From: an uncultured Nitrospinota bacterium
GTDB taxonomy: Bacteria; UBA8248
Direction of reading: 5' to 3'
Assembly: GCA_947258645.1 (NCBI GenBank)
Contig: CAMYJL010000002.1
Location: 1 to 38,192 of the forward strand
Length of the DNA: 38,192 bases
The stretch's first letter is position 1, and every line of letters starts with the position of its first letter. The translations under genes were made by a program, and so were the position numbers. Positions 1 through 38,192 of the stretch are shown piece after piece. The notes beneath the pieces are model-generated. The model had not been told where the DNA came from. It searched no databases and was given only the letters and a program-made list of their open reading frames with translations.

Positions 1-793
1 CCGGAGTTCCAGGAAGCGGTGGCCCGGGTCGTGGGTGCGAGCCGAGACCCCCTGCCTCCCGAGGCCGCCCCTCGCTTGGAGGCGTTGGCGGCAGACGGCG
101 CCCTGGCCATCCCGGAAGCCTGCCGGCTCCTCCCCGAGCTGACTGCGATCACGTCGGTCAGCAGTTCGGGATCGGCCCCCGCGGCGACGCCGAGTGCCAT
201 CGCCTCGGCCAGGGCGGCGAGATTCACGTGGGAGAGCATGTTGTTCACCACCTTGAAGAGCATGCCCATGCCGGGGCCGCCGCAGTGAAAGATATTTTTC
301 CCGAAAGGCTCGAGGACGGGCCGCAGACGCTCGAAGCCCGCCGCGCTCCCGCCCACCATGAGCGTCAGCGTTCCCGCCTCCGCTCCCCCCACTCCGCCGC
401 TCACGGCCGCATCCATCAGCTCCGCTCCACGCGCCGCGGCGGCGGGCGCGAGCTCGCGAATGAGCGAGGGCGAGACCGTACTGGCCTCGGCGACGATGGC
501 GCCTTCCGGGATCGCTTCGAAAATGCCGCCCTCCCCGGTCATCACCTCGCGGGAGATCGCGGGGTGCGGCAGGGAGGTGAAAACCACCTCGGCCCCCGAG
601 GCGGCCTCGCCGGGACTCCCGCAGGGCGCGCCGCCGAAGGGCTTCATGGCCGACACCGCCTCCTCGCGGATGTCGTAAACCCCCACCGCGTGACCGCTCT
701 CCAGAAGGTGGCGGCAGATGTTGCTTCCCATTCGGCCGAGGCCGACGAAGCCTTGTTTCCCATTCGGCCGAGACCGACGAACCCGATATTCAA
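1..793 (-). pseudogene. 3-hydroxyisobutyrate dehydrogenase-like protein, frame-broken, 3' part off the window
   Basis: Member of the NAD-binding 6-phosphogluconate/3-hydroxyisobutyrate dehydrogenase family. The reading frame that covers about 3-752 shows the Rossmann motif GFVGLGRMGSN, the substrate loop EASTVSPS, the DAAVSGGVGGAEAG segment and the catalytic-lysine motif FKVVNNM. The likely start is TTG at 793, with a GGGGGGAA ribosome site about 8 nt upstream, and it encodes LNIGFVGLGRMG. That start lies in a different frame: a 25-nt unit (757-781) is repeated at 725-749 with a 32-nt offset, which shifts the frame and repeats the nucleotide-binding loop. No start codon opens the main frame before the Rossmann motif. 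Beyond SSGRS (about position 150 leftward) the sequence no longer resembles the family's C-terminal domain. I infer a decayed gene. A sequencing or assembly error could account for one lesion but less easily for both. Confidence 0.62.
725..781. repeat. Short tandem duplication that shifts the reading frame
   Basis: A 25-nt unit occurs at 725-749 and at 757-781, differing at one base (g versus a). The offset of 32 nt is not a multiple of three. Read on the minus strand, each copy encodes FVGLGRMG, but in a different frame, so the N-terminal nucleotide-binding loop of the dehydrogenase is duplicated and put out of frame. Confidence 0.8.
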
Positions 794-990
794 GACGAGT
801 TTCCCCCCTGCGTGAAATTCATGCCGGATGAGCCGGAGTCACTGGTTTGCACTGTGAGAAAGAGTTTAGCAGACAACAAAAGAGGACGGCACGGAAGGCG
901 GCGGCGGAGCGGATGAGGCCCGGACGCGAGTCCGGCCACCGTCAGGCGAGCGCCCCCGTTCCCCTTACCACGAAAACCCGCGCGGCCTCT

Positions 991-1131
991 CTAGGCACCC
1001 CGGCCCGGCCCCAGGAACAGCCAGCGGTGGTCCTTTTCCGGGTTCCGGGCCTCCCGGCCCCACGGGAAGAGAAGAAAGGCCGCGAAGAAGACAACAACGG
1101 CCGCAGCTACGATAACCATCGCCCAAAACAT
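991..1131 (-). CDS. Small single-span membrane protein (46 aa)
   Basis: A short frame beginning MFWAMVIVAAAVVVFFAA. Residues 2-22 form one strongly hydrophobic helix, followed by a basic/acidic tail (WGREARNPEKDHRW) and a Gly/Pro-rich end. The start is well supported: AAGGAGG lies about 7 nt before the ATG. The positive charge sits after the helix, which suggests a cytoplasmic C-terminus. It stands alone on the minus strand between the broken dehydrogenase and a fragment of the same gene family, so it may be a relic of a transferred block or an independent small gene. I recognise no family; the size and layout resemble many uncharacterised one-helix proteins. Confidence 0.5.
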   Translation of the reverse strand: MFWAMVIVAAAVVVFFAAFLLFPWGREARNPEKDHRWLFLGPGRGA

Positions 1132-1458
1132 GGCGCCCCCTCCTTCTTTTCAATGTAGGTCCTGCACGGCCACCCGGCATCAGCGGGTATCCCTCCCGGG
1201 GCCACTGCAGGGTTTGCCGCCGAAGGGCTTCATGGCCGCCATCGCTTCCTTACAGATGTCGTAAACCCCCACCGCGTGACCGCTCTCTAGAAGGTGGCGG
1301 CAGATGTGCCCCCGGCGGCTTTCCTCTTTCTCCCGGGCCGGGTAGATTTTGGGGTGTTCCGCAACCGGCTCCATCCCCGCGCAAAGACGCGTCCGCTCCT
1401 GATGGGCCGCTTCTTTCAGGTTGCGATAAATCCGTTGAACCGATCGGGAGATTAGGAA
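1132..1458 (-). pseudogene. Fragment of a second 3-hydroxyisobutyrate dehydrogenase-like gene
   Basis: There is no intact gene between the small membrane protein and the MmgE/PrpD gene. On the minus strand 1216-1307 encodes ICRHLLESGHAVGVYDI and then AMAAMKPFGG, almost the same as ICRHLLESGHAVGVYDIREE and AMKPFGG in the dehydrogenase at 1-793. At DNA level 1216-1307 aligns without gaps to 630-721; I count 7 mismatches in 92 positions. The frame begins with unrelated sequence, lacks the glycine-rich loop and stops at 1180. It is therefore a remnant and not a functional gene. The rest of the interval (1308-1458) holds the upstream region of the plus-strand gene; I could not resolve a promoter there. 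Confidence 0.6.
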
Positions 1459-2847
1459 ATGAGCCTCATCGACGCCCTGGCAAAAGCCGCCTGCGAATTC
1501 GACTACGAAAAATTGTCCCCCGAAATCGTGGAGACCGCCAAGCTTCGCGTACTCGACGGGGTCGGCGTCGGACTCCACGGCTCGACGCTCCGTCCCCTGT
1601 TCGATCCGATGATCAAAATCTTCCACGGTTGGGGCGGAGAGGGAACCGCCTCGGTCTTCGGGGAGCCGGGCGGATTCGCCCCCCGGTATGCGGCCGCCAT
1701 CAACAGCGTCATCATCACCGCCTCCGCGTTTCAGGAAACCCACCGCTCGTCGCTGGCCCATCCGTATTCGCCGGTCATGTCCACCGCGCTCGCCGTGGGG
1801 GAGGAGAAATCCGTGAGCGGCAGGGACTTCCTCCTGGCCCTGGTGGCGGGATACGAGGTCTACCTGCGGGTCGCCACGGCCGTGAACCCTTCGTTCATGC
1901 AAAGGGGGATACAGACCACGGGGGGGGTCGCTCCCTTCGGGGCGGCCGCAGTTTGCGGAAAGCTCTATGGTTTCGATCAGGCGAAGATGAAAGACGCCAT
2001 CGCCCACGCGGCGAACTTCGGGGGCGCGGCGCTCATCGAGGCGCACGGCGCGAAGCCCTACTTTGCCGTCCAGGTGGGCGTCAACGTCGAAAAAGGGATC
2101 CTGGCGGCCCTGCTGGCCAGGGACGGGGTGGTCGGCTGCGACACGAACCTCGAAGGGGGGTCCGTCCACGAAAAGGGATTCCTCCAGGCCCATACCGACA
2201 GCTTCGACACGAAAGTGATCGAGGAAGGATTTGACGGGCGGCTGGGCATCGAGGAGCCCGGCTACAGCTTTTACCTCGTCGCCAGCTTCTCACGCACGCC
2301 CATCGACGCGACGCTCTCCATCGTCCGGGACAACCAAATCGCGGTGGATGACATCCGCTCGATTACCGTGAAGCTGACCAACACCCTGTTTAATTTCACG
2401 CAACGGAAAATTCAGACGGCCGACCAGTCGGCGCGCGAGGCCTACTATTACATCCCGTTCCACCTCGCGCTCGCCTTGCTGAAAGGCGGCGTGGAGGATG
2501 ACATGTACACGGATGAAATCCTGAAATCTCCGGAGGTTCAACAACTGATGGCGAAGGTCGAGGTCACCGCCGATCCGGAGCTGGACGCGGAATTCGCTGA
2601 ATCACAGGCCGTGACGACCGTCATCGTCGAGATCCGGACCCGGGACGGGAAGGAATTTGCAAAAAAGCTCTCCCGCTGGAAGGGCGACCCGGAAAACCCC
2701 GCCACCAAGGAAGAGATTCAGGCGAAGTTCCGCCGGATCACCTCGAAGGTCCTGACGCCATCCGATGCCGAGGACGCGATCGAACTGATCGGGAACCTCG
2801 ATTCGCTCAAGGACATCCGCGAGCTGGGCCGCCTCATCCGCCGATGA
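1459..2847 (+). CDS. MmgE/PrpD family protein
   Basis: A 462-residue member of the MmgE/PrpD fold, the family of 2-methylcitrate dehydratase (PrpD), cis-aconitate decarboxylase and uncharacterised relatives. Seen here: the N-terminal all-helical domain with AKLRVLDGVGVGLHGS, the central HRSSLAHPYSP segment, the SGRDFLLALVAGYEVYLRV helix, the QTTGGVAPFGAAAVCGKLYG stretch (usually HxTGxxGxxGAAAAAAK) and the C-terminal domain ending in KDIRELGRLI. The length matches the family (about 450-480). The ATG follows a weak AGGAA, and the next gene is convergent, so it is probably monocistronic. Many homologues in soil and marine lineages sit beside catabolic genes and have no assigned substrate. No other methylcitrate-cycle gene is present, so I would not call it prpD. 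Confidence 0.88.
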   Translation: MSLIDALAKAACEFDYEKLSPEIVETAKLRVLDGVGVGLHGSTLRPLFDPMIKIFHGWGGEGTASVFGEPGGFAPRYAAAINSVIITASAFQETHRSSLAHPYSPVMSTALAVGEEKSVSGRDFLLALVAGYEVYLRVATAVNPSFMQRGIQTTGGVAPFGAAAVCGKLYGFDQAKMKDAIAHAANFGGAALIEAHGAKPYFAVQVGVNVEKGILAALLARDGVVGCDTNLEGGSVHEKGFLQAHTDSFDTKVIEEGFDGRLGIEEPGYSFYLVASFSRTPIDATLSIVRDNQIAVDDIRSITVKLTNTLFNFTQRKIQTADQSAREAYYYIPFHLALALLKGGVEDDMYTDEILKSPEVQQLMAKVEVTADPELDAEFAESQAVTTVIVEIRTRDGKEFAKKLSRWKGDPENPATKEEIQAKFRRITSKVLTPSDAEDAIELIGNLDSLKDIRELGRLIRR

Positions 2848-2943
2848 GAGCCCGGCGAATTCTCGCGGACGAGACAAGCCGCCGGCATGGGCGGATGCCT
2901 CCCCGGCAGAGAAGGTCAAACCGCCGCACCGCGAATGCTAGGC

Positions 2944-3285
2944 TCATCGTCGGGTACCCGGAACCGCCAACCGGCGTATCGTTTCCCGGACCGCCGTTCC
3001 CGCTTTGACGGCCTGTTCCTGGTGGATCGCCATTCGGCTTTTTCCGTTGACGTCGAAAAATGCGAGAAAGACTTCGTTCTTTTTGTCCAGGCCCAGGGTG
3101 GCGCGGATATTCCCGCCCTCATCCTCCACAATAAATGTCCTGGCCTTGATCGTCTCCGCGGAACCGGCCTTCATGGAAGCCCCCGCGATGACAGCCGATG
3201 CGATCAAGATCACGCCCAGGGAGGCGAATTTACGGAGCCTGCGGTTTTCCTTCTCAAGCCGTTCCAGCCGCTCTTCTGTGGACAT
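2944..3285 (-). CDS. Membrane-anchored protein with a coiled-coil N-terminus
   Basis: A 113-residue protein. Residues 1-19 (MSTEERLERLEKENRRLRK) have heptad-like spacing and should form a short cytoplasmic coiled coil. Residues 20-42 are one hydrophobic span or uncleaved signal anchor. The outside part contains ARTFIVEDEGGNIRATLGLD and FFDVNGKSRMAIH, two copies of a 'VxDxxGxxRAxLGL / LFDxxGKxR' pattern that I have seen in hypothetical proteins of Deltaproteobacteria-like genomes. The ATG follows an AGGGGGA ribosome site. An AT-rich stretch upstream (3330-3360) may carry its promoter but no clear -35/-10 pair stands out. The function is unknown; the repeated pattern suggests a small beta-meander domain. 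Confidence 0.72.
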   Translation of the reverse strand: MSTEERLERLEKENRRLRKFASLGVILIASAVIAGASMKAGSAETIKARTFIVEDEGGNIRATLGLDKKNEVFLAFFDVNGKSRMAIHQEQAVKAGTAVRETIRRLAVPGTRR

Positions 3286-3440
3286 TTTCCATCCCCCTTT
3301 CTCATGGGTATTTTCGGTGATCGGCAGCGTTTCTATATAAATATGGATATAACCATAACAGTCTGGAGCCTCCGGTATTCCCGCTCAAGGCGTCTCAGCC
3401 TTGATGCGCCGAACCGCGACCGCCCGAAGGAGGGCCCAGC

Positions 3441-4847
3441 CTAGGGAGGCGAAAGACCCAGCTCCCGCTCCCTCTGCTTGCCCATCATCCAGACAACGAC
3501 CGAGGTCCCCGAAGCGATAAAGCAAAGAATCCCTGCAAAAACAAAGGGGATGAGGTAAGCCTTCGTCGTATCGAACAGGACGCCTCCCACGACGGGGCCC
3601 ATGATGCCCGCCACGCCATAGGCGGTGAATATCCAGCCATAGTTGATTCCCAGGTTTTTCGCACCGAAGTAATCCGAGGTGGCCGAGGGAAAAAGGGCGA
3701 AGTTTCCGCCAAAGTTCAGGCCCACCCAGGCCGACGCCAGGAAGATGGCGGATACCGAGTTCACGCTCACGAGGAGCATGAAGGCCATCCCCTGCGCCAG
3801 GAACATCATCATCATCGCCCGGGGCCTGTCGATGACATCGCTGACCTTGCCCCAGAAAATGCGGCCGAAGGCGTTGAAAATCGCCAGTATCCCGACGGGC
3901 TCGATAAAACGGCCGAAGCCGCCCATCCACACCGGCGCGAAGGTCTTCCCTCCCAGGATGGAACTCATCATGGGTTTCCACTGGCCGATGGCCATGAGGC
4001 CCGAGGTCGCGCCGAAGATGAAAGTGAGCCACAGCATGCAGGCCAGCGGCGTGTTCAGCATGTCGTCCCATTCGATCTCCCTGGCCGATTCCTTGGAGGC
4101 ATCCGGCGCCTGCCAGCCGGGCGGGCTCCAGCCCGCCGGCGGATTCCGCAGAAGGGAGGCGCCCAGAATCACGGCACCGGCGCAGACGAGCCCGTGCAGG
4201 ACGAAAAAGGTCTTCCAGCCGATCCCGAAGCCGCCGCCTTTCGTGATGCCCAGGGCGATCAGGAGGATTTGCGAAAGCCCGATGGCCTCCTCTCCCCCGG
4301 CGGGCGGGAGCAGCAGGATCGAGGCCGGGCCCGCAAAAAAAAGGGCGCCCGCCCCGAAGCCCGCCACCGACAGGCCCGCGATGAGCCCCTTTTTCTCCGG
4401 ATACCACTTGGTGGCCGCCGCAATGGGGCAAACGTAGGCGAAGCCGATCCCGGCCCCGCCGAGGACGCCGTAGCTCAGGTACAAAATCCACGGATACTCG
4501 CGCTGGACGACAAAGGCGCTCAGGATGAACGATAGGCCCAGCAGAATTCCGCCGATGGTCGCCACCTTGCGCGGGCCGATCCGATCCTGCATCCGGCCCG
4601 CCGGAATCATCACGATGGCAAAAGAAACGAGGGCAAAAGAAAAAGCCCATTGAGTCGTGGCCCTGTCCCAGCCAAACTCGATCTCAAGAGGCTTCACGAA
4701 GACGCTGAACGCATAGACCGTGCCCAGAATGATCTGAACAATGAGTCCGCCCGCAACGACCGACCAGCGACTGTTAAAATTACGACTTTCCAACGGCCCA
4801 TCTCCTCTTTCGAACAAGGAAAAATCCATGGGCCGCCCCATACTCAT
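3441..4847 (-). CDS. MFS transporter, OFA (oxalate:formate antiporter-like) family
   Basis: A 468-residue inner-membrane carrier with about 12 hydrophobic segments. Family marks: the opening WSVVAGGLIVQIILGTVYAF, the TM2-TM3 loop AGRMQDRIGPRKVATIGG (MFS signature GxxxDRxGPRxV), the GAGIGFAYVCPIAAATKWYPEKKG segment typical of OFA proteins, and GLIAGLSVAGFGAGALFF. The second half keeps the usual ASAWVGLNFGGNFALFPSATSDYFG and NYGWIFTAYGVAGIMGP. OFA carriers move small carboxylates, but the substrate cannot be read from sequence. The ATG at 4847 has no clear ribosome site; an in-frame ATG at 4829 (MDFSLFERG) is an alternative start. It is divergent from the SDR gene across 140 bases, and the two could share control. 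Confidence 0.9.
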   Translation of the reverse strand: MSMGRPMDFSLFERGDGPLESRNFNSRWSVVAGGLIVQIILGTVYAFSVFVKPLEIEFGWDRATTQWAFSFALVSFAIVMIPAGRMQDRIGPRKVATIGGILLGLSFILSAFVVQREYPWILYLSYGVLGGAGIGFAYVCPIAAATKWYPEKKGLIAGLSVAGFGAGALFFAGPASILLLPPAGGEEAIGLSQILLIALGITKGGGFGIGWKTFFVLHGLVCAGAVILGASLLRNPPAGWSPPGWQAPDASKESAREIEWDDMLNTPLACMLWLTFIFGATSGLMAIGQWKPMMSSILGGKTFAPVWMGGFGRFIEPVGILAIFNAFGRIFWGKVSDVIDRPRAMMMMFLAQGMAFMLLVSVNSVSAIFLASAWVGLNFGGNFALFPSATSDYFGAKNLGINYGWIFTAYGVAGIMGPVVGGVLFDTTKAYLIPFVFAGILCFIASGTSVVVWMMGKQRERELGLSPP

Positions 4848-4987
4848 AACTTAGACCGCATCCACTTCACGCGCCACCCTTCGGACGGATACACCCCCGG
4901 CCGGCTTTCCAGTCCCCCCCGTTTACAGGTAGGTTTTCGGGTACCGATCATAAAACATCACCCCCACCCGAGGAGGGCCAAACCACC

Positions 4988-5752
4988 ATGCCTGGAACAC
5001 CGGACTATTTTTCGGGAAAAACCATCATCATCACCGGCGCGGCGAGCGGCATTGGCCGGGCGACGGCCCTCATTTTCGCCCGGGAGGGCGCCAACGTTCT
5101 CTGCGCGGACACCAACGAAGAAGGGGCCGTCCGCACCGCGGACGAGGCCAGCGAGGGGGGCGGAAGGGGGGTTTCGGTCATGACCGACGTGACCTCCCGC
5201 GCCAGCATCGAGGAGATGGTGAAAAAAGCGAAGGAAGCCTTCGGGCGCGTCGATTTTCTGTTTAACTCGGCCGGGGCGGCGCTCCGCCGCTCGCCGTTTC
5301 TGGAAATCGACGACGACCTCTGGGACAGGACCTTCGACCTGAACGTCAAGGGCACCTGCTACGCCATGCAGGCCGTCCTGCCCGAGATGCTCGCGGGCGG
5401 CGGGGGCGTCATCGTCAACATGGCGAGCATGTCCCACCGGCGGGGCGGCCCGGGAACCACCGTCCACTACGCCGCCGCCAAGGGGGCGGTCGTCTCGATG
5501 ACGCTGGGCGTCGCGCGCGAGTTCGCCGACCAGGGGATTCGCTGCCTTTCCATCTCGCCCGGCCCGATCGACACGCCGTTTCAGAACATCTCCTCGCCCG
5601 AGCTGCTCCAGTCCTTCAAGGAGGCCATCCCGATGGGCCGCTTCGGGCGCCCCGAGGAGATCGGCGAGATGGTGCTCTTCATGTGCTCGGATGCGTGCGC
5701 GTTCATGACGGCGGACACCGTCTACATCAACGGCGGGGGCGGATTCCGGTAG
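4988..5752 (+). CDS. SDR family NAD(P)-dependent oxidoreductase
   Basis: A classical short-chain dehydrogenase/reductase of 254 residues, the normal size. Cofactor loop TGAASGIG at 16-23, NSAG at 93-96 (usually NNAG), catalytic Ser147 in NMASMS, Tyr161 and Lys165 in YAAAK, and SPGPIDTPF after beta-strand 6. Asp41 at the end of beta-strand 2 (LCADTNEEG) favours NAD over NADP. The C-terminus is VYINGGGGFR. A GAGGAGG ribosome site about 10 nt upstream fixes the ATG. The gene is followed by a strong hairpin at 5772-5800. The substrate cannot be predicted; relatives reduce or oxidise varied alcohols and ketones. Confidence 0.92.
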   Translation: MPGTPDYFSGKTIIITGAASGIGRATALIFAREGANVLCADTNEEGAVRTADEASEGGGRGVSVMTDVTSRASIEEMVKKAKEAFGRVDFLFNSAGAALRRSPFLEIDDDLWDRTFDLNVKGTCYAMQAVLPEMLAGGGGVIVNMASMSHRRGGPGTTVHYAAAKGAVVSMTLGVAREFADQGIRCLSISPGPIDTPFQNISSPELLQSFKEAIPMGRFGRPEEIGEMVLFMCSDACAFMTADTVYINGGGGFR

Positions 5753-5763
5753 AACGGGACGGC

Positions 5764-5804
5764 AAGAAAAAGGGGAGCGGACTGGATCAGCCCGCTCCCC
5801 ACCT
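5764..5804. terminator. Bidirectional intrinsic terminator
   Basis: A perfect 9-bp GC-rich stem (GGGGAGCGG at 5772-5780 with CCGCTCCCC at 5792-5800) around an 11-nt loop. On the minus strand it is followed by CTTTTTCTT, a good T-tract; on the plus strand by a pyrimidine-rich but weaker run. It lies 20 bases after the SDR stop codon and could also stop the histidine operon transcript arriving from the other side. Confidence 0.75.
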
Positions 5805-6263
5805 CTTCTATTCTTCCGGCCCGGGATAATTTCCCGCCGGCCGTTATAGACGGTATTTTCGTCTTTTCAGTTTGTTAGTTTGCCGGCCTTTTCGACTTCC
5901 TCCCCGCCCGGCCAGCATCAGGGTCCGGGGAGGCTGGAAACTCGGCACGGGAGGTGCGGTTCCTTTCCTTCATCTTCCAACCTTTCATGAAATAACTTCC
6001 CTTCATGAAACTGCTCTTCTTGGGGCATCCCGCCCCCTTGCGCTACTCCTCCCGGTTCGTGCCGGGCACACGCCGGTTGAGGCCGGCCTCCATTGGGGGG
6101 TGTCCGAATATCGGAACTTTATATCCCCTATTTGAATAATAATATGGGAACCCCTCGCAAATCCGGCAAGCGCTTTTTCGAAAAAATGAAGAAATAATTT
6201 CAAGGCGGCGGGGGTACACGGCACTCCGAAATAAAGCCGGAGAGAAGGAAATGACGCGCGCCG
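5805..6263. other. Gene-free stretch between convergent genes
   Basis: About 460 bases between the terminator and the 3' end of hisH. Open frames here have no recognisable product, codon pattern or ribosome site. Two palindromes, TTTCATGAAA (5983-5992) and TTCATGAA (6002-6009), have centres 18 bp apart, and a dyad TCCGA-ata-TCGGA occurs at 6103-6115. The stretch 6110-6200 is notably AT-rich compared with its surroundings. Nothing in it can be assigned a function. Confidence 0.5.
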
Positions 6264-6935
6264 TCAGGCGACGGAAGAGGCGCGCTCTTCCTGACAGAGC
6301 GAGGCAAAGCGCCGGAGAATTTCGAGCCCCCGCTTGCCGCTTTTTTCGGGGTGGAACTGGGTGGCAAAGAGGTTGTCGCGGCGGATGCTCGCGATGAAGG
6401 GCACGCCGTAGTCGCAGGTCGCCGCGATCCACGGGCGGCAGGCCTCGGTCACCTCGGCGTAGTAGGAGTGCACGAAGTAGTATTGCTCCCCCTCTCCGAC
6501 GCCGCTCAGCAGCGGCGAGGGCGCGCCCGGCCTGATCCCGTTCCAGCCCATGTGGGGAATCCGGATGGTGTGGGAGCGCCCCTCCTCCCGCACGTCTTCG
6601 GGAAAGCGGAGGATGCGGCCCGGCAAAATCCCCAGCCCCGGCGTCGAGCCGAACTCCTCGCTGGCCTCGAACAGAATCTGAAGCCCGAGGCAGATGCCGA
6701 GATAGGGAATCCCGCGCTCGATCGCCGCGCGGATGGGCTCGATCAGCCCGGTCGCCTGAAGCGCGTTCATGCACTCGGGAAATCCGCCCACGCCGGGGAG
6801 GATGATGCCGGCCGGACTTTCCAGATCGGCGGGGTCATTCGAGAGGACGGAGTCGGCGCCCACCTTCTTCAGGCCGTTTCGCACGCTCCGGACGTTGCCC
6901 ATCCCGTAGTCGATGACGACGATGGCGTCACTCAA
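6264..6935 (-). CDS. hisH: Imidazole glycerol phosphate synthase, glutaminase subunit HisH
   Basis: The class I glutamine amidotransferase subunit that supplies ammonia to HisF for imidazole ring closure in histidine synthesis. 223 residues. It begins IVVIDYGMGNVRSVRNGL, and the catalytic triad is Cys82 in YLGICLGLQ with His195 and Glu197 in QFHPEKSG. The oxyanion segment ILPGVGGFPE is present. The start is TTG, preceded by GGAGAGA at 6 nt and lying 21 bases after the hisB stop. It is the last gene of the operon here: hisF and hisA, its usual followers, are not in the window, so the synthase partner must be encoded elsewhere. Confidence 0.96.
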   Translation of the reverse strand: MSDAIVVIDYGMGNVRSVRNGLKKVGADSVLSNDPADLESPAGIILPGVGGFPECMNALQATGLIEPIRAAIERGIPYLGICLGLQILFEASEEFGSTPGLGILPGRILRFPEDVREEGRSHTIRIPHMGWNGIRPGAPSPLLSGVGEGEQYYFVHSYYAEVTEACRPWIAATCDYGVPFIASIRRDNLFATQFHPEKSGKRGLEILRRFASLCQEERASSVA

Positions 6936-6956
6936 TTTCTCTCTCCGTCCGGATCG

Positions 6957-7559
6957 CTAGAGAACACCTTTCGTGCTGGGCACGCCCGTCTCTCTGGGGT
7001 CGATGGCGGCCGCCGCGCGGAGCGCACGCGCAAAACCCTTGAAGGCCGCCTCGACCATGTGGTGGCTGTTCTCGCCGTAACGCACATCGATGTGCAGGTC
7101 GATTCCGGCCTGCGTCGCCAGCGACCAGAAAAACTCGCGCACAAGCGCGGTGTCGAACTCGCCGATCTGCGCCTCGGGAAACATTCCCCGGAAGACGAGA
7201 TTCCCCCGGCCGCCCGCGTCCATCGTCACATCGACCAGCGCGTCCATCATCGGCAGGCGGAAGCTCGCGTAGCGGGTAATCCCCGCCCGGTCGCCCAGCG
7301 CCTTCGCGATGGTCTGCCCGAGGAGGATGCCCACGTCCTCGACCGTGTGGTGGCCGTCCACCTCGAGGTCGCCCTTCCCCTTGACGGTCAGGTCCACGAG
7401 GCCGTGGCGGGCGATCTGGCCGAGCATGTGGTCGAAAAAGCCGAGACCCGTCCTGATCTGCACCTTACCGCTCCCGTCCAGATCGACGGAGATGGTGAAA
7501 TCCGTCTCCTTCGTCTTCCGGCTGACCTGGGCCTTCCGGCCCGCCCTTTTCGCCGCCAC
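6957..7559 (-). CDS. hisB: Imidazoleglycerol-phosphate dehydratase
   Basis: Converts imidazole glycerol phosphate to imidazole acetol phosphate, step seven of histidine synthesis. The metal-binding His/Glu motifs are [19 protein letters not shown] and [10 protein letters not shown], and the conserved end is [12 protein letters not shown] chose the GTG at 7559 because AAGGAG stands 7 nt before it and the resulting 200 residues match the usual monofunctional HisB length. The frame stays open upstream to ATG codons at 7640, 7622 and 7619, but these lack ribosome sites and would read through a hairpin at 7583-7609. There is no fused histidinol-phosphatase domain, unlike the enterobacterial protein. 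Confidence 0.95.
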
Positions 7560-7574
7560 GGCGGTATCTCCTTG

Positions 7575-7609
7575 AAAAAACGAATCTCCAGCCGCACGGG
7601 CTAGAGACT
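7575..7609 (-). terminator. Hairpin plus T-tract between hisD and hisB (attenuator-like)
   Basis: On the minus strand AGTCTCTAGCC (7609-7599) pairs with GGCTGGAGATT (7593-7583) through 11 bp including two G-U pairs and a 5-nt loop. The stem is followed by CG and six T residues (7580-7575). The hisB ribosome site follows at once. This has the form of an intrinsic terminator inside an operon, so it may lower hisB-hisH transcription relative to hisG-hisD or act as an attenuator. Confidence 0.5.
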
Positions 7610-7662
7610 TTCCGGCCATCATTATGTTCGATGACGCCATCCGGCGCCAGAAGTATTCTTTC

Positions 7663-8958
7663 CTACTCCTTATCGAGCCGCATCCGCAAGGCCCGCGCGT
7701 GCCCGGGCAGCCCCTCGAGGTCGGCCAGCGCCGCCGCGGGGCCGGCGAGGCGCTTCGAGGCCTTCTCATCGAAGCGGACCACGCTCGTCCACTTGATGAA
7801 GTCGAGCACCCCGAGCGGCGAGGCGTACCGCGCCGCCCGCCCGGTGGGCAGGACATGATTGGGGCCCGCGATGTAATCGCCCAGCGGCACCGGGCTCCAC
7901 GGCCCGCAGAAGATCGCCCCCGCGTTCCGCACTTTTCCGGCGAACGATTCGGCGTTTTCGATCATGAGTTCCAGATGCTCGGGTGCTACGCTCTCAACCG
8001 CTTGGAGCGCCTCATCCAGATTTTTCACCTCAACGATCACGCCGCGCTTTTTTAGCGCCGCTTCGATCACCTCCCGCCGGTCGGTTCCTGCGAGTTGGGC
8101 GTTCATTTCTTTTTCCAGCGCATCGGCGGCCGCGCTTCCGACCGCAACCCCGACCGCCATCGCCTCCGGGTCGTGCTCCGCCTGGGCGATCATGTCGGCG
8201 GCGGCCCATTTCGCATTCTCGGGATCGTCCAGAACAACAACGACCTCGCTCGGGCCCGCTTCCTTGTCGATGTCCACCTCGCCGCGCACGAGGCGCTTCG
8301 CCGTAGTCACATAAACATTTCCGGGACCGACGATTTTATCCACCTTCGGAATCGACGAGGTGCCGTAGGCCATCGCGGCGATCGCCTGTGCCCCGCCGAC
8401 GCGGAAAACTTTCTCGACACCCGCGATCTTCGCCGCTCCGAGGACCGAGGCGGGCACGCTTCCGTCCTTTTCCGGCGGCGTGCAGATCACAATCTCGTCC
8501 ACACCCGCCGCCATCGCCGCCAAGCCGCTCATCAGGACGGTCGAGGGATAGGCCGCCGTCCCGCCCGGAACGTACAGGCCCACCCGCCGGAGCGGCGTCG
8601 GGCGCAGGGCGAGCTTCTCGCCGGGAGCCGGTTCGATCTCTGTTTTTTGAGGGAGTGTGGCTTCGTGGAAAATCCGGATGCGCTCCGCCGCTACTGTGAG
8701 GGCATCGCGCACTTCGGAGGAAAGCGAATTCAGCGCGCCGTCCATCTCGGCTTTCGAAACGGCGAGCGAATCTTCGGTGAGCGTCACGCCGTCGAACTGC
8801 TGCGTGTACCGGATGAGCGCCGGATCCCCTTCGCCTCGCACCGCTTCGAGGACGGGCCGCACAATCGCTTCGGCCTCGCCGAGCGCTCCTTCACCGGCCA
8901 TCGCCAGCGCGTTTAAAGCGGATGCGGCATCATCGGAGCCCCATTGGACCCGCCTCAT
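7663..8958 (-). CDS. hisD: Histidinol dehydrogenase
   Basis: Zinc enzyme that oxidises L-histidinol to L-histidine in two NAD-dependent steps, the end of the pathway. 431 residues, the usual length. Seen: [46 protein letters not shown], the zinc ligands Gln and His in AQAEHDPEA, the catalytic pair in [23 protein letters not shown] and the C-terminal ligand region GLPGHARAL. The ATG at 8958 overlaps the hisG stop codon by 4 bases (ATGA) and has GAAGAAG upstream, so the two genes are probably translationally coupled. A longer open frame upstream is only hisG read in another frame. Confidence 0.97.
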
Positions 8959-9632
8959 CGCCGCTTCTTCTTCTGGGGCCTGCAGACTTTTTTGAGGGAA
9001 GAGATGAAGGCGCTCACGCGGTCGTGCTTGGTCTTGAGGCTGGCGCGGTTCACGATGAGGCGCGCGGTGGCGCTGAAAATCTCCTTGACCGCGACGAGGT
9101 TGTTCGCCTTGAGCGTGCTGCCCGTCTCCACGAGGTCCACGACGACATCGGCGACCCCGGTGGCGGGGGCGATCTCGACGTTTCCGTAGAGGCGGACCAT
9201 CTGGGCCTGAATCCCCTGATCCGCGAAAAAGCGCGCGGCGATGGCGGGGAACTTCGTCGCGACGCGGAGCTCCATGCGCTTCGTCAGGTCTTCCCACATC
9301 ATGCCCTCGGGAACGGCGACGATCATGCGGCAGGGCGCGAAGTGAAGGTCCACCGGCTCGTAAACCTCCCGCCCCTGCTCGAGAAGGACGTCTTTTCCGA
9401 TGACGCCGAGATCCGCCGCGCCGCGCTCAACGTAGGTCGGCACGTCGGTGTTGCGGAGGATCAGGGTTCGCACGCCCGTCCCCTTGTCGATGTGGATGAG
9501 GGTGCGGGACTTGTCCGAGATGGCCCGGGACAAAAGCTCCGCCTCCATCAGGCGCTCGATCGCTGTCGTGAATATCCGCCCCTTCGGGAGGGCCAGCGTG
9601 AGGCCGTTCGCCGTCTTTTTTGCCGCGGTCAT
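8955..9632 (-). CDS. hisG: ATP phosphoribosyltransferase, short form
   Basis: Condenses ATP with PRPP, the first committed step of histidine synthesis. 225 residues: LTLALPKGRIF at the N-terminus, the GAADLGVIGKDVL loop, and the PRPP-binding segment ADVVVDLVETGSTLKANNL. The protein ends soon after the catalytic domain with a basic tail (PQKKKRR) and has no C-terminal ACT-like regulatory domain. That makes it the short HisG type, which in known cases works in a hetero-octamer with HisZ. No hisZ lies in the window. The ATG overlaps the murA stop by 4 bases. Feedback control by histidine would then depend on HisZ. Confidence 0.95.
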   Translation of the reverse strand: MTAAKKTANGLTLALPKGRIFTTAIERLMEAELLSRAISDKSRTLIHIDKGTGVRTLILRNTDVPTYVERGAADLGVIGKDVLLEQGREVYEPVDLHFAPCRMIVAVPEGMMWEDLTKRMELRVATKFPAIAARFFADQGIQAQMVRLYGNVEIAPATGVADVVVDLVETGSTLKANNLVAVKEIFSATARLIVNRASLKTKHDRVSAFISSLKKVCRPQKKKRR

Positions 9633-10888
9633 GATTCCGCCACCCGTTCGATGTCCGCCCCGAGCGTCCGCAGGCGCTCCTCGATGCGCTCATAGCCCCG
9701 GTCAATGTGGTAGATCCGGCGGAGCACGGTTTCCCCTTCGGCCGCCAGGCCCGCGAGCACCAGCGAGGCGCTCGCCCGCAAATCCGTCGCCATGACGGTC
9801 GCGCCCTTGAGCGAGGGAACCCCCTCGACGTGGGCCGTTCGCCCGTCGATGTTGATACACGCGCCCATCCGGATCAACTCGGCCGCGTGCATGAAGCGGT
9901 TCTCGAAGATCGTCTCGGTGATGGCGCAGGCGCCCTCCGCCAGCGTCATCAGCGCCATGAACTGCGCCTGAAGGTCTGTCGGAAAGCCCGGGTAGGCGGC
10001 CGTCTTGATACTGACCGGGCGGACGCCCCCGCCGTTTTTCACCCGGACCCAATCGTTCCCCTCGGTGACTTCCAGCCCCGCCTCCCGAAGGCGCAGCGTG
10101 AGGGAGCGGACATGATCCGGCTCGCATCGCCGGGCCGTGACATCGCCCCCCGTGATGGCGGCGCCGATCATGAAGGTTCCCGTCTCGATCCGGTCGGGCG
10201 GGACTTCGACCTCGAATCCCGAGAGCCGCTCCACCCCCTCGATCATGACGACCGGCGTTCCGGCCCCCTGAATCCGCGCGCCCATCCCGTTCAACAGCTC
10301 GGCGAGGGCGACGACTTCGGGCTCCTGGGCGGCGTTTTCGAGAACCGTGATCCCGTCGGCCAGCGCCGCCGCCATCAGGAGATTTTTCGTCCCCGTCACC
10401 GTGATCATATCGAACAAGATGCGCACGCCGCGAAGGCGGTCGGCACGGACGTTGACATAGCCCTCCTTGAGCTCGATTTCGGCCCCCATGAGCTCCAGCG
10501 CCTTTAAGTGTTGATCGATGGGCCGCGCGCCGATAGCACACCCGCCGGGCAGGGAGACCCGGACGTGCCCGAAGCGCGCGAGCAGCGGGCCCAACACCAT
10601 GACCGATGCCCGCATGGTCCGCACCAGGTCGTAGGGGGCGGTTCCGGTACGCGCGCCCGATGTGTCGATCTCAACAACGCCTGCGCCTTTTTTTTCGCAG
10701 CGAAGCCCGAATTCCGTCAGAAGGTTCAGGAAAGTTTCCGTGTCGCGCAGGCAGGGCACCCGGCTGATGCGGCAGGGCCCCTCGGCCAGAAGAGAGGCCG
10801 CGAGAATGGGAAGGGTCGCGTTCTTCGAGCCCGCCACCTCGACTTCCCCGCGGAGCGGCTTTCCGCCGCGTATGCAGAATTGATCCAC
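9629..10888 (-). CDS. murA: UDP-N-acetylglucosamine 1-carboxyvinyltransferase
   Basis: Transfers enolpyruvate from PEP to UDP-GlcNAc, the first committed step of peptidoglycan synthesis, in the cytoplasm. 419 residues. Seen: VAGSKNATLPILAA with Lys22-Asn23, the RTMRASVMVLGPLLAR helix, and the mobile loop LPGGCAIGARPID carrying Cys117, the residue alkylated by fosfomycin. It is therefore the Cys type and not the naturally resistant Asp type. The C-terminal half has PTDLQAQFMALMTLAEG and DLRASASLVLAGLAAEG. The GTG start lies 3 bases after the prmC stop with AAGG upstream, and the 3' end overlaps hisG by 4 bases. The placement between prmC and hisG is conserved in several Deltaproteobacteria-like genomes. 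Confidence 0.97.
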   Translation of the reverse strand: MDQFCIRGGKPLRGEVEVAGSKNATLPILAASLLAEGPCRISRVPCLRDTETFLNLLTEFGLRCEKKGAGVVEIDTSGARTGTAPYDLVRTMRASVMVLGPLLARFGHVRVSLPGGCAIGARPIDQHLKALELMGAEIELKEGYVNVRADRLRGVRILFDMITVTGTKNLLMAAALADGITVLENAAQEPEVVALAELLNGMGARIQGAGTPVVMIEGVERLSGFEVEVPPDRIETGTFMIGAAITGGDVTARRCEPDHVRSLTLRLREAGLEVTEGNDWVRVKNGGGVRPVSIKTAAYPGFPTDLQAQFMALMTLAEGACAITETIFENRFMHAAELIRMGACINIDGRTAHVEGVPSLKGATVMATDLRASASLVLAGLAAEGETVLRRIYHIDRGYERIEERLRTLGADIERVAES

Positions 10889-10891
10889 GCT

Positions 10892-11782
10892 TCAGGCCTT
10901 CACCGCTTCGAGGACGCGATCCCGGCCGGCGAGATCCTGCCGGACTTCCGGCTCGCGAAACGCGCGCGTGAGGCGCACCTCCACCGCGCACCGGGAAATT
11001 TGATCCGGGTCCATCTCCAGCAGGAGGACGCCTCCGCTTCGGAGCCACCCGGGCGCCCCGCAGACGATCCTCCGGAGACAGTTCATTCCGTCCGGCCCGC
11101 CGTCCAGCGCCTCTCGGGGCTCATGGCGCGACACTTCCGGCATGAGCGATTCGATCGCCCCCGAAGGAACATAAGGCGGATTCGAAACAACAGCGTCAAA
11201 GGGCTCTCCCCCGGGCAGGCCGTCGAGCCAGTCCGCCCGGTGAAATGCGATCCGCCCCGCCACCCCGTTGGCGGCCGCGTTGTCTTGGGCCAGCCGAAGC
11301 GTTTTTTCGCTCATATCCGTCGCCACCACACGCGCCCCCGGCACCTCTTTCGCGAACGCTACGGCGATGGCCCCGCTTCCCGTCCCCAAGTCGAGGATGC
11401 GCGGCGCGTCATACTCCCGCAGAAGGGCCACCGCGCGCTCGACGATGAGCTCGGTCTCCGGCCTCGGGATCAGGCTCCCGGGGGCAACCCGGAACGGGAG
11501 GGACCAGAACTCGCGCTCCCCCAGAATGTAGGCCAGCGGCTCTCTCTTCTCCCGCCGGGAGGCGGCCTCGGCCACGCGCGACGCGGCCTCGCCGGGGAGG
11601 ACATCTTCCGGGTGCGTGTGGAGGCGGGCGCGATCCCAACCGAGCGCCCGGCACAAAATCGCCGCCGCGTCGGTGGCGGGGTTTTCGATGCCGGCGGCGG
11701 AAACCCGGCGCTTCAACTCATCAAGCTTCTCGCCCAGAGAGCCGGCAGGCCAGCACTTTTTCTCAAGCGGCACGGCGCTCAT
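10892..11782 (-). CDS. prmC: Peptide chain release factor N5-glutamine methyltransferase
   Basis: Methylates the Gln of the GGQ motif in release factors; its substrate RF1 is encoded by the gene immediately upstream. 296 residues. The N-terminal helical domain (about 15-100) is followed by the SAM-binding fold: [27 protein letters not shown] (129-144), [11 protein letters not shown], and the catalytic NPPY at 201-204. The later strand reads LLLEMDPDQ where family members usually have LEIGxxQ, a mild deviation. The ATG overlaps the prfA stop codon by 4 bases, which points to coupled translation of modifier and target. Confidence 0.96.
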
Positions 11783-12873
11783 TCGGCGGACTCCTCTGAC
11801 TCTCCGCTCCCCTCGAACTCGGCGAGCCGCTCGGCCTCGCGGGTTTCGATGACCCGCTGAACCATCTCGGCGATCTCGCCCTGCAGGAAACCCTCCAGGC
11901 CGTGCTGCGAATGTCCGATACGGTGGTCGGTCACCCGATCCTGCGGAAAGTTGTAGGTGCGGATGCGGTCGCTGCGGTCGCCGGAGCCGATCAGGCTCTT
12001 GCGTTGGGCAGAGCGCTCTTCGTTCTGCTTGCGGGTCTCCATATCGAGCAGGTGCGACGCGAGAATCTTCATCGCCTTGGCCCGGTTTTTGTGCTGGCTT
12101 TTCTCATCCTGGCAGGTCACGACGAGACCCGTCGGCACATGGGTGATGCGGACGGCGGAGTCGGTGGTGTTCACGCTCTGCCCCCCCGGACCCGACGAGC
12201 GGTACACGTCGATCCGAAGCTCGTTCTCGTCCATGTCCACTTCGACTTCTTCCGCCTCGGGGAGGATGGCCACGGTGGCCGCCGAGGTGTGGATGCGCCC
12301 TTGGCTTTCGGTCACGGGAACCCGCTGCACGCGGTGTGTTCCGCTCTCGAATTTCAACTGGCTGTATGCGCCCGCCCCCTTGATCAGGGCGGCCACCTCT
12401 TTCACGCCGCCCAGGTTGTTTTCGTTCCGGTAGAGCTCTTCGACACCCCAACCCCGATTCTCGGCGTAGCGCGAATACATCCTGTACAGATCGGTCGCAA
12501 AAAGGGCGGCCTCGTCGCCGCCGGTTCCGGCCCGGACTTCGATGATGACGTTTTTATCGTCGTTCGGATCCTTGGGGAGCATCAGCTTGCGGAGACGCAG
12601 CGTGATTTCCTCGAGCCGGGGCTCGTGCTCTTCGATTTCGGCCTTCGCGAGATTGCGCATCTCGGGATCGGCGTCGTCCAGAAGCGCACGCGCGTCCTCG
12701 AGCGCCTCTAGGCAGGATCGCAGTTCGCCGTACACTTCGACGATTCGCGAAAGCTCTTTGTGCTCGCGGGCCGTGGACTCGAATTTCTTGCGGTCCTTCA
12801 CAAGAGCGGGATCAGAAAGACGCTCTTCGAGGTGCTTGTGTTTTTCGATGATCTGATCGAGTTTTTCAAACAT
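11779..12873 (-). CDS. prfA: Peptide chain release factor 1
   Basis: Reads UAA and UAG stop codons and triggers hydrolysis of peptidyl-tRNA. From the ATG at 12873 the protein has 364 residues and starts MFEKLDQII, as RF1 proteins usually do. The PVT tripeptide at 186-188 ([16 protein letters not shown]) is the RF1-type codon-recognition loop, and GGQ is at 230-232 in [14 protein letters not shown]. An upstream GTG at 12897 is in frame but has no ribosome site; GGGGGAGGG sits a little far (about 13 nt) from the chosen ATG. It follows rpmE by about 95 bases and overlaps prmC. Confidence 0.97.
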
Positions 12874-12967
12874 GTTGGATGAGGTTCCCTCCCCCACAGG
12901 GCGCGGGAAAGTTATCAGCGCTGAGGAAGCGAAGCGCTACGGGACGGCCTCAATTCGAAGGAAAAAA

Positions 12968-13465
12968 TCAGGACTGCTCGGGGGCCTCGGGGGTTGCTTC
13001 CGCTTCCGACTCTCCGGATTCCGCGACTGCTGGTTTCGCCTCTGACGGAGGGGCGGCCTGCTCTTCTTCTTTGGGTGCTTCCTGGGCGGCTTTGGCTTCC
13101 TGGGCGGCCCTTCGGGCGGCCTGTTCTTCCTTGCGCCGCTCCCGGGCTTCCTCGCGGGCCTTTTTGTCTTCGGCGGCCTGCTTAGCCTCCCGCTCGATCC
13201 GGGCGGTCTCGTCGGCCTCGCGAGACGCTATCTTTCTCTTGCGTTTGGATACGCGCGCTTCCTTGCCCTGGAATTTCTTGACGAACTTCTCGACGCGGCC
13301 TTCGGTGTCGATGATCCGGGACTGTTTTCCGGTGTAGAACGGATGGCAGCTCGAGCATACCTCGATGCGATAGTCCTGCGCCGTCGAGTGCATGACAAAC
13401 TCGGTGCTGCAGCCGCTGCACGTGACCTTCACTTCTTTCAACTCGGGATGAACTTCCGCCTTCAC
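12968..13465 (-). CDS. rpmE: Ribosomal protein L31 with a long charged C-terminal tail
   Basis: Large-subunit ribosomal protein L31, zinc-binding type. Residues 1-70 are the normal protein: MKAEVHPELKEVKVTCSGC with Cys16 and Cys19, then VCSSCHPFYTGKQSRIID with Cys37 and Cys40, and VEKFVKKF. L31 is usually about 65-75 residues; this one has 165. Residues 71-165 form a low-complexity tail, first Lys/Arg/Glu/Ala-rich and probably helical (to about 130), then Glu/Ala/Pro-rich and acidic. The GTG start has GAGGAG 9 nt upstream. A sigma70-like promoter stands at 13552-13580. The tail is in frame with no sign of a stop or frameshift at residue 70. Confidence 0.95.
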   Translation of the reverse strand: MKAEVHPELKEVKVTCSGCSTEFVMHSTAQDYRIEVCSSCHPFYTGKQSRIIDTEGRVEKFVKKFQGKEARVSKRKRKIASREADETARIEREAKQAAEDKKAREEARERRKEEQAARRAAQEAKAAQEAPKEEEQAAPPSEAKPAVAESGESEAEATPEAPEQS

Positions 13466-13551
13466 CGGACTTCACTCCTCATTAAAAAATCTTTTCGCCT
13501 CTTCTTCGCTTGGCATACAGTCCCAGCGCCCGACTCCGCGCGAGAGGCGTT

Positions 13552-13580
13552 TTTATACAGAATGTACCCCCCCTTGTCCA
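13552..13580 (-). promoter_or_regulatory. Sigma70-like promoter before rpmE
   Basis: On the minus strand -35 TGGACA (13580-13575), a 17-nt spacer with seven consecutive G, and -10 TATAAA (13557-13552). Each hexamer matches the consensus at five of six positions. Start of transcription would fall near 13545, leaving a leader of about 80 nt before the rpmE GTG. It would let rpmE-prfA-prmC-murA-his be transcribed independently of rho. Confidence 0.55.
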
Positions 13581-13661
13581 CCCAAAGGCGGAAGGGGATA
13601 AATTCCCTAAATTTACAGGAATTCAGGGGACGAACCGGCGCGCACCGGCCCCCGCTCCCCG

Positions 13662-14942
<1,281 letters not shown>

Positions 14943-15374
14943 TCCTTCCTTCTCCTTACCTGGTGGGCATATCTTCGCCGCCCGTGATGTGGGACAGCGC
15001 CGGGACTGGCGCCGCCATTGCCACACCCGCAGCAGGGAGGCCTTTTCCGATGGCCTCAAGCGGCGAATAACCGATAATTCGTGAATTCTTCACGGGTTTC
15101 ATTCGTTGTAAAAACTGGGCGGCATTCCAATGATTCCAGACGACGCTCTTTCGTTTAGGCTCAATTCTTCGTCAATGTAAGTTTGCGGGATGTGATTATG
15201 TCCAAGGATTCGCTATTCGAGCAGTGAAAATGTTCCAATATCGACGAGACGTGCCACACCAGCGAATACTTCTCACCCGGTCTTGCGCCAAATCATGTCA
15301 ACTGAATTTGGTATGTGGCTTCCGGAAAAGTGGGCGAAACGCTGAAAGGAATCGATACAACCGGGCCATAAGTC
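14943..15374 (-). other. Long rho leader without a gene
   Basis: About 430 bases between the putative promoter at the end of coaE and the rho start. Open frames on either strand have no recognisable product. It contains a short perfect dyad CGTGAA-gaa-TTCACG (15080-15094). Long leaders in which Rho ends its own transcript early are known for rho genes (for example in E. coli), so an autoregulatory role is a reasonable inference. I could not recognise a known RNA family. Confidence 0.45.
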
Positions 15375-15403
15375 ACTTTAAGACCAGCGGAATGTTTTGT
15401 CAA
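15375..15403 (-). promoter_or_regulatory. Sigma70-like promoter before rho
   Basis: On the minus strand -35 TTGACA (15403-15398) is a perfect match and overlaps the coaE stop codon; a 17-nt spacer follows, then -10 TAAAGT (15380-15375), four of six. Transcription would start near 15368 and run about 425 nt before the rho ATG. Confidence 0.5.
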
Positions 15404-16026
15404 TCCTTTCCGGAACTTTTTTCCTCGCCCTTTTTTCGCAGCCACAGGGCCAATTCCGCCACCTGACCCTCCAACTCCTGGAGGCTGCCCCGGTTATTGA
15501 CAACCCGGCCGGCGAATTTCACCTTTTCGGAAAGGGGCATCTGGGCCTTCACACGCTCCAGAGCCGCCGGAGCGTCCAGGCCGTTTCGCAGCCGGAGCCG
15601 CTCCACCTGCTGATCTTCATCGCAGTCCACCACGACGATCAGGTCGAAACGCTTCCAGCCTCCCGATTCAATCATCAGCGCGGCGTCCACGACCGCCACG
15701 GGCGCATCGCCCTTCGCTTCGAGCCCGGCCAGCCATCGATCCTGTTCGGCCTGAATCATCGGATGGAGAATTTCTTCCAGCGCGCGCCGCTTGGTTTCGT
15801 CGGAAAATACCATTTGCCCCAGCCGCGCCCGGTCCAGACTTCCGTCGGCGGTCAGAATTTCAGGACCCATCTTCCGGACAATGGCCGCGAGCGCCTCTGA
15901 ACCCGGCGCCACCAGATCGCGTGATATTTGATCGGAATCGATTACGGGGATGCCGCCTTGAACGAGCAACCGCCCCACCGTGCTCTTGCCGCTGGCGATT
16001 CCGCCCGTGAGACCGACGCGAAACAA
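15400..16026 (-). CDS. coaE: Dephospho-CoA kinase
   Basis: Phosphorylates dephospho-CoA at the 3' hydroxyl, the last step of coenzyme A synthesis. 208 residues. P-loop GLTGGIASGKST at 5-16, then PVIDSDQISRDLV, the HPMI motif (EEILHPMIQAE) and VVDAALMIESGGWKRFDLIVVVDC with the family's DxPLLxE position occupied by DAALMIE. It ends in a charged tail (KKGEEKSSGKD). The start is TTG with AAGGAG 6 nt upstream and directly encodes FRVGLTGG, so no residues are missing. It lies about 56 bases after a DUF507 gene and just before rho. Confidence 0.94.
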   Translation of the reverse strand: MFRVGLTGGIASGKSTVGRLLVQGGIPVIDSDQISRDLVAPGSEALAAIVRKMGPEILTADGSLDRARLGQMVFSDETKRRALEEILHPMIQAEQDRWLAGLEAKGDAPVAVVDAALMIESGGWKRFDLIVVVDCDEDQQVERLRLRNGLDAPAALERVKAQMPLSEKVKFAGRVVNNRGSLQELEGQVAELALWLRKKGEEKSSGKD

Positions 16027-16082
16027 TCTCGCTCCTTCTCCGGCGTCAGACGGTCACTCCATGCCGGAACGACAGCGGCCGC

Positions 16083-16358
16083 TCATACGCCGCGGCGCTT
16101 CGATTCCTGCTCATAGTGTTTGTTGTAGAGAATCTCCCACTCCCGGGTTCCCTCGAGGAGCTTACTGGAGTAAGTGCTCAGAACCCGGCGGACTTCCTCG
16201 TCGATCTCATCGTCGATCGTCAGTTCGTTCGTGATCGCCCGAACGACGTTGATCCGGACATCCGTGGAGTCGGTCTGAACCGAAACATCTTCGGAGTCTT
16301 CCATATCCTTGACGATGATATTGGAAAGGTGATTGATCTTCTCGCGGTTGATTCGCAC
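16083..16358 (-). CDS. DUF507 family protein (downstream copy)
   Basis: A 91-residue protein of the DUF507 family, known mainly from Deltaproteobacteria, Aquificae and Nitrospirae-like lineages and without an assigned function. It starts MRINREKINHLSNIIVKDM and continues DDEIDEEVRRVLSTYSSKL and EWEILYNKHYEQES. Charged and probably all helical. The GTG start is firmly placed by AAGGAGG 9 nt upstream. It follows a second, diverged DUF507 gene by 41 bases, and the two presumably act together, perhaps as a heteromer (inference). Confidence 0.88.
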   Translation of the reverse strand: MRINREKINHLSNIIVKDMEDSEDVSVQTDSTDVRINVVRAITNELTIDDEIDEEVRRVLSTYSSKLLEGTREWEILYNKHYEQESKRRGV

Positions 16359-16399
16359 CGCAACATCCTCCTTAGACGGACAGCCAACCCGCGCCGGCG

Positions 16400-16681
16400 T
16401 TACAGGACCAGATTCCGCTCCCGCGCCAGCTTGGTCTTCACCATCGTGAACATCCGGCTGTAGTCGACGTTGTCCTTATCCATCTCATCCTGGTGACTGC
16501 GAAGGATATCCTTCACTTCCTCGTTCAAACGATCTTCCACCAGGAGATCTTCTTCGATGATATGCGCAATTCTCGTGCAAAGCGCCTCCTCGCTACCCAG
16601 ACACGTGATAATCTCGCGCCTGACCAGACGATCGACGACCTTCGCCGATATCCGCTCGATCATCTCTTTTTGCAAACGCAT
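16400..16681 (-). CDS. DUF507 family protein (upstream copy)
   Basis: A 93-residue DUF507 paralogue starting MRLQKEMIERISAKVVDRLVRREII, with EEDLLVEDRLNEEVKDILRSHQDEM matching the EIDEEVRRVL region of its neighbour, and an end MVKTKLARERNLVL. The ATG at 16681 is chosen because GAGAGG lies 8 nt upstream; a TTG at 16696 would add five residues but has no site. Tandem DUF507 pairs occur in related genomes. There is no membrane segment or catalytic motif. Confidence 0.86.
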   Translation of the reverse strand: MRLQKEMIERISAKVVDRLVRREIITCLGSEEALCTRIAHIIEEDLLVEDRLNEEVKDILRSHQDEMDKDNVDYSRMFTMVKTKLARERNLVL

Positions 16682-16682
16682 C

Positions 16683-16802
16683 TCAACACCTCTCAAACAC
16701 TCGATCAGCCCGGCACCCGATTATTCTCCCGCCCGCGCCGCAGGACGCCCCCCAGCGGCGGCAGAATCGGATAAGACTAAACATACCCAATTTGGAGGCC
16801 AT
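16683..16802 (-). CDS. Possible small basic protein (39 aa)
   Basis: An open frame in the gap between the PHP gene and the DUF507 pair. It starts ATG with GGAGG 7 nt upstream and its TGA stop ends one base before the next ATG. The product is basic and Cys/Arg/Gly-rich (SLIRFCRRWGASCG). The ribosome site and position are in favour; the composition, typical of an out-of-frame GC-rich translation, is against. It could instead be a leader that couples translation to DUF507. Confidence 0.22.
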   Translation of the reverse strand: MASKLGMFSLIRFCRRWGASCGAGGRIIGCRADRVFERC

Positions 16803-16828
16803 CCGCACCCCTCCGGGAGAAACCGCCG

Positions 16829-17707
16829 CTAACGGGGCGGATCCGCCTCCGGCCGCGCCCGCTCGCGGAGCGCCGAAAACACGCTCAGCGGCTGGCTGAA
16901 CTGCCCCATCCGCTCGGCGCCGATGCGCATGCCATGGCAATCCGACCCGCCCATTTCCACCAGACCGTGATGCGCGGCGAGGAGGCGGTAATGCTGCCGG
17001 ACCTCGCCCGACTGAGAGGGATGGTCCACCTCGATTCCGGCAAGCCCGGCTTCCGCCAGCCCCGGGATGATTTCATCCGCGTTGCTGAGGTTTGGATGCG
17101 CCATGGTGGCCACGCCGCCGGATTCAGCGATGATCTCCACCACCCTGACCGGCGAGACCATATCGAGCTCCACGTAGGCGGGGCCGTCCTCCCCGATGTA
17201 CCGGCGAAAGGCCTCCTCCCGCGTGTTCACGAGATTTTTTTCCAGCATATAGGCCGACAGCTGCCCCCGCCCGATGCTCCCGGCCCCATCGAATTGCCGG
17301 TAGAAATCCTCCGCCTCGACGGCAAGCCCCATCTCCCCCAGGCGCTCGATGGTCTGATCCATCCGAACCTTGCGGCTTTCCCGGTACCGGGCGATTTGGC
17401 CGGCCAGCGCCCGCGCCTCGGGGCGGATAAAATGCCCCAGGATATGAACGAGATGGCCCTCATGCACGGACGAGAGCTCGATCCCGTTCACAAACTCCAG
17501 GCCCAGGCGTTCGGCCTCGCTCCGGGCTTCGTCCAGACCGTCCACCGTGTCGTGGTCGGTCAGCGAGATCACGCGGAGCCCCGCCTGCTTCGCCCGCTCC
17601 ACGACGCGCCGGGGCGGATCGGAGCCGTCCGAGACATTCGAGTGCAGGTGGAGGTCCACTACCCGGGAATTTTCGGAAATATCGGGAGAAAAAGAGTCTG
17701 CTGACAT
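16829..17707 (-). CDS. PHP domain phosphoesterase
   Basis: A 292-residue polymerase-and-histidinol-phosphatase (PHP) fold protein of the RNase AM/TrpH type, whose studied members hydrolyse nucleoside 3',5'-bisphosphates or short RNA 5' ends using a trinuclear metal site. The ligand motifs are all there: DLHLHSNVSDGS (His20, His22, Asp27), SLTDHDTVDG, NGIELSS, HILGHF, TMAHPNL and GGSDCHG. The insertion between about 95 and 190 is also typical of this group. The ATG has AGGA upstream. It follows tRNA-Gly and a terminator, so it probably has its own promoter, which I could not identify. Confidence 0.9.
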   Translation of the reverse strand: MSADSFSPDISENSRVVDLHLHSNVSDGSDPPRRVVERAKQAGLRVISLTDHDTVDGLDEARSEAERLGLEFVNGIELSSVHEGHLVHILGHFIRPEARALAGQIARYRESRKVRMDQTIERLGEMGLAVEAEDFYRQFDGAGSIGRGQLSAYMLEKNLVNTREEAFRRYIGEDGPAYVELDMVSPVRVVEIIAESGGVATMAHPNLSNADEIIPGLAEAGLAGIEVDHPSQSGEVRQHYRLLAAHHGLVEMGGSDCHGMRIGAERMGQFSQPLSVFSALRERARPEADPPR

Positions 17708-17741
17708 TCGATCCTGTTTCGCCGGCCACCCGCGCGAGAAG

Positions 17742-17760
17742 AAAAATCCCCGCGCCGGGG
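17742..17760 (-). terminator. Intrinsic terminator after tRNA-Gly
   Basis: On the minus strand CCCCG-GCG-CGGGG (17760-17748) is followed by A and five T residues (17746-17742). It lies about 25 bases past the 3' end of the tRNA. The stem is short but entirely G-C. Confidence 0.55.
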
Positions 17761-17781
17761 GCTGCGGGAAATTGACACTGT

Positions 17782-17857
<76 letters not shown>

Positions 17858-17910
17858 GTACGAACAGACGATAGGCCCACTTGGCTCGAAGTGTCAAACA
17901 ACCATTGCCC

Positions 17911-18750
17911 TCATCGGGCGAGCGTCCAGGCTGGATTCCCGTAGCGCTCCCGGGCCAGTTCTTCCGCCCGTCCGCGTTCCTCTTTTCCGAGCGGTTCGTC
18001 CTGAAAGGCGGTATCGAGCGCCTCCGCCATCCCCTCCCGAAGCGCCTGCGCCGCCTCGCCGAACGTGACCTCCCGCCCCAGCACCTCGCAAAGGCCAATC
18101 GCGTGATCGGGCGCATCCGGGCCCGGATGCGCCCCGTTCACCCCGGCCTTCCGACCGCGGAGGAGCCAGGCCAGCCTGGCCTCCGGGGAATGAAGGAGGA
18201 TGCTTCCGTGCTGGAGGACGGCCCCCCCCTCCCGGCACTGGGCGCTCCCGGCCACCTTGCGCCCGGCGATGGAGAGCTCCCAAACCGAAGTCGTCGCGAA
18301 ACACGACGCCTGCGAGGCGTAGGCCCGCCCGCTCGGCGGGGCGAACGTGACCGGCGCTCCCAGACGACGGAGCCCCCCGGCGAGCCCGGCGCTGATCCGC
18401 CGGTAGCTCTCTTCGATTGAATCGCCCAGAAGCGCCTCGGGCCCCGTCACCGAATAGGTGATCTCCCGATCGTGCAGGACGGCCCGGCCGCCCGTGAGCC
18501 TCCGGCACAGGTCCATCCCCTCCTCCGGGAGCCGGTCCACGAAAACATCCCGCTCGGCCTTTTGGTTGCGCCCGAGCGTGAGCGCGGGGGGCGACCACCC
18601 GTACACGCGGAGGGTGAGCGGCGCGTTTTCCGGTGGCGTTCCCGAGGAGAGATGCACGCGGCACGCTTCGAGGAGCAGCTCATCGACGGCCATGTTCCAG
18701 GCCGCCGTACGCGCTCCCGTGTCGATGTATCGGGCCACGATGGACTCCAT
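17911..18750 (-). CDS. Lipoate/octanoate transferase family protein, LipM-like
   Basis: A BPL/LPL-fold protein of 279 residues. RRLTGGRAVLHDREITYS (83-100) is the RRxGGGxVxH lipoyl-binding motif, GRKVAGSAQ carries the conserved Lys165, and QHGSILL follows. Cys150 in ASQASCFATTS corresponds to the active-site cysteine of the octanoyltransferase LipM; LplA-type ligases do not rely on it and have an extra C-terminal domain that is missing here. I therefore favour octanoyl-ACP:GcvH transfer over ATP-dependent lipoate ligation. The gene begins 34 bases after gcvP, in line with modifying GcvH from the same cluster. No good ribosome site precedes the ATG. No lipoyl synthase (lipA) is in the window. 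Confidence 0.82.
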   Translation of the reverse strand: MESIVARYIDTGARTAAWNMAVDELLLEACRVHLSSGTPPENAPLTLRVYGWSPPALTLGRNQKAERDVFVDRLPEEGMDLCRRLTGGRAVLHDREITYSVTGPEALLGDSIEESYRRISAGLAGGLRRLGAPVTFAPPSGRAYASQASCFATTSVWELSIAGRKVAGSAQCREGGAVLQHGSILLHSPEARLAWLLRGRKAGVNGAHPGPDAPDHAIGLCEVLGREVTFGEAAQALREGMAEALDTAFQDEPLGKEERGRAEELARERYGNPAWTLAR

Positions 18751-18784
18751 TGGCGGGAGGAGGAACCCTGCCCCGACACACCCG

Positions 18785-21673
<2,889 letters not shown>

Positions 21674-21834
21674 GATCAAAAATCCTCAGTCGGAGCGGCC
21701 ATGCCTCAAGCTCATACCGGCCATTTTCCATCCGCTGAAGCCGCCGCCGACTATCAAGAAAGGCGAGCGTGCCCCACCGCTTCAGCTACAGGAGCTTCGA
21801 TATGGATGAATGATGTTGAATGATGACGGGAGAA

Positions 21835-22224
21835 TCAGGCGCTCTCTTCCTCGACAAACGCCTTGTACTCATCCGCGTCCAGCAGGCCATCCACTTCGGA
21901 CGCATCGCTCATCTCGATCCGGAGCATCCAGCCGTCTTCAAACGGGTCACTGTTCACCAGCTCCGGCTCATCGTTGAGCTGCTGGTTTACTTCGGCCACC
22001 GTACCCGAAACCGGGGCGTATAGGTCCGATACCGCTTTCACCGATTCCACCACACCGAAGGTGTTGTTGGCCTCTACCTCCGCGCCCGCCTCGGGAAGCT
22101 CCACGTACACCACATCGCCGAGCTCCGACTGGGCAAAGTCCGTGATGCCGACCAATGCGACGCTGCCTTCCAGTTTGACCCACTCATGCTCGCGCGAATA
22201 CTTGAGCCCTGCAGGATATTCCAT
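21835..22224 (-). CDS. gcvH: Glycine cleavage system H protein
   Basis: The lipoyl carrier that shuttles the aminomethyl group between P, T and L proteins. From the ATG at 22224 (GGAGGTG 9 nt upstream) the protein has 129 residues, the standard size. It starts [20 protein letters not shown], and the lipoyl lysine is Lys63 in [17 protein letters not shown]. It ends [17 protein letters not shown] at 22245 is in frame but places the ribosome site inside the gene. It lies between gcvT and gcvP, with a LipM-like transferase downstream to modify it. Confidence 0.97.
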
Positions 22225-22315
22225 GGTCCGTTTCACCTCCCACAAAGATTGCCGAAACCAGTCTCATTCAAATCCATTTTTCATGTCACGGACTCGGGCG
22301 CCCCATGCTCCGCGT

Positions 22316-23434
22316 TCAATCTTCTCCCTTCCGGTAGAAAGGGGTTTTGACGACTTTGGCGGCCCGGGCCTTTCCGCGAATGTCCACTTCGATATGACTT
22401 CCCTCTTTCGAATGGGAAATTGGAACGTAGCCGATACCGATGGCTTTGCCAAGCGAGGGACTCATTGTCCCGCTCGTCACGACGCCGCCCGGCTTCCCAT
22501 CGATGAGGATCGGAGCCCCGTGGCGCGGAATGCCCCGGTCGACCATCTCGAACCCGACCAGCTTCCGGGAAAGCCCCTTCTCCCGGAGGGCCATCAGGGC
22601 ATCCCGCCCGATGAAATCCCCGGCCTTGAACTTCACCACCCAGCCGAGCCCGGATTCCAGCGGGTTCGTCGTCTCGTCGATATCGTTTCCGTACAGGGCG
22701 AACTTCATCTCGGTCCGGAGGGTGTCGCGCGCCCCGAGACCGCACGGCTTGAGACCCTTCGAGGCGCCGGCGGCCATCAGCTCCCGCCAGAGATGGGGGG
22801 CGTCCCCGGCGGCGCAGTAGAGCTCAAAACCGTCCTCGCCCGTATAGCCGGTCCGCGAGACAAGCACCTCGCACCCGGCGGGGTTTCGCATCGCGGCCGT
22901 ATAGTACGTAATGGCCCCGAGCTCCCCTCCTCCGGAAATCACAGCCGAGAGAATTTCCTCGGAGCGAGGCCCCTGAAGCGCGAGAAGCCCCGTCTCCCCG
23001 CTCACGTTCCGGAAATTCAAGTCCCCCCCCTCTTTGTGGGAGGACATCCATTCCCAATCCTTCTCGATATTCGCCGCGTTCACCACCGCCATGTAGCGTT
23101 CCGTCCCCAGCCGGTAAACGGTGAGGTCGTCCACAATCCCGCCTTCTTCCCGGCACATCGCGGTGTAAAGCACGACGCCCTCGCCGAGTTTCTTGACGTT
23201 GTTCGTGAAAAGGCGGTGGAAAAACGCCCCCGCTCCCGGTCCCTCGGCTTCGAATTCGCCCATGTGACTGACGTCGAACAACCCCGCCGCACCCCGGACA
23301 GCGTTGTGCTCGTCGATCACGCCCGCGTACTGGACCGGCATCTCATAACCGGCAAACGGAACCATTTTGGCCCCGGCCTCCACGTGAACGTCATATAGAG
23401 ACGTACGAAGGAGCGAACCGCTGGGCTCCGACAT
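22316..23434 (-). CDS. gcvT: Aminomethyltransferase (glycine cleavage T protein)
   Basis: Transfers the methylene group from GcvH to tetrahydrofolate and releases ammonia. 372 residues, normal for GcvT. Seen: SLYDVHVEAGAKMVPFAGYEMPVQY at the N-terminus, LFDVSHMGEFEAEGPGA, GIVDDLTVYRLG with the conserved Asp of the folate site, LALQGPRSEEIL, SRTGYTGEDGFELY and the late KPGGVVTSGTMSPSLGKAIG. The ATG has GAGGTG 4-5 nt upstream. It is first in the gcvT-gcvH-gcvP order, behind a 189-base gap with an AT-rich segment. I saw no convincing glycine riboswitch there. Confidence 0.96.
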   Translation of the reverse strand: MSEPSGSLLRTSLYDVHVEAGAKMVPFAGYEMPVQYAGVIDEHNAVRGAAGLFDVSHMGEFEAEGPGAGAFFHRLFTNNVKKLGEGVVLYTAMCREEGGIVDDLTVYRLGTERYMAVVNAANIEKDWEWMSSHKEGGDLNFRNVSGETGLLALQGPRSEEILSAVISGGGELGAITYYTAAMRNPAGCEVLVSRTGYTGEDGFELYCAAGDAPHLWRELMAAGASKGLKPCGLGARDTLRTEMKFALYGNDIDETTNPLESGLGWVVKFKAGDFIGRDALMALREKGLSRKLVGFEMVDRGIPRHGAPILIDGKPGGVVTSGTMSPSLGKAIGIGYVPISHSKEGSHIEVDIRGKARAAKVVKTPFYRKGED

Positions 23435-23560
23435 GGTTCACCTCGATACCGGAATTGAGTTGAAAACGGGCGCGTTGGACCGAGACTTACCGCGTCCCGC
23501 GATGAATTACAACACGCGATACGGAGCAAACCATAGAGCAGGGTCCGGCCGAAAAATTTC

Positions 23561-23596
23561 TGATATAACAAAATAATATTCAATTATTTACGTCAA
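23561..23596 (-). promoter_or_regulatory. AT-rich probable promoter region of the gcv cluster
   Basis: A sharply AT-rich patch in an otherwise GC-rich window, upstream of gcvT. On the minus strand TTGACG (23596-23591) could be a -35 and TATTTT (23575-23570) a -10, but the 15-nt spacing is short, so the exact elements are uncertain. Confidence 0.3.
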
Positions 23597-23623
23597 TTTC
23601 ACCGGGTTCGAATTCTCCCGCCC

Positions 23624-24775
23624 TCAGCCGAAGGCCCGGATTCCCGTCTCGAACCCCGCGATGATGAGCTTTTGAATCTGGCTGGTGCCTTCGTAGATCG
23701 TCGCCACGCGGGCGTCGCGCATGAAGCGCTCGACCGGGTATTCATTGCTGTATCCCATCCCGCCGTGAATCTGGATGGCATCGTTCGCGCACCGGACCGC
23801 CGTTTCGCTGGCCATATACTTGGCGATGCATGTTTCTTTCGTGTTCGGCTTTCCGGCATTTTTCAGCTCGCCCGCGCGGTAGATGAGCAGACGGCTGGAT
23901 TCGATGTCCACCACCATCCGCGCGATGATCTCCTGCACCAGCTGGTGCGCCGCGATCGGCTTGCCGAAGGTGTGCCGCTCCTTGGCGTAGGCGACCGACG
24001 CCTCGAGCGAGCCCTGCGCGATGCCCACGCATCCGGCGGCGACGGAATAGCGGCCATTGTCCAGCGCGGTCATGGCCACCTTGAAGCCGTCCCCCACCCC
24101 GCCCATCAGGGCGTCGTCCGGAACCTCGACGCCGTCCAGATACAGTTCGGCCGTGTTCGAGCTCCGAAGGCCCAGCTTCCCGTGCATGTCCTTGGCGGTG
24201 AAACCCGCTGTGCCGGTCTCGACCAGAAACGCCGCCATCTTTCGCGAATCTTTCCGGTCGGTCTGCGCGATGATGAGGGCGAGCTGGGCGACCCCGCCGT
24301 TGCTGATCCAGATTTTCCGGCCGTCGATCTTCCAGCCGTTTGATGTTTTTTCCGCGAAAGTCTTGAGGTGCTGCACGTCGGAGCCGACGTCGGGTTCGGT
24401 CAGGCCAAAGCAGCCGAGCCACTCGGTTGTGCAGAGCCGGGGCAGGTATTTTTTCTTCTGCTCCTCCGATCCGCATTTGAGAATCGTCGAAGCCACGAGA
24501 GACATCTGGACGGAGAGAACCGTCCGCACCGAGCTGCAGACCTTGCTGATCTCTTCCATCAGGACGGCGTAGGCGATGTAGTCCATCCCCGCGCCGCCGT
24601 AAGCCTCGGGAATCACCCCCCCGTAAAAACCGAGGTCGCCCATCTCCTTCACGATGTCGCCGGGAAAGCGCTCGTCGATATCATTCTGGCGCGCCACGGG
24701 GGCGATCCGCCGCGCGGCGAACTCGGCCGCCATATCCTTCAACAGGCGCTGGGCGTCGTTCAGCTCGAAATCCAT
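23624..24775 (-). CDS. Acyl-CoA dehydrogenase
   Basis: FAD flavoprotein that introduces the alpha-beta double bond in an acyl-CoA and passes electrons to ETF. 383 residues, full length. Seen: GFYGGVIPEAYGGAGMDY, LGCFGLTEPDVGSD (flavin-binding signature), KIWISNGG, LGLRSSNTAEL, and the catalytic base Glu362 in ATIYEGTSQIQKLIIA. Arg84 in SVRTVLSVQMSLV aligns, by my reading, with the arginine that holds the distal carboxylate in glutaryl-CoA dehydrogenase (YRSAMSVQSSLV); short-chain monoacyl enzymes have no Arg there. The substrate could therefore be glutaryl-CoA or another dicarboxyl-CoA (inference). GGAG precedes the ATG. It is last in the thiolase operon, 29 bases after the hydroxyacyl-CoA dehydrogenase. 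Confidence 0.94.
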   Translation of the reverse strand: MDFELNDAQRLLKDMAAEFAARRIAPVARQNDIDERFPGDIVKEMGDLGFYGGVIPEAYGGAGMDYIAYAVLMEEISKVCSSVRTVLSVQMSLVASTILKCGSEEQKKKYLPRLCTTEWLGCFGLTEPDVGSDVQHLKTFAEKTSNGWKIDGRKIWISNGGVAQLALIIAQTDRKDSRKMAAFLVETGTAGFTAKDMHGKLGLRSSNTAELYLDGVEVPDDALMGGVGDGFKVAMTALDNGRYSVAAGCVGIAQGSLEASVAYAKERHTFGKPIAAHQLVQEIIARMVVDIESSRLLIYRAGELKNAGKPNTKETCIAKYMASETAVRCANDAIQIHGGMGYSNEYPVERFMRDARVATIYEGTSQIQKLIIAGFETGIRAFG

Positions 24776-24804
24776 CGTTCTCCGGCCTTCCGGCGCGCTC
24801 CGGA

Positions 24805-25662
24805 TCAGTCTTCGTAGGTGTAGAAGCCGCGCCCGCTCTTCCGGCCCAGATGGCCGGCACGCATCATTTTCTTCAGGAGAAAATTCGGGCGGTAGCGCTG
24901 GTCGCCCAGTTCCCGGTAGAGGGTTTCGGTCTTGGCGAGGTGAATGTCCACCCCGATGAGGTCGATCAGCTCGAGCGGCCCCATCGGCATGCCGCAGCCG
25001 AGCTTCATGGCGGCGTCGATGTCTTCGGCCGATGCCAGCCCCTGCGCGAATACCTCCACCGCCTCGTTCAGCGTTCCGGCCAGCACCCGGCTCCCGATTC
25101 CGGCGGGGCTGTCGAAACGGGCATGGACGGGCTGCTTGCCCAGTTTTTTCGCCAACCCGGCGATCGCCTCCACGGTTTCGGGGGCCGTCCCGATCCCCGG
25201 CATGATCTCGACGAGCTTCATCACCACCGGCGGGTTGAAGAAGTGCATCCCCACCACCTTCTCCGGCCGGGAGGTGGCGGCCGCCATCTCGCTGATGGAA
25301 AGAGAGGTCGTGTTCGAGGCGAAGATCGCATGCTCGGGCGCGGTCTCGTCGAGCGCGGCGAGGATTTTTTTCTTGATCGCCATGTCCTCGAAGATCGCCT
25401 CGACGACAACATCCACATCGGACGCCGCGCCGTATCCGGTTCCGCGGGCGATGCGCCCGATGATGGCGTCCTTGTCCCCGGCGCTCATCTTTCCCTGATC
25501 CACGCGCCTCGCGAGGCGCTTCTCAAGACCCGCAACAGCCTTCGTCACAATTTCTTCCGTCTGGTCCGTCAGGGTGACCGGGATGCCGCTCTGCGCGAAA
25601 AGCTGGGCGATGCCCGCGCCCATCGTCCCGGCGCCCACCACCATCGCCTTGTTGAATTCCAT
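24805..25662 (-). CDS. 3-hydroxyacyl-CoA dehydrogenase (3-hydroxybutyryl-CoA type)
   Basis: Oxidises 3-hydroxyacyl-CoA to 3-ketoacyl-CoA with NAD. 285 residues, the single-domain size of Hbd/PaaH proteins. NAD loop VVGAGTMGAGIAQ (8-20), VVVEAIFEDMAIKK, ASNTTSLSI, and the catalytic dyad His140 in GMHFFNP and Glu152 in LVEIMPG. The C-terminal domain has AEDIDAAMKLGCGMPMGPLELIDLIG and ends GRKSGRGFYTYE. One departure stands out: the family's PGFIVNRLL loop reads PAGIGSRVL here, so the conserved active-site Asn becomes Ser191. GGAGG lies before the ATG. It starts 24 bases after the thiolase stop, as part of one operon. Confidence 0.93.
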   Translation of the reverse strand: MEFNKAMVVGAGTMGAGIAQLFAQSGIPVTLTDQTEEIVTKAVAGLEKRLARRVDQGKMSAGDKDAIIGRIARGTGYGAASDVDVVVEAIFEDMAIKKKILAALDETAPEHAIFASNTTSLSISEMAAATSRPEKVVGMHFFNPPVVMKLVEIMPGIGTAPETVEAIAGLAKKLGKQPVHARFDSPAGIGSRVLAGTLNEAVEVFAQGLASAEDIDAAMKLGCGMPMGPLELIDLIGVDIHLAKTETLYRELGDQRYRPNFLLKKMMRAGHLGRKSGRGFYTYED

Positions 25663-25686
25663 CTCCGCCTCCGAAAGATAAAACCG

Positions 25687-26874
25687 TTACGAGTCCACCC
25701 GCTGCACCACGACAGCCACGCCCTGCCCGCCGCCGATGCAGGCGCTCACGACGCCGAGCTCTTCGCCGCGCTGTTTGAGAGCGCTCAGGCAGGTAGCGAT
25801 GATCTTGCCGCCCGTCGCGCCGACGGGATGGCCGAGGGCGATCGCGCCGCCGTGGACATTCAGCTTGTTCCTGTCCCACTTGAGCTCGCGCTCGCACGCA
25901 ATAATCTGGGACGCGAACGCCTCGTTCACCTCAATGAGATCCATGTCGCCGAGACCGAGCCCGGCCTTTTCGAGCGCCGCAGGAATCGCCGTCACGGGGC
26001 CCAGCCCCATGTACTTCGGCTCAACGCCCGTCGAGGCGTATCCGCGCAGGATCGCGATGGGCTTCAGGCCCAGCTCGTCCGCCTTTTCCCGCGAGGCGAG
26101 AATGAGCGCCGAGCCGGCGTCGGCCTGGGTGCAGGCGTTCCCGGCGGTGACGGAGCCGTGCTTGTCAAAAACGGGCTTGAGCTTGCCGAGCTTTTCCATC
26201 GAGAGCCCCGCGCGAGGCGTCTCGTCCTTATCGAAAACCGTGACGTTCCCTTTTCGATCCTTCATCTCGACGGCGACGGTCTCATCGGCGAACTTTCCGC
26301 CCTCGATCGCGGCCTGCGCCTTCTCCTGGCTCTCGAGCGCGAATTCGTCCTGCTCCTCGCGCGTGATGTTGAATCGCTCGACGAGATTCTCCGCCGTAAC
26401 GCCCATGAGCTCGCCCGCCAGAGGGCACATGTAGCCGTCCTTGTAAATGAGGTCCAAAAATTCGGCGTGGCCGAAGCGGTTACCCCACCGCGCGCCCTGC
26501 TGGATGTAGGGCACGTTGGTCGTGCTCTCGGCCCCGCCCGCGAGGACAACGTCGGCGTCCCCGGCACGGATGGCCTGTGCCCCCAGCGCCGCCGCCTTGA
26601 TGCTCGAGCCGCACCGCTTGTTCACCGTGAAGGCGGGAACATCGACCGGAAGGCCCGCGCCGACGGTGATGAGGCGGGCCGAGTTGGGCCCCACGCCCGC
26701 CTGCCAGCCGTTTCCGATGATGACTTCGTCGAAATGCTCCGCCGGAACGCCCGATCGGCGGATGGCCTCTTTCGCCGCGTGAACGCCGAGGTCGACCACG
26801 CTCAGACTCTTCAGCGAGCCGCCGAACGCGCCGCCCGCGGTCCGCACGCTGCTCAAAATAACCACATCTCTCAT
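25687..26874 (-). CDS. Thiolase (acetyl-CoA C-acyltransferase)
   Basis: Cleaves 3-ketoacyl-CoA with CoA, or condenses two acetyl-CoA. 395 residues, the usual homotetrameric thiolase size. Active-site Cys88 in VNKRCGSSIKA, His349 in GGAIALGHPVGATGG and Cys379 in SACIGGGQG are all present; NEAFA is there too. The loop normally VTAGNASGxNDGAA reads VTAGNACTQADAGSA, so a usually conserved Ser is Cys. AGGAG stands 9 nt before the ATG. It is first in an operon with the hydroxyacyl-CoA and acyl-CoA dehydrogenases; no enoyl-CoA hydratase or CoA-transferase accompanies them. A dyad at 26901-26936 lies just upstream. Confidence 0.94.
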   Translation of the reverse strand: MRDVVILSSVRTAGGAFGGSLKSLSVVDLGVHAAKEAIRRSGVPAEHFDEVIIGNGWQAGVGPNSARLITVGAGLPVDVPAFTVNKRCGSSIKAAALGAQAIRAGDADVVLAGGAESTTNVPYIQQGARWGNRFGHAEFLDLIYKDGYMCPLAGELMGVTAENLVERFNITREEQDEFALESQEKAQAAIEGGKFADETVAVEMKDRKGNVTVFDKDETPRAGLSMEKLGKLKPVFDKHGSVTAGNACTQADAGSALILASREKADELGLKPIAILRGYASTGVEPKYMGLGPVTAIPAALEKAGLGLGDMDLIEVNEAFASQIIACERELKWDRNKLNVHGGAIALGHPVGATGGKIIATCLSALKQRGEELGVVSACIGGGQGVAVVVQRVDS

Positions 26875-26900
26875 CTGAATCCGCTCCTATGACGATATCA

Positions 26901-26936
26901 GGCCGCCCGGCGTGAATCATTCACTTTGCGGCGGCC
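26901..26936. promoter_or_regulatory. Nested inverted repeat upstream of the thiolase operon
   Basis: Outer arms GGCCGCC (26901-26907) and GGCGGCC (26930-26936) enclose an inner dyad GTGAA-tca-TTCAC (26912-26924). It lies 27-62 bases before the thiolase ATG. It could be an operator for a beta-oxidation regulator or an RNA hairpin; there is no T-tract, so it is not a standard terminator. Confidence 0.35.
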
Positions 26937-27037
26937 TGGAGGGAATTTCCCGGGTGGCGGGAGGCAGTTTGGGCTCCCAAGCCCTTATGTCACACCGGAT
27001 TGCGGACGGCAAGAAGGGGTCCGGCGGGGGGACTGAT

Positions 27038-28033
27038 TCAGCCTCGGGGGCGCTGCGGAAGGTTTTCCGCCGCCCGTTCCCGCAGCTTCTCCAGCGCGTC
27101 CAGAAAATCCGGCGGCGGCTCGGCTTCATACGCCATCGATTCGCCGCTCACCGTGTGGTCGAACCCGAGGCGGTAGGCGTGGAGCGCCTGGCGCTGGATC
27201 AGGCTGTCGAAGCGGGTGTCGTGCACCCGGTTCCCGGGACGGGGGAGCCGCCCGCCCCCGTAGAGGGGATCGCCGATGACCGGATGGCCGATATGGTTGA
27301 GGTGCACCCTGATCTGATGCGTCCTCCCCGTCTCCAGGCGAACGATCAAAAGGGCCGCCCCCTCCAGGACTTCATGGACCTGGTAGTGCGTCACGGCCTC
27401 CCGCCCGTTTTTTTTCACGACCGCCATGGCCGTCCGGTGCGTCGGATGGCGGCCGATGGGCGCGTCGATCGTCCCGCGCCCGAGCGCCGGGACGCCCTTC
27501 ACCAGCGCCATGTAGCGCCGCCGGATGCGGCGGGCCTTGAGCGCCTCCGAGAGCCGCCGGTGCACGAGGTCCGACTTCGCGACGAGGAGGAGCCCCGAGG
27601 TGTCCTTGTCGAGGCGGTGGACGATGCCGGGCCGCTCCACCCCGCCGATACCCGAAAGCTGGCCGCGGCAATGATGGAGGAGCGCCCCCACAAGCGTTCC
27701 CGTGCGCCGCCCCGCGCCGGGGTGAACCACCATGCCGGGCGGCTTGTTCACAACGAGAAGATGCTCGTCCTCAAAACGGATATCGAGGGGGATGTTCTCG
27801 GGGTCGAGACGATGCGGCTCCGGCGGGGGGACGCGGACCTCCACCTTCGCCCCCGGCGAGACTTTCTGGCTGACTTTCCGGGCCGTTCTTCCGGCCAGCT
27901 GAACGCAGCCCTCGCGGATGAGCGCCTGAAGCCGCGCGCGGGAAAGATCGGCGATGTTCTCGTGAAGAAAGGCGTCGAGCCGCGGCGCGCCGGCCTCGCA
28001 CGTCAGGAGAATGCGCTTTTCCAAACTTTTCAC
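27038..28033 (-). CDS. Pseudouridine synthase, RluA/RluD family
   Basis: Isomerises uridine to pseudouridine in ribosomal RNA; RluD-type members act on helix 69 of 23S rRNA. 331 residues: an N-terminal S4 RNA-binding domain (RLDAFLHENIADLSRARLQALIREGCVQL), then the catalytic domain with VVNKPPGMVVHPG, the active-site Asp142 in HRLDKDTSGLLLVAK, and RLETGRTHQIRVHLNHIGHPVIGDPLYGG. Residues 318-331 form a poorly conserved tail. The GTG start has AGGAAA 6 nt upstream and lies 8 bases after the preceding gene, and lspA often neighbours rluD in other genomes, as here. I would not specify RluD over RluA/C without alignment. Confidence 0.94.
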   Translation of the reverse strand: MKSLEKRILLTCEAGAPRLDAFLHENIADLSRARLQALIREGCVQLAGRTARKVSQKVSPGAKVEVRVPPPEPHRLDPENIPLDIRFEDEHLLVVNKPPGMVVHPGAGRRTGTLVGALLHHCRGQLSGIGGVERPGIVHRLDKDTSGLLLVAKSDLVHRRLSEALKARRIRRRYMALVKGVPALGRGTIDAPIGRHPTHRTAMAVVKKNGREAVTHYQVHEVLEGAALLIVRLETGRTHQIRVHLNHIGHPVIGDPLYGGGRLPRPGNRVHDTRFDSLIQRQALHAYRLGFDHTVSGESMAYEAEPPPDFLDALEKLRERAAENLPQRPRG

Positions 28034-28041
28034 GCCGTTTC

Positions 28042-28566
28042 CTATACCTTCACCAGCGAGGCGACGAGGCGCGTCCGCCGGTAGACCGTCCCGCGCACGC
28101 TATCTCCCCCGGCGAGGATGTCATGGTAGCCCTTTCCCGCGCGGAACCACCCTTCGGGAATCTCGAGACCCGTTCCGTAGGCCAGCGGCCGGTGATCGCC
28201 CCCGCGCTCGATCCGAAGATAATGCCGATCCGCGAGAAAAAAGAGTTTGAACCGGAAAAGAGAAGCGCTCTTTCCCGCGACCTGGCCCTCAAAGGAGACG
28301 GGCTGGCCGAGCAAATCAAGCAGCGCGAGGCCGCCCATATAAGCCGATACCAGGAAAACCATCAGAACAACGGTGTAGCCTGCCGGCGCGTAGCCTTTCC
28401 ACATTCCAGCGTAGAAAAATCCCGCCGCCAGCAAACAGAGAAACAACAGCGCGCCCCAGAACGCGCAGGCATTTTTGAGATGATGGCGGGCATATCCCCT
28501 GGCCGCCACGACCGGAGCGACGGAAGGCGTCTCCCCCCCGGACCGATCGCTGGGAAAAGAGAACAT
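28042..28566 (-). CDS. Two-span membrane protein of unknown function
   Basis: 174 residues from the ATG at 28566, 4 bases after the lspA stop. Two hydrophobic helices, about 33-56 (FWGALLFLCLLAAGFFYAGMW) and 63-85 (TVVLMVFLVSAYMGGLALL), are followed by about 85 residues that look like a beta-rich soluble domain: VSFEGQVAGKSASLFRFKLFFLADRHYLRIER and GDSVRGTVYRRTRLVASLVKV. The alternation of a FxGxV start and a final strand suggests a small barrel, but I recognise no family. An upstream in-frame start (28611) would overlap lspA and is less likely. It is co-transcribed with lspA and rluD. Confidence 0.8.
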   Translation of the reverse strand: MFSFPSDRSGGETPSVAPVVAARGYARHHLKNACAFWGALLFLCLLAAGFFYAGMWKGYAPAGYTVVLMVFLVSAYMGGLALLDLLGQPVSFEGQVAGKSASLFRFKLFFLADRHYLRIERGGDHRPLAYGTGLEIPEGWFRAGKGYHDILAGGDSVRGTVYRRTRLVASLVKV

Positions 28567-28570
28567 GGCC

Positions 28571-29089
28571 TCAGCCGCTCTTACCTTCGTCGGCCCCGGC
28601 CGGATCCCCACCGGAATCCCGGAAGATGTCGATAGCCAGAAGAACGACCCCGACGCTGATGCACGAATCGGCCAGGTTGAACGCGGGCCAGTAATAGTCG
28701 CGGTAGTAGAGGAGGAGGAAATCGATCACCTCGCCGGTGGTCGCCCGGTCCACCAGGTTTCCCAGACCTCCCCCGAAGATCAGGAACAGGCTGAAGCGGC
28801 TCCACCGGTTTTCCGGCGGGTTGTAGCGGTAGAGATAAAAAACAAAAGCGAGGGCGCCGATCGTCGCCACGATGAAAAACACCCGCCCCCAAACCGGCGG
28901 CAGCCCGGCGAGCAGGCTGAACGCCCCGCCCCGGTTCCGCAGATAGGTGATGTTGAAATACCCGGGAATGACGACAAGGCTCTCGCCGAGCCTGAAGTTC
29001 GAGACCAGAATCCATTTGACGATCTGGTCCGCCACGGCGAGCAGGACCGAGACGCTCACGAAGAGCGGGAGCGAGGTTTTTTTCTTCAC
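28571..29089 (-). CDS. lspA: Lipoprotein signal peptidase
   Basis: Inner-membrane aspartic protease (SPase II) that cleaves prolipoprotein signal peptides before the lipidated cysteine. 172 residues with four hydrophobic spans. The catalytic aspartates are in GNLVDRATTGEVIDF and AFNLADSCISVGV; RNRGGAFSLL is the conserved N-x-G-AF segment. The GTG start overlaps the ileS stop by 4 bases (GTGA). The same frame is open far upstream, but that is ileS read in the wrong phase. The order ileS-lspA is very common in bacteria. Confidence 0.96.
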   Translation of the reverse strand: MKKKTSLPLFVSVSVLLAVADQIVKWILVSNFRLGESLVVIPGYFNITYLRNRGGAFSLLAGLPPVWGRVFFIVATIGALAFVFYLYRYNPPENRWSRFSLFLIFGGGLGNLVDRATTGEVIDFLLLYYRDYYWPAFNLADSCISVGVVLLAIDIFRDSGGDPAGADEGKSG

Positions 29090-31938
29090 GAAAGCTTCTG
29101 GGCCGCGATGCGGGCGCAGCGGGCGGAGAGATCCGGAAAGCGCGGGTCGGAACCCACGTCCTCGGAGATTTTCCAGGACATGGCGCACTTCGCTCCGCTT
29201 GCCTCGCTCACTTCCACGGCGAGACCTTCGACCTCTTCGCTGCGGAAGGCGCCGTTCGGGGGCGCTTCTCCGGCGGAGGCGAGCTTCGCGCCCGAGACGA
29301 TGAAGACATCTTCCATCAGGCCCTCCAGCGGAGCGAGATTTTCGCGCATCTTTCCGGGCGCGAACACGCGCACCTGAAAATTCAGGGAACTCCCCTTCCC
29401 TTTGCCTTCCTGCTTCTGGCGGGTTTCCTCCAAGGCTTTCAGGACTTCCGCGCGAACCTGGAGGAGCGGCTCCCACTTTTCTTCCAGGGCGTCGTCCCGC
29501 CGCGCGGGGTCCGCTTCGGGCATGGGCGCGAGATGAACGCTCTCCCCGTACGCCATCGGGGTCCGCCGGTAGGCTTCCTCGGACGTGAACGTGAGGATGG
29601 GCGCCATCAGCCGGAGGAGAACGTCGAGAATCTCGTGCATCGTCGTCATGCCCGCTATCCGATCCGCGCCATCGGGCAGTGCGATGTAGATGCGGTCCTT
29701 GAGGACATCGAGGTAGAGGGCCGACAGGTCCACCGCGCAGAAATTGTTGAGTGCGTGATAGACGAGGTGGAACTCGTAGTCGTCGTAGGCTTTCCGAACG
29801 CGCTCGATGAGCCGTTCGAGGCGGCTGACGATGAGTCGGTCGATCTCGGGGCGCTCCGCGAGCGGCACCGAATCGGTCTCGGGGTTGAAATCCTCGTAAT
29901 CGTGCAGGTTGCCGAGCAGGAAGCGGCAGGTGTTCCGAATCCGCCGGTAGGCCTCGGCCAGCCGCGTCAGGATCTCCTGCGAGATGCGAATGTCCTCGCG
30001 GTAGTTCTCGCCCGCCACCCAGAGACGGAGCACCTCGGCGCCGTACTTCTTGATGACCTCCTCGGGGGCCATCGCGTTGCCGATGCTCTTGCTCATCTTG
30101 CGGCCGTTTCCGTCCACGACGTAGCCGTGTGTGAGGACTTCCTTGTAGGGCGCTGCGCCCCGCACGCCCACGGCGGCCAGAAGGGAGCTGTGGAACCAGC
30201 CCCGGTGCTGATCGCTGCCCTCGAGATACATGTCGGCGGGCCAGGTGAGATCGGGGTTTTTCTCCATGACGGCGGCCTGGCTCACCCCCGAGTCGAACCA
30301 GACGTCGAGGATGTCCATCTCTTTCGTGAATTCCTTCCCGCCGCAGGAAGGGCACTCGAAGCCGGCGGGCAGAAGCTCCCCGGCCTCTTTCTCGAACCAG
30401 ATGTCGGCCCCCGCCTCTTCCATCTGATCGGCGACGTGGCGGGCGACCCCGCCGTCGACGACAACATGGCTGCACCCCGCGCAGTGGAACGCCACGATGG
30501 GGACGCCCCAGGAGCGCTGGCGCGAGATACACCAGTCGGGCCGGTTTTCGATCATCCCGTAGATGCGCTCCTCGCCCCAGTGCGGGACCCATTTCACCTT
30601 GCGGATCTCATCGAGCGATTTTTTTCGCAAATCGCCGTGCTCCATCGAGATGAACCACTGCGGCGTCGCGCGGAAGATGGTGGGCCGGTGGCTCCGCCAG
30701 TCGTGGGGATAGGGATGGGGATAATCCTCGACCGCGAAGAGCCTTCCCCTCTCGCGGAGGAGTTCGATGATCTTCGGGTCGGCATCGAAGACGAACTGGC
30801 CCGAGAAGTGCTCGACGTCGGAGGTGAACTTCCCGTCGTCGCCCACCGGACTGTACACCTCGAGGCCGTGTTTGAGGCCCGTTTCGTAGTCCTCGCGCCC
30901 GTGACCCGGCGCCGTGTGGACGACGCCCGTCCCCTGATCGAGCGTGACATAAGTGGCCGTGACGACGAGCGAGTCGCGGTCGATCCAGGCGTGGCGCGCA
31001 TGGAGCCCTTCGAGGGAAGCGCCGGAGAAGGTGGCGACCTTCTCGAACGCACCCGCTTCATTCCCGGACAGCTCGGCCAGCTTCGGCAGGAAGTACTCGT
31101 GGAAGATCAGAACCTCATCGCCATGCTGGAACACGCCGTATTCGAGCGCGGGGCTGAAAGCGAGCGCAAGATTCGCCGGGAGGGTCCAGGGCGTCGTCGT
31201 CCAGATGAGCACCGAGGGATTCCGGCCTTTCAGGTGGCCCTTCAGCTCGGGAACTTTCTCTTCCCACTCCCCGGCCTGATCGCCCGAGATCGGAAAACGC
31301 ACGTAGATGCTCTGCGTCGTGACGTCTTCGTATTCCACCTCGGCTTCGGCCAGCGCCGTCCGGAGGCCAGGCGCCCAGTGGACGGGCTTCAGGCCGAGAT
31401 AGACGTTGCCGTTTTCCATGAAACTCGCCAATTCGCGCACGGTGTCCGCCTCGTAGGCGTAGTTCATAGTGAGATAGGGGCGGCCCCAGTCGCCGAACAC
31501 GCCCAGGCGCTTGAACTCCTCGCGCTGGATGTCGATGAACTTCTCGGCGTAGGCGCGGCACATCCGCCGCTTCTCGGCGGCGTCGATCTCGAAGCGCCGC
31601 TTGCCGAGCTCCTTGTCCACCTGATGCTCGATGGGCAGGCCGTGGCAGTCCCAGCCCGGAACATAGACCGCGTTGAAGCCCGACATCTGCTTCGCCTTGA
31701 CGATGATGTCCTTTAAAATCTTGTTGAGGACGGTCCCCATGTGAATGTGGCCGTTGGCGTAGGGGGGGCCGTCGTGGAGGATGTACTTTTCCCGATCGGC
31801 CGCGGCCGCGCGCAGCTTTTCGTACAGCCCCGCCTCCGCCCACGAGGCGAGCATCTCGGGCTCGCGCTGGGGGAGGTTCCCCTTCATGGGGAAGGAGGTT
31901 TTCGGGAGGTTGAGCAGTTCCTTGTAATCGGTCGCCAT
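29086..31938 (-). CDS. ileS: Isoleucyl-tRNA synthetase
   Basis: Charges tRNA-Ile. 950 residues, class I bacterial type. The HIGH motif appears as PYANGHIHMGTVLNK, the editing domain as VLIWTTTPWTLPANLAL, and the KMSKS loop as NGRKMSKSIGNAMAP. The anticodon-binding helical region follows. The C-terminal zinc ribbon is degenerate: where the family has CxxCW and later CxRC, this protein has KCAMSW (Cys918, Ser921) and LSARC (Ser938, Cys941), so two of four ligands are Ser. The ATG has AAGGAA upstream, 15 bases after the trpS stop, and the gene overlaps lspA at its end. Confidence 0.97.
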   Translation of the reverse strand: MATDYKELLNLPKTSFPMKGNLPQREPEMLASWAEAGLYEKLRAAAADREKYILHDGPPYANGHIHMGTVLNKILKDIIVKAKQMSGFNAVYVPGWDCHGLPIEHQVDKELGKRRFEIDAAEKRRMCRAYAEKFIDIQREEFKRLGVFGDWGRPYLTMNYAYEADTVRELASFMENGNVYLGLKPVHWAPGLRTALAEAEVEYEDVTTQSIYVRFPISGDQAGEWEEKVPELKGHLKGRNPSVLIWTTTPWTLPANLALAFSPALEYGVFQHGDEVLIFHEYFLPKLAELSGNEAGAFEKVATFSGASLEGLHARHAWIDRDSLVVTATYVTLDQGTGVVHTAPGHGREDYETGLKHGLEVYSPVGDDGKFTSDVEHFSGQFVFDADPKIIELLRERGRLFAVEDYPHPYPHDWRSHRPTIFRATPQWFISMEHGDLRKKSLDEIRKVKWVPHWGEERIYGMIENRPDWCISRQRSWGVPIVAFHCAGCSHVVVDGGVARHVADQMEEAGADIWFEKEAGELLPAGFECPSCGGKEFTKEMDILDVWFDSGVSQAAVMEKNPDLTWPADMYLEGSDQHRGWFHSSLLAAVGVRGAAPYKEVLTHGYVVDGNGRKMSKSIGNAMAPEEVIKKYGAEVLRLWVAGENYREDIRISQEILTRLAEAYRRIRNTCRFLLGNLHDYEDFNPETDSVPLAERPEIDRLIVSRLERLIERVRKAYDDYEFHLVYHALNNFCAVDLSALYLDVLKDRIYIALPDGADRIAGMTTMHEILDVLLRLMAPILTFTSEEAYRRTPMAYGESVHLAPMPEADPARRDDALEEKWEPLLQVRAEVLKALEETRQKQEGKGKGSSLNFQVRVFAPGKMRENLAPLEGLMEDVFIVSGAKLASAGEAPPNGAFRSEEVEGLAVEVSEASGAKCAMSWKISEDVGSDPRFPDLSARCARIAAQKLS

Positions 31939-31953
31939 CTTTTTCCTTATCGC

Positions 31954-32988
31954 CTAACGCGAACCCAAAAGCTCCGCCGCCGGGACCGGCATCTGACCGA
32001 GCCCCGCGGCCTCGCGAACCAGTTTCATCGTCTCCTGCGCCTCGGCCCGCGCGCGCGCGCCGCCCTCGGCCAGGACGGACATCACAAAGCCCGTGTCTTT
32101 TTCCAGCCGCTTTCGCTCCTCGCGGTAGGGACCGAAGGTTTCATCGATTTTCTCGAGGAGCATCTTCTTCGCGTTCCCGTAGCCGAAGTTCCCAGCCCGG
32201 TACATTCCGGCGAGCTCATCCTGTTCTTCTTTCGAGGAAACAAGCTGAAAGAGCGCAAAGACGTTGCACGTATCCGGATCCTTGGGGTCCTCGAGCGGCG
32301 TCGAGTCGGTCACGATGGACATCACCCGCTTCCGGAGGGCCTTTCCCTCCTGGAATATCTCGATGGTGTTGTCGTAGCTCTTGCTCATCTTCTGGCCGTC
32401 GAGGCCGGGCACCTTGGCGCCGACGTCGAGTCGGTGTTTCGGAACGGGAAACACTTCGCTCTTGTAGGTCCGGTTGAAGGACTGGGCCATGTCGCGCGTC
32501 ATCTCGATGTGCTGAACCTGGTCCTCGCCGACGGGCACGACGTGGGAGCGGTAGATGAGAATGTCCGCCGCCATGAGCACAGGATAATAATAGAGCCCCA
32601 CCGACGGGGCGATGCCCCGCTGGACCTTGTCCTTATAAGAGGTGGCCCGGTCGAGCAGGCCCTTCGCCGTCACGGCGGAGAGCACCCAGGCCAGTTCCGC
32701 CACCTCGGGCACGTCCGACTGGCGGAAGAAAACCGCTTTCTTGAGATCGAGGCCGAGCGCGAGATAGTCCAGCGCCACGTCGAGCGTCTGCTGCTCGAGG
32801 AGTCCCCGGTCCTGGACGGTGGTCATCGCGTGATAATTGGCGATGAAATAAAAGGCCTCGCCCTCGTCCTGGAGGGCGATGTGCTGCCGGAGGGCTCCGA
32901 AATAGTTCCCCAGATGGAGCTTGCCCGAGGGCTGCACCCCGGAGAGAAATCTCACCTTTTTAGCCTCTTTCTTTTCCTGAGCCGCCAT
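31954..32988 (-). CDS. trpS: Tryptophanyl-tRNA synthetase
   Basis: Charges tRNA-Trp. From the ATG at 32988 the protein has 344 residues. The class I motifs are SGVQPSGKLHLGNYFGAL (HIGH region) and GLDGQKMSKSYDN (KMSKS). DQVQHIEMTRDMAQSFN and FFRQSDVPEV are typical. A GTG at 33006 in the same frame would add MDKKEK; neither start has a strong ribosome site, and the conserved part begins only at VRFLSG. The C-terminal part matches the helical anticodon region. It is in one transcript with the upstream site-2 protease and downstream ileS. Confidence 0.96.
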   Translation of the reverse strand: MAAQEKKEAKKVRFLSGVQPSGKLHLGNYFGALRQHIALQDEGEAFYFIANYHAMTTVQDRGLLEQQTLDVALDYLALGLDLKKAVFFRQSDVPEVAELAWVLSAVTAKGLLDRATSYKDKVQRGIAPSVGLYYYPVLMAADILIYRSHVVPVGEDQVQHIEMTRDMAQSFNRTYKSEVFPVPKHRLDVGAKVPGLDGQKMSKSYDNTIEIFQEGKALRKRVMSIVTDSTPLEDPKDPDTCNVFALFQLVSSKEEQDELAGMYRAGNFGYGNAKKMLLEKIDETFGPYREERKRLEKDTGFVMSVLAEGGARARAEAQETMKLVREAAGLGQMPVPAAELLGSR

Positions 32989-33042
32989 TTTTTCTTTTTT
33001 GTCCACTTTTCTCTGTTTTTCGGCCCGTCCCGCCCGAGGGGG

Positions 33043-33711
33043 CTAAAACCCCAGCATCCGCAGCAGATTCCCGGCCATTATTATCTCAACCGTGATCAGA
33101 ATGTCGAATATCGGCCTCATGATCCAGTGCAATGCGCCAATCATGAGCAGCCCCAGCGCGATGAAAAACCCGTAGGGCTCGCTCTGGGCGTAATGCCAGG
33201 CCAAGCGCGAGGGCAGGACGCCCATCAGGATCCGCCCGCCGTCGAAGGGCAAGATGGGGATCAGGTTGAACGCCGCCAGGGCCGTGTTCACGATGAAGCT
33301 GGCCCGGATCATCAGGGCCGCCGGCTCACCGATGAATCCCCGGTGCAGGCCGAATTCCCTCATGGCATTCAGGACCACGATGCTCACGATGGCCAGGAGA
33401 AAGTTCGTCGCCGGGCCCGCCAACGCCACCCACCTCATCCCCCGGCGGGGGTTCCGGAAATGACGCGGATCCACCGGGACGGGCTTCGCCCAGCCGAAGC
33501 CGATCCCGGCCGCCATCGAGATGGCGAAGGCAAGCGTCCCCATCGGGTCCAGGTGGACGATGGGGTTCAGACTCAGCCGGCCCATGAGCCGCGCCGTCGG
33601 GTCGCCCAGCTTTTCGGCCACCCAGCCGTGCGCCACCTCGTGAAAGGTCAGGGCCAGGAGGATCGCCGGAAGCGCGATGACCAGCTGCTGGATGTAGTCG
33701 GATGAGAACAA
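33043..33711 (-). CDS. Site-2 protease family protein (peptidase M50)
   Basis: A small intramembrane zinc metalloprotease of 222 residues with about five or six hydrophobic spans. The zinc site is HEVAHGW at 24-30 in the first long helix, and the third ligand motif is NLIPILPFDGGRIL. LSLNPIVHLDPMGT and WAKPVPVD are typical of the minimal M50 group that lacks PDZ and CBS domains. The start is TTG at 33711, with AAAAGGG 5 nt upstream. The frame stays open for 82 more codons, but that part crosses a promoter and a terminator and has no family match. First gene of the trpS-ileS-lspA-rluD operon. Confidence 0.9.
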   Translation of the reverse strand: MFSSDYIQQLVIALPAILLALTFHEVAHGWVAEKLGDPTARLMGRLSLNPIVHLDPMGTLAFAISMAAGIGFGWAKPVPVDPRHFRNPRRGMRWVALAGPATNFLLAIVSIVVLNAMREFGLHRGFIGEPAALMIRASFIVNTALAAFNLIPILPFDGGRILMGVLPSRLAWHYAQSEPYGFFIALGLLMIGALHWIMRPIFDILITVEIIMAGNLLRMLGF

Positions 33712-33790
33712 AGCGGCCCTTTTCGGGTGGAATCGCGGCAAAAACCCGGGCAGTTCCCCGCCCTTCGGCGGAGCCCCGCAAACGGCAGAG

Positions 33791-33819
33791 ATTCTAAGGA
33801 TTTGCGGGCGGGGGCGCAA
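33791..33819 (-). promoter_or_regulatory. Sigma70-like promoter of the M50-trpS-ileS-lspA-rluD operon
   Basis: On the minus strand -35 TTGCGC (33819-33814), a 17-nt spacer, and -10 TAGAAT (33796-33791), which matches five of six positions. The predicted start lies near 33784, about 73 nt before the TTG start codon. Confidence 0.5.
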
Positions 33820-33906
33820 ATGGAGGGGGGATGACCGGAAGGGGGCCGAAAACGCAGTGAAATCAAACGCAAAACAGCCCTGATGAGATCGCCCTGTCAG
33901 ACGCGC

Positions 33907-33945
33907 AAAAAAAGCCCGGAGACCTTCGCGGCCCCCGGGCTTTTT
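33907..33945. terminator. Bidirectional intrinsic terminator after the nitroreductase gene
   Basis: An 11-bp perfect stem: AAAAAGCCCGG (33909-33919) pairs with CCGGGCTTTTT (33935-33945), loop of 15 nt. Read on the minus strand, the stem ends in a run of seven T residues. It lies about 20 bases after the nitroreductase stop codon and separates it from the M50 operon. Confidence 0.85.
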
Positions 33946-33963
33946 CTCTGACTTCAACTTCTT

Positions 33964-34533
33964 CTAGGGCTTGCCCGCCTTTCCGAAGTCGTCCCAGAAG
34001 ACGATCTCTTCGAGGGGCTTTCGGACGTTGGGCCGGCTCGCCTTTTTCTGCATCTCCTCGGAGAGGTCCTCGAACTTTCCCGGCTCGCCGACGGCGAAGA
34101 GCGCCGCCACGCGGAAGGGCGCGGGCACGTTGAAGTTCTTGAGGATCTTCTCCTCGTCCCAGCCCGCCATGGCGTGCACGGTCAGGCCGAGGTCACAGCC
34201 CTGGATGAGCATGTTCTCGAGGGCGAGGCCCACGTCGAGCAGCCAGCGGTCCTGATCGAAGCGCGGGGGCTGCTCCTCGGGGTTGCCCATGATGATCATC
34301 TTGACGGGCGCCTCGGTGGCCCACTTCTTGTTGTTGTCGCTCAGGCCTTCGTCGAATTTCTTGTGCGCCTCGGGCGTGCGCACGACGATGATCCGCCAGG
34401 GCTGCTTGTTCGCGGAAGAGGGCCCCCACCGGAAAGCCTCCAGCATGGTTTCCAGCTTTTCAGGCGCGAGCGGCTCTTTACTGAAGGAAAGACCGCTTGT
34501 TCTGTTTTTCAGTACGGGATGTATCTCGGCCAC
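33964..34533 (-). CDS. Nitroreductase family protein
   Basis: An FMN-dependent nitroreductase-fold protein of 189 residues, typical size. RTSGLSFSKEPL at the N-terminus is the variant of RRSxRxF; FRWGPSSANKQPWRIIVVR is the FMN-binding SxxNxQPW segment; DVGLALENMLIQGCDLGLTVHAMAGW is the central helix; and the acidic KFEDLSEEM loop precedes RKPLEEIVFWDDFGK. These proteins reduce nitro groups, quinones or other acceptors with NAD(P)H; the substrate is unknown. The GTG start is fixed by AGGAGG 7 nt upstream. It is separated by 126 bases from the M24 gene and ends in a strong terminator, so it may be its own unit. Confidence 0.92.
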   Translation of the reverse strand: MAEIHPVLKNRTSGLSFSKEPLAPEKLETMLEAFRWGPSSANKQPWRIIVVRTPEAHKKFDEGLSDNNKKWATEAPVKMIIMGNPEEQPPRFDQDRWLLDVGLALENMLIQGCDLGLTVHAMAGWDEEKILKNFNVPAPFRVAALFAVGEPGKFEDLSEEMQKKASRPNVRKPLEEIVFWDDFGKAGKP

Positions 34534-34558
34534 GCTTGTTCCTCCTGTTTCCTTTTTA

Positions 34559-34644
34559 CCTGATGAATCAGGACGCTATGCTCTTGAACGTATCAGCACT
34601 CTCGTGCGGGGCGGCATCATACACAATTTCCAAAAATGCGCCAG
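34559..34644 (-). promoter_or_regulatory. Candidate promoter and operator of the nitroreductase gene
   Basis: On the minus strand TATGAT (34621-34616) resembles a -10; 17 nt upstream CTGGCG (34644-34639) is only a weak -35. Between this and the ribosome site lies a 14-nt dyad, CCTGAT-ga-ATCAGG (34559-34572), well placed for a repressor. The assignment is tentative. Confidence 0.3.
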
Positions 34645-34659
34645 ATTCCGCGCCGCCGA

Positions 34660-35961
34660 TCAAAGCTCGATGAGGTCCATCGCGTCCGGCGTCAGCACGC
34701 GTGGGCCGTTCTCTTCGACGATGACCTGCGGGCCGAATTCCATGAAAATCCGGTCCTCATGGGCTGCCTTCACCTCGATGGCGAGGGACATTCCCGCCTC
34801 GACCGTGAGCTCTTTCATGAATTGATACCGATCTCCCGCGAGATCGCGCCACTCCTCGTTTTCTTCCAGCGAGCCCTCTACCGGTCGCTCCCGCCAAGGC
34901 ATCTTCCTCGGGATGTTCCCGGCCACAATCGTCGTCGCGGGCGGCTCGATGCCGTCCACTCCCGTTCCGTGCACCTGGGGAATCTCGTGATAGTAGCCCC
35001 GGCTCAGGATGGGCGTGTCGATCAGGCGGTCCACCTCGGCCCACGAGGCGCCGGGCCTGAGCACCTCGAGCGCTATCTGCGTCGCCTCATGGACGGCCTC
35101 GCGCAGGGGCCTGTACTCCTCATCCAGCCGGCCCAGCGAGACCGCGATGTGCGGGTGGCTCCAGTAACCCCCGTAGCGGGCGTAGTGGCCGATGTGCAGC
35201 ACATCCCCCGAGCGGAGGATCCGATCGGTCGGCCGGTGGTTCACCGGGAAACCCTTCCCCGCGTTGAGGATAGTCCAGTGGTCCCGCCCGAGTTCGCTTC
35301 CCGCCCGGAGCCCCGCGCAGGTCATCTCCACGCACAGATCGTCCTCGCGCACCCCGGGCCGCGCGTGGCGCAGGACAGCGTCGATCTCCACGTTGACCAT
35401 CTCGGAGGCCTTCTCGAGCATGGCGATCTCCTCCGGGCTCTTGATCATCCGGAGCCGGGTGAGGATGTCCGAAGCGTCGCAGAAGGTGGCGTCCGGCAGG
35501 AGGCGCTGAAGATTGCGGAAAGTCATGTAGGGAATCGCGCCCTCGGCGGCGTAGCCCCCGCCGATCAGGCCGACGACGCCGATCCGGCCCTTCTGATATC
35601 CCAGGTCCGAGATCGCCTCGGCCGCGACGACGCTGACCTTCCCCTCGTGGCCCCGGTAGCGCACCCCCTCCCAGCAGCACTCGGTGTACCACTTCCCCCA
35701 GTTCTGGAGGAGCCAGTAGGTCATGGGGCTTCCATTGCGGGGAAAGACCAGGCTCCGCTCGCCGTAGTCGCCGTTGTCGAGCCAGCGGACGTTCCCGTTC
35801 GCGTTGTAGCCCCGCCCGGCGACCACGAGGCAGTCGATTCCCCGCTCGTCCATCGCCTCGCGCGTGGCCGCCCACCGGCGGTCGCGCTCCGCCAGCGAAA
35901 ACGACGCGCTCGGGACACCCACGCGGCCCTCGCGCGGAATGAACCTCGGATCGGTGACCAT
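34660..35961 (-). CDS. M24 (pita-bread fold) protein with degenerate metal site
   Basis: 433 residues: a creatinase-type N-terminal domain (about 20-170) and a C-terminal pita-bread domain (about 175-425). Normal M24 enzymes bind two metals through Asp, Asp, His, Glu, Glu. Here the first Asp position reads LHIGHYARYGGYW (Gly258), the second is His269 in YWSHPHIAV, the His is kept (His331 in VHGTGVDGIEPP), the first Glu is kept (Glu396 in MSLAIEV), and the last Glu falls at Gly410 in EFGPQVIVEENG. So three of five ligands are lost by my alignment. Creatinase is a metal-free member of the same fold, so a non-peptidase activity is possible. AGGAAGG lies upstream; it is downstream of the STAS-like gene. 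Confidence 0.85.
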   Translation of the reverse strand: MVTDPRFIPREGRVGVPSASFSLAERDRRWAATREAMDERGIDCLVVAGRGYNANGNVRWLDNGDYGERSLVFPRNGSPMTYWLLQNWGKWYTECCWEGVRYRGHEGKVSVVAAEAISDLGYQKGRIGVVGLIGGGYAAEGAIPYMTFRNLQRLLPDATFCDASDILTRLRMIKSPEEIAMLEKASEMVNVEIDAVLRHARPGVREDDLCVEMTCAGLRAGSELGRDHWTILNAGKGFPVNHRPTDRILRSGDVLHIGHYARYGGYWSHPHIAVSLGRLDEEYRPLREAVHEATQIALEVLRPGASWAEVDRLIDTPILSRGYYHEIPQVHGTGVDGIEPPATTIVAGNIPRKMPWRERPVEGSLEENEEWRDLAGDRYQFMKELTVEAGMSLAIEVKAAHEDRIFMEFGPQVIVEENGPRVLTPDAMDLIEL

Positions 35962-35975
35962 GTTCGCTTTCCTTC

Positions 35976-36359
35976 CTAACCCGCCACGCCCTCTTCCTCG
36001 CGCGGCTCGACGAGCTCCAGACGGGTGTCGCCCGCCAGCATGCCCACCCGGTAGATGGAATGCGCCAGAACCTGGGGGGAGCGGATAAGCCGCACCCGCT
36101 TAAAGCGCTCTAAGAGAAGTCGCACGGCATCCACCATCTGTGCGGTGGCGCTGCCGTCGAGTAGTTCGGTTTCTTCCAGGAAAAGCGCGGCCGTGCGACC
36201 GCCACCCGGCTCGGCCTTCAGCGCAGCGAGCACCCGGGCTGTACTGACGGCATTCAGATCCCCCCGAATGATGAACCAGGCCTCCTCATCGGCGTCAGTC
36301 CGCATCAACTCGAACGCGTCCTCTGAGATCAGCGCCCTGAGGTGCTCCCCTTCCGGCAT
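35976..36359 (-). CDS. Small STAS-like domain protein
   Basis: 127 residues. After about 18 residues the pattern is that of a STAS (anti-sigma factor antagonist) domain: AWFIIRGDLNAVSTARVLAAL (strand then helix), TAALFLEETELLDGSATAQMVDAV (strand with the LDxS loop, where the phosphorylatable Ser usually sits), RVRLIRSPQVLAHSIYRVGM, and a final strand LELVEPREEE. The match is by pattern and weak in identity; it could be an unrelated alpha/beta protein. The ATG lies 12 bases after the Gfo/Idh stop without a clear ribosome site, so it is probably translated by coupling. Its role in a metabolic cluster is unclear. Confidence 0.6.
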   Translation of the reverse strand: MPEGEHLRALISEDAFELMRTDADEEAWFIIRGDLNAVSTARVLAALKAEPGGGRTAALFLEETELLDGSATAQMVDAVRLLLERFKRVRLIRSPQVLAHSIYRVGMLAGDTRLELVEPREEEGVAG

Positions 36360-36371
36360 GAGATGGCCGGC

Positions 36372-37448
36372 CTAGCTGAGGGGAAGCTCGACGGGCTGGT
36401 TCGTGGCCGCGCTCTTCTCGATGGCGAGCGTCACCTCGAGCGTGGTCCGTGCCTCGTCGGGCTTGGTGTTCGGAATGGCGCGGCCGGTGGCGGCGTGCTC
36501 GAGGAACAGGCGCGTCTCGTCGCGCATGGGGCCCCAGAACTCCCCGAGGGACCAGTCGCCCGCCATCATCGATTCGAGAAAAACCACGTCCGAGGAAGCG
36601 TCCGGCGCGTAGGGAGAGGGCATGCCCTTGTTGGTTGCGAGGATGACGCCCTTGTGGGAGTCGTCGATGGTGATGGCCCCCTCCGAGCCCATGATGTCCA
36701 TCCCCATCGTGGTGATGTGCGCGGGCCAGTTGTCCGGGAAAATCCACGAACACCCGAAATTGATGTTGCTTCCGTCATCCAGCGTCACGATCGCCCAGGC
36801 CCAGTCGCCCACGTTGTTGGGATGCGGAAAAATCTTGCTCCCCCCCTGCGCGTACACCTTGACGGGCTTTCGCCCCTCGAAATACCAGAGCCCGATATCG
36901 ACGACGTAGGTCAGCGTATCGGTCACCGGGCTGGCGTGGGGCGAGCGCTTGTAGATTTCCGCGCCGTTGCTCTTCGGGTTGTAGAGCACCATCCGCGAGG
37001 TGAGCAGCTTCCCCAGCCGGCCCTGGCTGATCTGCTCCTTCGCATTGAGATAACGGCGCCGGAGACGCTGGGTGTAGCCGACATGGAGGTCGCCGTCATG
37101 CTTCCGCACGGCCTCGATGATCTGGTCCGCGCGCTCCAGGGAAAGCTCGATCGGTTTTTCGACCAGCACCGTCTTGCCCAGCTCGAGCGCCCGGCAGACC
37201 GGGTCAGCGTGCGCGTGCTCGGGCGTCGAGACGATCACCGCCTCGACATCGGGATGGGTCAGGACAGCTTCGTTGTCCATGGAATGAAAATCGGCCTTCA
37301 CCTCCTCCGCGACCAGTTTCACCCGATCCCCGTCGGGGTCGGACAGCGCCAGAAAACCCGCCCGCTGATCCCCGGCCACGAGATTCGCGCGCAGGCGGCC
37401 CATGCGCCCACTGCCGATGATGCCAACACCCACTTTCCTGAGAGCCAT
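36372..37448 (-). CDS. Gfo/Idh/MocA family oxidoreductase
   Basis: 358 residues. The N-terminal Rossmann fold has VGVGIIGSGRMG (6-17), AVIVSTPEHAHADPV and the catalytic-lysine motif VLVEKPIELS; then the C-terminal alpha/beta domain with GYTQRLRRRYLNAKE, NINFGCSWIFPDNWP and GSEGAITIDD. Members oxidise or reduce sugars, inositols and other polyols with NAD(P); which one is not evident. A His of the usual DxxxH motif is replaced in DTLTYVVDIGLWYF. The ATG has AAAGGA upstream, 3 bases after the stop of a paralogue, and the two are likely a heteromer or successive enzymes (inference). Confidence 0.92.
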   Translation of the reverse strand: MALRKVGVGIIGSGRMGRLRANLVAGDQRAGFLALSDPDGDRVKLVAEEVKADFHSMDNEAVLTHPDVEAVIVSTPEHAHADPVCRALELGKTVLVEKPIELSLERADQIIEAVRKHDGDLHVGYTQRLRRRYLNAKEQISQGRLGKLLTSRMVLYNPKSNGAEIYKRSPHASPVTDTLTYVVDIGLWYFEGRKPVKVYAQGGSKIFPHPNNVGDWAWAIVTLDDGSNINFGCSWIFPDNWPAHITTMGMDIMGSEGAITIDDSHKGVILATNKGMPSPYAPDASSDVVFLESMMAGDWSLGEFWGPMRDETRLFLEHAATGRAIPNTKPDEARTTLEVTLAIEKSAATNQPVELPLS

Positions 37449-37451
37449 TCG

Positions 37452-38192
37452 TTATCCTTTCAGCGGAAGATCCACGAGGCCGCCGCCCTCCCGGGCGCTC
37501 CTCTCCATCGCCAGCGTGAGTTCCAGGACATCCCGCCCGGCTTCGGCGCCGCAAAGCGGAACATCGCGGCCGTCCCGCACCCGCTCGACGAAAAGGCGGG
37601 TCTCGTCCCGCATGGGGCCGTAAAAATCCCCCTGCGCCCAGTCGCCCGGCATGGTCGAGCCGAGGAAAGCGACTTCAGCGCCCGGGACGGGCGACGGCGT
37701 CCCCCGGTTCGAAACCATCATCACATCCCTGTGCCCGTCGTCCACCACGACGGACCCCTCGCTCCCGAATATCTCCATCCCTATCGAGCAGATGTAGGCC
37801 GGCCAGCGCTCGGGCAAAATCCAGGAACACCCCATATTCGCCGCCGCACCGTCCTCGAACGTCACGATGGCCCAGCCGTAATCGCCGATACCATCCGGCT
37901 GATCCGGAAAAATCTCGCCCCCGCCCTGCGCGTAAACGCGTACGGCCCTGCGGGGAGCGAAAAACCACAGCGCCATGTCCGCCATATAGGTGAGCGAGTT
38001 AGTGAAAGGGCTCACCATCTCCGAACGGGCGTACATCTGCCGGGCGTCGGCCCGGGAGTGATAGATCGAAAGCCGGGCGGCCATCACCTCGCCCAGGCGG
38101 CCGGCCTCGATCTGCTCCTTGATCGAAACATACCGGCGACGGAGGCGCTGGGTGTAGCCGATGAAAAGATCGGCCCCCGATTCCGCCCGAGC
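37452..38192 (-). CDS. Gfo/Idh/MocA family oxidoreductase (5' part off the window)
   Basis: The C-terminal 246 residues of a second Gfo/Idh/MocA protein; the NAD-binding half is beyond the window edge. It is a clear paralogue of the next gene: FIGYTQRLRRRYVSIKEQ, NSLTYMADMALWFFAPRRAVRVYAQGG, NMGCSWILPERWPA, GSEGSVVVDDGH and FYGPMRDETRLFVE line up with equivalent stretches there. It ends in DLPLKG, 3 bases before the downstream start. An ATG inside the frame at about 38084 is not the start, because matching sequence continues upstream to the window end. Confidence 0.9.
   Translation of the reverse strand, partial: ARAESGADLFIGYTQRLRRRYVSIKEQIEAGRLGEVMAARLSIYHSRADARQMYARSEMVSPFTNSLTYMADMALWFFAPRRAVRVYAQGGGEIFPDQPDGIGDYGWAIVTFEDGAAANMGCSWILPERWPAYICSIGMEIFGSEGSVVVDDGHRDVMMVSNRGTPSPVPGAEVAFLGSTMPGDWAQGDFYGPMRDETRLFVERVRDGRDVPLCGAEAGRDVLELTLAMERSAREGGGLVDLPLKG

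Follow-up and report, generated by a model that had tools for sequence, protein, structure and literature searches.

An M24-fold protein from an uncultured Nitrospinota bacterium that appears to have lost the two-metal center of its peptidase relatives

The window, by which we mean the whole 38,192-nucleotide stretch of DNA that we analyzed, comes from an uncultured Nitrospinota bacterium. On its minus strand, an open reading frame of 433 amino acids (34660..35961) runs from an ATG start at 35961 to a TGA stop at 34660. The encoded protein belongs to the Peptidase M24 fold family, as it exceeds the Pfam cut-offs for both Peptidase_M24 (PF00557; 6.1e-19, 69.1 bits versus a cut-off of 23) and Creatinase_N (PF01321; 1.2e-6, 29.6 bits versus a cut-off of 22). 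The N-terminal Creatinase_N domain spans residues 29 to 173 (35443..35877, minus strand) and contains three motifs that are strongly conserved in the alignment of orthologs: RWLDxGDYxER, LQNWGKW, and RYRGHEGK. The catalytic "pita-bread" domain, which is also recognizable in the predicted structure, was matched by PF00557 at residues 181 to 398 (34768..35421, minus strand).

Three neighboring genes are on the same strand. Directly upstream is an open reading frame of 127 amino acids (35976..36359), which lies between the M24 gene and a gene for a Gfo/Idh/MocA oxidoreductase of 358 amino acids (36372..37448). A second Gfo/Idh/MocA oxidoreductase (37452..38192) is cut at the end of the window; both oxidoreductases were recognized by Pfam and NCBIfam. 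A nitroreductase and an M50 peptidase are also encoded nearby. The 127-amino-acid open reading frame had no match in Pfam or NCBIfam. It has relatives in L012 (49%) and in L040 (62%, partial), and it is absent in L039.

M24 metallopeptidases have five metal-ligand positions: Asp, Asp, His, Glu, and Glu. In the aminopeptidase P (APP) of Escherichia coli, Asp271, His354, Glu383, and Glu406 form the tight site, and Asp260, Asp271, and Glu406 form the loose site (PMC5774706). At the five positions, the window protein has Gly258, His269, His331, Glu396, and Gly410 (all codons on the minus strand). Gly258 (35188..35190) replaces Asp260, which binds at the loose site only, while His269 (35155..35157) and Gly410 (34732..34734) replace Asp271 and Glu406, which bind both metals. 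The other two ligands, both of the tight site, are kept: His331 (34969..34971) corresponds to His354, and Glu396 (34774..34776) corresponds to Glu383. Two residues past the second ligand position is His271 (35149..35151), the second His of an invariant His-Pro-His.

An earlier note on this DNA, made from the sequence alone, had claimed the same three losses and the retention of the His and one Glu, and three separate alignments agree with it. An alignment to solved prolidases, which were the best sequence matches in the PDB, places Gly258 and His269 at the two Asp positions. Alignments with 27 other M24 proteins from the same genome and with methionine aminopeptidases from viral contigs each cover all five positions. 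By these alignments, the window protein does not have the five ligands of an M24 metallopeptidase such as prolidase or APP.

It also does not have the helper residues of these peptidases (His243, His350, His361, and Arg404 in APP; the roles of the three His are given in PMC5774706). Asn241 (35239..35241, minus strand) is at the position of His243, the catalytic His of the peptidase; Ile327 replaces His350; Ile338 (34948..34950, minus strand) replaces His361, the second active-site His; and residue 408, at the position of Arg404, is Glu, Val, Cys, or Ile among the orthologs. As judged from the alignments, the loss of the two-metal center of M24 peptidases, with retention of the fold, is confirmed. 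Because the helper residues are replaced as well, the protein is probably not a peptidase.

Of 18 genomes in the same family, 13 have the gene, and it was absent, at E = 1e-45, from the 368 other genomes that we searched. Full-length orthologs, which are 63 to 89% identical to the window protein, were found in 11 genomes, and another copy is cut by the end of a contig. All 13 aligned sequences have Gly258, His269, Pro270, and His271, and all 12 sequences that are long enough also have His331, Glu396, and Gly410. Given this fixation across orthologs, the ligand substitutions are not due to chance or to sequencing error. The gene is under purifying selection, with a dN/dS of about 0.08 to 0.28 in the pairs that allowed its calculation.

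A scan of 84,980 species with the peptides LQNWGKW and RYRGHEGK, which are specific to this group and would miss more distant relatives, found 11 copies. All of these are in metagenome-assembled genomes titled Nitrospinota, Nitrospinae, Nitrospinaceae, or unnamed bacterium, and one is from assembly UBA8248. The GTDB phylum UBA8248, or "Ca. Ibidiota," comprises 28 genomes, whose marine sources include sponges (PMC11382960). The 13 genomes with orthologs, which belong to one family, are very probably members of this phylum. When we searched 372 genomes for the His-Pro-His motif with a DNA pattern, the matches were scattered.

With 12 close orthologs as input, the structure was at first predicted poorly (pLDDT of 52.7), and that model was replaced. 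The second prediction (AF2) used 36 rows, including M24 proteins from viral contigs and methionine aminopeptidases; it had a mean pLDDT of 78 and a pTM of 0.82, with blocks of 77 to 97 around the active-site positions, and we used it for the fold search. Foldseek found 238 matches in the PDB at E ≤ 0.001, and the top matches listed were all M24 folds. The best match was to substrate-bound EutD/DoeA (E = 4.6e-22), followed by prolidases, creatinase, and the dimethylsulfoniopropionate (DMSP) lyase DddP (4S01, 4RZY, and 4B28). The earlier note's view that the M24 fold is retained holds for the Pfam matches and for the model alike, and the window protein is predicted to adopt the pita-bread fold.

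The known protein that the window protein most resembles is the ectoine hydrolase EutD/DoeA (PDB 6TWJ, 6TWK, and 6YO9), which also combines Creatinase_N with a pita-bread domain and has also lost the two-metal ligands. Besides being the best fold match, EutD/DoeA has the best-scoring NCBIfam model (TIGR02993). However, the score was 61.6 bits versus an equivalog cut-off of 613, and no NCBIfam model came near its cut-off for the window protein. Identity in the fold alignment is about 20%, and the five ligand positions, which are Gly, His, His, Glu, and Gly in the window protein, are Glu, Pro, Tyr, Met, and Thr in DoeA. Because this pattern differs, the details of DoeA cannot be transferred to the window protein. 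The gene neighborhoods differ too: in Shinella, the gene for DoeA lies between eutC and doeB, whereas no eut or doe genes are beside the window gene.

Creatinase (PDB 1CHM and 7YTO) shares the fold (E of about 1e-19), with 18 to 19% identity in the fold alignment. Creatinase is metal free and, of the five ligands, retains the His and one of the two Glu residues. The substrate and acid-base residues of creatinase are His232 and Glu262, which would correspond to Asn241 and His271 of the window protein. Prolidase and APP (M24B) share the two-domain architecture and the fold, as well as His331 and Glu396, but three of their five ligands and the helper residues are replaced. DddP, like the window protein, has the M24 fold, which it uses for chemistry other than peptide hydrolysis, in marine settings. 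Unlike the window protein, DddP keeps a two-iron center with six ligands (PMC4108388), and no DddP model matched the window protein.

The genome of the window (G000) has 28 matches to the M24 family, in 28 places. Twelve of these proteins have the complete ligand set, 3 have a nearly complete set, and 13 lack it. The nearly complete ones have one Gln, one Cys, and one Glu for Asp, respectively, and the last of these is cut by a contig end. The usual pattern in the 13 proteins without the ligand set, and in their relatives, is Glu, Gln, His, Glu or Gln, and Gly. Among the M24 proteins that we compared, the pattern of Gly, His, His, Glu, and Gly occurs only in the window group. In particular, the branch relatives have Gln at position 269 and mostly Gln at position 396, so the combination of His269 and Glu396 is special to the window group.

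In a maximum-likelihood tree, the M24 proteins that lack the ligands, other than the DoeA group, form one branch (support of 99/98), which joins DoeA and two DoeA-like proteins (93/81). Both the ligand columns and some long branches were part of the alignment behind this tree. For a second tree, we left out ten columns of the active site and seven rows, which were mostly long. The window group, which sits on a long stem, remained with the ligand-lacking branch (88/89), whereas the node uniting the branch with DoeA fell to 63/51. Because of this difference, we consider the branch to be fairly safe and its closeness to DoeA to be only moderately supported. The window protein is one of the 13 M24 proteins of its genome that lack the ligand set, and most of these appear to form a single old branch that falls toward DoeA within the family. 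When we scanned viral contigs for relatives, one full-length member of the branch (L078) turned up, and the rest were mostly methionine aminopeptidases; a further motif scan found no relatives. An apparent 787-amino-acid fusion of an M24 protein in L034 was discounted as an artefact of the reading frame.

The neighborhood of the gene differs between genera, and we found no conserved clue to the substrate around the orthologs. The earlier note had taken the two Gfo/Idh genes to suggest a small-molecule hydrolase. Both genes are real, and a small-molecule enzyme other than a peptidase is our best reading of the window protein, but these neighbors are weak evidence for it. They adjoin only a few of the orthologs, beside the nearest relatives; they were not found beside the orthologs from the sponge-associated genus, nor directly beside the ortholog in L044. 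We rejected them as a clue to the substrate because they are not conserved across orthologs. The 127-amino-acid open reading frame and the nitroreductase gene likewise accompany only the nearest relatives. In L044, which contains a distant ortholog, the M24 gene follows 90 bp after the end of an MFS transporter gene. Other members of the ligand-lacking branch adjoin Opp/Dpp-type ABC importers, an IclR regulator, or MFS transporters. These transporter neighbors fit with the uptake and use of small molecules. One region of the window's genome (L196; G000:C6:14001-33090) contains four ligand-lacking M24 genes along with an Opp/Dpp-type ABC importer, an IclR regulator, an MFS transporter, and an alpha/beta hydrolase.

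We lean toward the view that the window protein is an M24-fold enzyme outside the peptidases that has no two-metal center and acts on a small molecule by acid-base chemistry. The cleft of the pita-bread domain would bind a small polar molecule, and the conserved residues His269, His271, His331, and Glu396 would provide acid-base catalysis. The reaction would most simply be the hydrolysis of a C-N bond. If creatinase's His232 does fall on Asn241, then the base in the window protein would have to be another His. In support of this reading, the ligand losses are fixed in every comparable ortholog and dN/dS is low. The helper residues have changed too, and the trees, the best NCBIfam model, and the best fold match all lie on the side of DoeA. 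We infer the enzymatic activity, the independence from metal, and the type of bond from these comparisons.

Instead of being metal free, the protein could hold one metal with His269, His331, and Glu396, perhaps joined by His271. We view such a single-metal enzyme, using Fe, Zn, or Mn, as a tentative alternative. The loose site would have been erased and the tight site rebuilt: Asp260, the only loose-site ligand that is not shared, is gone, and possible donors remain at three of the four tight-site positions, although the shared Glu406 is lost as well. Side chains at every second position of a strand face the same side, so His271 would be close to the candidate site. Furthermore, the four putative donors are invariant together among the orthologs, and the pairing of His269 with Glu396 distinguishes the window group from its branch relatives. 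On the other hand, creatinase has the same pair of His and Glu and binds no metal. Also, the motif occurs without the carboxylate in L061, a lone relative in which His269 and His271 are combined with Gln396. The literature that we searched did not name any metal site with two His and one carboxylate on the M24 fold. A single-metal site, if real, would point to a type of reaction that is new for this fold.

A less probable alternative, which we consider unlikely, is that the protein is a noncatalytic binding protein, or pseudoenzyme, whose fold is kept for binding a ligand or for contacts with other proteins, as in the PA2G4/Ebp1 branch of M24. M24 pseudoenzymes that are not peptidases are known (PMC3888471), and the metal ligands and the helper residues were lost together, as a pseudoenzyme would explain. 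However, the polar residues His269, His271, His331, and Glu396 are among the most conserved in the protein and are present in every comparable ortholog, and such conservation in an active site suggests chemistry or at least tight binding of a ligand. Finally, it is very improbable that this is an ordinary two-metal peptidase whose ligands were misread or have moved to nearby acidic residues: Asp253 and other conserved Asp or Glu residues do lie near the site, but the agreement of the three alignments and the loss of the helper residues contradict this, and we ruled out both of the substitutes that the earlier note had named, as Asp253, the Asp of a "GD" before the first ligand, is shared by M24 proteins whose metal sites are intact, and Glu408 varies among the orthologs.

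To return to the small-molecule enzyme that we favor, its altered active site is unusual and has its own set of residues, but it does not represent a new principle. The protein is part of a sizeable branch of non-peptidase M24 proteins. In this one uncultured lineage, about half of the M24 "peptidases" are without the canonical ligands. An entire branch is therefore probably mislabeled by automated annotations such as "Xaa-Pro peptidase family protein." The window group also offers a clear test of whether a few replacements (Gly258, His269, and Gly410) turn a two-metal site into a one-metal or metal-free site.

The M24 family is expanded in the lineage of the window, and a few of its other members stand out. 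L061 (G000:C212), the second M24 protein with His-Pro-His at residues 269 to 271, has Glu258 as well as Gln396, and its gene is beside a Dpp-type importer. The paralogs L075 and L076 (G000:C273 and C221) do not have even the conserved His331. Two relatives from the sponge group have, about 2 kb downstream of the M24 gene, an additional, broken copy of its 3' end: at 11067-11360 in L043 (42% identity over 98 residues) and at 11365-11493 in L045 (63% identity over 43 residues). These broken copies are the trace of a duplication.
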